From assembly GCA_950295325.1 (NCBI GenBank), contig OX485805.1, forward strand, positions 21,067,501-21,131,500: a DNA stretch of 64,000 nucleotides. The letters run 5' to 3'. Origin of the DNA: Polytrichum commune. Its lineage: Eukaryota > Streptophyta > Polytrichopsida > Polytrichales > Polytrichaceae. The notes below the pieces were generated by a model that was not told the DNA's origin, did no database searches, and saw only the letters and a list, made by a program, of their open reading frames with translations. The position numbers were made by a program, and so were the translations under genes. Shown here one piece after another: positions 1-64,000 of this stretch. Numbering within the stretch: position 1 is the stretch's first letter; the number at the start of each line of letters is the position of its first letter.

Positions 1-273
1 TCGACTCGAGTTTGATTTTCTCAAAAACCAAGCAACGTATGTTTTGTGTTCATTATAATTGCTCAATATTGAAAACTCCACACAACTTGAAATTTTCTTT
101 GTATAGAATATAAGACAATGGAACAAGCATTGAACATCACAAATAGTCTAGTGAGATTTAGTTGGCAAGAATCAAACACAAAGTTAAAGTTATAGGAGAT
201 AGGTTCGACCAGACCCAAAATAAGATGGCTGCCACAAATCCCACAAGAGTTTGAGTGGCTTCTCCCATGTAAC

Positions 274-791
274 TAAGGGCCGCTTCACACACAAGACTGA
301 AGGCCCGTGACCATTGTAATCTAAGAGCTCTCATTGGTTGAAAGGGCAGAGACCGTCCAAGTTCACTTCACACACGAAGGTGAAGGCGTAAAAGGTCCAA
401 AGAAGACTTCATAGATGAAAAGTCTACATGGAGTCCTACATGGCGGACTATGGATAAGGTTATGGAAGACTGTGTTTTTTTTTTAGTAGGACAAATTTCA
501 AGACAGATCGCATGGCAGATTCTAGAACATATTCCATGATAGATTCCAGGACAGGTAAACACTACCAAGTAATTTTCTTAAATTGGTAGAGTTTGAAACA
601 TATTATACTAAACCAAATCCTCCCCTCTTTTGGTCTCGCAACATGGTCCATTTTCACTTCACACTATGCTTAGGGCCCGTGACTACATAAAACGGCTTTC
701 CTAACACTCATGGTACGGCCTTTGGATGAGAGTCAAGAGTCCTCACCATTTCAAGGTCACGGCTTTTGGCTCATGTGTGAAGTGGCCCTAA
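274..791. mobile_element. Tourist-like MITE, copy 1
   Basis: The element proper runs from 277 to 788 and is flanked on both sides by TAA (274-276 and 789-791), the target duplication typical of PIF/Harbinger transposition. The ends are inverted repeats: the left reads GGGCCGCTTCACACACAAG and the right, reversed, GGGCCACTTCACACATGAG, followed on both sides by a CCGTGACC-like block. An extra internal copy of the end sequence lies near 645-680. No coding capacity is seen, so it would need a transposase in trans. A second copy lies at 11499-11995. Confidence 0.8.
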
Positions 792-2565
792 GTACCTCTC
801 AAAGTGCACACATCTTAGGGTCAATGTATTATATTGCATAATCACAGATTTCCATTCCCTTGGCACACCTCTCAAAAATCCTAGAGTGCATTCGGTATGG
901 AATTGAGTCACTACTTAAGTCCTTGCTTCTTAAGAAGTTGTTTTTCTAATAATATTTTTTTTAATAATAAAAACTAAAAAGCATGCAACATATGCATCCC
1001 TATAGTATTCAAGACTTACATTTGGACAAATGTTGCAATGCAACCAATATTATCATAGAGACTAAACTTGCGATCTTACATTTTATATGAGATGATAATA
1101 CGTGGTCTTACATAAAGGCAACACACATCTTAAACCAAGAAACAAAGGTTTTTGCCATATATGTGGTAGCCGTATGATGGGTTTAGGGTTTAGGGTTTAG
1201 GGTTTAGGCAGTGGGATCATATTGTTCACATGTTGAACATTGTCATAATCAATGTGTACTTATTATAAAAGATTGGAGGGTGTTGATTTTAGCGTTCTCT
1301 ACTTTAGATTGCATACCTTGAAAAATGTTTTTTCTTGTTCCCAAAGATCCAAGTGAATAAAGAATGATCACATATATGATGACCTCCTAACTCATGTTGT
1401 TTGTTTGTTTGTTTGTTTTTGGTTTTGTTAGTTCAAATGTGTTTCTTTTTCTGGGGTTCTCAATTAAGTTGCCTACACATAGGATGCCATCTCCCCACCT
1501 CACCATGTGTTTATTGTTTGATGATTAAAATTTTGTGTTCAAAGGTCTAACTTCTTCAGACTAGCAAACAAAGTTTTGAACAAAGTAGGGTCAATGGGCT
1601 CAAATTCATGTTCAAAACAAGACCCACATTCATATTCCTTTTCTTTTCTTTTCTTTTCTTTTCTCATACTATCAAAGTGACCTTTTGCAGGTGCCTCCAA
1701 ATCCTCCATATCCACCCTTAGAATGTACATGTCCCCAACCATTGACATTATTTCTCAAATTTTTGCAATTACTTCTTTGTAAATGGAGAATAACACCCTT
1801 ACTAAAGAAGGCAATTTCTTGGTGAGGATGCACTTGCCCAAATATGTAATCATAAATAAGACCACAACAATTGTTTTGCCCCTAAGGCATCTCCATTATC
1901 ACCACCACATGTTCCTCCAATTCTTATTACAAAGTAGTAGTGGAGGAGCTTGTCAAGTATTATATGGAGGGATATTGAGATTATAGTGGGGGAGGCTCCA
2001 CTGCCACAACATCAGTTCTTACTCTAGATGTGATACTAAAATCCAAAAACATGTGAAAATAATAATGTACATGTGTTAACATTGAGACAACATACATGTG
2101 AAAATGAAAATTGAACTTGAAATGTCATGATTAAAACACTTTCTACCATGGAAAGAAGTTTTGATTAGGGTAGTGGACCCTCTATACTTGTATACATCAA
2201 ATATAGCATATTCTTTAGTTTGTTTCTCTAAGTTTACCATGACCAAATGTGATGGGATGCGGTGTTGTGTTCGTTGCATCTCGGTTGCCTCTAGCGCAGT
2301 GTTGGAAGGAGATACGATAACAACTATGGAGATGGTCTACTTTTGCAAAAGTGAGGTGAGCATGCTTACTTTTGGGCATTGAATCAAGAACACACTATTT
2401 GTATACCAAACATAGTTTACCATGGTGACCTATAATGCATTCACCTTTACATGAGTATGTTAGCACATGCTTATCCATGTTGCCTCATGTTAGTGCATAG
2501 TGTTACCTCATGTAATATCACTAGCAACTTGGACTCGTATCATTCCCGCATGTTGCACCCTTGCA
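792..2565. other. AT-rich stretch without recognisable gene
   Basis: Apart from the telomere-like array near 1.18 kb, simple runs such as GTTT repeats near 1400 and CTTTT repeats near 1640-1660, I see no gene or bounded element here. Short open frames near 1539-1748 and 2161-2382 match nothing I know. Confidence 0.5.
1179..1208 (+). repeat. Interstitial telomere-like array
   Basis: Four full GGGTTTA units plus GG lie in an otherwise ordinary AT-rich stretch. TTTAGGG is the Arabidopsis-type plant telomere repeat, so this supports a green-plant source. The array is far too short to be a chromosome end and is best read as an interstitial relic, for example from end-joining repair. Confidence 0.9.
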
Positions 2566-2695
2566 TGTGAATTAATATCCAAGTCATCCCTAAGCACATG
2601 CATTCATTTACCCATACTAGTATGTTAAACATGTTCATGTGAACTAATATCTAAGCTATCCCATTATGTAAGTTCATGCAATCATTTGCCACCCA
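2566..2695. repeat. Diverged tandem duplication, about 70-bp unit
   Basis: Two neighbouring segments, about 2566-2625 and 2636-2695, share the order CATGTGAA-TAATATC-AAG, then a TATCCC/CATCCC block, then CATGCA-TCATTT. They are clearly related but diverged. No function is suggested. Confidence 0.55.
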
Positions 2696-4500
2696 AGCTC
2701 ATGTGTATTTGACATGTGCATCTATGTCCATGCTCATGCGCCTCCCAATCCCCCAGGTTTTCTCCATTATTCCCACATTTTGCTATCATAGTCTCCCCCC
2801 CCCCCCCCCCCAGCCCCCACCTTTCCACCTCATTCCATTTTTCTTTGCCCACATGTTTGTTTTGGTGGGGATTCTCTTGCATGTGAAACATATTCTTAGG
2901 ATTCTATTTTTCAATTTCTAGTTTTTTAGGTAAGAATGGTGGGGCAATGGCCTCACCACCACGTCTTCCATTGTATATAGATTTCCTCGATGATGCAATA
3001 CTGACAATGTTTCATAATTATGATGTTACAATGTAATGGTGTTTTGTGTCAAGGGTGGCTTAAACCCCAAAGCCTTAACACGGAGCCCTATGGGACCTTT
3101 GAGCTTAAAGCCATAATAGTGGTTGACTGGGTGACCTTCCTAATACTCTATTCCTGGTGCACCCTACCATCTTTGGTCCACCCAATCATAGTGGGGCATA
3201 AGATATTTCCCACTGCCGGTGGTGGAACCTAGACGCTTCCTCTCGAGGGAGATGTGTGTGGGTTGGATTGTTTGCGCCCATTCAAGGTCTTCACCTTTTA
3301 AATGAGGCCATAGTCCTCAAGAAACCTCAATTTTTTGGCGATGCTTGTTCTTGGATTACAAGATTTTGACCGACTTCAAATGAAGCATCATCATAATCCA
3401 TGCCAATGATAAAATCATAGGTAATATTTCTTTCTTTTTGTTAGGTTTAGTGTTCACATTAGCTCCTTAAATGTTCAAAGATGATAAAGAACAAGGTGGA
3501 GGTTTATTTGGGTGTTCCCTATGGCACTCCCTTTTGGAGGATGTTGTGCGAAATACCAAAATACACTTTCACCTTGTTCTTTAGTATTTAGTTTTCTAAA
3601 TGATATTTCATCATCTCCGTCAAGAAATACGTGGTTAGGATGACAACTTTAAGATGGAAATGATGTGGATTTTAATCTTTCCCTTGCACATGCACCCATA
3701 GATTATTATTATTATTATTATTATTAAATTTTTGGTACACTTGAAAGACGATTCATTGCATGATAGTGCCCAAATTCAAATATTATGTTCACACAATGAT
3801 TTCCCTTTCTAAGCACCTTCAATTCTTCTTGATTTTTTATTATTATTAATTTCTCCACAAATGTAAAACAACAAAACATTGAATGTGGTAGTTAATTACG
3901 AGGTGTCTTCATCCAAAGTGACAATTTTCAAGCTGGCTCTCTATTCCTTGCTTTTGGGTGTCTACAAATAGAAATGATTATTATTCCACGATATTGGTGG
4001 ATGAAATATCCCAAAATCTATAACCCTAAACCTAGATGAAGTTGCCGACGTTTAGATGATAGCCCTCAAAGTTGGATGAAATTTTTGTACTCATCATCCA
4101 TCTGCAAAGGTTGTAGCCGATGCTTCTCTCCCAAAAAGTTGCAATAGAAATGACAAGTGTTTCAAGGCGACCGCCGCACGGCCATGGGGGATGTTTCGCC
4201 CGCCTTGAAATGCGAATACACTTTCAACCCATCATGGGAAACTTAACTTTAATTTGCGTTGTTGGCCGCTATGAATAGAATAGTTGTGCTTGAAGGACAA
4301 CAACAATTCACACTTTTGACTCACTTACCTAGGGATTCACACATGTCATTCATCCTAGGAATGGGTGCCTTCTCATACTAATGTCATGTCCTACTTTCCC
4401 CACGCGATACCCCGAGTGTTTGTTATGGGTCAAGCACCAAGTAAGTATCTATATCTATTTCGCAAAAAGTGCACGTAGAATAACATATACACACAACAAA
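2696..4500. other. AT-rich stretch without recognisable gene
   Basis: It contains a 17-base C run (2795-2811) followed by a segment (about 2940-2985, with CCTCACCACCAC-G and CATTGTA-ATAGATT) that recurs near 10020-10065, so part of it is a dispersed repeat. An ATT microsatellite lies near 3705-3725. Nothing coding was recognised. Confidence 0.5.
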
Positions 4501-4519
4501 TACAATACCATATAGCTTC

Positions 4520-4870
4520 CTAGGAACCGTGTATAAGCTTTGGAGCTTGGGGTCATGGCGTCTATGTAAACTCATACATTGTGGATGAAGGGGCTGTAGT
4601 AAAAACAAGTCCCCTACAAAGGTGAGGGTCGGTTCAGTCCGGGATTTTTGATACCCTCTTCGGAGTCGAATGATCTAACAATAGTTGTTTAAAGACTATA
4701 AAATAATTTGTTGCGTTCTTGCCTTACTAGCAGATGAGTTTATGTAGATGTTACAAATCCTAGTCTAAGCTTCGTGATGTCTACATGAACTCATGGGTGC
4801 AAGCATGAAAGTGCTCCGGTATCTTAAAACCGTCTTTTTTTGGGTCAAACACCTAGAAGTAGTAGCAAAA
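4520..4870. repeat. Dispersed repeat family D, copy 1
   Basis: Marked by a block reading roughly CTATGTAAACTCATACATTG and GTGGATGAAGGGGCT, followed by AAAACAAGTCCCC and a GGTGAGGGT block. A second block near 4735-4790 (GATGTTACAAATCC) also recurs in other copies. Related copies are at about 9420-9790, 53700-53970 and 63890-64000. Boundaries and class are unknown; no coding frame is conserved. Confidence 0.55.
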
Positions 4871-5394
4871 TGTTATTGGTGTATGGTTGATACATCCAAC
4901 TTAACTAGTCCACACGGAATACAAGGTTGAAGAATTGACAAAAATATAAATTGAACTTTTATTATGATTTGGACCACATCAAAATGTTCATGCTTGTGAC
5001 TTGTCGGGGACACAAGCCACTCTAATTTCCTACTTTCAAATTTAGCACGAAACACTTAGTCATTCAAAGGGGAGTTACTATAGGATAAAAAATGTAACTA
5101 ACGTGTAAGTATATTTGAAAATATGACTAACATGTAAATATTGGCGGTTGGAATTGTCCAAAATTCATCATGATTTCAAATATACTTAAAATCTTAGTGA
5201 TATCAATTTTAACGTCTATGATATTTTCCTTCTACATTATTTTCACATTTATACTAGATAGTATGTTCACATCTATGTTATTTCCACATCCCCACTATTT
5301 ATCATCAACATTTCTAGTATGTAAGAATTCTCAAGAAATAGTTATAACTGACATTTTTTAACATATGTTGTTCACTAATGTAAGTGGGCTGAAT

Positions 5395-6190
5395 TTGGTT
5401 AGTGATCATAAAAGGATACCTATATTTCATTGTTACATGATTAGGTGTGGGTTTAAGAATGCACACTTGAACAACATGTGTTCAAAAGGAATACACTACA
5501 ACATAGTATTCATGAAAATGTCACATTCACATGCAGAGATTTTTTTTCAAATGCCAAGATAGTTTTTAGTTTTGTGGAGTGCACTCCAACTTTGGAAAAA
5601 TTTACATTTTAAAACTAATTTTGTATGGTCACCTACGGTACAAGTTCATAGAGTAAAGAAGAAGTCTTTTTATATCATGAATGCTATGTTCTAATTACTA
5701 TCAAGAGTGTATGAAGAACATAACATTCATGATGTTCAAAGACTCTTTCCCTTGTTATCACTTGCACATGCTATTAGCATTTTGTAAATACATCCACATG
5801 TAGTTTGTAAAAGTTGCCTCCAAAGGTCAATTCAAGCCGGCGTTCCTTGCATTCAAGAAAACAACAATTATGGTATTTTTGTGTGCCATGTGAAGTTTTC
5901 ACAACTACCATGTTTATATGTTCAAGAGTTGTCAACTAATCTAAGTTCATTATCCAACATAATTGGGAAGATCTATATGTTTATCAGACAAGAAGCAAAA
6001 CCTTCACATTGATAATGTGTAATATATTTATATGAGCTCTAAAATCTATGAGAAAAATAGCTACATACACAATTTAGATGTCTTTGTTTGTCTCACACTA
6101 CATGTGTATTCCATATCCTATAAGAAGGGGGGTGCAAATCTAAGAGTGTTCATTTAAGATGCATTGACCTTTATGTCTAACACATGTTTT
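5395..6190 (+). repeat. Dispersed repeat family C, oldest copy
   Basis: The start (about 5415-5490: CCTATATTTCA..., GGTGTGGGTTTAAGAATG, TGTGTTCAAAAG) and the end (about 5990-6150: CCTTCACATTGATAATG, GAGCTC, then AAGAAGGGGGGTGCA) align with copies at 8.25, 35.3 and 61.7 kb. The middle is longer here and holds part of another repeat (about 5806-5905). I do not recognise the family and see no conserved protein. Confidence 0.5.
5806..5905 (+). repeat. Dispersed repeat pair, member 1
   Basis: The segment with GCCTCCAAAGGTCAATT, AAGCCGGCGTTCCTTGCATT and TGTGCCATGTGA closely matches 16494-16625. No coding capacity; class unknown. Confidence 0.65.
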
Positions 6191-6199
6191 GAATATATC

Positions 6200-8240
6200 A
6201 ACTTCCAAGAAGGAGCATTAGAGTAGAGGCGCCCCTAACTGATCACTTCAGAGATTGTGCGCCAAATTTGGAAAAGTATAATATCCCGTGTAGCAAGAAA
6301 GAAGAAAGGAGGATTGTAAAGGTTTTGGTAATTTTATGCCTAAAATTGAAATCAATGTGAAAATTTGAAGCCAAAAGTTGGCCCAAATATATTACCAATG
6401 TCTAGAGTATGCCATACCTGCTTATTTTAACCACTCATTCCTCCTCACTTTAGCACTCAAAAACATGACATGTGTCGTGGCATTATTCAATATGACTTGG
6501 TCTAAATTCAGTCCCAACCTGATCGAAATTGTGGTACTCTATAAATTGCCGATGAAGTCCTCATTGAGAATAAGCGCCTCTACTCTAGTTATGATACGTT
6601 ATGCATTGAATCATTCAATATGGTATTTAAGGTGGAGAGGTCTATTATGGATACCTTACCTAAAGCGACCACCAATGAGTGAGGGTTGGTTTACACATGT
6701 GACCAAAGGTTGGGAGATTTTTTTAAAAATAATTTAAATATATATCGTGGTCATCTTGTGATGTGCACTTTGACATTAGAACTTTAAAAAAAAAACTCAA
6801 TAGCATACATGTAGTGAATCTTATAATTTAAGTATTCAATGTTGAATTTGAACCAAATGTAAATTACAGTGGACATTTGGGAGATTTTTTCACTTCATAG
6901 AAAACACAAATAATGTGCCACACCTCATTTCAAATTTTGGACTACAAACACTTCACTTGCACCAAAGCCAACACCAACATACACAACAAATCATAGTTAT
7001 TTGCAAAGCTCCTCAAAGGTGGCCCAAACAAGGAATTCGGTGCCCCTGTGCAACATTTATGTATCAAGTCATCAAGAGCTCATTAAACCATAATAAGTCG
7101 GAGCCTAATTTTCAAAACATAGGTGACATTTGGACCTCCTCTTGAAATCCATATTTTTTTTGAGACAATTTTAGCTTTTAAAATATGGTATGACCAATGA
7201 TTCCCACATTTTTAAATCCATGATTGACTTATGCAAAGCTAGATTGGCCCATTGATCCTTGTATGACAAGCTAGAAAATCAATGTCTTTATAACTTGATC
7301 CCACTCGCAGAGCATGTTTATACAAGCCTTAATAAAACTCACAAAAATTTACGCATTAGCTCTGAAACTTGTCTTTTAGATCACTTACCAAAAGATTCAC
7401 TTGCGAACTTTACTAATAACATTTATAACACCCTCCAATATTTGGAAAATAACACACACACACACACACACATTCTCATGTTGGAACTAGAGTCCATATG
7501 TCACATTGCAATGCCCATGTTGGGGGAGAGGGTGGTTGCCACATTATAGTTGAAATAAGAAATGACGTGTGTGCATCATCCCTAGACCAATACCCTATTT
7601 CCAAAGTCTTAGGCCACAAAAAGGATATACACACAAACTTATAGGTAAGATGTACTCTCAAGTATTTACATAAGTTGGAAAAGATGATAAACAATGAAAT
7701 GCTTTTTACACATATACCCTAGAAAGATGATGTCTATAACCCTCAATATAAGCTTAGAACTCTTATTACATTAGGAATAGCCTTGTATATCTACGAAATG
7801 AGGAACACCAATACGTTGTAGCTAGGTGTAAAATTGTATTTCGTCCTCTTAAATAACATCTCTTTTGTGCATCCAAGTGGATAGGTATACAATCAATACC
7901 AATCAACCTCCATGTGCTTGGACTCGATATACATATGGTTCAAGATGCAAGTGTAAGAAGTGCGTCATGCCACAAGTGCCTATGAGCTTTAGCAACTTTT
8001 GTTGGGAAATTTTCACAAGCAATCAATGAACCATTGACTTCAATGGACCTTGGTGCGGCAAAGCAAAAACATCATGCAATATTTGTTCACATCCATTGAA
8101 TCTCCTTCCAATCTTCCATCACCATAACAAAGGATGAGCATATTCTAAGGCTTTGTATTGCCACACATAGTGCTCGACACAAGTTTGTATGCGGGATGTC
8201 TACGTGGAGACCCATTTTGGCCTTATGCATTTATATATAG
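6200..8240. other. AT-rich stretch without recognisable gene
   Basis: Open frames at 6378-6737 (119 codons, plus) and 7259-7549 (96 codons, plus) are present but show no recognisable domain and no conserved second copy. A CA microsatellite lies at 7452-7472. I see no bounded element. Confidence 0.45.
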
Positions 8241-8249
8241 GCACTTGAC

Positions 8250-8640
8250 ATTTGATTTTGTAAAGCATAATTTCAACATAATAATTTGGACATCTATAAT
8301 TAGGTGTCTAGATTATGTAGTTAGGTGTGAATCTAAGAATGGACATCAGAAAGACATTTGTTCAAAAGAGATTGGCCTCTGCGTTCAATAAATGATAACC
8401 ATTCCAGGTTCAATGATTAGCATGATGTTCTATTCTTTTTGTTGAGGGGAGGGGCTAATGTGTGACCACTTCATAAGCACGGGAACCTTCACCTTGATGA
8501 TGGATAAGATATTCATTTGGGCACTGAAAGATACGAGATAAATGGTTATGGACATTATTTGGATTTGGTAATCATCTTGCACTAAGTGTGTGTTTCATAT
8601 ACTACAAGAAGTGGGTGTAGAGAGAAATGTATACAAATGA
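8250..8640 (+). repeat. Dispersed repeat family C, copy 2
   Basis: It contains the family blocks GGTGTGAATCTAAGAATGGA, TTTGTTCAAAAGAGATTGG and, at the end, AATCATCTTGCACTAAGTGT followed by AAGAAGTGGGTGTAGAGAG. This copy preserves the uninterrupted version of the site into which solo LTR 2 inserted in the 35-kb copy. Confidence 0.6.
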
Positions 8641-9419
8641 CACACGTCTACATTATTATAGAACTTCATGAGCACTTTGAGTTCCTTCTAAGAGTTGTTT
8701 GAAATTTGAAGAGTCTCTTCATCCTCTTAGTGTGAGTTTATGGAAACCTCTCCAACATTTATGGTATTGGGCTCAGTACGGGAGTCAAAGGAAAAGCTTG
8801 AGAACCTGATAACCTGCGTTTCATTCATGAAGGCTAGAGATTACAAATTGTGTCGAATTTTGGTAGCATGGAGAGAAATGGGAAAAGGCCCGTATATATA
8901 CCATAGGACATAACGAAAGTTCGATATGTAAATACTAGATGAATTGTTGTTGTTGTTGTCGTCGTCTTTTGATTTTGTTTTTTGGGTGCAAGATTCTTTT
9001 AGACTAGGATCTAATGCGATAATCATAGGTGAATTCAAGGGTTAAGGTGCCAGTTGCAGTGGAGACGTTGGAATTAAAAGGTGGTTGAGATTGCCTCCAT
9101 GAATTATGTTTATACTCTTGATGGTTGTCATGGGACCAAATTGTCCCCGGGGGGGGGGGGGGGGAGGGGGTGTTGTTTGGGCAATGACTGAATGAATGAA
9201 TGAATGAGATAAATTTTAAAGTACAAATTATACAAACTTAATAGTGTATAGTGTCGTGCAACATAAATGTCTTAATTGTCTATACTCCTCTTGACATGTC
9301 AAGAAGTATATTTGTTGTACTTATAAGTTGGCTAAAAAATTATTATATGTAAATTTACCTCCCCCCCCCCACCAACCACAAATTAAATACCCTCTGATCG
9401 TATGTGTATTAACTTCAAA

Positions 9420-9790
9420 GCTAGGTGACCTCCTAGGGGTCTAGTGGGGTTAAGTTGGGATGGGTCTACTACAAACCTACAAGGGGGACATTATTATGAA
9501 AACCCATACTTGGATGCCATGAATCCTAAGTCCCTAAAGTTTGGTTCAAGCTTTATGATGTTTGTGTAAACTTGTTCATTGTGGATGAAGGACCTCTAAT
9601 ATTTATGTCTAAAAAAACAAAAATCTTGTAAAATAAGGATTGTTTCATTTCCAATTGAGTTCAGTTGGAATGAATTGAAGTCTTACATGATATTTTTGAA
9701 GTCAAATATTGTTAAATATAACAAAGAAAAATGTTATAGAATAGTTTCACCTTCCTTATGGATGAACTTGTCTAGACACCACAAAGCTGA
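9420..9790. repeat. Dispersed repeat family D, copy 2
   Basis: It shares with the 4.5-kb copy the blocks AAGCTTTATGATGTTTGTGT, AACTTGTTCATTGTGGATG and AAGGACCTCTA. Neighbouring mononucleotide runs (16 G at 9149-9164, 10 C at 9361-9370, 15 C at 9985-9999) are unusually dense here. Confidence 0.5.
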
Positions 9791-10671
9791 GATTTCATAT
9801 TTGAATGACGTATAGTTTGGTATGTCCGTGTAATATCAAATCTATTATAGTAGTGGTTCCAATTTGTTGTTGAAAATTTTGAAGACCATGTGGACTGTAC
9901 ATTGGAAGGATAAAATTCCACTTAGGTTTCCATGTAAGCTCCCTAGCTCGAACCAGTGCCATCCCAGCCCTTCACATATGTGGTCCCCCCCCCCCCCCCT
10001 CTGTATTTCCGGAACATTGGGGCAACAACCTCACCACCACCACGTTCTTCATTGTACATAGATTGTTCCACAAAAGAGCAAAAAATCTTACAAAATGGTC
10101 AATGGATGAACAACCAAATACATGTTTTGGATAAGTTACAACTCCCAACACAATGTTGTAATTCTTCTAGGTGTCATGGGCAAATAATGTTTCCAAGTTT
10201 TATCAATCTTTCTTGTTGGTACCTAAATGCCCACCAATAGGTCAAAGTGTCTATTGGACCCAAAAAGGAACACATTCCATTACCGTAATGAGAAGACACA
10301 AGTTGTGTTTGCCAAGACATATTGAGAGGTCACTATTTCAATTACACTACACTAGATGAGACAAAAAGTGCACGGAGAACTTTGTGTGTCGAAATTCGGG
10401 AGGGAACTCGAGATGCAAGACAATAACATCTACAATTTAAATTTGAAGATGTCCACGTTTAGGTTCTCAATCTCGTTATGCTTTAACACTAGACCATTTT
10501 AAAGACATTGTCAAGGTTGTTGTGTTTAGCATTGCAACTGCGATAAAGGACTAAATAGATCGCATCAAAGTTGAATGTTGTTTTAGGTGATTATGATTTC
10601 TATTCATAGATTAAAATCATTTGATATACCATTCATTTTACATACTTATAAATGCTCCAATACTATTACTT

Positions 10672-11320
10672 AATAATACCACGGGTAGATCACTCTAAGG
10701 CATTTTTGTGCACCACGTGCGGCTGGGGGTTTTTTTTTGTTTTGGGGCTATTTACCTTCAAGGGATGAATTAAAGCCTCCCTATAATTACTTAAATTTAA
10801 AAAATGGCCCATTTGTTTGCACCCTTCCATTACTTATATTGTCCAAGTCATTGCAATTTTTTGTACTCTATATTCCTTTTAAGTAATAAAAACTAATCTG
10901 CTTCCTAACGCAATTGATGAGTGTTGAGGGAAAGCATGGAAACAAAGAAGGGTACAAACAGTAATACCATTGAAACAGAGTTATGAAGAAAATACATTGG
11001 AGGCCATAGCAAAGTAATACCATTGCAAACACTATTATGATGAAAACACATAGGAGATGCCAACACAAACACCACATAGGACGTGCCAGCAACATACCTT
11101 CTAGGATCCTTATCTTCAACCCCTATATTAATTTTACAAAAAATAATGGCCCATGTTTTATGTCCATCTAACTTACTTATAATGGGATTGTCTACATTTA
11201 ATGGCCCCTTCATTATTTGGAATTCCTTTATAATTTTTATTTCAAATGATTTTAATCCTCTCTATATTATGCCGCACGTCATTTTCAAAATGCACTAAGT
11301 GATCTACCCGTGAATAATAC
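10672..11320. mobile_element. hAT-like MITE, copy A
   Basis: The element is 10680-11312 (633 bp). It is flanked by a perfect 8-bp duplication AATAATAC (10672-10679 and 11313-11320). Its ends are inverted repeats: CACGGGTAGATCACT at the left and its complement at the right, with further matching (GCATTTT, ACGTGCGGC) over roughly 35-40 bp. An 8-bp duplication with CA..TG-type termini fits the hAT superfamily. The open frames on the minus strand (10868-11213) show no transposase features, so it is non-autonomous. Copy B, in the opposite orientation, splits a retrotransposon at 27.2-27.7 kb. Confidence 0.88.
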
Positions 11321-11495
11321 ATGAATAAGGATATTTGGGTTTTGTTTTGGACAATGATATAAATAACCCAAATTGAGGCATCTATGTTATCCAATAAAAC
11401 TGCTCGGAGCCCATAATGGCATTTTCATCATTTCTTAAGACTTGGATTATAGACAAATTGGGTTAATGAAAGAAACAATCCATCCTACAAACTAC

Positions 11496-11998
11496 TAAGG
11501 GCCACTTTACACACAAGCCAAGAACCGTGACCATGAAATTGTCACAACCCGAAAGAAAGTGTCCAAAGGCCGTCCCAAGACACCTCCACAATCATGTAGT
11601 GTGGTCACGGATCCTCAAGTGTAGTGTGAAGCCATATGTGACCGGGTCCTCAACCAAATGCTATTTGAATGAATTTCTATTCATGTGGATCCTCACACAT
11701 GACAAAATAGAATAAACCAACGGTTGTAAGCATTGGGAGTGTCATGGTCTCCCGGTTTTGTGCTCGGCATACCTCCAAGAGGCGATTTTTGAAAATAGTC
11801 CTGGTGAGCATGAAACATGATCCATTTGATGGCATGTAGGAATCCATGTAGACTTTACATCAACCTTGCATTCACATACTCTATTGGTCCCTCAAGCGTA
11901 GTGTGAAGCAAACTTGGACCGGCTCCACCTTTTCCACCAATGAGAGTGCTTCAAGTGTAATGGTCACGGGCTCTCAGTCTCGTGTGTGAAGTGGCTAA
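11496..11998. mobile_element. Tourist-like MITE, copy 2
   Basis: The element is 11499-11995 with TAA on both sides (11496-11498, 11996-11998). The left end GGGCCACTTTACACACAAG pairs with a right end whose complement begins GCCACTTCACACACGAG (two or three terminal bases lost), followed on both sides by CCGTGACCAT. It belongs to the same family as 277-788 and is non-coding. Confidence 0.8.
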
Positions 11999-12003
11999 GT
12001 AGT

Positions 12004-14229
12004 CTAGCAGACTTAGACCCAAAAAAAAAAGGAAAAAAAAAGAGTAGTCCTAGAAATGCAACAATGACACGCTCATGAAATAAAGTGGGGTCTAACTCAC
12101 AAATCTCATCCGGAGAGTGCAACTTCCTCTACAAGCTTACAATTATTTCATAACATAATTTCTCATAACATGCAGGTTGTATCATAATGCGTGTCTTCAT
12201 GGGTCTTTCATGAATTGTCAAAACAATCAAGGTGTGAGAAACCATCAACACAATTCACATCCTTGCACTAATTATCAAATCGCAAAATCAAAACTTCATC
12301 CTCCCATATTGCATTTAGAAGTCCCTACTCCCCAAAATTGTCACAAACACAAGTCTCATTGTACTCATGAGATGCTTCATAGGAATGGCTACAATCATAA
12401 GAATAATGGAAAGGCAGAAGCATTATATGCTTTTCAAGTGTTGAATTTGCCTGGACATCTTCATGACGCATGAAGTACATATATATATATATATATATAT
12501 ATAATAGCCTGTATTTTGGTTTTTTCTGATCAAGTGTTTAGAAGTGGCGGACAATTTCAATGGATTGTGAAATAAAATATAACTGAAAGTGGAGAGTCAC
12601 ATTTTTGAAAGTCAACCCCTAAAAAATCAAAGAGAAATTGTCCCAAAATTGTCCAAAACAATGTAGTTCAATATAAAAGTTCATTGAACAGAATCAACAT
12701 CTCGTATAGTAGATCTAACCATATAGATGGAACCTTCATAGAATTAGTATTATTCATGCAAAATTTTGACCATCCATGTGTTCAAAGTCATAATATTTCA
12801 ATATAAACATGTTTGCCAGTACGGTCGGAGGACAGTGACTGCTTGAACAAAAGCACCCGCTTCAACCTTTAGGGGTTAAGGTTGTTAGAGGTTAAGAATT
12901 GAGATTCAAGTCAAATTATGCTAAATCCAAGTCCAATTAGAACATGTTGAATTGTATGATAGGATCCTCTGCAATTATTTACAGAGTGGATTATGATAAT
13001 ATTATAATAATTTTCTCACTACTCATCACCTAATCATAAAAAATTCACATCAAAATTAGAAATATGAATTTTCATCATTGTGTTTGCCAAAAAAATTAGG
13101 TTTTTACTAAGCATTCATGCGTTTCCCATGAAAGTAAAACATATTAAAAACATATCAACAGATATGCCCATAGAATTGAAGCAACCCAAACACCTAGAAT
13201 TGAGAATATGTCCACATCTACTTAAATACAAATTTAAGTGAGAGTTAGTGAGACAAACAAAAACTCCACACCCTAGAGCTTATGTATTGATCGGTGATAA
13301 CAACGTCCTTTCTTGAAGAAGGATATGCCCTCTAAATTATATTTGTCCTACTGCACTCATGCTTCGTGGTGTTACCTAGTAGTACAAAATAAGTGACATT
13401 ATTGGAGCCCAAAATTGCACACCATGAACTCGAAATTCCAATGCATGGAGGCTCATCGTGATGAGCGGTTTTGGTCGCATTCAAAATACATTCATTGGGG
13501 TTGATGTACCAAGGGAATGCCTCCTACTACGAAGGTAAAGTGGCGCCCGCTTCGACACTTTGAGTGTTGAAAGGTAACTTCCACGTGGGATTCAACAAGG
13601 TCTTGACCAATGTGAATCCGACACGTGGGAAGTTTCTTCCATAATGTAATAATTCGGTCTTATGGTATTGTGGTTTCTAATCTAGGCACTTCCAACTTTT
13701 TCCACACTATTTTGGTCGTTGTGTCGGATCATGAGTGGTCTCATTGGGTTAGTAATTGGGAGTTGCAAAGATTATCCTTTCAAGTTTCATGATCGGAGTT
13801 GAGATGCATATGATAGAAGAGGTCAAATAAAGATCATATTTCTATTTTTAAAACCAACTTGGTCTTTCCGAGAATCCAGACGTGTTCATTGTTGACCTAA
13901 GGAATCCTAATGAATCTAATGTGAGCGGTCCTTAAAAACACTCTTTAACCTCAACATTCACTGTCACATATGTTCACAACCAACAATCAACAATGTAGGA
14001 GAAGTATACATTTGAAGGCTTCAAATGTATGACGATAACATCGTCAAAATTTGTCCACACTGTGACACCACATGTTTTGGAGTTTGTGGAGCACATGTTT
14101 TATGTATATCCACTTGCTCACATGGCATGAAGGTACCAATATTCTTTCAAAACTTCATTATGTAGTAGGTTGTCCTCGCTAGCTCTTAACCTCTTCCTCA
14201 ATGTTTTTTTTAACTAAGAGCTTGCTTGA
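12004..14229. other. AT-rich stretch without recognisable gene
   Basis: It holds an AT microsatellite (12479-12503) and a His/Asn-rich open frame (12177-12473) that I regard as chance. Two repeated ACACGTGGGA-type words occur near 13580-13630. No gene or bounded element was recognised. Confidence 0.45.
12479..12503. repeat. AT microsatellite
   Basis: An uninterrupted run of AT dinucleotides. Confidence 0.95.
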
Positions 14230-14360
14230 GGATTTGATTAAATTCAACATGCCATGGTTGTTCTTGAGGTGTTCCATTCCTTGGCTCATGTGGAAGGGAG
14301 AGTGCTAACACGTGAATGGTGAGCAATGAGTGGTAACTTGTGAGCAATGAGGTTGGAGAT
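14230..14360. repeat. Repeat shared with 45.2 kb, next to gene relic
   Basis: The ordered words CATG, CTTGAGG, TGTTC-ATT, CTAACACGTGAATGGTGAG and GTGGTAACTTG resemble 45170-45310. Both copies lie a few hundred bases 3' of the two methyltransferase-like gene relics (14.7-15.3 and 45.5-47.2 kb, both minus), so they may be part of a shared downstream flank. The similarity was judged by eye only. Confidence 0.35.
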
Positions 14361-14769
14361 GCACCCACTAGTATCCTTTAACCGTGGTATTTTGGCAAAA
14401 ATAATAACATATTTTCTTATAATAGTATAAGTGGAAAGTTCACACAAAGTACACTCAACCGAATGAATGCTTTACTTTAATATTAAAATCAACAACCGCA
14501 AGCTTGGCATGAGAGTTTCGAGATGTTTTTTAACATTGTCATTAGATTCAACATTCAATTTTTTTATTATAAAAAAGACAACCACATTCCAAGTATTGAG
14601 CATTCTCTAGACTGTATTTCTAGAATACATGTAAGTTTGAGAAATGAATTGATGGAGGCATTGTGGTTAATTCATAACTTAAAGTTTTTGGACATAGATG
14701 GAACTACAAGAGGAAATTATTCAAACATATCAATGCCCAAAAAATAATGAGCATATTCCATGTAGTCGT

Positions 14770-15272
14770 TGTGGAACCATGCATAGAAGCTCTGGAACTA
14801 CCCCTATTGTCTTCCATTCCCTCCTCTTTGTCACTAACATGTTCAATATACTCATTTGCCTCGACATCTAAGAATGGCAGGATGTGACAAACAGAACCCA
14901 ACAACTTGCTGCAGTGTGATGGTGTTGAGGTTGAATTCACAACCTTTGTGACCGCCTTTGCATGTAATGGGATACTTATGCAAGTGGAAGGGGAAAACAC
15001 ATTTTTCATTTTAAGGAAAAATAAAATAAAATGAAATGGACAATATTCATTTTTGGATAATAGCATGCTGAATGATTTCAAAATCAAAGAAACATGAAAC
15101 AATTGTTGAACTTACGTATTCCATTGGGATTTTGTGAAATGTTTTGAATAGGTTCCTCATCATCATCAAGGGAGGTCATCTTCGCCATCAAGCCAATTAA
15201 AGTAAAATTAAAAATTACACCCGTATCTAAATACCGGCATGAAAGTGAGCCCGTTGGTCTAGTGTTGATCAT
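14770..15272 (-). pseudogene. 3' part of methyltransferase-like gene, copy 2
   Basis: Two minus-strand coding segments are separated by an intron-like gap. The first (15272 to about 15110) contains an acidic SLDDDEEP block and ends at a perfect GTAAGT donor near 15115; the intron-like stretch is T-rich. The second (about 14975 to 14770) begins near HAKAVTKVV, continues STSTP and an acidic LDVEANEY...DKEEG stretch. The same elements in diverged form (HAER..., TSTPKP, then an acidic tail) can be read on the minus strand at about 45480-45650, downstream of the methyltransferase motifs. The introns of both copies start GTAAGTTCAAC. I infer that this is the C-terminal end of the same family. The catalytic part is absent here. 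Confidence 0.4.
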
Positions 15273-15929
15273 GGTATTCCGTGATGCAGCATAAGATTTA
15301 TGCCTCCGTTCATCATTAAGCCAACACTATAAGGTGAGGATAGAGTATTGTACAATGGTGCCAAAATGAAATTAAATATTGAAGAGTCTCTCTCAAATGC
15401 GATGAAGTAGTGCTACTACACCACCAAGCTTGAATAAATGCATGTGCAATCCATGTAGAAATATAGATTAAATGTAGTGTTTGAAATCCACAATTACATT
15501 TTCAAAAATTTACAGTAGATGCATAAGAATCAATAAATGATCCCAGTTTAGTAAATGCCTCTATTAAGAATTGCAAAGATTTTATTTTATTTTATTTTTC
15601 CTTTCTTGTGCACCTCTTCATGACACGTGCTTACTTTCATAATTTTTGTTTATGCAATAGTGCTATTAACAAAGGTTGGTAACTCTAATGGAATTCTCTC
15701 TAGTATCCATGTTAGCGACCCCTTCTAGTCTAAATAACCCTACTACCTAGACCTTATTACTACCATGTTACTAGTGATATTATTCTTGAAGGTTGTACCA
15801 ATATTGCCCACCCGTGATATTGGTCAAAACTCATAGATGTAATACCCTAAAAACTGACCTACTTTAACCATATTTTTATGCTAGTTATAAGACATATAAT
15901 CCGATTTACTCCCTCTTATCCTAGCAACA

Positions 15930-16170
15930 TCATAATTAGTAATGGACTAGTAAAAATTAATAATTAGTAATGGACTAGTAATAATCAATTAGGCATCAAT
16001 AATCAACATTAGTATTGGTATGAAAGAACCTACCCAAGGACATCATAATTTCAATACCAACCAAAATTTGATGTTTGGTGGGTATGGTTACAAAAACTTT
16101 GTATACCCAAGTTATTATTTGAGTTTGATCATATTGACTTTGTATACCCAAGTCAATACGAGTTTGATCA
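15930..16170. repeat. Short tandem duplications
   Basis: TAATTAGTAATGGACTAGTA occurs twice in a row (about 15936-15983). A second pair repeats CTTTGTATACCCAAGT and GAGTTTGATCATATTG at about 16097-16172. Both look like replication-slippage products. Confidence 0.75.
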
Positions 16171-16493
16171 TATTGGTACTAGTACGATTTTACCCAAGTA
16201 TGAAGGTCCCACGGGGAGGTCACTTCATTGTCAAGTTGACACCACGTGCGGACAAAGTTTGCTACCCCTATATTACATGCCATATATAATTTTAAAATTT
16301 ATGATATTTTTTCTACATATACATAACCATTGATAGTATTTTTTATATATTTTTTGTCATCTTTTTTTTAAGTAAATTTTTTAGTTCAATTTTGTGTCAT
16401 TCTAGTTAGAAACGGTATGTTTTAATAATCCTAACATACCTAGTCCTAATTGATTATTGATACCTTTGGAAAAAGTTGTAGTTGGCAAAAACT

Positions 16494-16625
16494 TTCTTCT
16501 TGGCAAAAGCTGCCCCCAAAGGCCAATTTAAGCCGGCCTTCCTTGCATTCGAGAAACTAGCATATATGACAATTTAATGTGCCATGTGACGTTTTCATGA
16601 ATAGCATGTTCTTTATACAATCTTA
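16494..16625 (+). repeat. Dispersed repeat pair, member 2
   Basis: GCCCCCAAAGGCCAATTTAA, GCCGGCCTTCCTTGCATTCG and ATGTGCCATGTGA match 5806-5905 closely. Only two copies were seen here; class unknown. Confidence 0.65.
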
Positions 16626-17697
16626 ACATTGGGTATAAACTTCCAACTTGTGATTATGCACTTCTGCCCTTATTGATCTACCCTATTTACTTCTAGCTTC
16701 CCAACTTAACCTATAATGACCAAGATTACCGCACTATACTATAGAGGGTGGGTCCCTAGCCGTGAGTGATATTGAGATATTGACCAACTTAGTCCTCTTA
16801 ATTCTAACACTAATGCAGTAGATACTTCTTGTTATTAGTGAAACTGTAGGTAAGTCGACACACATGAGTCTCGTCTCTCCAAGACTTCTTGGAACTAATT
16901 GCTTACACGATGACTTAAACATAAACAAGTTAGGAATCCCTTCTAACCCAATTACTAATATTCCAAGGACCAACACTATTACATTCATTAGCAAGGTTGT
17001 ACACCACAAAACTTCACCACTCCCTTGTACAACTCACTTGCTTTTGCACTTTCTAAGTAGGTACTAGGCTTTGTGGCTAAGAAACCCTTTTTCAATATCC
17101 TAACCACCCCCTTCATATGCGGTCATCATGAGGGTTACATACACCCATAGTTTGAAGTCCAAACATTAAAAGAATAAATCCAAAACATCCATAAACCATA
17201 AACCCTAAACATCCGTAGGATATAATTAATAAATATATGACCCTAAAACATACGTCATTTGGTAGCACATCTATTGTCACTTAGCCTCTAAACCTTAGGG
17301 ACCCCTTTGTGCATCTATCTTTAGTATGAAAACCTTCATATTCTTTTTACATATACAAACTAGAGAAAAATAATACCTCTGCCTTTTATATATTATGTAC
17401 ACTAATGCCTCAAATAATACCCCTTCCTACATTCACATTAGTTTGTACGTGGTATGGAGGGTCCACCTTGGGACAAAAACCTTGGAAAAATTAGATGTAC
17501 ACAATACATTGGAGGATGTGCAAACATAATACTATTTTGGTGGTTGTATTCTAGTGTGGTCATAAAGGAATGCTTTCATAATCTTTCAAAATAGTTGAGA
17601 TTGCGGCCTTTCTATTACAGACAATGAAAAGATTCTCTTGATAAAATTCTTAGGGAGGACAACTAACATGTGTTGTGGTATACATATGTGTTAAGAG

Positions 17698-17700
<3 letters not shown>

Positions 17701-17736
<36 letters not shown>
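17701..17736. repeat. AT microsatellite
   Basis: Eighteen uninterrupted AT units. Confidence 0.95.
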
Positions 17737-17739
<3 letters not shown>

Positions 17740-20700
17740 GGGTATAAAGTGAATGATCTTGATTGGACTGCACCCAATTGCTATACATAACACCATTTCT
17801 CTTCAAATTCATTAATCCTACCATTACTTAGACGGTGTAGGAGATGTAATTTTCTAGCACCCTCTAGTTGTTGTAAATTTTAGTTTTTGACAAATAACTT
17901 TTAGTGTTCCAGAACTTATGTGCATGCATCCAACAACCCAACATAAGATATACAAAGTACAGATAGTACAAGTCTACTATGTAATAGCTTAGGCTCCTAT
18001 TCAAAATTTGGCTTATAAATATACATATCGAAGGGATAGTGTTCTAGCTAGTTTTCTACAAACCAATTGGGTGCTACGATTTTTGTTTTGGAGAGGTAAG
18101 TATGTTCTTTGACACCACAAATTAAATAACACGAGTGTATAAAAAGGGATTTTTAGAAGCATTGATGTTTATACCATATGTAAGGGGGAACTATTGTTTA
18201 GTGTAATTTTGAGTCGTCTACAAATAAATTGGTTGTTGAGAATTTTAAAGTAGAGGTAGATGTACAAATCACAATCCTAAAGTTTTTTAAAAATTGATAG
18301 AATTTTTTCTTACCTTCTGAGTTAAGCAAATTTTTGTTGATAAATCTAGATTCTATCATTTCCCTAGGTTCAATTGCACATGTTGCATGGTCAAATTCTC
18401 ATGAGCCACAACATATGGATGGAACAAAATATCTTATTAACCTTTCTCAAATTTGAAAGAAAAAATGTGCATTAGGGATTGTGCCAAGTTTTTGGAGTTG
18501 GAAACCAACATCTTCTAGATTAAATATCTCATCCCGAGGTTCACTTAAAAATTGAATAGATCATCTCCAATTTCAGATAAATACTAGGTTGATTACATGA
18601 TAATAAACCCCTTGACAAGATGTAGAGCATGACGTCCACGGTAATAGGATTTATTTTTTCAATGTCAAATGTCCCCTTGCATTTCATTTATATCCAAGTT
18701 ATTAAAAATTATGAAATATATTTAAAAAATGGAAACCAATATCTCATGTTGTTGCTCACTGCTCATGTGGAAGGGGAGGAAGGACATTGTTTTCAACCAA
18801 CAACAACTACATGTTCAAAAGGTCTATCAAAACATTTGGATTGCACTCATCGATTATGGTAGGCTTGAGTGGCTACTTGGGGGGGGGGGGTTCACTTCCC
18901 TGTATTTAGTGGGAACACGTGAGATCACAAGGTGTTTTTAGGGGGGGGGGGGTAATTATATTGGAGAAGGTAAATGTTGTGGACCTTATTATTATGTGAT
19001 CTTCTAACATCCGCTAATTTTGAAGACCCTATGGGTAGGTTAATTTGGTATTTATTCTTCTTTTACATGAGCGTATAGTTATAACAAATTATAGCTTTTG
19101 CTGATATTATGAGAAATCTAACACTTACACATACAAGATCATAATTAACACATCAACACAATATCCACACAATTGAGCTTCCCAATATGCACTCTATTCA
19201 TTCAAAACATACACACATGAAAATGATGATAAAATGCTTGTGTCAAAAACCACATGCAAATGCGTCCAAAATTTGTGTTTCATGCAAAAATGCATACATA
19301 CATGTAGCATTAGAACACAAGTAGTCAATGCCAATCACAAAATTTGTATAGGGTTTACACATTCAAATATGAAACAGTTTTTGTCATTGTTCAGGTTCAA
19401 GTGGTTAATACCAATCAATACATAACATCCAACTATCTATGCTCAAGGCAAAAAGCCCAAACCCTAACTCTAACCCCAACGCTCCACACGATACAATCTG
19501 CTTGAAATCTCACCCAAAACAATTCAAAACTGGAGGTTGGTGCTCTTGCATTTCCTCAAACAAAACAATTATTCAGTTCACCTCCACATCATAGTAAGGA
19601 TCACATAGGGAACCTCAGAGAACCTTCAACTCAATGACACTCTACTAAACTAATGGCTCAAACAACAACCTGCAAATTTGAGGCGCTTTGACAAGTGGTG
19701 GATCCTCTTTAAACAACCCATGTTTTGCACATACAAGTTACTCACATACTCATTGGTTATCATCCACAATGCCCCTCGATTGTCTGCCATATCCCCAACA
19801 TGACATGACTTCCTTCAATTCACAATCCAAACTATAGTTTTTTTCACATTGGCACTTAGTGTATGAATGCCTTTAGCCAATAATGCTTGATGGTTACATG
19901 CGGCAAAGCAATAGACCTCCCTTTAGAGGCTTGTGATTGGGGATGATCACTAAACTAAACTCCCTTTCTTTGGCACCAATTTTGATTATGTATGTTCGAC
20001 ACGAGGTGATTTTTTGAATTGGCAAGGAGGTTGTGGATTCAAGGTTGAGATAAAGTAGTGGCAAAACATTTACATCCAAAAAAACCCTATTGAGACGCTT
20101 AAACTTGTGGTTAATCCTGCATCTACTCTCAATATCAATGAATTGAAAGGCCTAATCTACAATGTTAATACCTTCAAGTAATGGTATGAGTTTTGCATAT
20201 GTGTCACCCTCAACACACTCGCAAGATCCAATATGTTCTGGACTAGCATAGGCATTAGCAAGTGAGAACAATTTCAACTTCAGAGACTTTGCAAACATGG
20301 TTTGTGTCCAACAACCTCACTAGAATCAAGTACCTCGAGTCGCTATTGGTGTTAATCATATGATAGCCTCTTACTAATGTTGCCACCCCTTCTTTGCATC
20401 AACACTGTTGCCTTAAAAAAAAGATTTCACAACAAGAATTCGTGAGCAAAAACTGAAAGTAGGGTTGATGAAGCTTGACATGGGTGCACCTGAGGAGCGC
20501 ATGTGCCTACAATCCAACCTTCAACAATCAACTATTAACATTTGCCAAATTTCAAAGATGGTGATAAGCAAACAAACTGGTAAATCTAGGTGTCATGGGT
20601 TTAGGAGGGTCTCAAAGAAGATTGAGTTTGTGTCTATAAGGATTAATGTCACATTGAATTAAGATTCCTAATCACAATTACGTTTTTACATCTTTATTTC

Positions 20701-21274
20701 TTTTTAATTATGTTACATTCATACTGTTGTAATTTGTTTGGGCCTTCTTTGTCTTGTGTGGTTTTGTCTTATATTTGGACTCCTATCACTCTAGTTTGAC
20801 TCTCTACTTTAATTATAAAGCTCAATAGCTTGGCGAATAGTCACTGGCTCATAGTCAAGATAAAGTTTGAGGTAAAGTCTTTGAATAACCCCATAGTCTA
20901 TAATTGTTGTGAATTATGATTGTGATAATCTCACAACGAGGTTCTTATAATCAACTTACATTATCATGCAAGTCTTTTTAGAAATTGAAAGCACCACTTT
21001 CATCTTGAGGTAGGTCTGGCAAGTCAACTCAAGAATCACCTACATAGGTCAATATAATAATAACGCATAAACAAGTTAGGCTATAGCCTTTGTTATATGC
21101 TTTAACATGTTTTGCATAATTAAATCATCTACGTTGGTTGTAAACTTACTCCAATAAGATAAAGTCTTCATCCTTCCAAGCTAATATCCATGGCAACTTA
21201 TAGCTTGCACAAAGCATCACTAGGCCTTGGTCACCTTGCATGCAAACTCTCTATCTTTTATTGGCAGGGTGCAA

Positions 21275-21278
<4 letters not shown>

Positions 21279-21305
<27 letters not shown>
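21279..21305. repeat. CT microsatellite
   Basis: Uninterrupted CT run, followed by imperfect CCCTCTCC. Confidence 0.95.
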
Positions 21306-21309
<4 letters not shown>

Positions 21310-22322
21310 TCCTTTTGATGACGGTTGTGCCCATTCCATGCCCTTATGGTCTCTTCACTTCCTCTTAGGCTATTATGCAAGTTTGAATCAATTCTGGATC
21401 ATTGCATTAATTAAATGTTTATTGTTATCTCATATATCATTGTCATTTCTCATTGCTCATTTCTCAAGCTTAATTCATCACTCATACATATTGCCCAAAT
21501 ACTTGTTTAGATTTCTCTAAGTCTTAAAAAGTTTCTTTTATATCATTTTTCTCATTTAAGTCAATGGCCCCTTTTGGACTCCAAATGACTCTTGAGATTC
21601 TGTGGTTTCACCCACTCACATTACCTCTCAAAGCCTCTTGACTATGGATTATGCACTGCTATTCATGATATTGGCTTATGATTTAATTGCCATGTATTGA
21701 GATGATAAACCAACTGCCAAATGTTGGATGTAGGCAACATAATTTGGAAATCGCCTACTCAGTTGGACTATAGGTAGATAACATAGTTTATATTTGTCCA
21801 TAAATATAGGCTATAGATAAAATTGAAAAATGCCATGTTCCAATCTTCAAGGGTGGCATCTCCTCCTATCAGACCATACCCTTCTAAAATCTCCATTTTG
21901 CATATCTCATAGATTATGACCTTCTAGTGTACATGTGATTGAAGTTCTACTATGATTAACGTCTATTCACATTGTTTTTCCTACTATGGGAAAATTTCCA
22001 AAAAATTTACTCCATAGAGGTCCACAAATAATTCTAAAGCCACAAATAAATTAAGGGTTTCAAACAAGTGAAAAATTTTCAAATAATTCTATGGCTTCAA
22101 CTAATTCAACCACTAGTTCAAGTGTCACAACCATTCTCATGTACAAATAGGCTACCATACTATCAAACCTTTATCTCTTTATTTTTTTGTTAGTTTGTTT
22201 AGAGCTTGCTAGTAAGGCTAGAGTGTGGAGGTTGTTTTTCCCCTCAAAATTCTTAAGGCAAACTAGAAGAAGATGACATTCAAAGAAAACTTGTTCATTA
22301 CAATCATCTTTTATGACTTGGC

Positions 22323-22465
22323 CATTGCGACTCATGATGAGAAAATGCATATATAAATCATTTTAATTGTCAACTGGAGGATTTTGGTTACCCATGGTGC
22401 AAAAATGGCAGCCAAAATCCTCCGGTTGACTTATTTATGCATTTTCTCACCATGAGCTACAATAG
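22323..22465. mobile_element. 143-bp foldback element
   Basis: The two halves are inverted copies. The left contains CTCATGATGAGAAAATGCAT and GTCAACTGGAGGATTTTGG; the right contains CCAAAATCCTCCGGTTGAC and ATGCATTTTCTCACCATGAG. About 55 nt of each arm can pair around a short centre (near 22390-22412), giving a long imperfect hairpin. The size and form suit a foldback MITE or, if transcribed, a small-RNA precursor. I could not identify a clear target duplication. Confidence 0.7.
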
Positions 22466-22502
22466 ACAAGTGTTTTTCTTTTCTTCTTCCTAGTATGATA
22501 AG

Positions 22503-22690
22503 GTGGATGACATCATCATGAACAACGCTCTTCGAGCATTAGTCTTTGACTCCGATGAGTCTCCCCCAAGCATACAAGGGGCCTCACAACATGGAAAGAA
22601 AGGAAATAGGGGGAGACATGGAGAGAGTATATACGAGAATCTAGGATTATTACTTTACAGACAAACCCCGCTTCCTTGGAAAACTTTAGA
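22503..22690 (+). pseudogene. Possible N-terminal piece of PIF/Harbinger transposase
   Basis: An open frame starting at 22503 reads an acidic lead (FDSDESPP), then GASQHGKKGNRGR and NLGLLLYRQTPL. Plant PIF/Harbinger nucleases often begin with an acidic stretch, a GGS-G-K-N-R motif and a -L---YF---P-Y segment, and the order matches. Further along the same strand (about 24.0-24.75 kb) is a more certain Harbinger fragment, so both may come from one element cut by later insertions. The frame after about 22690 runs into a TTC microsatellite (poly-Ser) and is not credible coding. The assignment is tentative. Confidence 0.35.
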
Positions 22691-22703
22691 AGATCCCACT
22701 GTA

Positions 22704-22732
22704 TCTTCTTCTTCTTCTTCTTCTTCTTCTTC
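22704..22732. repeat. TTC microsatellite
   Basis: Run of CTT/TTC triplets; it produces artefactual poly-Ser (plus) and poly-Lys (minus) frames. Confidence 0.95.
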
Positions 22733-22771
22733 ATTGTTTTACATTTTGAGTGTAGTGTGTGAATATGATGA

Positions 22772-23040
22772 CTACACTGTTTATCCCAACTAATGCTTGT
22801 CATACGAATTCCCGAAATGAGCACTATTTCGCCAAGTCTCAAAATTAGTGAAGGCTGAAAGTTTTACTAAGTGATATTAAATTCATGAATACATTCTCAT
22901 GTACCATATGTTTCAAGAAGATTAGTGCATGGTCTAAGGCGCTTGTAGAGTGGACAAAATAACTCTATCCAAACACATGCTTCGTAGTGAATGGTGCCAT
23001 GATGAATAGTGTCGCTACTTTAAGTGAATAGTGTTGCTAT
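22772..23040 (+). mobile_element. Mutator-like repeat, copy 1 (truncated)
   Basis: It begins with the family terminus CTACACTGTTTATCCCAACT. It continues with the blocks CGAAATGAGC, AAAATTAGTGAAGGCTGAAA, ATATTAAATTCATGAATACA and GTCTAAGGCGCTTGTAGAG shared with copies at 40.0, 43.6 and 50.9 kb. The right terminus is missing; similarity fades near 23.04 kb. All four copies lie on the plus strand. Confidence 0.65.
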
Positions 23041-23989
23041 GATATTGTAAAACATATGAGAGTTAATGAAATGATAGGCTTTTTGGGTATGTTCGCTAGC
23101 TGTGATTGTATGCAATGGTAATGGTAAAAAAATTCTTGTTGCATATTAGTGGGCCTCTCTCTCTCCCTCTTCCTAGCTCTTGTTAAATGCCTTACCATGT
23201 AATTTTCTGAAATTCATAAACTACCTTTATGATCAAGCACGTGGCAGTGGTCTTTATTGATAGCATAAATGACCAATAAGCCAAAAAATACTAAGACCCA
23301 AGCACATGGCAAGAATTTGTACTTACCATGAAGCAAAGACTATGGAGGAATGGATGAAAAAGATGATATGAGCTTAGTGACAGACGGGACCCACGTCTCA
23401 AACCTAAAGCCAAAATTAGGGTTGAGAGAACTTACCATAGGTAAGAACTCCAATTTAAACCCTTAACCCTAAAACGGAGCCTCTTTTCTACTATTCACGG
23501 TAGTGGAAGGTGCGGCCAACTTAGTGTGAATTAGGGTATTAGTTAAGTGCTAAGAGTGAAGGATTAGGAGTCACCACCAAGAAGAGTATTCTACTTGGAG
23601 TTACCCCATCATGGCAAAAGAACAAGTTTGAACACTCATATGTGGTTTGACAATGAGTGTAACTTTTTTGAAATACTTTGATGTTTTTGAAATGGAGTCT
23701 AAGTGTGCGACATGGATAACAACTGGGTCCTGCTGTTATTTACCTCGTGTACGTAACTAATCCTCATTTTTTGTTGGTTGGTTGCATGGGCACGAGTGAG
23801 GCACGCCCTTCACACGTTCAATGCAGTAATGTTTTGTGATTATGACATTTTATGCATTTCCATTGGTTGAGGCTAATAGGATTATTTCCTTTTTGTTAGT
23901 ACCTCATACATGTAGTGGATTAGATAGATACATTTTGGATTAGAGCAGGAAGGTTGGGGATTAGACTCCAAAGCATGGGATTAATGGAA

Positions 23990-24780
23990 CCATACAAATG
24001 GGTAATGAAAACCATTTGTTCACAAAGCATCTAAATGAGGCACTCATCATTGCAAGGCAAGTTAGGATATGGCATAGAATATTTAGGTGATACAATACAC
24101 CCATCAATATATGATTGCAAAGGACTCTCTTATGCAAAGCATTATGTAATGGTGAAATAGGGCAAGGTAAGTGACTTAGAAAGAGTCTTGTAAACATTCC
24201 CACCCACCCACCCTTGCATTACAATGAAGAAGAACTTGAAGGATTTGGCCTTTGAAAAGAGGAAGTTCAAACTTTGTGAAAGTTTTGAAAATTCAGCTCT
24301 CTCTCTCTCTCTCTCACTCATTTGGAAGCGGTTTGTGATCATTCACATCATATTTGGCATTTTTGTTGGCATTCTCAAATGAAAGATATATTGTTGTATC
24401 ACTCCCCCCTCATATGTAGTATGAAAGCTGAATCAAACGATATAGTATTTTGGGTTAATGGGAATTACTATCCCCATTATTACTTACTTTTGGATGGAAT
24501 CTATCCAAATTGGTTGTGTTTTGTTAATAATGTCCCTCAATCCGAAGATGAAATGACAACCCACTAAGCAAAGGTCCAGGTGGTTTGTTACAAAGATGTG
24601 GAGCAATGGTTTGGTCACCTGCAACATCATTTGGCAAAAGTAGAACATTGACGGTATAGGTTATTTGATGATTGCATGCATCATTTTCTATAGTATGACA
24701 CGGCATTACGAGCATGGGGAAAGGTTGACGTTATTGACGAAAGCAACTCAAACAACCCCTCTAACTTGAGCAAGCATTTA
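23990..24780 (+). pseudogene. PIF/Harbinger-type transposase relic, C-terminal catalytic part
   Basis: The frame 24322-24567 reads IWHF...KDILLYHSPL, then VNGNYYPHYYLLLDGIYPNW and ...FVNNVPQSEDEMTTH. After a stop, the same frame continues ...VCYKDVEQWFGHLQHHL. This order is characteristic of the plant PIF/Harbinger DDE nuclease: the GS-ND region with the second Asp, YYL-DGIYP, FV---P, and the K-DVE--FG-LQ block carrying the catalytic Glu. The Asp and Glu are both still present. Stops after the -TTH, -VEH and -HFL positions show it is dead. Upstream, at about 24015-24130, another frame gives a weak match to the preceding helical region. The Tourist-like MITEs of the window have the TAA duplications this superfamily makes. 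Confidence 0.8.
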
Positions 24781-24789
24781 TGGGATGAG

Positions 24790-25390
24790 AGAGGCCACCT
24801 ATGTTCGGGGAAAACCGACGGCTAGTTCATTATCAGCCGATGGATTTCCCCTCATGGCCGGTCCAAATTTCCAACCATCGGATGGCAATCCGACTGTATT
24901 TTCAATCCTCCGGTAATTAGCCGATGGACCAAAAAATGTCCCGGAATTGTAGCCGATTCTTCTTCTGAGTTACTGGATTTCAGCCGGAAGCATCCAGAGC
25001 GCTATTTGTTTGGGGCATCTCATGATGCACCTGTGGAAGTACCCTAAACCTTAAACTTTTTTAATTATGCAACCTTTCCATGACCAAATCCAATTGCTTC
25101 TATGAAGAATTGGGGGACCCTTGGCCTTCAAGCGGTGAAGGCATTGCTAGGTTCAATTCCTGCCAAGGATATTAACTCTTCAAATTTAAAGTTTTGAACA
25201 TGCCTTTCTTTTCACTTATTCAAGATTTTGTACTAAGAAATGATTTCTAATAACTTTTCATACATTTTTTAAACAGTTAGTGCCGATATGAATTCCATTT
25301 AATCGGATATTGGCCAATGAAAATATGAAAATATGGGCAATTGGCCGGCAATTAGCCACTAAGGCTTCAAAAACTTCTGGAGGCCACAAC
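24790..25390. other. CCGA/CCGG-rich stretch with tRNA-like fold inside
   Basis: Words such as AGCCGATGGA, GGCCGGTCC, CCGGAATT and GGCCGGCAATTAGCC recur in 24810-25010 and again in 25280-25370. Between them lies a different segment holding a tRNA-like sequence (25119-25168). It may be one old element split by a short insertion. Termini could not be fixed. Confidence 0.35.
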
Positions 25391-25399
25391 CATTATTGA

Positions 25400-26340
25400 C
25401 AGCTGTGTGTACCTCAATTAGGGGATTACCAAATACATGATGATTTACTATGTAATCTAATCTTCCATTTTGTTTGGAATCGTTGTGTGGGTGTTTTGTA
25501 GCATGTATTCCTTGCTTTGTAGTGAATGCAACTTGCAATAAGGGTATGTGATTAGGAGAAGGTCTTGCATTATAGTTGATGCAACTTCAATACCGAGCCT
25601 TGCATTTTTTATCATTATGTTTCATCATATTATCTGATTTCAGAATTACAAAATACCATCAATGTGTATTGCAAGGCACTATGTAAGGTAAAGTTTCTTT
25701 CTTTTGGTTTAGTATTTTGAAAGTCTTTGGTAAGTTTAGATATGATATGATTGAGCTTATGGCATTGAACTATTGGTAGGGTATTAAGCTTGAGCCTTGA
25801 GCCAATGTTAAGCCTTGAAGTCCTCAATACAATCTGCCCACCACAAGAACCAACAAGCATAGGGTATTGTCACAACAAGAAGTGGAGTTAGATGGTTGAT
25901 TCTTAATTGTTTACATTATATTAGAAACATGTATCATATAACTCACGCACAAGTTTAATATGAGTTTCGTATTTCATTTCTATATTCTTAGATTAACGTC
26001 TTGACTTTGAACAAGCCTTTCAACTGAAGGACTGAAATTTGAAAGCCCTTCAAAATGAAATTCATATGAGGGCTTCAATCTTGAACACTGAAGACGAAGC
26101 CAATATCAAAAACCGATCATGCCAGGATCAACAAATCACGTGAGCTTATGATCAGAAAGTGAACCTGACCATCAGAAGAAGAAGAACTCCGATCCCGACT
26201 AGGGGGGCCGGAGTGAATAAAGTGTATGTTCGTAGGACATCCGTGGCCATACCCCAGGGTAGTGGCGTTGGATGTAATACTACTTCACCCTTTGCAGGGA
26301 GTAGACACTATGTTAGTAACTAGGGGTTTTACCAGTTAAC
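25400..26340. other. AT-rich stretch, nothing recognised
   Basis: I see no gene, bounded element or conserved frame. Just before 26342 begins an 11-base G run at the 3' end of the retrotransposon relic. Confidence 0.4.
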
Positions 26341-26381
26341 TGGGGGGGGGGGTGTTGGGTTCATAATTTTTATTTTTATTT

Positions 26382-27163
26382 TTAATTATAATTTTGTAAG
26401 TATGTGATGGGTTGTCTATTTTCTATCCGTCTTTTATGGATTAATATTGAGTGTGCGTATTGTATGGCGATTATATTGATTTGTTTGAACGTGCTTCTAA
26501 TTTGTGATGTAGGGAGTTTAAGCTTTGTTTCGAGTTCGTTCATTGAGGGGATGTGAGTTGTGGCTCTGGCACCTGATGCTAATACTATAAGTGGGGCTAC
26601 GTTCCAGCCTCTTGCTATTATATTGTTGATGAGTGGTTGATATTTTGTAATTTTCCGTTCTCTTGTTTCAGCAGAGAATCTATCATTACAGTATGTGAAT
26701 TCAATGAATTGTATAGTAATTTCTGGTGTAGGTGCTTCTGGTGGTGGAGAGTTGTATGGATGGCCTAAGATGCATATTATGTCGGGTTTGAGCCTGGTGT
26801 TACAGTGACATCTTTGGGTATCGCATGTGCATGGTAGTAACCATGTTGGTACTGTGTTTTCTTGGGGTAGTTCATTGTATGTGCCTGCATTCATAAGTAT
26901 GTAGTGTCTTGTTACTTTGTTTGAGACGAGAAGCTTGCATATTTCCCATACTGCTTTGTTATGTCTATTTGTTATGAGTGCGTGGATGTGTTGTTGTTTA
27001 TATTTTAGGAGTACATGTAGCCATGTATCTGCTTCTAGTGAGTTACAAATAGGACATGTATGGGATGGATATGCGTTTCTACCAAAGAAGAGTTGTTTCC
27101 GAGCATATCCCATATATTGTCTGGTCCGAAATTTTATTAAGCATGTTTTTTGTCTATCTATAA
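26382..27163 (-). pseudogene. Non-LTR retrotransposon 3' end: zinc knuckle plus PD-(D/E)XK-like endonuclease
   Basis: This is the C-terminal part of the same reading frame that begins beyond the inserted MITE; authentic element sequence starts at the PVIIDRQKT stretch. Numbering from the first Met of the frame (27185), there is a CPIC-x9-H knuckle (Cys44, Cys47, His57) with its last Cys apparently lost, an RHN motif at 74-76, then KPD (Asp135), EFT (Glu162) and RKITKY (Lys178, Lys181). In restriction-like endonuclease (RLE) retrotransposons, a C-C-H-C knuckle, an R-H-N motif and a PD...(D/E)-x-(K/T)...K-x-x-K-Y endonuclease follow one another in this order; the domain nicks target DNA to prime reverse transcription. 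The frame is open to its own stop, with a short A/T-rich tail after it. There is no reverse transcriptase in the window. Confidence 0.7.
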
Positions 27164-27738
27164 TGACTGGGCACGGGTAGGTCACTTAGTGCATTTAAAA
27201 AACGACGTGCGGCATAATATAGAGAGGATTAAAATCATTTGAAATAAAAATTATAAGGAATTCCAAATAATGAAGGGGCCATTAAATGTAGACAATCCCA
27301 TTATAAGTAAGTTAGATGGACATAAACTGTGGGGCATTATTTTTTTGTAAAATTAATATAGGGGCTGAAGATAAGGATCCTAGAAGGTATGTTTAGTATG
27401 TTTGCTATGGTCTCCTATGTGTTTTCTTCATAACTTTGTTTGCAATGATATTACTGTTTGCACCCTTCTTTGTTTCCATGGTTTCCCTTAACACTCGTCA
27501 ATGCGTTAGGAAGTAGATTAGATTTTATTACTTAAAAGGAATATAGAGTACAACAATTGCAATGACTTGGACAATATAAGTAATGGAAGGGTGCAAACAA
27601 ATGGGCCATTTTTGAAATTTAAGTAATTATAGGGAGGCTTTAATTCAGCCCTTGAAGGTAAATAGCCCCAAAACAAAAAACCCCCAGCCGCACGTGGTGC
27701 ACAAAAATGCCTTAGAGTGACCTACCCGTGTGACTGGG
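27164..27738. mobile_element. hAT-like MITE, copy B, inside the retrotransposon
   Basis: The element is 27172-27730 (559 bp), flanked by a perfect 8-bp duplication TGACTGGG (27164-27171 and 27731-27738). Its ends, CACGGGTAGGTCACT and complement, match copy A at 10.7-11.3 kb, in the opposite orientation. It lies inside the coding frame of the non-LTR element. The host reading frame keeps phase across the site if the MITE and one copy of the duplication are ignored, so the target frame was probably open when it landed. Confidence 0.92.
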
Positions 27739-28620
27739 TTGTTCCAAAAGTCATTTGATAATGTTTTGTCGATGTCTTTGTTGTCTAACCATTTGTGTAA
27801 TTGGTGTGTTTGGGTTGCTATGAGGGCTAGGTTATGTTTTTTGTCATATTTAATGATGTATTTACCCAGGTGTCGGATGGGGCCTTTGTCTGGTGTTTCT
27901 TGCATTGAGTGCCACCAACCTTTTTGGAGGTAGTATGGCGTGGGGTGTGCATATTCATATGTTGCTATGGCATCTCTGTGGCTTAGTTCACATCGCCTTT
28001 TGGCTAATTTGTCCGCTTGTTCATTGCCACTTATATTCGTGTGGCCTTTGACTTTATGTAGTGAGGTAATTTGTGTACGGGATTGTAACATCGTAATTAT
28101 TGATTCAAGTATTTTCTTGTCTGGGTGACTCTTGTGTGAGGTTGGGTGTTTTGTTTGTGTGTTTAGGAGGTATAAAACATTAAGACAGTCTGTGAAAATA
28201 TGGGCTGGTTCATTTCGGTATGTAGTAGTGAGGAGGCATAGAGTGTGATGGATAGCCATCAGGTTCTGCTCGTAGTATATTTTGGAGTCCTGGTAGTCTT
28301 TCTGCAATTTTAAGGTTTTTAAAAGGGTTATATATGCCATATCCTGCCTTTTCTCGTCTCCAATGTTCTTGGGTTATTGCTTTGGGTGGTATAAATGACC
28401 CATCGGTATAGTAGCAAAATTGCGGTGGGTATTTGAGGGGTAGGCATATGTTATGATTTGTGATTGGTAGTTTGGGTCGGGGGTGGGGGGGGGGCGGATA
28501 TGTGAGTTGAGACCAGTTCTTACTGCAGTTAACTGAGGTGTTTATTGGTGTGGGTGGTGCAGTTGTGTTAAAGATAGTGGGTATTTGTAAAGATTTGCCA
28601 ATAGTGTACATGCGATGTAT
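27739..28620 (-). pseudogene. Non-LTR retrotransposon: RNase H domain
   Basis: Two overlapping minus frames, 28611-28210 and 28340-27645 (its last part is MITE sequence), together hold a type I RNase H. YTDGS carries the first Asp (28402-28404), LRAE the Glu (28264-28266), FTDCLNVLYLL the second Asp (28188-28190), and KGH-x9-D the terminal His/Asp pair (28041-28043 and 28011-28013). The change of frame falls near 28255-28268, right after the catalytic Glu, so one small deletion broke the gene there. RNase H removes RNA from the RNA/DNA hybrid during reverse transcription. The element stops abruptly near 28620 with no reverse transcriptase upstream, as expected of a 5'-truncated target-primed copy. 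Downstream in the same protein come the zinc knuckle and endonuclease. Confidence 0.8.
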
Positions 28621-28649
28621 GTATCCTGTTGGTTCGATGGGTGTAATTT

Positions 28650-30820
28650 CCTAACGTCACGGCTTGACCATCAAAGAAGATCAAACCCAGCCTGCAAACT
28701 TGTGCATCTGAGCATGAAGCCTAATATCAAGCAACATGCACACCCGAAACCAACATCAAAGCTTGCAACTGATTCACTTCAAAAGTCGACATCTGAACTA
28801 CAAAACGACGCACCTAAGCATCAATAAGTCAGCATCTAAACCTGGAGGTGACTCTTAACATACATGCTTTGGCAAGTAACAAATGAGCAAGCATGCAAGA
28901 GAACATCTATGCACATGTTTGGTAATTAGCTCATACCCATAGGACAGCATGACACGGCTTCAAATTCAATATACATGTTACCTACATTCTATCCAGATTG
29001 ATCTCCAGACTTGAGTTCCTCAATTCCAAGAACGATGTGTTTCCTGTATATGTTTCCTTGAGAGGGTTACAACGTTAACTAACAAAGCTTTATCAGCCCC
29101 CCCCCCCCCCCTCCTCTTTCCCAAAAGGGCCTACAGAGCCCTTGTTATTTGTTACTAAGAGGGACGAGTGATTGGGGAGATTTTTGGGCATAATGGGTTC
29201 AGATTCTAGTGTTTGCAAGTCCAACCGGTTACATGTTGACATCCTTCGGTTTTTTCTATATTAATTTGAGGTATATTCCATAGGTTTCTCTAAAGTGATC
29301 AGTAATTCTCTTGAAGTCCTGAACTTCAACTGGTTATTTCTCAAACTCAACCGGTTCATCTGTAACTAACTGTCGGTTTTCTCTGATCATAGATAGGGAC
29401 CACCTCCAACAGGATGTGCGTTCGCAACATATTCTTAAGACCACCTATATACAAGATTATTTTTGTAAAATCAAGGGATACACGTACAATTTTAATGAAA
29501 AAAATACAAGTAACAATATGTTTATGTAAACTAAATTACATTCATCTATAGTCGTTAACATAAGCATACAAATATACATTTGTCTAATGATGAACCCCTG
29601 TCATATGTATAATGTAGAACCCTAGCATTCCTTAATAAAGTTATTGAAGGTGCTTTCATCCCTTGGTTGTAACTCATAAGCATTTGAGTTTATAATATCT
29701 ATCATAGAAGCTAATGCAATCCTTGATTCTGAAGCTACCATCAAATAATCCGCAATGTATGTCAATAGATTGTAGGGTTCTTATCTTGTAATGGTTTTTC
29801 TAGTCAAGTAAGATTGAATGTCCATAAATATCCAAACTTTTGTTGGAAAATTATGATATTTATTGGACCATTTTCATGGTTTTTATTTTACAACTCGTTC
29901 AAGGATTTTATTCTCATTTGATTCATCTTCTATGACCAAACAATTGTTAAAGCTATAAAATTACATTTCTCACATTTAATTATGTTTCTTATTTTGTAAG
30001 TTTATTATTGTCTCTTTGTTGTAGATGGATACTAATGATTTTTCCAACCTCTTGGCTCTTAATGTTAAGTTGCGTTATGATTTATTAGACTTTTATATCA
30101 ACTCCACTTCTTCTCACATGAAAGTGAATGTAATTTGACTAATCATATGTTTGATTCAAAATCATTAGTTGAGAGCTTTTGTTTTCAATGCTCTTGAAAG
30201 TCAAGGTTCTCTATTCCTTTATTTTATTTGTGATTTATGCATTTAGTTCAGCCCACTTTGATATCAGATGTCCTAAATTTGGAGCAAAGCTTTATTCATT
30301 AGTATGTATATATATATATAGAAAAAACATATAAAAACCTTAAATGTCACCTCAAAGTTGATAGATTTTTGGAGTGTGCACTAAAAAAAATAATGAAGAA
30401 TTCAATGATTTTTGAAACAAAATAAGGATCTCAAAATCTTCATGTGCAAAATATTTTGGGTTTGGATAGAAAATCATTGTTTGCAAAATGGAGATTGGTT
30501 ATTGATAAAGTACATTATGGAAAGGTAAATTAAAACATTTAAGTGGACTTCATATTGTTAAATTCATCCTCTTATACTGATGTACTACACATTGAAATGC
30601 ATGACCTCAATATATGATTTTTTAAAATATGATTTTTATTTTTTATTTTTTATTTTTTTATTTTTACTTACTTGCTATATATTCAAATTTTAATTGAATG
30701 TATATTGATTGTCTTGGTCTTGTTGAACATTCTCACTTGAAAACCAATCTTGCTGATCAACCAATTTTCTTTATCAATTGAATTGGGTGCAAGTTAAGGA
30801 TTATTTATTGGAGTGTTTAT
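28650..30820. other. AT-rich stretch, nothing recognised
   Basis: It holds a 15-base C run (29097-29111), several CAACCGGTT-like words (29220-29370) and TTTTTA-rich low-complexity DNA near 30620-30665. No gene or bounded element was recognised. Confidence 0.4.
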
Positions 30821-30829
30821 TGTATTTGT

Positions 30830-31600
30830 GTGGGAATGGTGAGGTTCAGTGTGCTTGTTGCAGGTGGTTGAGTTGCTTTGTGGATGTTGACAAGTGGCAA
30901 TAGGTGTGGAGGTACGTGTGTGGGAGTTGGTCCCTATTTGATGTATGAACTTGTTGTTTTGTGTGTGTAGAACGAGTGACTCTGGGTGGTGAACTTTATG
31001 GATTATGTCTAGTGTGAGACTTTGTATGTGTATACTATTGCATTCGGTTGATTCTTGTGATAGACTTTGTGAAATGGTGCCTTGCCACTCTAAATTTGTA
31101 TGTGTGATGCCAAGATTGCTAATGTTTTGTGTACTTTTGGAAGGGATGTGTGGGTGTGGAGGTGGCCAAAAGGGACGTGGATAGTTTTGTGGTAGAAAGG
31201 TGGAGCGTTGGGTGGTGAAGTCTATTATTGTAAGGATGGTAATGATAGATCTTTGTAATCTTGGTAGGACAATGGAGGGAGGTAGTGATAAGGGATTGAT
31301 GAGTATTGGAGTGTTGAGTGTAAGGAAGCATACCTTAGGAGAAGTCGCCTTGGGTGGTGTGTCGGAGCTCCTTGGTGGAGCATTGGCATTGCGCCTCTTG
31401 ACACTTGGTGAGAGGTAGGTATGTTGTCTTCTATGCCGTATGGTTGTGGGTGGAATTTACATGGTGGACAACAATAATGATTGTTTGTTTGGGATTGATG
31501 TTGATTACAATTAGGGTGAGGATGATGAAAAATAGTGTTTGTAACAAATTTTGAAGTGGTCAGTGTTTGCTTTGGGATGTGAAGCGGATGCATGAGTGCA
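30830..31600 (-). other. Strand-skewed segment, possible retrotransposon relic
   Basis: The plus strand is strongly G/T-rich, so the minus strand is A/C-rich like the two RNase H/endonuclease relics at 26.4-28.6 and 58.0-58.9 kb. Minus frames at 31119-31331 and 31225-31593 are rich in Thr, His, Ser and Pro. I could not align them to any conserved domain. The link to the retrotransposon family rests only on strand composition. Confidence 0.25.
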
Positions 31601-31617
31601 ACAGATTATCCTGGCTT

Positions 31618-32160
31618 CCAATTTGATTGCCGTCTCCTCTTCTTCTATGCCGTTGAATAAATTTGTGTTGGTCTTCTCTAGCTCTGATACTCCAACTCGA
31701 TGGATCTCGGATTTGTCTCACGCATTGCTCTCCAAATCAAGGGTCCTTCGATGGTGTAGCTCTTGCTCTGATGCTGTGGTTTGTTGTCAATGTATGAGGG
31801 TATTTGAAGTTGCAGCATGCAAGTTTTACATCGAACACCATTGCCCTAGGGCATGGCCAAGAATGTTCCACGAACATACACTCTTCTTCTTCTTCTTCTT
31901 CTTGCGGCATGCTCTCTTCGTTTTTTGGAGCCTCCTCACTTTTGGCTTTTGTTGGCGTCTCCTCTTCTTCTATGCCCTTGTGTCGGTCTTCTCTCATTCT
32001 CAAACTCTGGCTCAATGGATATGTGTTGGATTTGGGTTGTTTTTCTTACCTCGCTTTCCAAGTGAAGGGTTCTTTGTTGGGTCATCCTTTGTGCTCCTTC
32101 TCTTGGTGATGATTCAGCTCCAATGTTGAAATTCGTTAGCGATGTGTGAGAGTATTCGGA
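31618..32160. repeat. Diverged duplication, about 330-bp offset
   Basis: The segment 31628-31790 (GTCTCCTCTTCTTCTATGCC, TTGGTCTTCTC, CTC-ATGGAT, TTTCCAA-TCAAGGGT) recurs at 31953-32150 in the same order, separated by a TTC-rich stretch (31879-31905). A 177-codon plus frame and two minus frames overlap here; they appear to be by-products of CT-rich sequence. The left edge of solo LTR 1 is immediately downstream. Confidence 0.6.
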
Positions 32161-32196
32161 GTGTTGTGCGTTCTCTTTGATCCGGCGTCCATCTGC

Positions 32197-34078
32197 CTTG
32201 GTGTGAGCCCAAAATGATGCCCACATGTGGTGATTAACTCTTCGAAACCAATTTTAGTTTGACTTTGATGTGTTATGATTATTCACAAAACATAAAAAGA
32301 GTGAAGTGTGGTTTGGATTTAAGTTTAGGCTTTAGAATGTGTTGGGTGGTTATTTCAAGGGTTAAGTCCAATAGGATAATGCCTTGATTATGTGAGTAGG
32401 GGGTAAGGTGAGGCAAGGTGAGCTCCACGGGTTAAATGCCCACTTTTGGATCCACCTTGGTAGTTTAGGAAGAAGGAAGCTTGGTGGAAGGGGATTAGTC
32501 CCTACTTTGAAGGTGAGGGTTAAGGGATTGTGATTGGAGGTGCTAATCCTCTCACCCTATCCTCACCTCTCTCTCCCTCTCTCCCTCTTTGCTACTTAAG
32601 GTGTTTTCTCTCTCATTTTCCTCTCTCTCCATCAAGTGCTCTCAAGGGAGCAAGCTCTTAGGAGCTTGAGCCACGTGGGTGGGTTATTAGTTTTTAGCAA
32701 AGTTAAGTAGTAAGCCCTCTCTCTCAAGCCTTATCAAGGGAGATGAGCTTTTAGAGCTTGGGGCCACGTGTGTGGATTAGTTAATGATGTTAGGTAATTA
32801 GTTAGCTTATTAGCCAAAGGATAGAAGAGTTAGCACTTGTCCGATTAAGCATCTTGAGGGGATTACAATTAAGAGTGTAGTTAAAAGGCTCGCATGTGGG
32901 CCTTTGAGCAAGTAAGGGATTAGGTGGTTATGGTGGATTTTAGTTCGGCTTGATAGAGCCTAAGTTGAGACTAAGGAAGCCTGGAACGGTTGGACTGTGG
33001 CTAACTCGGGGACTAAGCCTGGAACGGCTGGACTGTGGCTAACTGGTGGAGTAAGCCTGGAGCTGCTGGACTGTGGCTAACTCGGTGGAGCTAAGCCTGG
33101 AATGGCTGGACTGTGGCTAACTCGGGGACTAAGCCTGGAACGGCTGGACTGTGGCTAATTGGTGGAGTAAGCCTGGAGCTGCTGGACTGTGGCTAACTCG
33201 GTGGAGCTAAGCCTGGAGCGGCTGGACTGTGGCTAACTCGGTGGAGTAAGCCTGGAGCGGCTGGACTGTGGCTAACTCGGTGGAGCTAAGCCTGGAGCGG
33301 CTGGACTGTGGCTAACTCGGTGGAGCTAAGCCTGGAACGGCTGGACTGTGGCTAACTGGTGGACTAAGCCTGGAACGGCTGGACTGTGGCTAACTCGGGG
33401 ACTAAGCCTGGAACGGCTGGACTGTGGCTAACCGGTGGAGCTAAGCCTGGAGCTGCTGGACTGTGGCTAACTCGGTGGAGCTAAGCCTTGAGCTGCCGAA
33501 AGGGGATCGATATGAGAGGGCATTAGAAGCCGGTTAATTAGGGGACCTAACCACATCGTATTAACCTTAGAAGCTAGTTAAGGCTGGTCCTAAATAACCA
33601 TACATTAGTATCCCTAGAAACCATTACATTAGGTGTTTAGAGTTGTAATGCAAGCCAAGTAGTTAAAAGCATTAGTTTATATAGGATCACGTGTGGCCTC
33701 AAAGGCAAGTGTAATTGTGATTAACCATTGAGGGAGTGTTTTTCAACACTTACGTCCTTTTTGGGAAACTCACTCACTTATGAAAATGGATAAAGTGGAA
33801 GACTCTAGCAGGGGCAATGTGGAGGAAAGGATAATCAAAGGCCAAAGGGGAATATCCCTAAGAGCTTGTGTTGCCAAGGCCGCCGGTTGGACCCTAGAGA
33901 AGGCCAACGCGACCACGAGCCAAGAGGCTACTTCTAAATAAACAAAGTGATTTAAAATGATGTGAATGCTTAAGGATGTGACGAGATCAATTTTCATGCT
34001 ACATACACTACATGTGATTCTCAAGACCATCACCCGGACTAGGACGCTTAAGGGTGGTGGGTTTGGCCTCACACTTGG
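32197..34078 (+). mobile_element. Solo LTR 1 (1872 bp)
   Basis: The element 32202-34073 begins TGTGAGCCCAAAATGATGCC and ends GTTTGGCCTCACA, giving TG...CA termini. It is flanked by the perfect 5-bp duplication CTTGG (32197-32201 and 34074-34078). Solo LTR 2 starts TGTGAGCGCGATTTCGTGCC and ends with a related block; both share CACCCGGACTA-GAC then TAAGGGTGG before the end. No internal direct repeat of the ends was found and no retroviral-type genes are present, so it reads as a recombined solo LTR of a large-LTR family. It contains CT-rich DNA, duplicated GGAGCTTG/CCACGTG blocks (about 32650-32770) and the minisatellite below. Confidence 0.82.
32975..33500 (+). repeat. Minisatellite of about 40-bp units, 13 copies, inside solo LTR 1
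   Basis: Thirteen units plus one partial follow the pattern TAAGCCTGGA-(ACGG/GCTG/GCGG)-CTGGACTGTGG-CTAACT-(C)GG-GGA. The first six form two rounds of a three-unit pattern (aacgg/ggggact, aacgg/ggtggagt, agctg/cggtggagct), a small higher-order repeat; later units are more uniform. There are no spacers of unique sequence, so this is not a CRISPR array. It is much more GC-rich than its surroundings. Confidence 0.93.
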
Positions 34079-34163
34079 GTGTCAAAATAAGTTATTACGG
34101 AGTCCCCTTGCCTCATAAACCCATCTCATGCCTCCATATGAGTTTGCGGCTATGATCAAGTGT

Positions 34164-34165
<2 letters not shown>

Positions 34166-34196
<31 letters not shown>
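34166..34196. repeat. TC microsatellite
   Basis: Uninterrupted TC run just 3' of solo LTR 1. Confidence 0.95.
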
Positions 34197-34198
<2 letters not shown>

Positions 34199-34199
34199 G

Positions 34200-35335
34200 T
34201 ACCCAAGTTGTATGTTTGGGCTCCAAGTTTTCAATGACATGAAGGTATTCAACTGGTTTTAAAAATGCACTTGAAGAATGAATTCATTTTAGATTGGGTT
34301 AATATTCACACAATTAGCTAAAAATGAAAGTTTGTAGCTTAAATGGACATTATTGTGGATGGAGAGATCCAATTTGGACATGTTGGTTGCTTTAGGAATG
34401 AAGAAATTAAAGTCAATAAAAGGGATGAATGATTCTCTTTGAGTGGAAAATCTTGTAATATATGATATGTTTGTTTTGTGCATTTGCATCTTGCCACTCG
34501 CCATGTCCTATTTCAAGGTAAGGAAAACCTAAAACGGTGATTGACCACTACTAATGCAATAGACTAGGGGTAGAATGATTCTTGTGTGGACCCAAAATGG
34601 CTAATTGTAAAAGTGGTGGCCCGAAAAGGATGCACTGCTAGGTAAGATGCAATGATTGGTCAGATAGGTGTTGCTTCACACCACTTGCGATCACTTTTGG
34701 GTGCCATTGAGTTAACCGTTTTGTGTGTCTTTGTATGCTGAGTAGGATATTTTAATATTCAAATTAGGGAGACTTTATTGTACAAGTAGGGGGTTTGACT
34801 TACTTGCCTCTTTGAGAAAATGTAACTAATTTTTACAAGGAATAAAATTATAAACCAATGTACATTTCTCATCATTTGCTCTTCTCCATCCCTGAAAAAT
34901 ATTTCACACAAAATCACAAGCCACTCATTCTAGCCGAATCAGCTTATTTTCACTGCTTCTTGTATATCTACGTTATTTCTATGTTTTCCGTTGATTGACA
35001 TATCATCAAACAGATTTATTAGTTCTACAGCTCTAATTTTGTTTATTGTTTGAATTCCTAAATATGTATTTACTTTTTTTATTTTTCCTTTTTATACAAA
35101 ACTACAACTTGTTCGTCTTCATGTAAAAATCTCTTCAATTTCTGAACTGAAGTAGTTTGCAACCTTATGACTAATCTACATACGCGCCCATCTATCAATC
35201 AAGGATGCACATGCCATAAATAAAAGGATATTGTGAAGTGGTTTGGAAGTGATACATGGACCACACTATATAATTGCTAAAACCAACCAAACATCATATT
35301 GGTCTTAAAATTTATCCAATTTCATACACACAAGT
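34200..35335. other. AT-rich stretch, nothing recognised
   Basis: Only short frames (for example 34289-34504, minus) are present and no bounded element was seen. Confidence 0.4.
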
Positions 35336-35621
35336 GTCAAGGTAGATGTCCAAACTTGTACGGATACCTATATTTCAGTGGTGTATGGTTGGGTTCGAAT
35401 TCAACAATGGACACCACAAAGACGCGTGTTGAAAAGAGATTGGATTATGAACTCAAAAATTGTCAATTGTTCTAGATGCAATAATCAAAATATTAGGGTA
35501 TTTTATATGATGCATTTAATAACTCATAAAATCCTCACTTCGATAATGAATAGGACATGCCCACAAGCTCCCAAATCAATAAGGAAAGTGGCTACATGCG
35601 TGATTTGAATTTGCTAATCAT

Positions 35622-37125
35622 CTCGCTGTGAGCGCGATTTCGTGCCCACAACTCAACTTAAACTTTAAAAAACATCAAAACATTAGAGTTAGTAATTGTT
35701 TAGTTAGTTTGGAGTTAGATTCAGTTGGAATTTAGACCCTTGTGGTGTTAAGTTGTATGCTTATGTTATTTAGTGAGGGAGATAGAAAATGAGTTTAATT
35801 GGTTCTATTTGAGTGGGTAAAATGCCTTGTTCAAGGGACTTGACGTCAACGGGTTGGTCGTTAGGCTTAAGCCAGTGTCCATTTTAGGAGGGGGGGTCCG
35901 CAATATTTGGATTAGGCACTGGATCCTTGTATCCAGGGGGCCGGGAGTCCCTGGTAGGGGAGATGAGGTCGTTTTTTTCAGTCTCTCTCGGACGAGTTAA
36001 GGAGGCAGGGGAAGCCGCCGCTAGAGGCACGAAACGACTGCATTCGCCCAAGGGCAGCAGGTGTCACATTGAGTGAATGGACGGGGAGGGGAAGGTAATC
36101 ACATCTGAGACTTTGGCGCCGCTGGTGGGCGAGCTGAGAGTTCGGCGTTGGGAGTTGAAGAGCACCAGGTTGCAGTTTAGATGCGGAACAAGGGAGCTCA
36201 GGTGAGGGAGATCGAGCTTGTAAAGATGGGATGCCAACGGCACAAGAGGCGTCTGAAAAAATTGCGGCCTTAGATTCGGAACTGAAAGTGGGCGGCCACC
36301 CCATATTCACTCTGGGATTGAGCGAAGAATGACGGGATCGTGTGTGACCTCTAAAGATAAACGACGGCATTCGAATTGCTTGGTTGTAATCCACTCTGCT
36401 CAATCTGCAAGTGAGCAGCTGTGTGAATGCTGGAGTTAAGGTGAGAACTGCGGAGCTGGGCGGCCAGGTTGGGAATGAGCATTGAGTTGAAGGGGGTTGT
36501 GGCATCAGGAAAGGTGGATGTTCTGAAACCAGGAGCAAAGCCTGGGAGACGGTGGCCTGGGAGCTTTCGCAAAGGTCAGGGAGCTGGGAGTATACAAGGC
36601 AGTCGGCTGGAACAGTTGGGTGATCCGTAGCAACTGGGCAGCCGTGGAAATGAGGAGGCTGCCAGCCAACAAAAGGGCAGTGAACACCTGGAATCAAAAT
36701 GGTTGGGAGTTGGGTTAGGTTAGGGGGTGAATGATAATAAGGGGTGGGGTTCGTGCTGAGTATATTCATTTGAAGTAGTGGGTGGAGTTGTGGCTATAAG
36801 GGAGGCCAAGCTAATGGTTGATCTTAGTGTTGGCTATGATGCACATTTAGGATAGTACATTGTGGTAGGTTTGTGGTTGTTTTAGTGCAAAAAGAGGAAG
36901 ATCTAAAAGAGTGCATGCGTGTGGCAATGACTCCAAAGGAGTGGAGTATTTCTAAATACTTGTCACTTGTGATCTTTGAATAAAGAATTGTGTGTTCAAC
37001 ATTACTATTGGAAGAGCATTGGAAGTTGGGTTCTGAGGCCATGGGAATTAAGCAGTGACATGTGAGCCATAGGCTCTCACCCGGACTACGACACATAAGG
37101 GTGGGGGTTTATGGCTGACACTCGC
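35622..37125 (+). mobile_element. Solo LTR 2 (1494 bp)
   Basis: The element 35627-37120 has termini TGTGAGC...GGCTGACA and a perfect 5-bp duplication CTCGC (35622-35626 and 37121-37125). It shares its ends with solo LTR 1 (TGTGAGC, TGCCCACA; CACCCGGACTACGACACATAA, GGGTGG) while the middles differ. Roughly 35.95-36.70 kb is conspicuously GC-rich and purine-rich on the plus strand, unlike the rest of the window. Confidence 0.85.
35978..36769 (-). other. Unrecognised 263-codon open frame inside solo LTR 2
   Basis: This is one of the longest open frames in the window. The product is rich in Pro, Ser and Leu, with no signal peptide, membrane segment, Cys/His cluster or catalytic motif that I can identify. 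It lies wholly inside the GC-rich part of a solo LTR and is overlapped by other long minus frames (36351-36572, 36505-36687), as expected when GC-rich DNA has few stop codons. I consider it probably non-coding. A captured host sequence carried by the LTR is the alternative. Confidence 0.25.
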
Positions 37126-37199
37126 GCCAATTGTTTGTTTCATAATTATGAGAAGTGGATGCGGAGGAGAGAAGTGCCACTTTTAAGACCCGCCTACCT

Positions 37200-38460
37200 T
37201 ATGTGCCAATATAGCACGGCCCAAAACTTATGTAGCACATTGGAACACATAATAGCAACTCTTTACAAACTACGGAGCTAAATCGGCACTTCAAGTGATG
37301 GCACACGCTCTCAAGAGGAAAGGGGTGCTATGAAAGGGGTCCCAATATTCATCAATCTTTTATTATAAAAAATGATTTTGTTGTAATTATCACACAATCC
37401 ATTAGCTAGTTGGAGGTTTCTACATACTCCAACACAAACAATATCACCACTTAATAAGTGTGGGCCGATAGGTACAGACTTGACATGGTCTACTGGAAAG
37501 CTTGCCGTGATCCACTCGGGCTAGTGTCGATTGAATTACTTAGAGAAATGAGGGCGGGTGTATATTTTGGTCAAGGTCCACGAAACTTGGGGTCCAACAT
37601 TGCCATTTCATGGACTTTACTTTTGGGCTGAAGATTGGACTTGAGCTTGAAATTTAGTTTCTCAAATTGGAAGGCTTATTTTCTTGAGTTGGGGTGGATA
37701 AGATTTGGCAAGAATGTCATGTCACATTAGTACCAATTCATTATTTTTGTATTTGGATTCAAGCTCTAGACTATATTCTTTGGATCCAAAACTTCACTCT
37801 CGATCAATAGGATTGCTCCATTTCAAAGTCTCATAGATCTCAAAACTAATCTCAACCCATGCAAGTCAGCAATGGCCTGATGGGGTTTTGGAAACAAGAA
37901 AATTGATCATTTCTTTTTGTTAACTTGGGTATATTACTTTCTTATAAATATAAACCTTTATTAAAGTAATCATCCTTCTAGTGAACTTTCCCAATTAAAA
38001 ATATACGTTGAAAGTATAGTTCATATAGGGAAAATACTATGTATGGTACAACGTACAATTCCATGCAATATGTAATATTTTTAGTCACTATTTCTACACA
38101 TGGTTGTATTTTTATTTCAATCCTTGAAGCTGTCACTTGTGAAGGTAAGTTTGAGCCTTGAGACAAAATTTCATTCTATAAAACCTTAAAGTGCATTGTT
38201 TACGAAAGTTTACAATCAAAATCTTTCTACATGGATGTATGCCATGTCAAGATGTTAAATTTAAATCTCAAATCATATTGATATAATCTTTGGGTGCTTT
38301 GTAAGAAATTCCATTGTTGTTTGAATGAAATTTGAATATGAAAATTTGGATATCTTAAAATATGATGTCTTCAAGAAACATATGGTATCCTTTAATAATT
38401 AACCCACCCTAAAACTCCATCTCATCTCATCTCATTTCCTTTGGAAACATGTTGTAACGT
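37200..38460. other. AT-rich stretch, nothing recognised
   Basis: No gene or bounded element was recognised. A short minus frame at 37978-38166 has no recognisable features. Confidence 0.4.
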
Positions 38461-38469
38461 TTTGTAAAA

Positions 38470-39672
38470 TTAGCTCGGGGCGTTCACACCCCTTACGTTT
38501 TGTAACCACGTGCGATAATGGGGTATTTATGCACCTTTCAATACGTTTTCCTTTCCTATTCGTAGATAAAAACCTACATTGACGTATTTTTAGCACTCTA
38601 TGTTTATTTGTAATTTTTTAGAGAGGCTAAAATTTGGCACAATGTTTTTTTAATAAATCATACAACTACCAAATAGTGGACGGACTACTATAGCATTGCG
38701 AAACCAACTATGTGAGCAACAAACATTCCATACTATTCAAATTGTCATTCATTTGGTTTTAATTAATAATACAAATTCTAAAACATTCAAAATACAACCA
38801 ATAGCACTTGATTACTAGTTAAAGAGTTACCAACAAACATGGAGTTAACAAAGTATACAAACTGAAATAGACAAGTTGTAAAATACAGACGAACAAAACA
38901 AGAATTACAACCAATTGTGATTTGACATGAAATTGTGCACAACTACCTACTCCAAAACAAGGTTGTATTCAAATACAAGAAACCTAAATACAAAAAATTA
39001 AAAACATTTACTTTAATTACGTTCACAAACACATTCAACTATAATCCCATTCAAACCTCGTAACAAACATTTACAACCTAATCCCTAAACCAAACACATG
39101 CGGAAAACATTGCAAAGTGGCCACTATGTACCATCAATCTGCATGAAAGAAACCCTAGAAAAAACGTGAGCTTGACGATCAAGGATTGAGGTTGTGACAA
39201 AATCTAAATTGATTGTAGGAAACGATTGAGGGTAATAGTGGAGGTTGTCAGGTTCTAAGCATCTAGCAAGATCCCACATGTTCAACACCGTTGCAAAACC
39301 CAACAACCGTTGAGAAGCACCAACACATTCCGTCTCTCAAAATAAACCCACAACATTTCCCTTCATACTAACGCGCTTGGTTCAAATTTGGACAAAAACT
39401 ACACACTTCCTCATCCAAGTAGTCAAACCCATAATTATGTCTACTAATCCTACTACACACTTTTAGTGGGATCCTATGTTTATAACCTTCTTTAGTATTA
39501 TTAAAATGAAGGAATTATCCACCACCCTATTTTACATATAATCATGTAGGGGTCATATTTCCAATGATATAGTAGATCTAACGAAATTATAAAATTTACC
39601 CTAAATGAATTAAATTGAGCTTATTTCTTTTATCTCACATGGTTTTCTAAAATTCCGATATTCACCTCCCCA
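38470..39672 (+). repeat. Unclassified 1.2-kb repeat, longer copy
   Basis: From TTCACACCCCTTACGTTTTG and GTAACCACGTGCGATAATGG through CGTTGAG-AGCACCA, AGTAGTCAAACCCATAA and TACACACTTTTAG to TTTTCTAAAATTCCGATA, this region matches 55312-56141 in order and orientation. The shorter copy lacks about 38883-39243. On the minus strand both copies keep a short conserved reading (YGFDYL-EEVCS-CPNLN), and this copy has a 60-codon frame at 39124-39306, so a decayed gene is possible. Neither terminal inverted repeats nor LTRs could be defined. Confidence 0.7.
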
Positions 39673-40048
39673 AGAAAATTGGGGAGTGGTCAAATAAAAG
39701 AGATGCCATTTATTCAATAAAGTTATCCTCTAAGTCATCCAACTACACCGTTTATGATACTTAGTGTCACTAACTATATGGAGTTACGTAGTGCTATAAC
39801 TTTCTACGAAGAATGTAATTTTTATCAAAAATAATAGTACTATTTTATAATGTCCATACAACCTACTCAATCTTCACAAGTTGAAAATGAAATGTATAGT
39901 AGGAGATTGTACCATTGCGTAATTTCCAAAAAGTAAGTGACACTAGATACCATAAATGATGTAGTATTTTGGTCAGTAGTTGGATGCCTTACCTACAAAA
40001 AATTTCATGTTCAATAAATTATAAGTGCATGCTTGGGTTTAGTACTAA

Positions 40049-40461
40049 TTCCCAAAACATGCATTATTTCACCAACCCTCAGGATTAGTGTGGGCTGAAA
40101 GTTTTGCCAAGTGATATTCAATTCATGAATACAAGTTCATAATCATATCTTCCAAGAAAATTAGAGCATGTTCTAAGGTCTTTGTAGAGCGCATAATTTG
40201 TTTGGGTGAGCTTGAAGAGTCTTCTTCTACTACATCTTTTGTTCAGCTAGCACCACTCACACTTGAGGCATTTCCTAACACCAAGAAATTGAAGAGAGCT
40301 TCTATTGAGAGTTTCGAACACTTTGACACTTTGGACTCCCTAAACCCTATATCTTCTAGTGGCACTAATTTCATAATGCAAAGAAAATTAGTATCACCTT
40401 CACTAATTTCCCACATGCATGATTAGCCCACCTTCACTCAATGGGGACAATCAGTGTACTG
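40049..40461 (+). mobile_element. Mutator-like repeat, copy 2
   Basis: It shares the family order AATTCCCAAAACATGCATTA, GATTAGTGTGGGCTGAAA, TCATGAATACA, CTAAGGTCTTTGTAGAG. It ends in a degenerate terminus (TGGGGACAATCAGTGTAC). It keeps a plus frame (40202-40426) whose NTKKLKR-SIESF-HFDT and SSGTNFI blocks recur in the 50.9-kb copy, suggesting a captured or original coding segment. The left terminus is eroded. Confidence 0.65.
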
Positions 40462-41809
40462 ACCATGAGGAAAAATGATTTATAATTCATGGTCACAGTT
40501 GGCGATCCGAAGACCATGACCAATACAAATGCATGTCACATTTTCAAGCTTTGGTCAAGCATCATAGTATAAAACATAGCTAGAATGAGATGTGATATTC
40601 ATGATGAGATTAGAAAATTAGAAAATAAACCAATGAAAGAACCAAACATAATTATAATACATTCAACTACTTCTAGAATAAAACTTGCTAAAAAACGTAA
40701 ATTGCTCTTTAACATGACCACCCTTATGTTTTGTTGAGATGACCTATTTGGGTTCGTCACCACAAAATTTGGATGAACACCAAGCATTATCCACTTTTGA
40801 GTATGTAGGATTCCATGCCATTTTCTCGTCCATTTTTTGACATGCTCAACCATTTTCACTGCCAATTTTGGTGACATATGTAAAATGAAGTGGGGCCACC
40901 ACTCGTTTATCAACCAAGTAGAGATTTTTAAAGCAATGGTCATGGTCATGGTCATTGGTCACTAATGAAGTTGGCCCTTAGTTTAGTGGGATACGATTGA
41001 CATAAATCAACAACAAACTTGAGAGAGGTGATATTTTGCCGCACCCACCATGGTAGGTGTTGTGTACCTACTTCAATGAGTAGAAGTAAACAAGAAACGA
41101 ATTGTATAGGAATTTCATTTTTAAAGTTTCCAAGTACTCTCATCTAGAAAGCACAACTAGAGCTAGACGCAAACCTCTCTGAGTTGGGCCCTTACCACTA
41201 TTACCAAGGTAAAGGGGGTCTAGTAAAACAAGACCCGCATAGGTTTGTGACCAGTATATTCAATTTATTCATGTACACCAATTCAGAGTTTTGATGTTAA
41301 TTTTGGGGTCAACTTCTTTTTTAGAGTATTAAATATGTTATATTAAATTTTCATGTGTTTTCACCTCGCGTCAGAGTAGTATGGTCCCAACTTCAAGAGG
41401 TGGGCATCTAGCCATGGCTAAGAAGCACCCAACTCCAAGTTGACATACTAACTTAACGATGTTAACACAATCCTACCTCTTTAATACGACAATCGATAAT
41501 ACATTAACCTTGATATAATGACATATATTTTGTAAATTGAACTTTCTAGTTAGAATATACCTCTATAATACGATTGTGACACTGTTAAAATGTCATATTA
41601 TAGAGGTAATAAATGCATATCTAAAGGGTCACACACACACACACACATCTATATATATATATAAGTACATAGTTCATATAAGATTTATGTAACTTTCACA
41701 AATACAATGTGGATAAAAATAGAATTTATTGTAAAATGATGTTAGAACATGGGAACTAAGGGAATAAGGTACTCTATCTCAAAACCTAAGCAAAGAAACT
41801 CATTAGTTT

Positions 41810-42283
41810 TTGTCTCTCTTACAAAAGATTTTACGCAAAGCATGGGACTCTTCCATTGGGATCATTAATTTCATGAATACAAAACATAGGCAAAATGGGC
41901 CTTGGAAACCACTTGATTGGCAACATGGAATTTTTGGTAAAATAATTCCCTCCCCCCTCAACAAAGTCTCCAAAATTTGGCTTTTACTTAGAGGCATCAC
42001 ACTTTGGACAATTTGAATTGCAATGAATGACCTCACCTTTAACAACAGTCGTTGGGAGGTCAACAAAATGCAGCAAACAATCAAGCAAGGAATTCTTGAG
42101 TATGCTAGAAGTGAACGGGGTATTGCACATTGGGCACTAGAGAAGGCTATCAACTACAATGATGTGATTGGTCAATATGATAAGATATGGGGAGGCAATG
42201 AACTCATGTACCATAGAAACAACACTAGAACCATTCATTGGAACATCAAAACGCCTAATGTGGGCTTTGTTAGTCATGTTTAG
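41810..42283 (+). pseudogene. Relic of the C-terminal end of a LINE-type polyprotein
   Basis: Two plus frames, 41810-42016 and 42023-42283, read HGIFGKIIPSPLNKVSKIWL, then LLRGITLWTI, an in-frame stop, NDLTFNNSRW and later NELMYHRNNTRTIHWNIK. A -FL-P----S--W--LRG-TLWTIW--RNDLTFN-- order is typical of the zinc-binding end of plant L1-like reverse transcriptase proteins. The catalytic reverse transcriptase itself is not seen. A CA microsatellite follows at 42415-42450, which can mark a LINE tail. Confidence 0.5.
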
Positions 42284-42412
42284 GTTGCTTATGCAATCAA
42301 GGTTGTTTTGGTTTCACCAAGTTCACCCAAGAGAGACCACCATCTCTATGAGCGGGTTTCGGGTGTGTGGTAGAGGTTTTTTGCAAACGAAATAAACTTG
42401 TTTCAATTGTCA

Positions 42413-42414
<2 letters not shown>

Positions 42415-42450
<36 letters not shown>
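42415..42450. repeat. CA microsatellite
   Basis: Eighteen CA units, 130 bp 3' of the LINE relic. Confidence 0.95.
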
Positions 42451-42452
<2 letters not shown>

Positions 42453-42543
42453 TTTCACCTAAACCTTAAACTAAGGTGCACAATCTATTTTCAAGCGTTT
42501 GAAACTCAATATTTATCAATTTTCTTTGATATGCATATTTTCA

Positions 42544-42822
42544 AGAAGCTATTGAGATTGCACTTCTTTTGGTGGTAGTTTTGCTCAATTCCGAGTTGTA
42601 TTGGTTGAGTTATGACCGTTTGAAGGCAAGTTGAGTTTTAGAAGTTGATTTCAAGACAACGATGCACATTCTAAGGTCAGTTCTAATCCGATCACTCTAA
42701 TCTACATATTGATGGAAAGCTATTGAAATTGCAATTCTCTTGGTAGCAATTTTGCTCAATTATCAGTTGTATTGGCAAGTTATGACCATTTGAAGGTTGG
42801 TTGAGTTTAAGAAGTTGATTGA
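42544..42822. repeat. Tandem duplication, about 170-bp period
   Basis: The order AAGCTATTGA-ATTGCA-TTCT, TTGGT-G-A-TTTTGCTCAAT, AGTTGTATTGG, GTTATGACC-TTTGAAGG and TTGAGTTT-AGAAGTTGATT occurs at 42544-42650 and again at 42716-42822. Confidence 0.85.
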
Positions 42823-43643
42823 CCTCCACATGTTGTAAAATTGGCATATGTCAACATCATGCTCAATTGTTAGTTACATTTGCGAAGGACAACCCATTAC
42901 ATTTTACTCCTTTGGACGTAATGAGATCGTAGGTAAGATCGGAGAAGCTCAATAAGATAGTTGTTCCTAATTTGAAGTGGCAAGATGAGTGGACTATCGA
43001 TTCCGTTCTTGAAGTCCACATAGATTTCATTAAAGAAATTTGCATATTTGTAAAGACATTTGAAATAATATTTAACCTAATTATCCAATTCTTGATGTTT
43101 GAAGGATTCATATAATTACTTACAAATTATGAAGGAGGTAATTTTTAGGCCTTTAATTTATTATAAATATTTGAAATAAAGTAGAAAAATGAAATCCAAA
43201 GATTAGAAACAAACTAACAATTTGAGTGCCAAAAATAATGTTAAGTTATCAAGGAATGGCACCAAGAATCATTGAGTTCCAAATGACAATTATGACAAAG
43301 AAGTCCAATTTGTCATATTATAGAATTTGTAACACCTCGCTATACAATGGTTTTCTCATTTTCCAAACGTGTCATATTAAAGAGGTTGGACTCTAGCGCT
43401 TGGAAAAGAGACTTAAAAAAACACAATACGTAGGCATTTGAGAAAAAAAAAAAAAGGAAATGTTTGAAATAATATTTTGAAAATTCAAGAACTAGGGTTG
43501 TCTAGTTGGACCCTTGAGCAACTTCATGACCACCATCAACCCCGAAATTTGTTTTTTCAAGAATCATTTAACCAACACTAGCCCAATGGGTTCAATGTGT
43601 ACACACACCCAACCCCACGTGGCCCTTCTTGATAACATATAGG

Positions 43644-44040
43644 TATACTAATTATACCAAATAGTGCATGTGGTACTAATTCCCAGAACATGCATTAATT
43701 TGCCAAGTCTTAAAATTAGTGAGGGCTCGAATTTTTATTGTTTGATACTAAATTCACAATTACATGTTCATTTACCATTCATTTCAAGATAAAATCAATG
43801 TGTGCTTTGAGGTGCTTGTAGAGTGCTAAAAAAAATTATATACAAGCGCGAGTTTGTCATTGAATGGTGCCACGATGAACAATGATGGCGTTTGCGTTGT
43901 ATAATGCCAAAATGAGTAGTGCTTCCTAGATCTTTTGGCGGCACTAATCTCACAACGTAAAGAAATTTAGTATCACATTCATTAATTCCCCACACACACT
44001 ATTAGCCCTCCCTCACTAATTGGGATGATCAGTGTGGTAG
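43644..44040 (+). mobile_element. Mutator-like repeat, copy 3
   Basis: The ends are TATACTAATTATACCAAATA at the left (degenerate) and AATTGGGATGATCAGTGTGG then TAG at the right. The interior has TACTAATTCCCAGAACATGC, AAAATTAGTGAGGGCT and GAGGTGCTTGTAGAGTG, as in the other copies. No convincing target duplication remains. Confidence 0.65.
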
Positions 44041-44272
44041 ACCCACCTTCCAGAATTTGATATGACTAATCAAGTGTCCACTTGAACATTGTCATTGAAA
44101 TTGTACTCCCCACATGCAGTTTAACATATAACATTCTCCATTTAATTGATTCCCATTCAAATTTTGTAACTATACCCCACTTTGCATGATACTATATGCC
44201 ATGTTAATACTAATCATCCACACGAGGAATGCTATCTTATGAGTTTCACGTATTTCTAGCCCCCCACCCCCC

Positions 44273-44690
44273 CCCCTTCTTTTTTTAGTCATGAGAGTTT
44301 AGGAGAGGCTTGCAAAGGGATTAGTTAATCAACTCCAAACCTTGCCTACACATACTTGAAGTTTGCCACATCAAGGGGGAGGGAGGTTGACATGCATACC
44401 AACTAGCCCCCTCTCCCTTACCACATTAGAATGCATCCTAACCACACACAAAAAAAAAGGCCCTGTAGAAACCTTGGGTGCTTGGGAAAAAATAAATATA
44501 TAAAAACCCCATAAATATGTGGAAACATGGTTTCCGTAACAAAGCTATGTATGTTTCCACAAATTTTGGACTTTTGTTTTCAATCATGAAAGTTTATGAA
44601 GGACCTGCAAAGGGGTTAGTTGGTCAACTCCAGCCCCTGCCTACACAAACTGTTCTCCCTAATGGGATTGAAAATACATTAGGATGGTTT
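44273..44690. repeat. Diverged duplication, about 295-bp offset
   Basis: TCATGAGAGTTTAGGAGAGG, CTTGCAAAGGGATTAGTTAA and TCAACTCCAAACC (44289-44345) recur at 44584-44640 as TCATGAAAGTTTATGAAGGA, CCTGCAAAGGGGTTAGTTGG and TCAACTCCAGCCC. The rest of the unit is more diverged. Confidence 0.75.
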
Positions 44691-45169
44691 CAAACTAGCT
44701 AATTCTCTAGAGCAACATAGTGTGATAGCCTATGTGATGTAGAGGTTAATGTCCACTTGGTAATTCAATTAAAAGAAATACTTGAGGCCCCCTAGAACTA
44801 CATACTCAAATAATGATGGAAATTTATCTCTAATGGGTTTATATAGGGGGCATTCTAGCACAATGCATACCTCATTTTCTAGTACATTATAGGAGCAAAA
44901 GTGTCATAGTCTAGTATCTCTAGAGATAGGGATAGCTGTTCACCGTCCAATTTCAATGGCAAGTCTATGGTTTGAGGTGTAGTAGGCAACAATGATCCTG
45001 CGTTGTGGTGGAGTCAATGGTTGCTTCAAGTACAATTCACATTCAAAATTAGATTCTACCACCACCTCTATTGAAAACCCTCATCCCTTCTTAAAATTTA
45101 AAATACATGTCCCTCATGTTTGTACTCTTACTGAAACACTTGATGAGTAATTGGCATGGTCATTGTCCC

Positions 45170-45310
45170 ATGGCCAAAGTCCAATATGGTGCCATGAACA
45201 ATTGGCACATGTCCTTGAGGCATTTGGATGTTCTATTTCATTTGCTTCATGATGGGGAATGTTATCATGTCAACGGTGAGTGGTGAGTGGTGACATTTGA
45301 TCACTAAGAG
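45170..45310. repeat. Repeat shared with 14.2 kb
   Basis: It contains CATGTCCTTGAGGCATTTGG, ATGTTCTATTTC and TCAACGGTGAGTGGTGAGTG, resembling 14230-14360. It lies 3' of the methyltransferase-like gene, as its partner does. Confidence 0.35.
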
Positions 45311-45479
45311 GGAAAAACAACATGAATATAGGGGCCCTTGTACCATATACCCGTGACTTTGTGAGACATTTTCCACATAAAAATTAATGAGCCCAAATCC
45401 CCATTATAGGTAGAATCTTTAAACTAACAAATGGATTGCACAAATTTTTCCCTATTGCAGTGTGCAAATTTCCCTCACC

Positions 45480-47225
45480 CTCCTCAACACCTCTCTCCAC
45501 ATCATTATAGTCAAATGCCATGTCTTCTACAAATGGATGGCTATTCAGACGTCTAGACATGTGTCAAGGTTTAGGTGTAGAAGTCACTTGAATAACCTTT
45601 CGGCATGTGTAGGAATCCCCACCATCTTAGGTGGAGACGTGATGGACATGAACATTCTTCAAACACAAAACCTAATAGTTAGGTGCCACATCAAAAATAA
45701 AAAACGTTGTGGATGCAATAAATACTATTGGGAAGCCTTACATCACACGACAAGCTTACTTACTAATGTGAGAGTGTTTAGCCACCTTCCCAACTGATGC
45801 ATTGTCATCAACAAGGGAATGTAAATGAGCCTCACTTGCAAAATGGAGGGGAGCATGAGGTGCATCACACAATGGAGCAAGAACAATGCCATAAGTTTTA
45901 GAATCTCCCGCTTATGATACAAGATGGTGATTTCTTTGTTTGCAAGCATGGATAGACACACCCAAATAGTTTTAACCAAATAACAATTAGAAATAGTTGA
46001 ACTTACAACATTCCAAGGATTAATATGAGAATGGGAAAATGCAACACATGTGGATGCATAGGCATCTAGAACCACTCCTCCAAGTTTAATTAATTTTTTA
46101 ATCAACACTTGCATTGACTATGAGTCTTTCTCCCTACCACCTCTCCAAGGGACTGCTCTATTCATGGGCTGAGTACCCGCTTTTGTTAGGTTAAAGAAGA
46201 TATACATGCCCTCAATATCCAAGGTCAATGCAACACTGTGTTTTTTAAAGTCAAATTGTACATAAGACATCTTACTATGCACACTCAATGGCAAGGAAAC
46301 GCCAAGTTTGAAGGCCATGATAATAAACAACAACAACAACAATACCCATTAGTCAAAGGACACAAACATTGATACAAACCACCCAATATTGAAACAATAC
46401 AAACATCAATTCCAAAACTTATAAGGGTTGGTCATCGACGCCTCACTGGTCCTTTGCGGTTGTGAAGTTATGAGTAGCAAAGTAAGTCATTGTGTCCTTT
46501 CTAACAACTTTAAGTTCAATGATCGTTAAGAGCATGCATGCATTATTAGCGAGGTATGCATACACAAATGTAAACAAATCTTCAATATGGCTCCAGTCAT
46601 GTTTGTTCCAATCAATAATAGATTGTGGTGGAGAAGAAACATTGGGCATTGGGAGGCCTTTTGGAGGGTCACCAATAATCAAATCAAACTTGGAGCCACA
46701 TGCATACACCCGCAAAGAAGAAACAAAATGTTACAAAAAAACACAAGTACACAATGTTAAAATAAAATAAATGAATTTTCAAGACATAAATATTACCTTT
46801 TTTTATGTAATCCAAAGTCTCAAGGAAGGTTGGGTTTGTGTCCACACCATTCTCCATGATTGATGGTATTGATGTCTTCTATCCTGTGATAGACACACTT
46901 GGCGACATGATAGTAGAGGAGGAGCCAACTCTGTTTCCAACAACATGTTGTTGTGTGACTAGTTGAGAGTGAATTAAAGTTGGCGTAGGGGTGACTAGGA
47001 CAAAGGTGCTTGAGTTCAAGAAATCGGAGTTTGTGTTACAACCTCTAATGGTGTTGACGAGTCATGGGTCTCTTTAGTAGGAGGGACAATTGCTTTTTAC
47101 CCATGTTTATGCTTACCTACTACCTATGATGGCATTGCATTTACTTGAGTATAATCATACAAGATGTGCATGTCATCTTGTGTTTGTGACAACCTTGCTT
47201 TAGACCTCTCCAACTTCTCCTATGG
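45480..47225 (-). pseudogene. Decayed multi-exon gene like a permuted DNA adenine methyltransferase
   Basis: Reading the minus strand downward: about 47222-46797 has an N-terminal Ser/Thr-rich region with broken frames (EKLERSKARLSQTQDD early, FLETLDYIKK late) and an AAG/GTAATA donor. 46715-46443 reads FDLIIGDPPKGLP, a methyltransferase motif IV (DPPY/W/F in active enzymes; Tyr is Lys here), at 46659-46670. 46342-46010 includes HSVALTLDIEGMYIFFN and, after one stop at 46115-46117, LIKKLIKLGGVVLDAYAST, a motif I (normally DPFAGTGT), then a GTAAGT donor near 46009. Later pieces hold a Leu-rich tail, and about 45650-45480 an HAER...TSTPKP acidic end. Motif IV preceding motif I is the beta-class (CcrM-like) order; such enzymes methylate adenine N6 (or cytosine N4). 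Stops, the Lys substitution and eroded Gly residues say it is inactive. A 3' paralogue is at 14.8-15.3 kb. Confidence 0.5.
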
Positions 47226-47472
47226 TGGTTGGAAAGAGAGAGGATGATAATCTAGGAACCAAGTGCATTACAACAAGATGTAATTGTCCCACGATTTCAT
47301 TTGAGATTCGGTGAACATGCAAAAATTACCCTATTGTGGCCAAGCGGATAACAATGTTGGCAGGGATGTTGATACAATAGCCCCCAATGGTACTAGCTCT
47401 CTTATGAGGTACCTAGAAAAGAAGAAAAAAACACACAAAACGCAATACTATCCAAGAGATTCAATATTGCTA

Positions 47473-47952
47473 TCAACCATGACCAAAGCATATTAAAAGA
47501 TTGTGGTGATAACTACATGTACACCACATGCTTGATGGTAGTTTTACACTTAGGGTAATGAACAAGGGTAGTGGACTTAGTGAGCCTATGGGCTCCCCTA
47601 AACAACAGTTGGAATGCCTTGGTCCAAACAAAAATTCTTCATTTCCCCATGTAAGATGTAGGAAGAGGGTGTTGACCTCCTCGATGTAGCTCTTTTGGTT
47701 CATGGTGATGGTATGGGCTTCTCTATTTCTCTCAAATTTCACTCCTATGTAATAATGCAACTCTTCGAGATCACTCATCTTAAATTCTTTCTCGAACTCC
47801 AATATGAACCACTTCAATTGGGATACATTGCTTGCCAATATGATCAAATCATCCACGTAGAGGATTGTAACCAACAAACATTCACCCAATTGTTTGACGT
47901 ATAGCGAATGATCCACTTGGCTCTTACAAATGCCCTCTTTGATGAAAAGCAA
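47473..47952 (-). pseudogene. Ty1/copia reverse transcriptase, palm with YVDD
   Basis: The frame reads KSQVDHSLYVKQLGE, then ILYVDDLIILAS, then EFKMSDLEELHYYIGVKFER and SYIEEV. This is the copia RVT_2 core: YVDD holds two catalytic Asp residues, followed by the -M-DLG-L-YFLG region. The end of the frame (after about residue 110) departs from the family, so the 3' part, including RNase H, is lost. It follows on the same strand from the fragments at 48.1-49.3 kb. Confidence 0.9.
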
Positions 47953-48062
47953 ATCAATACGGTGGCTCCATGCCCTTGGTAATTATTTGAGTCCATACAA
48001 AGCCTTCTTGAATCTATACACAATGTGGTCATTCCCCTCTTGTACAAAACCCTCCAATTGAT

Positions 48063-48473
48063 CTATGTAGGTCTCCACCTCCAATACTTCATTGACAAAC
48101 GTTGTTTTATGTCCATATAGTAGATCTCCCAATCTATGGCCGCTCTTATTGCAATAACACAACTAATGATGATAAATTTGGCCACTGGGACAAAAGTCTC
48201 GTTGAAATCCACTCCGGCTACTTCATAATCTCCTTTTGCTACTAACCACACCTTACACCTAATAATTTCATCTGGTGCATCCCTCTTGGTGGGGAACACC
48301 CATTTGCATCCTACACTCTTGTGATCCTTTGGAAGGTTGGTTGATTCCCACATGCCATTGGCCATAAGCGAATTGTACTCTTCTTGCATTGCGGCCTCCC
48401 ACTTGCTCGTATATTTGGATCTCAACGCTTTGCACAATTTCAAAGGATCATCCAAAAATGTCACATTGGCCAA
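48063..48473 (-). pseudogene. Ty1/copia reverse transcriptase, N-terminal part
   Basis: It reads W-AAMQEEYNSLMANG-W, LPKDHKSVGCKWVFPTKRD, RCKVWLVAKGDYEVAGVDFN, ETFVPVAK and YYMDIKQ. This is the canonical opening of copia RVT_2 (A...E...L..N.TW, I--KWVFK-K, KARLVAKG--Q--G-DY-ETF-PV, QMDVK-AFL), with substitutions at several conserved places. A frame change separates it from the YVDD fragment. Confidence 0.9.
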
Positions 48474-48778
48474 TTCTTCGTTGTGTTGGGGTAGAATGTG
48501 ATTCTTCCACCATTTCCGGGCGGGCGCTGCTCCTTTTTAAGATATCTTCTATCTTTGTTGAATTTCTCATCGTGGCCGTCATTCTCTACGAGTATTTTGA
48601 TTGCTTCCTCATTTGCAACCAAGTAATCTTCCACTTGCTCCCCGCGGTCATCACCGTCATCACACGAAGATGATTTGGAAGATTTATCCACAACAACCAC
48701 CGTAGGGCCTTTATTTTTTCCACTCGGACGCCTCCCCAAATTGCTTCCAACGCTCATGCTATCTTTCATAAATACCAC
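48461..48778 (-). pseudogene. Ty1/copia linker between integrase and reverse transcriptase
   Basis: The frame has an acidic and Lys/Ser-rich composition (SSKSSSCDDGDDRGEQVEDY) and overlaps the start of the reverse transcriptase fragment. Position and composition suit the variable linker of copia polyproteins; there is no domain to name. Confidence 0.6.
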
Positions 48779-48817
48779 ATCTTTATTATTTATGATTTTT
48801 TTTAGTTTGTAAATACA

Positions 48818-49287
48818 TTAGCCTATAGGCCTTAATTTCCTCACAATAAATTTAAAAAACAAACATTTTGTGCCCTTTGCATCGAGTTTACCTCTTTTGT
48901 CATCCGGCACTGTTACGTAGGCAACGCATCCAAACACACACATGTATGCAATGTAAGGCCTCCTCTCGCCCCATGCTTCCTCAAGCGTAATGGAGTCCAA
49001 CACGTAAATTGCACCCTCCTTGGACATAGGTTTCATATGTAAATTGCATTGGCCACCGCTTCTGCCCAAGACGATTTGTCAAGATTTTGACCAAGAAACA
49101 TGTTCCTTGTCATCTCCACGATGGTGCAATTCGCATGTTTTGCCACTCCGTTTTGTTGAGGCGTATGTGAGGTGGACATTTGCTTCTCGATGCCATGATC
49201 CTTCAAAAAATGGTTGAATGCCTTGGAAACGAACTCCCCGCCGTTGTCATTACGAAATGCCTTGATTTTGTATGAAGCAATGTGCAA
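48818..49287 (-). pseudogene. Ty1/copia integrase, core end and C-terminal region
   Basis: The frame 49287-49033 reads FRNDNGGEFVSKAFNHFL, GIEKQMSTSHTPQQNGVAK and TRNMF. The frame 49069-48818 continues with RRPYIAYMCVFGCVAYV and DAKGTKCLFF. These are the second Asp of the D-D-E core (DNGGEF), the block around the catalytic Glu (TPQQNGVAE in active enzymes, AK here, so Glu is replaced by Lys), and the LRVFGC-AYVH/KLD-K---C-F end of copia integrases. The N-terminal HHCC finger, first Asp, protease and gag are absent; the sequence switches to something else beyond 49290. Confidence 0.88.
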
Positions 49288-49289
49288 AC

Positions 49290-49845
49290 ATTACCTTAAC
49301 CAACACGAACCTTCAATCACAATATTGTATGAGGCAATATGAAAGAGAGCAAATCCAAACAACACAAGTATGTTATAATAACATTGATGCAACAACAATG
49401 GCAATGATGTTTACAATAATAGCATTAAAACAACCTATGAAAAAAAGATCAAACATGTAAAAAAAATACGATTTGTGCGCAAATTTTGCTTCACATAAAC
49501 TTTGTCAATCTTTAAGCATTCACAAGAATACATTTTCCAAAGGTTTGTAATTTAATTTTTGTCACCACTATTACATTTCGGATCATTTACTAAATACTCA
49601 AAAACTACAAACAAAGGAGCAATGGGTTTTTCCTTGAGATTATCATGCAATGGAATGTCTGCTATGATTTGTAAAGGCTCCTGAAAAAACAAGATTTATG
49701 TTCACTTAGGTATTAATGAGTTTGATTACGTAGGAGACGAGTCTTGCGTGATATAGACCAAAGCTAACTGTGTTTATGCTATAGCAATATCAAAACTTGT
49801 GGGAAAAAAAACAAAGTATTTGATGCAATTCCATGTAAAGTGTAG
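49290..49845. other. AT-rich stretch, nothing recognised
   Basis: This is the unrelated sequence that replaces the 5' part of the copia element. Two ATGA(A/G)GCAAT(G/A)TG words near 49270-49345 hint at a tiny duplication at the break. Confidence 0.4.
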
Positions 49846-50177
49846 CAACACTAGTAGAAAATTATGCCCCAGAAACCGTAGTCAAATTCAGTTGTGGTTC
49901 TTTTGATCAGCCTAATTTGCATTTGTTAAATGACTACAATTTTTTTTTTCCTGGCAAAAAATATCAAGAATTTGGGGGCATATAATATACAATTGGAAAG
50001 GTATTTTCAAGACCTTTTCAACGGTATATTAAACGCCCCCAACATCCTGACATTTTAGTCGCTAAACCCAAAAATTACAAATTTGCATTCATTTAGCGAC
50101 TGTAGATCAGGCTGGTCAAAAGAACCACAACTGATTTCGGCTGCAATTCTTTTTGGCATAGTTTTCTACGAGTGCAA
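49846..50177. mobile_element. CACTA-type foldback element (326 bp)
   Basis: The element 49849-50174 starts CACTAGTAGAAAATTATGCC and its right end, reversed, reads CACTCGTAGAAAACTATGCC. It is flanked by the 3-bp duplication CAA (49846-49848, 50175-50177), as expected for CACTA (En/Spm) transposons. The inverted homology continues inward (CAGTTGTGGTTCTTTTGA-CA, GCCT-AT) and even the centre pairs (GGGGGC-TA-AATATAC with GTATATTAAACGCCCCC), so nearly the whole element is one long imperfect hairpin. No coding capacity. Confidence 0.88.
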
Positions 50178-50908
50178 TAAGAAAACAAAACAAAACAAAC
50201 TATCACTTTGTTGAGTTGTGCAAAAGAAGCATTGAGGCAGGGAACCAATACCAAACCTCGTAAGAGGAACTCAAGCATCATGAGAATTGGATCAACACAC
50301 TAGAAAACTAGAGAACTATACTACCACTGTAGAACTAGAGAGTTGTATGTGGGCACACAAAGTCACTTCCAAATCAATTCTATTGTCAATCCTAGCACGA
50401 AGACTTTGACCAACAACCGGATGTTGTGAAACAAAACAAAGAATGTGAAACAAGAAGGTAAGAAGTTGAGAAGTTGAGAATACGAAAACCACTTGGTTTG
50501 GAAGATTCATAAGTTGCTAGAGGTAAAGGTTAATTATGAAATTGAGGTGTGCCACATGTCAAGTCAATTTAGAAGAGTCATGAACTAATTTAGAAGGTTC
50601 ATGAAATTGGTAAAACACTCTAGTAACATGAGTTGAAAGATTCATGCAATACTTTGGAACCTTCATGAAGTCATCGTACCAAAGGAGTAATATGATTTTG
50701 AAGGTGAAAAAAAGGTCAACATCAAACTGCACCACATCATTGGAAGGTAACTTACATCATTTTAGCAATGTTTTTGTGTAATGTGCTCAAAACATCATGC
50801 AACTATTCAATCCAACCGCACATGGCCTTACCACAACCTTGTCATCTCAAAGTTTGCATCTTCTTATTATATGTTAGTGTATTGGAATAAGTTCCAAGGA
50901 CCACTTCA

Positions 50909-51339
50909 CTACACTATTATCCCAATTAGTTCATGTGGTATTGAATCCTGAAACAAACACCATTTTGCAAAATTTCAAAATTAGTGAGGGTTGAAATTTT
51001 TACTGAGTGATATTAATTCATGAATACATGCTCATTTACTATATAATTGAACAAAATAATATGTGTTCCAAAGTGTTTGTACAATGTATAATTTATTTTG
51101 GTGAGTTCAAAGAGGCTTCTTCTTCATTTCAATGGGCGTCACTCACACCTGTGGCATCTCCTAACACAAAGAAATTGGAGAGACCTTGCATTGAGAGTTT
51201 TCGGCACTTTAACACTTCGGGCTCCCAAACCCCTAGATATTCTAGTGGCACAAATTTCATAGTGTACATGAATTTAGTATCACCTTCAACAATTTTCCAC
51301 ACACTATTTAGCTCACCCTTATTGGGATAACCAATGTAG
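50909..51339 (+). mobile_element. Mutator-like repeat, copy 4 (best preserved)
   Basis: The left end is CTACACTATTATCCCAATTA and the right end, reversed, CTACATTGGTTATCCCAATA, a terminal inverted repeat of about 22 bp. The flanking 9-mers, accacttca and accacatta, match at 7 of 9, which suits the 9-bp duplication of Mutator-like elements. The plus frame 51007-51330 shares NTKKLER, IESF-HF and SSGTNFI with the 40-kb copy. No transposase is present. Confidence 0.7.
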
Positions 51340-51349
51340 ACCACATTAA

Positions 51350-52490
51350 ATATTAGTGAATTTTATGATCATGCGTGGATATGTTGAATCATCTCCTCAA
51401 CAAAGGCCGAAGCAGTGGTGGTGGTGTTGTTGTTGTTTGTTGGCGTGCAGTGTTTGGGAGAGGTGGGTGGACCATGTTAAAGTGGCATGTCATATGTACA
51501 GGTGCACATGATTGGGATTGCATGGGCCCAAACTAATTGTGGTACAAGTGTTAAATTTCAAATAATTGTATGCATTAATTTAAGAGTTGTGACAATTTAG
51601 ATCCTCTAGAATTAAGGACTAGAACTATCTCAAGATATTCTCTTTACATGATTATTTGTAATAATTTCAGAAGTAGATTCTTCCTTTAATGTTGGGACCA
51701 TTGTTTGTTGTCTTTTTTTTTTTTAAGGTTTTAATGTTTTCAATCGTACCCAATGGGTGAAATAATGTTCATTGGATGCACACAAACTTCAAGCACATAA
51801 TATGATTTTATGGATAGACTCTTATTGGAGTTTTGGCATGTTGAAGGAAGTCAAATACGATATCTATTGCAACTCAAAATTGAAGCAAAATGATATTTTT
51901 TACATCCTCATCCACCATACTTGAATTTTCTCATGCGGTGTCGGGTAGAGAGGGTTCCGTCTTAGGAAAGCACTGGGCTTTTGGCTGCAACTAGATTTGT
52001 TTGTCGGACCGTCGAATATCTGATCTTCAAGAGTCTCGGTCTTTAGTTTCTTCAAATCTTCAAACTATTTCCCGTCGGCCTATCCTGTTGCGACTCTAAA
52101 TGGGTTAAGGGTAAGGGTAGGGTGATAAGAAACCACAGGCCTCGAATGGGTAAAATGGGATGTCAGAACACGAGCTGACGTCCGAAAGATTGGCTCCTAA
52201 ACTTTCAAACCCACAGTGACCAACAATCGTGCCTCACCAATGGGAACAACAGAAAACAACCTTGTGGGTCATCAATCCCACTTCGTTGTCACAAACATGA
52301 AACGGGCTTTTATGGATTCCCACAAAACCCGCAACAAATTTACGATGCAAAAAAATCAAATGCGACTAGCCTCCAAATCCGGCTGGGAATCACAGAAAGG
52401 ACAACGAACCACAAGGTTGAATCTTGAGAAGTTTTCAAGTCTTCAAATCTTCATATGAACGCCAAATTGAGCGAATGAGATCTTTACAGA
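51350..52490. other. AT-rich stretch, nothing recognised
   Basis: No gene or bounded element was recognised. A GGTGGTGGTGTTGTTGTT run lies near 51417-51438. Confidence 0.4.
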
Positions 52491-52500
52491 AAGCTAACAA

Positions 52501-52880
52501 TAAGGGCCGGTTTACACTACGGTGGAGAAGTCCACCGGTCATGAAAAAAAGGGCGTTTCTCGATTGTGATTGGTCAAAAATGCAACTCTTGACCGGTGGG
52601 TGTTTACACTAGGTGAAGAAAACAATGGTGGTGAACTTTTCTCATGGATGATAAAATGACATGGCCGCCTACATGGCGGCACTTTTTGGAGTTGGGCTTC
52701 TCCGGAGGAAGAGTTTCTTGTCCGGCCTCAAGAGGCCGGAGAAGCCCAACTCAATAAAAATATTTTATTGCCATTAATTCTTCTCCGGCACATCCACCAT
52801 TTGCCTCATATAACCATGTCTTGGCCAAGCATTCTTGACCGACCGGAGGCCTTCTCCACCGTAGTGTAAACCGGCCCTAA
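52501..52880. mobile_element. PIF/Harbinger-type MITE with near-perfect ends
   Basis: The element 52504-52877 (374 bp) lies between TAA repeats (52501-52503, 52878-52880). The inverted ends match over GGGCCGGTTTACACTACGGT and GGAGAAG with no mismatch, then diverge partly around CACCGGTC. A secondary copy of the end motif lies at 52608-52618. The centre has a 17-bp perfect inverted repeat (52689-52705 with 52736-52752) whose loop holds a second palindrome (52722-52739). The end sequence is distinct from the 0.3- and 11.5-kb MITEs beyond GGGCC. Confidence 0.88.
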
Positions 52881-52884
52881 GTAC

Positions 52885-53695
52885 TACACTTCCTCAAAGT
52901 TTCGTTGCAAACAAAAGACATGTCCGTCTTTTATGGTCGGTCGAAGTCTCAGCCCTTCTTTATAAGAGCCAACAGACCTCCCTGCACTCAAACTAACACA
53001 AATTTTAATTGCTAACTTCAAATCAAGCAAGTGAGATCACTCTAGAGAAACAACACCATGAAACACAACTCCATCATATTTTATTTCAATATTCCCATAA
53101 ACTCACACCCATGAGCTTCAAAAAAAAAGAAACCCTCTTCTCCTCACCAACTTCTTCTCTACAACAACCTCTTCTCTACCACCACACAAAAAATGAGAGA
53201 GAGAAAGTCCCCTTTTTATTCTCATCACATGGGCTTCTAATCACCCGTTTGGTCTAAAAGTAAACTAAGAATAAAACAAAAAATAAGACTAAAAGGGTAA
53301 ACTAAGAGTAACTAAGAATAAACTAAGAATAAACCAAGAAAAACTATTTCTATTCCCTTTTACTTTCCTCCAAATCAAAGAATCGTAATGTAATACTAAA
53401 TAAGTACACATCTATATAGTGTACGTATTCACATTACGACAGCAGACCAAAACGTCCTCGTAGACATGTACAAATAAATTTACGAAGGCACCAACATATG
53501 CTTTATGACCTTTGCAATAGTTGAGATGAATCCCCATAAGTATTGAAGTAACTTTAACTTAAGCTTAGAAATTGCAACTATACACTAGACATATATACGG
53601 TCACATGTATCACAATCGTCCTAGAGAGTTTACATAACCAACAGAGGAAGTGAAAATATGGTCTCAAGTACACGTAACTATCTTAGAGATCGTTA
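52885..53695. other. AT-rich stretch, nothing recognised
   Basis: AACTAAGAATAAA-type words repeat at 53255-53340. The frame 53009-53257 has no recognisable feature. Confidence 0.4.
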
Positions 53696-53699
53696 CTCT

Positions 53700-53970
53700 A
53701 TTGAACACATTTCAAGGCTCGGGGTTCATGACGTCAATGTAAACTCATCTATCGTGGATAAAGGGGCTAGAATAATTTATTTAAAAAAAAAACAAGCACT
53801 TACATGTTGAGGGTTGATTTACTTGAATTAGGTCTCACTAGGTTAATTTGGGTTCTCTAATATCATTTTCAGAGTCATATCACCTTTAAAAAATCATTTT
53901 TATGTCATAAACTAGTTCCTTAAGTTTTCACTTTCTTGATGAATGAAATTACATGGATGTCACAAATCCT
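53700..53970. repeat. Dispersed repeat family D, copy 3
   Basis: It contains GGGGTTCATGACGTCAATGT, AAACTCATCTATCGTGGATA, AAGGGGCTAGAATAATTTAT and ATGGATGTCACAAATCCT, parallel to the 4.5-kb copy. Confidence 0.55.
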
Positions 53971-54184
53971 TAGCCCACATTTCCTCTTTGAATACAATCA
54001 CATGTAACAATAATATATATATACACACACACCTAGTGTATATTTATAATTTTGCCAACTCTTCAAGCCCAAATCTTTCAATATTGTACTTTACATTTAT
54101 GTATGCTTCAATTGGAACACTTAAATATGATATAAAAATATATATACTTGGTCAAGATCAGCTTTACATTTTGGGATAAAGAAG

Positions 54185-55176
54185 TACTGTTCTCCCTCTT
54201 TAGTATGACACCTTTGGGAAACGCAAAAAATGTCGTATTATCGAGGTGTCGTCGTCTCGTTAATATGACAAATGGCCTAAAATTGTCGTACTATCGAGGG
54301 AATACAAAAACATAAGAAATATGAGATTCAAACCATATACATTGAGTTTAGGGTTTAGGAAGTGTATGAAATAATAACTTATAACTCCAAACAAATACAA
54401 AAATTCTCAAGAACTCTTGAAATAAGAGTTCATTGATCTCTGGTGTTGCCTACCTAAGTTAGCAACTGTCATCTTCTCTAAATTCCCTACTAGCTTTTGA
54501 AAACTAATAATTTCATTAACACCAAAATGTAAAGAGTTGTCTAATAAGAAATTAGACAACAATGATGCATGATGTTTAGCATCACTAAGCTTTACTGTAG
54601 GTGGAGCAACATCATCCACATCTACTGAATGCAAATCAACATTAAGATCAAAGCCTTGTGCATGATTGACTCCCAAAGCGGCATCCACCAACTCATCAGT
54701 TGTCAATTCTAGCTCAGTAATCTCTTCCCCTTCCATCTGAATATAAGTCTCGATAGACATCTCAAGACAATCTTTGTGCAAGAGAGTGCACAAAGATTGG
54801 AGATTGCATGCAAGAATCCAAGAGAGTGCACAAGAGGCAACATACTAGGGAGGAGGCCCCTCTAACCCTAAACCAAGTCCATTCTACACTTGTAACCCTA
54901 ATTATCATTAAGTTCCCAATGATAAGTGAAGTTCTCAAGTAGTTCCCAAGTGAAAATGGATGTATTCTAGATGTACATATCATGGATGAAAGGAATTTTA
55001 GCATTTATTCCCTCTTTAATATGACAAAATGCACGCTCTATTAAGTGTCGTATTATCGAGTGTCATAGTCGTCTAAAAGAGGGAGTTTTGAACTAAGAAG
55101 TTTGGTCGCGCAAAAATGTGTCGTAATATCAAGGGTGTCGTCTTAACGAGTGTCGTACTAACGAGGTTAGATTGTA
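54185..55176 (-). mobile_element. Pogo-like element with deleted transposase
   Basis: The candidate element 54187-55174 lies between TA dinucleotides (54185-54186, 55175-55176), the Tc1/mariner-pogo duplication. The left end CTGTTCTCCCTCTTTAGTAT pairs with a right end whose complement is CAATCTAACCTCGTTAGTAC, both followed by GACAC. Each arm is itself a foldback with several TGTCGTATTATCGAG-type units (54187-54302 and 55005-55174). Between the arms on the minus strand lies a transposase tail frame. Confidence 0.6.
54407..54793 (-). pseudogene. C-terminal tail of a pogo/CENP-B-type transposase
   Basis: The 128-codon frame reads ITELELTTDELVDAALGV, an acidic DLNVDLHSVDVDDVAPP stretch, then AKHHASLLSNFLLDNS, FQKLVGNLEKM and a final RSMNSYFKSS. 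The tails of plant pogo-like (Lemi1/Tigger/jerky-related) transposases have this form: an acidic region with (T/S)-DEE-V, a helix (A---L-NFLLQ) and a closing (Q/R)T-(I/L)-SYF. The DDE catalytic core is missing, so the element depends on another source of enzyme. Located between the foldback arms of the element described above. Confidence 0.5.
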
Positions 55177-55311
55177 ACCCCGGACACCTTTGTACTACGG
55201 CGTCGTCATAAGGTCAACTATGGGCCACTTGGCATTTAGTGGTTGAGCTCATAGTTCCTCACGACAATTGTTCCTAAGCCAACAACCCTAAAACAAGGTT
55301 TGTAATTGCAT

Positions 55312-56141
55312 TTGAAAGCTCCTCAGGGCAATCACACCCCTTTACATTTTGTAACCATGTGCGATAATGGGGTATTTATGTGCCTCTCAATATTGTTTTT
55401 CCTCCTTATTTATAGATAAAAAACTACTTTGACTTATTCTCTAGCACCTTATATTTATTTGTAATTATTTAGAGGCTAATTTTTGGCACAGTCTTTTTTA
55501 ATAATAAATTATACAAGTACCAAATAGTGGACCGAATACTACAGCACTGCAAAATCGACTATGTGAGCAACAAACATTCCATAGCATTCAAATTGTCATT
55601 CATTTGGTTTTAATTAATAAATTCAATCCTAAATCATTCAAAACACAACCAATTGCACTTAAAACTAGTTGAAGGGTTACCAATAAACATAGAGATAGCA
55701 AAATATACAAGTTGAAATAGACAAGCATCTAGCGAGGTCCCACATGTTCATCATCCTTGCAAAACCCAATAGCCGTTGAGGAGCACCATCATATTCCTGC
55801 CCCCCAAAAAAATCCCACAACATTTCCCTCCATACTAGCACACTTTATTCAAATTTGGACAAAGACTACACACTTCTTCATTCAAGTAGTCAAACCCATA
55901 ACTATTCTACTAATCCTACTACACACTTTTAGGGGGATCCTATGTCTATGACCCTGGTTTTTCCTATTGGTTACTAAAATGGAGGCATTATCCATCACCA
56001 TGTTTTACATGTAATCATGTAGGGGACGTATTTCCAATGTTGTGGTAGATCTGACAAAATTATAAAATTTACCTTAAACGAATTAAATTGACCATTTTTT
56101 TTTTTAATCTCATGAGGTTTTCTAAAATCCCGATAGTCACC
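55312..56141 (+). repeat. Unclassified 1.2-kb repeat, deleted copy
   Basis: It matches 38470-39672 throughout except for an internal loss of about 360 bp at the junction AAATAGACAAG|CATCTAGC (near 55727), where AAG microhomology marks the break. Divergence over the shared parts is modest. Confidence 0.75.
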
Positions 56142-56599
56142 TCCTGGAGGAAAGCTTGGTAAATGAACCATGTAAATTACAATGCTTGAGTAAAAATTTT
56201 CAAATGCAAATCATCATCTAGGATCATCAAACTATGTAAAAATATTTTTGTTTTTTAAATTAAAGTATCATTATTTTCTAGTGATACCTGTAGTATTTTT
56301 CTTAAAGACCCTCATGTATGACCTAGACACGTTGTGCATTGTTGGTCAAGGGTTGTATACAAATGTTTTTGGTATTAATTCATATTCATGAGGGTGGGTA
56401 TGATGATAGTAAGGTGCCTAATTGGTTTCGACATGTGTTAGGTTTGATTCCTCAGAGCCAGCCTCACGTGATTGTCCATCTTGCATTTCAACTAGGTGTG
56501 TTGGTTTGGCCACAATGTTGTAAGGCGCATCCTTGGGATTTTGGTGCATGGGGCTACTAGAGTTGCATTTTAGGTGGTCAGGATAGGGAGTTATTTGAA

Positions 56600-57795
56600 T
56601 GTCGTATTCTTGGCAATATAACATTTGGGGCTCCATGTCATACTATAGAGGTTTTCCAAGAAAATGGGCTATTTCAATGTAGAATGTCATTTTGTATACA
56701 TAATGAAGCTACATAAGTATGAAAAAAAACATTTGTATTGAAGAAATATGCTCACAACGTCACACAATATGGAGATCAAGAAAATATAGTCCCGTGATGA
56801 TGTCTTCACCATATCGAACACTACAAAAGTAAGATTCTATTGTCTTTTGATGATTGTCGATGTTAGAAATTGACATCTTGTTCAATTTAACCCCCGAAAA
56901 AAATGCATGTTCATCACATCTACAAATGAAAACTCAAAAAATTTCTCTTTCAAAAAGTTTAAGACCAATTGGGCATATTCACGGGCTTGAGAAAGCTTGA
57001 TTATTAGCGTTGGTTGGTCATTCACATCATTCCCCTCAACTTACTCTCATTCAAATTAAAATCAATTGGCTTTTGTTGTTAGCATCTCATCATTGTAACA
57101 ACAACTTGTTGCAAATCTAGACTTGAAAAAACATTTAATTGAACTACTAACTAAAAGAGAACAATCCAACATAAACCAAACTTATTTGCCATTGAATGTG
57201 TGGGAGAAATATGCACCTAATTGAAATGTGTTAAAAGGGACGACTCTAGCTTTGGGTACATTCTTCTTTGGTCCTCTTGACTTCTTTCAAATCAACCCTT
57301 AATTGGATAATCTTCACAAAGTCTTGTAGAATTCGAGAAACTAGATTTCTCTTCAAATCCATTCCCACATGCATTTGGCTAAACTCGCCAAGTTGTTGTT
57401 GTGTCCAACTCCTATAAGACCTATGCAATAAAACAACCTCCTTCTTCTCTTCTTTAGTCAAGTCTTTTCTATTTCTTTTTGAAGGTTCCATCATGCATGA
57501 GTGCAATGAGAGTACAATGCAAGAGTACATTGATCCTAGTCACATAAACCCTAAATTGTAGGAAAAATTAGAGAATTTGTTCCCCAAGGCTCCCATGCAT
57601 GTTCCATAGTACTAATCACATTGGAACTTTGAAATACATGTGGATCCCATCACTATATGACAACTCAGGCCTCAAAAAGTTGTATTACCAACATCGTAGT
57701 CGTAGTATGAAGGAAATTAACATTAGAAAGTGTGGTCAACGGGAAATGCGACATATAGTCAAGGTGTCATGTAGTTAAGTTTCATTATATGGAGG
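56600..57795 (-). mobile_element. Possible pogo-like element with transposase N-terminus
   Basis: The right end (57700-57790) has GACATATAG-CAAGGTGTCAT, TTTCATTATATGGAGGTTGC and ACTATA, and 57648-57700 carries further GACA/GTAGTATG units, the same foldback-arm style as 54.2-55.2 kb. At 56625-56640 lies CATGTCATACTATAGAGG, which could be the inner edge of a left arm. The outer left end was not found. Confidence 0.35.
57246..57530 (-). pseudogene. CENP-B/pogo-type helix-turn-helix transposase N-terminus
   Basis: From an internal Met, the frame reads MEPSKRNRKDLTKEEKKEVV, LLHRSYRSWTQQQLGEFSQ and VSRILQDF. A basic lead, (L/I)T-EEK-E-----H and TQ--LA--F---VS-IL is the pattern of the first helix-turn-helix of pogo-like transposases and CENP-B, which binds the transposon ends. 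The catalytic region is missing downstream (below 57246). It complements the C-terminal tail found at 54407-54793. Confidence 0.6.
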
Positions 57796-57967
57796 TTGCA
57801 CTATAATATATACATGGATGCCTCCTCGGAATTTGGTTCTAAGTATAGTAAGGGTGACATGCCATTTGGCATCTTATAGTGTATCAATGAACAATTGGTA
57901 TTTGAGTTTATGTGTTGTATTCTTAATTTAGTGTCGCATGATATTAGATGAATTCAATAAGTATATA

Positions 57968-58390
57968 CTAGAGTTTGAGTGGTGCACATGTGGTTTTCCT
58001 TGGAGAGGCGATGGTGATGATTAGGATGTCAAGTTTGTGTTGGGCAAGGCATTCACCAGGTCTAATGAGGTATAAGGATGGGTGTAGCCATGGTGGGACT
58101 GTGTTGTCCGCACATTGGGTGCGGGGGGGGGGGGAGATATGGAGTTCATGTATTTGCCATGCCACTTTGTTGTGCCTGGTTATTTTGACGTTATTGATGG
58201 TGAGGTGGTACACATGGAGAGGAGGCATGTACTGACAACTGGTAGTGGGTGTAGGCCAAAAGGGGGAATGTGAATTAACTGGCAAGATTGTGTGTTTCCC
58301 CCATGTTTCAGTTGGTTGCCCATGTATTGGCCATTTTGTAGCTCGAGTGTTTGTGGATTTTGAGTGTCGGTGCATTGAGGTAATGACCAT
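57968..58390 (-). pseudogene. Second relic of the RLE-type non-LTR retrotransposon
   Basis: The frame contains VKITRHNKVAWQIHEL, then DNTVPPWLHPSLYL and CLAQHKLDILII. These line up with the 26.4-27.2 kb copy: NRHNKAVWEICKL, ENTVPTWLLPC and TRLKPDIICIL. The RHN motif and the endonuclease Asp are preserved while Pro of PD is changed to Leu. The frame ends soon after, before the Glu and Lys motifs. A 12-base G run (58123-58134, plus strand) interrupts the region. Same strand and same A/C bias as the first copy. Confidence 0.65.
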
Positions 58391-58930
58391 AAATTATTCG
58401 AAATGGTTGAGTGGACGAGGTGGTTGCATGGGACTCTTCAGTGTGCCTGAATGTTTTGAAGTGTAATCGGGTACTTATGGTGTGATAGCCATTTGATAAG
58501 GGGCATTTGTATGAGTAATGTGTTGGGATATGTGTGTTGAGAGGATGAATGGTGGATGTCGTTGATGATGAGGTACAGATATATCTAAAGATGTAAGAAT
58601 AGGCCTTGTTGTCTTTGAGGAGGTGGAGGGTTACAAATATGGTTGTTAATTTTGGTTGACATGGAGTTAGTAAGCACATTGGATGTTTCATGCATGATGG
58701 CACATTCCTAACCCATTTACACCTTCTTTGCCTTGATGGGCAAAAGGGTAGGTGTGCCTAGGGGCTAGGGTTTTATACAAGGGGAGTTCGTTGAGGCATA
58801 GGGTGAATTCTATGTAGTATTGGGATCTTGGGCAACGATGGGTATGATGAAAGGTGTGTGATATTGGTTCACACTTAGGATGGTGATTGTATAGACGTTC
58901 TATGTATATAAGAGCCAAAAAGACCACTAC
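58391..58930 (-). other. Upstream part of the second non-LTR relic
   Basis: Minus frames at 58308-58703 and 58688-58927 continue the A/C-rich bias upstream of the endonuclease relic. The RNase H motifs could not be found in them, so this may be heavily decayed element sequence or another part of it. Confidence 0.35.
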
Positions 58931-58934
58931 ATAT

Positions 58935-61508
58935 ACTTGGGATTGTGTGCATGTATTATGAACCTCTCAAATCTTACAACACTAAATGATATGGCCATCT
59001 TGAATATACATGGTATGAAAACTCTCTCCTTATCATAGGGTGTTGTGTGGTTCAATAATTTGAGTGTTGAAATTCATTGTTCACATTAAAATTGAACATG
59101 GTCTTGGCCAACATGGATACGACATGTGGCGATTTCTTCAAGAACGACTCTTATTTTTGTGTCGAACTAGATAACGCTCTACAACAATATGAGTATGCCA
59201 TTTTATAATTCATCACATTGATACCCTTTTTGGCATGGGTCTACATATCTTCCTAGTTGAATACAACAAAATCACAAAATCATTTAGAAGTAAGGGTTCT
59301 AGTATTCAATTGTCACTTCTCAAATAGACACAACAATTGTTGGAGGGTAGTTTTTATGGATTTTAGGTGTGATATGAAATTCCCTCTTGAACTCGATGGT
59401 TGGTGTCTCCGTTTGTCCATTCCTCGGCATAGGATCACGATTGAAACTTTTTTTTTGAACAATGAAATTCTCATTTTAATCAAATTAGAAATAAATCTAC
59501 TTGAGCTTTATAATGTTCCAAAATTGATGTGAAATGATTTGAACCTCAATAAATCATAAGATTTACATTTCCAAGTAGAATTTTCTTAAATTTACTACAT
59601 TACTAGAGCCTAATCATCACAACGTATGCCACATGAAACACACATGCATTGACATTCGATTCTCACTCAAACTAGCATTTTCTTCTCTTTCTAGCAAATG
59701 AAAAATTTGTGTTGTAGGGGGCCGGGGACAAATAGAAATAGAAAAATATTAATATGGGTAATAACCCCTCCAAGGTTCTCATGTGCAAATAATTTTGTAC
59801 TTTGAGCTGCATACTTCTAACTTTAAGTTTTTTTTAACTCAAACGCAAAGCACCTCAATCTTCAAGTCCGCTTTCTGAATCAATCGGCTAGTTCGATCAC
59901 ATTAAAGTTTGGGTTCAAATGCACATCTTGGATGTCATTGGATGCAAGCAACTACTTAGTATTATGATCATCAACATTGCATATAAGTATATGTTCACGT
60001 TCTTCATGACATAGAATTAGCACCAAACAATGTGATACATAAAACTTATAGTTTCATAAACTATGCATGACTTCAAGACTTGGTGAGGACTTATATGAAT
60101 TTTGTATACGGCTCATATATTCAACCCCTAAGACCATGAATCCCCCTTCATGTCCCATATGGATGTTTTTGTGCAAATGAAGTTGTTTATTTTGAAACTA
60201 TTTTGAGGGGGCAATAGACGGGATATGAAAGAGCTTGTGGTGGAAAAAGAGTACAATTGCAATTATCATGAAAAAGCATGTCTCTCTATTACAAATGTGC
60301 TCAAAATATGTGTGCATTCAATCAACCATTATCATTGGTAGTAACAAATCTAAAAATCATGGGAAAAGAGGGTTCATATGTCCAAATTTCACTTCTTCTT
60401 TTTTCTTTTAATTTTTTTTTTTAAAGTTTACATACGCAACTCTACATTTTGGGGTGAAGGTAGTCATGTCTTACTGAAACCCCAACATTATTCATGTACC
60501 TACTTTTGGATGCAATGGTTGAATACCCTCGTGAAACGAGCACTTCTAGAATAATTTTAACTTACTAACAATATGACGACTCAATGGTTGGAATAGTAAA
60601 AAGGCAATGCTCAACACTAACCACTTTAGTCACATGTGTAGTCATTTATGAAAGCCACATATACACATGTTGAAACTTTGTAACAAGTTGAGGTCTAGTC
60701 ACCTTGATCTCATTCATATTGCATTGGATTCATGTAGGATTTGCCACATTTTTATTTTGTCCATGATGATTGCACATCTGAAGAGGCTAAACTAGTGTTG
60801 GTCTGGTATGTAGGTGAAGGCATGGTATCAATAACATATCAAAGGACCTACTTGTAGGTATCAAAATTGTAATACAAGTAAAACATTACTACTTGGAGGG
60901 TACCGTAGCTCTCTAGTAGCTTGGGCACCTTTATGCCTAGTAATTGATTAAAGTGCAAAAGTAAGTTAGGCAGTCCAAAAAATAATATCCTTAAATTGGG
61001 CATATTAAAAATAAGTAATTCAAAAATAAGGTAGACATTCATCCAAGTCATTTCTATAATTCATGGATGTTTTTTCTAATTTCATTATGGCGGCTATGAT
61101 TAACCCAAACACTTCCCTTAACCCACATTCCTTACCCCAAAGTTTGTCTTTTAATTGTAAGTGAGGGTTTTATGCATTATTTTGATTTTAGGCACTCTTT
61201 GAATGTTTTTTTTTTTGGACACTAAAATGAAATTAATTTCCCAAAAATTTAGGCACCTTCAAAATTAAATCATTTTTTTGCCTAAGCTGCTAGATAGCTA
61301 CGGTTGATCAAGGTGGGAAAATCTTTGGATACATGAGTTATTATTTGGCTCGGTACCATTCTAAAGCGTATCGACACTAGGGCAATTTTTCCTAGGTATG
61401 AATATTCTTGCATGGCATGAAAAATATAAATATCGTCAAAAATACATACCCTACTAGTATCAAAAACATGTGAAATCCTCATTATAAATATATGGATAGT
61501 ATTAGGGA

Positions 61509-61545
<37 letters not shown>

Positions 61546-61641
61546 TGTTATTTTTTGTTATTTTTTAATAATAAAAACGAGACCAACAACGAACTAAACC
61601 TATTGGAATCAGGTAGATGTGCCTAATTCCAACCAAAAAAG

Positions 61642-61670
<29 letters not shown>
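58935..61670. other. AT-rich stretch, nothing recognised
   Basis: No gene or bounded element was recognised; short frames at 59257-59532 (plus) and 60848-61051 (minus) lack known motifs. An AC microsatellite lies at 61510-61544 and an AT run at 61644-61681. Confidence 0.4.
61510..61544. repeat. AC microsatellite
   Basis: Uninterrupted AC run; it creates a Cys-Val artefact frame on the minus strand. Confidence 0.95.

Positions 61671-61681
<11 letters not shown>
61644..61681. repeat. AT microsatellite
   Basis: Nineteen AT units immediately before the family C copy. Confidence 0.95.
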
Positions 61682-62002
61682 CATTGAAACCCTACATTTG
61701 AGTGGTATATGGTTGGGTGTAAACCAAAAGACATGTGTTGACAAGAGATTGGAGTACGTGCGCAAAATGTGTTAAGCACTGTAGCATGTTTGCGAGGACC
61801 TACATGATCACTTATTAACTCATAAAGTAATCTTCGCTTTGACTATGACTAAGTTATTCATACGAGCTCCAAACACTACAAGGAAAGTGAGTACAAACAT
61901 GATGTGGGTCCGTTGATCATCTTACACTAATCGCGTGTTTTGAATGCTATGAGAAATGAAGTGGGTGCAGAGAGTAAAGTGCCCATTTAATTAAGACCCG
62001 CT
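61682..62002 (+). repeat. Dispersed repeat family C, copy 4
   Basis: It carries GTGGTATATGGTTGGGTGTA, TGTGTTGACAAGAGATTGG, ACAAGGAAAGTGAGTACA, TCATCTTACACTAATCGCGT and GAAGTGGGTGCAGAGAG up to AAGACCCGC. Its site corresponding to the LTR insertion is uninterrupted. A pogo-like MITE follows directly. Confidence 0.7.
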
Positions 62003-62451
62003 TACAGTCCACCCTCTATAAATGTTACACCTATAAGTGTTAACCCTCTCTAAATATTAACTTTCTTCTACTCCCCACATATTGCACACTATAAATGTTA
62101 AACGTGTTAACTGTTAACAAAATGGTACTCCCTTCTTTGTAAATTTGACTCTATAAATGTTAACGAATGAAATACAACCATAATATGGATGATAGAAACT
62201 ACACATCCATATTATTGATTCATACTTCACCCGTGATTTGTAAACTTGATATTGAATAAAGTTTTGATTGGGTTTGCAATTTATGAATGGTATTCTCTCA
62301 CAAGGACTCTTCACAATTGCTTATATTTATAAATGTGAAGATTTGTATATTGCTCAAAAAAATAATTTTATAATTGTTAACTGTTAACACCTCTGTAAAT
62401 GTTAACTCTGATCCACTCCCGAGGGTTAACATTTATAGAGGGTAGACTGTA
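62003..62451. mobile_element. Pogo-like MITE (445 bp)
   Basis: The element 62005-62449 lies between TA dinucleotides. Its ends are CAGTCCACCCTCTATAAATG and, reversed, CAGTCTACCCTCTATAAATG, followed on both sides by TTA(A)C. CAGT---ACCTCTATAAATTA-type ends with a TA duplication are those of Emigrant/Lemi1-like plant pogo MITEs. Internal GTTAAC-TGTTAAC words repeat. No coding capacity. Confidence 0.88.
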
Positions 62452-62459
62452 GCTTAAGT

Positions 62460-62789
62460 TTAATAGGCTTGCCGTTGCCGACCTGTAACAAGCCTGCCAC
62501 GGGCCAAGTGAGGAAAGTGAGGAGAGTGAGAGTATTTTGTACCACCATGGAAGGCAGTACGTTTACCAAAAATAAAATTTCCTGTTCTCACTATGAGTTT
62601 GAGAATAGCATTGGAGTAAGTTAGAGCTTCTTCAGTATCAAGGTCAAAACCATAAGCGTGTCTTGAAGAATATTTATCTATGTTCCCGAAGGTATACAGA
62701 CAAAGGTACTTAAAGTGAGTTTCCATGTAGGCGCCTCGTCCACTAGATTCTAGAAAATAGTGGGTCAGAGGTGAAGCGCAAGTCATCAT
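62460..62789 (-). CDS. Unrecognised frame with coding-like composition
   Basis: The 109-codon frame is preceded by further open sequence upstream of its first Met and ends a few bases from the pogo-like MITE. Its composition is mixed and looks more protein-like than most frames here (for example GRGAYMETHFKYLCLYTFGN, YGFDLDTEEALTYSNAIL). I do not recognise the family. It could be the last exon of a host gene or of another transposon; the MITE may have set its stop. Confidence 0.25.
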   Translation of the reverse strand: MMTCASPLTHYFLESSGRGAYMETHFKYLCLYTFGNIDKYSSRHAYGFDLDTEEALTYSNAILKLIVRTGNFIFGKRTAFHGGTKYSHSPHFPHLARGRLVTGRQRQAY

Positions 62790-63885
62790 CCAACCACATT
62801 CTGGTGGTTTCGTAGAATGTGGAGGGTTGTGAACACGGGCTGCTAGACTTTCATGTGTTTATTGAAGAATCTTCAACTTACAAGTGCCAGTCACCAAAGG
62901 TTTTGAAGACCAGTTTTAGGAGGAGGAGGAGGAGGAGGAGGTTTAGTAGGTGGACCCGGTTTGAGAAGATGGGAGTAGCTACACTAAATATGATACAATA
63001 TTTGGTGTGACTTACTATTTGGAATTACGCAATGTTGTATCTATTTACTGTACATCTCATATTTTACCAACAAATGTTAAATTTGTAGTTTTAACATTAT
63101 AGAATACTGACAACTTTACTTGGTAGAAATTCATTTCAATAGTAAAAAGATATAGCACCATGTAAATTCAAATAGTAAGTCACACTACATATCAGATTCG
63201 GTGTAGTTGGCACATACGAGCCCTACCCCATTGGATCCCCTCTACATTTGGGCGGGTTTGTCCTTAGTCACACTAGAATCTGGTGGACAGGCAACCTGCA
63301 TGGAAACTCATCCCTTAGTATTCTTCAGTACAATAGTGACTTCATGGCAACCTGCCATATGACATCCATTCATTAAAACAATGTAATCCTCCGTTTGTTA
63401 ACCCAATATATCATATTCCACAATAAAGGTGTGTGAGTGCTATTTGGTTTGTTTTTCATGTTCTCCAACTTCTACCAATTATATTTACACAACAAAGCTC
63501 GTGTTGCATTAACACATCTATAGGGAACACATGTGCAAAAACCGGATTCAAAATTGGACTTCCCTTTGTATAGTTTTGGTTATTGGAAATGCATGTTTGT
63601 TGATTTCTTAATTATACATATGGGGTCCTCCCAAGTGTGGTCATTATTGAGTGTAAGATAGTTATTAATATTTGAAGACATAGTCCAATCTCTTACATAC
63701 ATGTGCCATTATGATGTTTGCTCTTTGATCCTCACCAAACCACACACCAATCAAAAACAAGGGTCTGATAAAGAAAACAAGCCACTTAAGACTCACCTAC
63801 CTTTTTCTATGTGTTGTTCTGACTTAACTCACTCGGATTGCATGTATGTTAACCCAAGTTAGTCCTTTATAGTGGATTGTTTCTC
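62790..63885. other. AT-rich stretch, nothing recognised
   Basis: Except for an AGG microsatellite (62918-62941) I see no gene or bounded element. Confidence 0.4.
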
Positions 63886-63889
63886 AACA

Positions 63890-64000
63890 CCTACCACGGG
63901 GGTGCAGTAAAAACTTGTCCCCCACCCTCCCCCGTATCGATTTGTTTTTGAGCTATCCCGAATTATTTTCAATAGGCTACCTTTGAGTTGTGATCCCAAA
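63890..64000. repeat. Dispersed repeat family D, copy 4 (cut by window end)
   Basis: The stretch ACGGGGGTGCAGTAAAAACT, TGTCCCCCACC and ATTATTTTCAATAGG resembles the middle of the 4.5-kb copy (GGGCTGTAGTAAAAACAAGT, CCCC). The rest lies outside the window. Confidence 0.4.

Follow-up and report, generated by a model that had tools for sequence, protein, structure and literature searches.

A probable Dualen-type LINE family in the moss Polytrichum commune, with a PCIF1-like domain and StopGo/2A-like motifs

The Dualen/RandI elements are described as LINEs that combine an APE and a restriction-like endonuclease (RLE) within one element (PMC3636483, PMC4640811). Passages of the latter paper also report an RNase H in them and say that they link the RLE and the APE LINEs, and their 3' tails in green algae are given as (ATT)n or (CTATTT)n (PMC3747384). 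Regarding the hosts, a list of 2015 has Dualen/RandI from green algae only (PMC4438587, Table 3), and green algae are also named in passages of PMC8226300 and PMC3747384. The label LINE/Dualen has been used in cryptophytes (PMC12747079) and, as a RepeatModeler label, in the apicomplexan Besnoitia (PMC9714946); the passages on Dualen in PMC3636483, PMC4640811, PMC5753468 and PMC4455052 name no host. In the open-access literature searched we found nothing on Dualen-type elements in mosses, and likewise no paper for Polytrichum.

Here we analysed a stretch of 64,000 nucleotides of Polytrichum commune (the window), where a first-pass annotation had proposed the Dualen/RandI combination for a minus-strand element. 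The parent genome comprises 407.8 Mb in 64 contigs, of which C1-C7 total around 406 Mb. LEAFY domains are present in it (the SAM part at 4 places, the C-domain as 6 pieces at three loci) and therefore the genome is that of a streptophyte, as had been supposed; the LEAFY sequence, like the seven large contigs, would suit a moss.

The LINE copy occupies window positions 26174-28664 on the minus strand, with its 3' end at 26174. It is a dead copy, the relic of a large plant retrotransposon, being 5'-truncated, frameshifted and split by a 559-bp MITE. Its limits follow from the homology to another copy, L010 (26174-28649, interrupted at the MITE and within the 3' UTR), from the end of the tail and from a target-site duplication (TSD) just outside. 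This TSD, TGACCATCA on the plus strand, lies at 28665-28673 on the 5' side and at 26166-26174 on the 3' side, where its last base is common to the tail; at 9 bp it could be a chance match, but it sits at the edge of the homology. The window copy has neither APE nor RT because its 5' start comes after the Pfam-matched part of a PCIF1-like domain, and the PCIF1-like and 2A parts described below are absent from it.

What remains, all on the minus strand, begins with the end of a linker and the first RNase H part, with the first Asp and the Glu (28213-28650, frame 1). A second RNase H part follows with Asp, His and Asp, together with the next linker, whose last codons enter the MITE (27648-28373). 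This second part matches PF00075 (E 5.7e-9, above the cut-off) and the D..E..D..H..D residues align with those of the other copies, so the type I RNase H that had been read here is supported; nevertheless, it is split over two frames, and since the first Asp and the Glu lie in the other one, the window RNase H is frameshifted. The segment 26385-27170, which reaches the end of ORF2, holds a CxxC..H knuckle, RHN, KPD, EFT and KITKY, with the spacing KPD..E-x15-KxxKY. These are the motifs named by the first-pass annotation, which had also proposed a CCH(C) knuckle; the knuckle is indeed there, but its fourth Cys has been lost (C to Y). Besides the motif test, this segment is delimited by its identity to other copies, 84-90% to 7 of them and 67-77% to 4. 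Finally, a 3' UTR hairpin was placed by folding at 26187-26213 and a (TTC)n tail at 26174-26186.

When the RLE-like piece was compared with the genome, 144 places were scored (from 5296 first-look candidates), 67-100% identical and including the window copy itself. We analysed 16 stretches, 15 of them extended upstream, with the window copy as L001. Eight copies have 12.25-13.54 kb between the target duplications, and a ninth, L018, has 9.9 kb. One of them, L013, measures 12,447 bp and has TGTCATTGGGTAGA on each side; it shares 99.0% identity with L016 across 12,423 bp, from which we infer recent activity. None of the copies fetched has both ORF1 and ORF2 uninterrupted. L009, in which ORF2 is a single frame, is not intact either, as a stop precedes that frame and its ORF1 and ORF2 are separated by a Copia-like frame; the latter, named by eye, is open over 1463 aa in L009/L025 (genome C2). 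Elsewhere in the genome there are open frames of 2600-2900 aa with a match to PF12237, the Pfam family of the PCIF1-like domain (e.g. C4:34924404 and C1:40948585), which mark further copies, possibly intact ones. Scans of viral and genome contig collections with a few short peptide patterns found no relatives.

In the fuller copies the order of ORF2 is a leader, one to three StopGo/2A-like motifs, APE, RT, a PCIF1/CAPAM-like domain, RNase H, the knuckle and the RLE-like domain. The 2169-aa ORF2 frame of L009 has PF14529 at 162-290, PF00078 at 659-925, PF12237 at 1410-1525 and PF00075 at 1681-1823, and then the knuckle and the RLE-like domain. Thus the layout on which the Dualen/RandI proposal depended is found in one frame, with a reverse transcriptase (E 2.5e-26) and, upstream of it, an APE (E 5.3e-7, over the cut-off). 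The RNase H, between the RT and the RLE-like domain, matches with E 8.3e-15 and is of the D-E-D-H-D type, with the His kept. HMM support is weaker for the APE than for the RT. L009 is the sole passer among the three proteins holding the APE region; PF03372 stayed under its cut-off in L009 and L024, L024 was also under the cut-off of PF14529, and L017 had no Pfam match there. TIGR00633 reached E 2.4e-7 in L009, under its cut-off, and the PDB profile search gave an E of only 0.0048. The motifs QETK, YMP, FNR and NSDHxP are invariant in the 9 aligned copies, and the GD of the GDFN motif is altered in L017 and L024.

Between L009 and the other subfamilies, dN/dS (Nei-Gojobori) was 0.09-0.15 for the APE, 0.05-0.06 for the RT, 0.10-0.16 for the PCIF1-like domain, 0.06-0.15 for the RNase H and 0.07-0.13 for the RLE-like domain; five pairs gave no ratio, as dS was saturated. 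These values, about 0.05-0.16, point to purifying selection between subfamilies on each of the five ORF2 domains examined. Higher ratios appeared in close pairs, namely 0.27 for the APE of L009/L017, and 0.37 and 0.43 for the PCIF1-like domain and the RNase H of L022/L024.

The element ends in a hairpin and (TTC)n, not in poly(A). The hairpin folds in each of 4 copies examined (z -2.8 to -4.7, the window copy -2.8) and both-side changes occur at 2 of its 11 pairs among 8 sequences. A 32-base pattern taken from the 3' end, allowing up to 2 mismatches, was found at 92 places genome-wide (52 exact), while the same pattern read backwards was found at none. Target duplications of 9-14 bp flank 10 of the 20 distinct tailed copies, all at unrelated sites; six of them follow a G and nine start with T, possibly shared with the tail. 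No TSD was found in L002, L004, L006, L007, L008, L009, L017 and L021, those from L002 to L008 reaching only around 1.5 kb upstream, and 9-mer candidates for L010 and L023 were dropped as they are located inside the element. L003, L005, L019 and L020 have no 3' tail. Short TSDs at unrelated sites and a TTC tail agree with target-primed reverse transcription in which the tail forms short T:A pairs and no single site is targeted.

The element resembles Dualen/RandI in having an APE upstream of the RT, an RNase H between the RT and the RLE-like domain, and a microsatellite 3' tail instead of poly(A). It differs in its streptophyte host, its (TTC)n tail, and the 2A-like motifs and PCIF1-like domain that go unmentioned in the cited passages on Dualen. 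An alternative is that it is a LINE of the R2 group (R2, NeSL, HERO, CRE, Utopia), and no relative of Dualen, that gained APE and RNase H independently. The C-terminal knuckle and RLE motifs are shared with that group, and R2 proteins are the best solved matches of the RT: R2Tg and the R2 proteins 9nl2/9nl3 scored 89-97 bits, although R2Bm, at 63 bits, did no better than L1 (about 60-63). However, the element has an APE, and an RNase H after the RT; its layout and microsatellite tail agree with the published descriptions of Dualen/RandI cited above, and its 10 copies with TSDs lie at ten different, unrelated sites, unlike the site-specific R2. We consider an R2-group origin unlikely.

Regarding the C-terminal domain, the KPD..E..K..KY core was found in 21 of the 1488 ORFs (60 aa or longer) from the window and the loci, all 21 being copies of the element (the window copy is counted twice, from the window and as L001); it is absent from L006, L008, L021 and L024. 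In 20000 shuffles of the L009 domain the core appeared 5 times, the knuckle 102 times and the knuckle with RHN never. The KxxKY spacing is near that of R2Bm (E-x15-K in the element vs D-x16-K). Whereas the RNase H matched its HMM, the RLE-like domain matched none: searches against Pfam, NCBIfam, PDB sequences and with hhalign gave no match, the comparison of its profile with the R2 endonuclease was negative, and Smith-Waterman local alignments of 12 copies to the R2Bm endonuclease gave z from 0.2 to 3.3. A SwaI-like assignment (PF22081) was rejected; its best E was 0.091, in 3 of 12 members, and it covered residues 16-67, outside the RLE core. From the order of the motifs, the KxxKY spacing, the shuffles, the dN/dS and the place after RNase H and knuckle, we judge it likely that this domain is an RLE, so that the fuller copies would carry one DNA-cutting domain, the APE, and a probable second one. 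The first-pass annotation had suspected something further after the Glu/Lys motifs. The stretch after KITKY is 85 aa in L009, close in length to the 79 aa after KY in the R2Bm fragment, so nothing points to an additional domain.

The lack of any HMM, PDB or profile match for the RLE-like domain, together with the presence of an APE, would also suit a plant L1-type LINE with RNase H, in which the C-terminal knuckle domain is just a nucleic-acid-binding tail and no nuclease. Plant L1 elements with an archaeal-like RNase H are indeed plant LINEs with an N-terminal APE and a C-terminal RNase H. Nevertheless, KPD..E..KxxKY, CCHC and RHN are all there and kept at a dN/dS of 0.07-0.13, and the RNase H has its His, in place of which Arg is reported for the archaeal-like RNase H of plant L1 elements and of Utopia in oomycetes (PMC4640811). 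The tail is (TTC)n and not poly(A); poly(A) is also missing in some plant L1 (PMC3747384, Table 3). Furthermore, the RT profile ranks R2Tg and 9nl2/9nl3 over L1, and the PCIF1-like and RLE-like domains are additional to the L1 plan. Such an L1-type origin seems to us distinctly improbable.

The domain between RT and RNase H is like PCIF1/CAPAM, the cap m6Am methyltransferase. All 11 members of its alignment match PF12237 (best E 1.4e-11), and genome-wide the 150 places scored for this family, from 697 first-look candidates, are all over the curated cut-off. Thirty of the 150 lie in open frames of 1003-2924 aa, and several share their frame length with a nearby RLE-like match (e.g. C6:28571239 and C6:28572742, 1788 aa). 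With E values up to 10 admitted, the PDB profile search gave 5 matches, headed by two PCIF1 chains (E 4.8e-4 and 0.04); the other three are unrelated chains at E 0.085 or weaker. The Pfam name of PF12237 refers to a WW domain; we take the aligned stretch to be the methyltransferase part, just before NPPF, the catalytic motif of PCIF1. It is very improbable that the match is a chance or compositional one in a linker, for although the best PDB E is just 4.8e-4 and the alignment ends before the NPPF region, every member and every scored place matches PF12237, two separate PCIF1 stretches align collinearly, and dN/dS between subfamilies is 0.10-0.16.

The element's domain differs from PCIF1/CAPAM in being embedded in ORF2 and, apparently, in having AHPH for NPPF. 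By eye, AHPH stands at the expected NPPF position in 10 of the 11 members, with AHLH in L019. Since this replacement apparently falls on the NPPF place, the domain is more likely to bind, perhaps to the RT complex or to the capped end of the RNA, than to methylate. In the open-access literature searched we found no report joining PCIF1 with a non-LTR retrotransposon or a retrotransposon domain architecture.

Upstream of the APE, at least one StopGo/2A-like motif was present in all 15 extended copies, and three in L009 only. By the criterion (D/G/C/N)(V/I)ExNPGP, or variants shown active, we counted 26 motifs: 7 canonical (in 7 copies), 11 with p14=H (in 10 copies), 2 with p16=H and 6 with p14=Q. 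Ten copies have GDIHPNPGP as their last motif, whereas L019 and L020 have GDIEPNPGP there and L022 and L024 have GDIEPHPGP; L012 lacks it. A loose regular expression (any p14, N or H at p16) found 26 in 142 ORFs vs 0 in 200 shuffles, the copies being related and not independent. In a 2026 survey, natural variants with p14=H or p16=H are reported as more than 95% active and older E14Q mutants as having 56% or 26% activity (PMC12846837); the six p14=Q motifs, being of the latter type, would count against a working 2A. An in-frame 2A ahead of the enzyme domains is also reported for L1Tc and sea-urchin LINEs (PMC4981915); by comparison, the moss element has up to three motifs (in L009 only), many with p14=H, and a plant host, where other cases are possible.

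Among the 16 loci searched, 7 have ATGAATAG, in which an ORF1-frame stop overlaps the ORF2 start. In L010, L014, L015 and L017 this stop closes a long ORF1 frame of 382-853 codons; the frame has 165 codons in L023, and in L012 and L018 just 15 open codons come before it. In the pieces scanned, ORF1 has no Pfam family near its cut-off, and two RRM-like stretches were seen by eye only. Hydrophobic stretches in the leader of ORF2 were calculated from a single copy, L017.

Taken together, the window copy is likely to be the relic of a Dualen-type, dual-endonuclease family of non-LTR retrotransposons in a streptophyte, and the PCIF1-like domain and the 2A motifs, many with the rare p14=H, are unexpected additions to the Dualen/RandI architecture. 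On balance we lean towards a wider reading, in which a streptophyte branch of dual-endonuclease LINEs captured a PCIF1/CAPAM-like domain, its catalytic motif replaced and its fold kept by selection, that handles the capped RNA 5' end, and in which natural StopGo/2A motifs, many of them rare p14=H/p16=H forms, free the enzyme from a hydrophobic leader. ORF2 would be translated by stop/start reinitiation, and the last 2A would release the part from APE to RLE. The enzyme would then recognise the 3' hairpin, one nuclease would nick the target, and the TTC-repeat tail would anneal through a few T:A pairs. The RT could in this way copy the element by target-primed reverse transcription, RNase H would remove the template RNA, and a second cut by the other nuclease would generate the duplications of 9-14 bp.

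With recent copies (99.0% identity across 12.4 kb), a streptophyte branch would extend the range of Dualen/RandI and offer material to ask which nuclease does which cut. If the wider reading is true, there would be natural 2A use in a plant, which matters because plant viruses yielded no natural StopGo in the 2026 survey (PMC12846837). It would also mean an RNA-cap-enzyme fold within a retrotransposon polyprotein, and the PCIF1-like domain would be cargo of a type new to LINEs.

The MITE that separates the two window ORFs of the LINE copy lies at 27172-27730, with 15-bp inverted ends (CACGGGTAGGTCACT) and the 8-bp TSD TGACTGGG on each side. A second copy is found at 10680-11312 with AATAATAC on each side; the two are mutually inverted, have the TIR CACGGGTAGRTCACT and are each flanked by a perfect 8-bp TSD, a length from which we presume that they are hAT-like. 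Other features of the window are fragments of a Copia-type reverse transcriptase (PF07727) at 47476-48536 on the minus strand, and a diverged tandem repeat at 32936-33496 with a unit of around 39-40 bp (AAGCCTGGA..GGCTGGACTGTGGCTAACT). Direct repeat sets of stretches, 83-89% identical and around 16.5-16.9 kb apart, lie at 38489-39641 and 55338-56114. Genome-wide, Self-incomp_S1 (PF05938) had 40 matches, several of them clustered on C5 and C6. Finally, an inverted-repeat pair at 52482-52899, with 59-bp arms that are 80% complementary and 300 bp between them, looks like another small DNA transposon.
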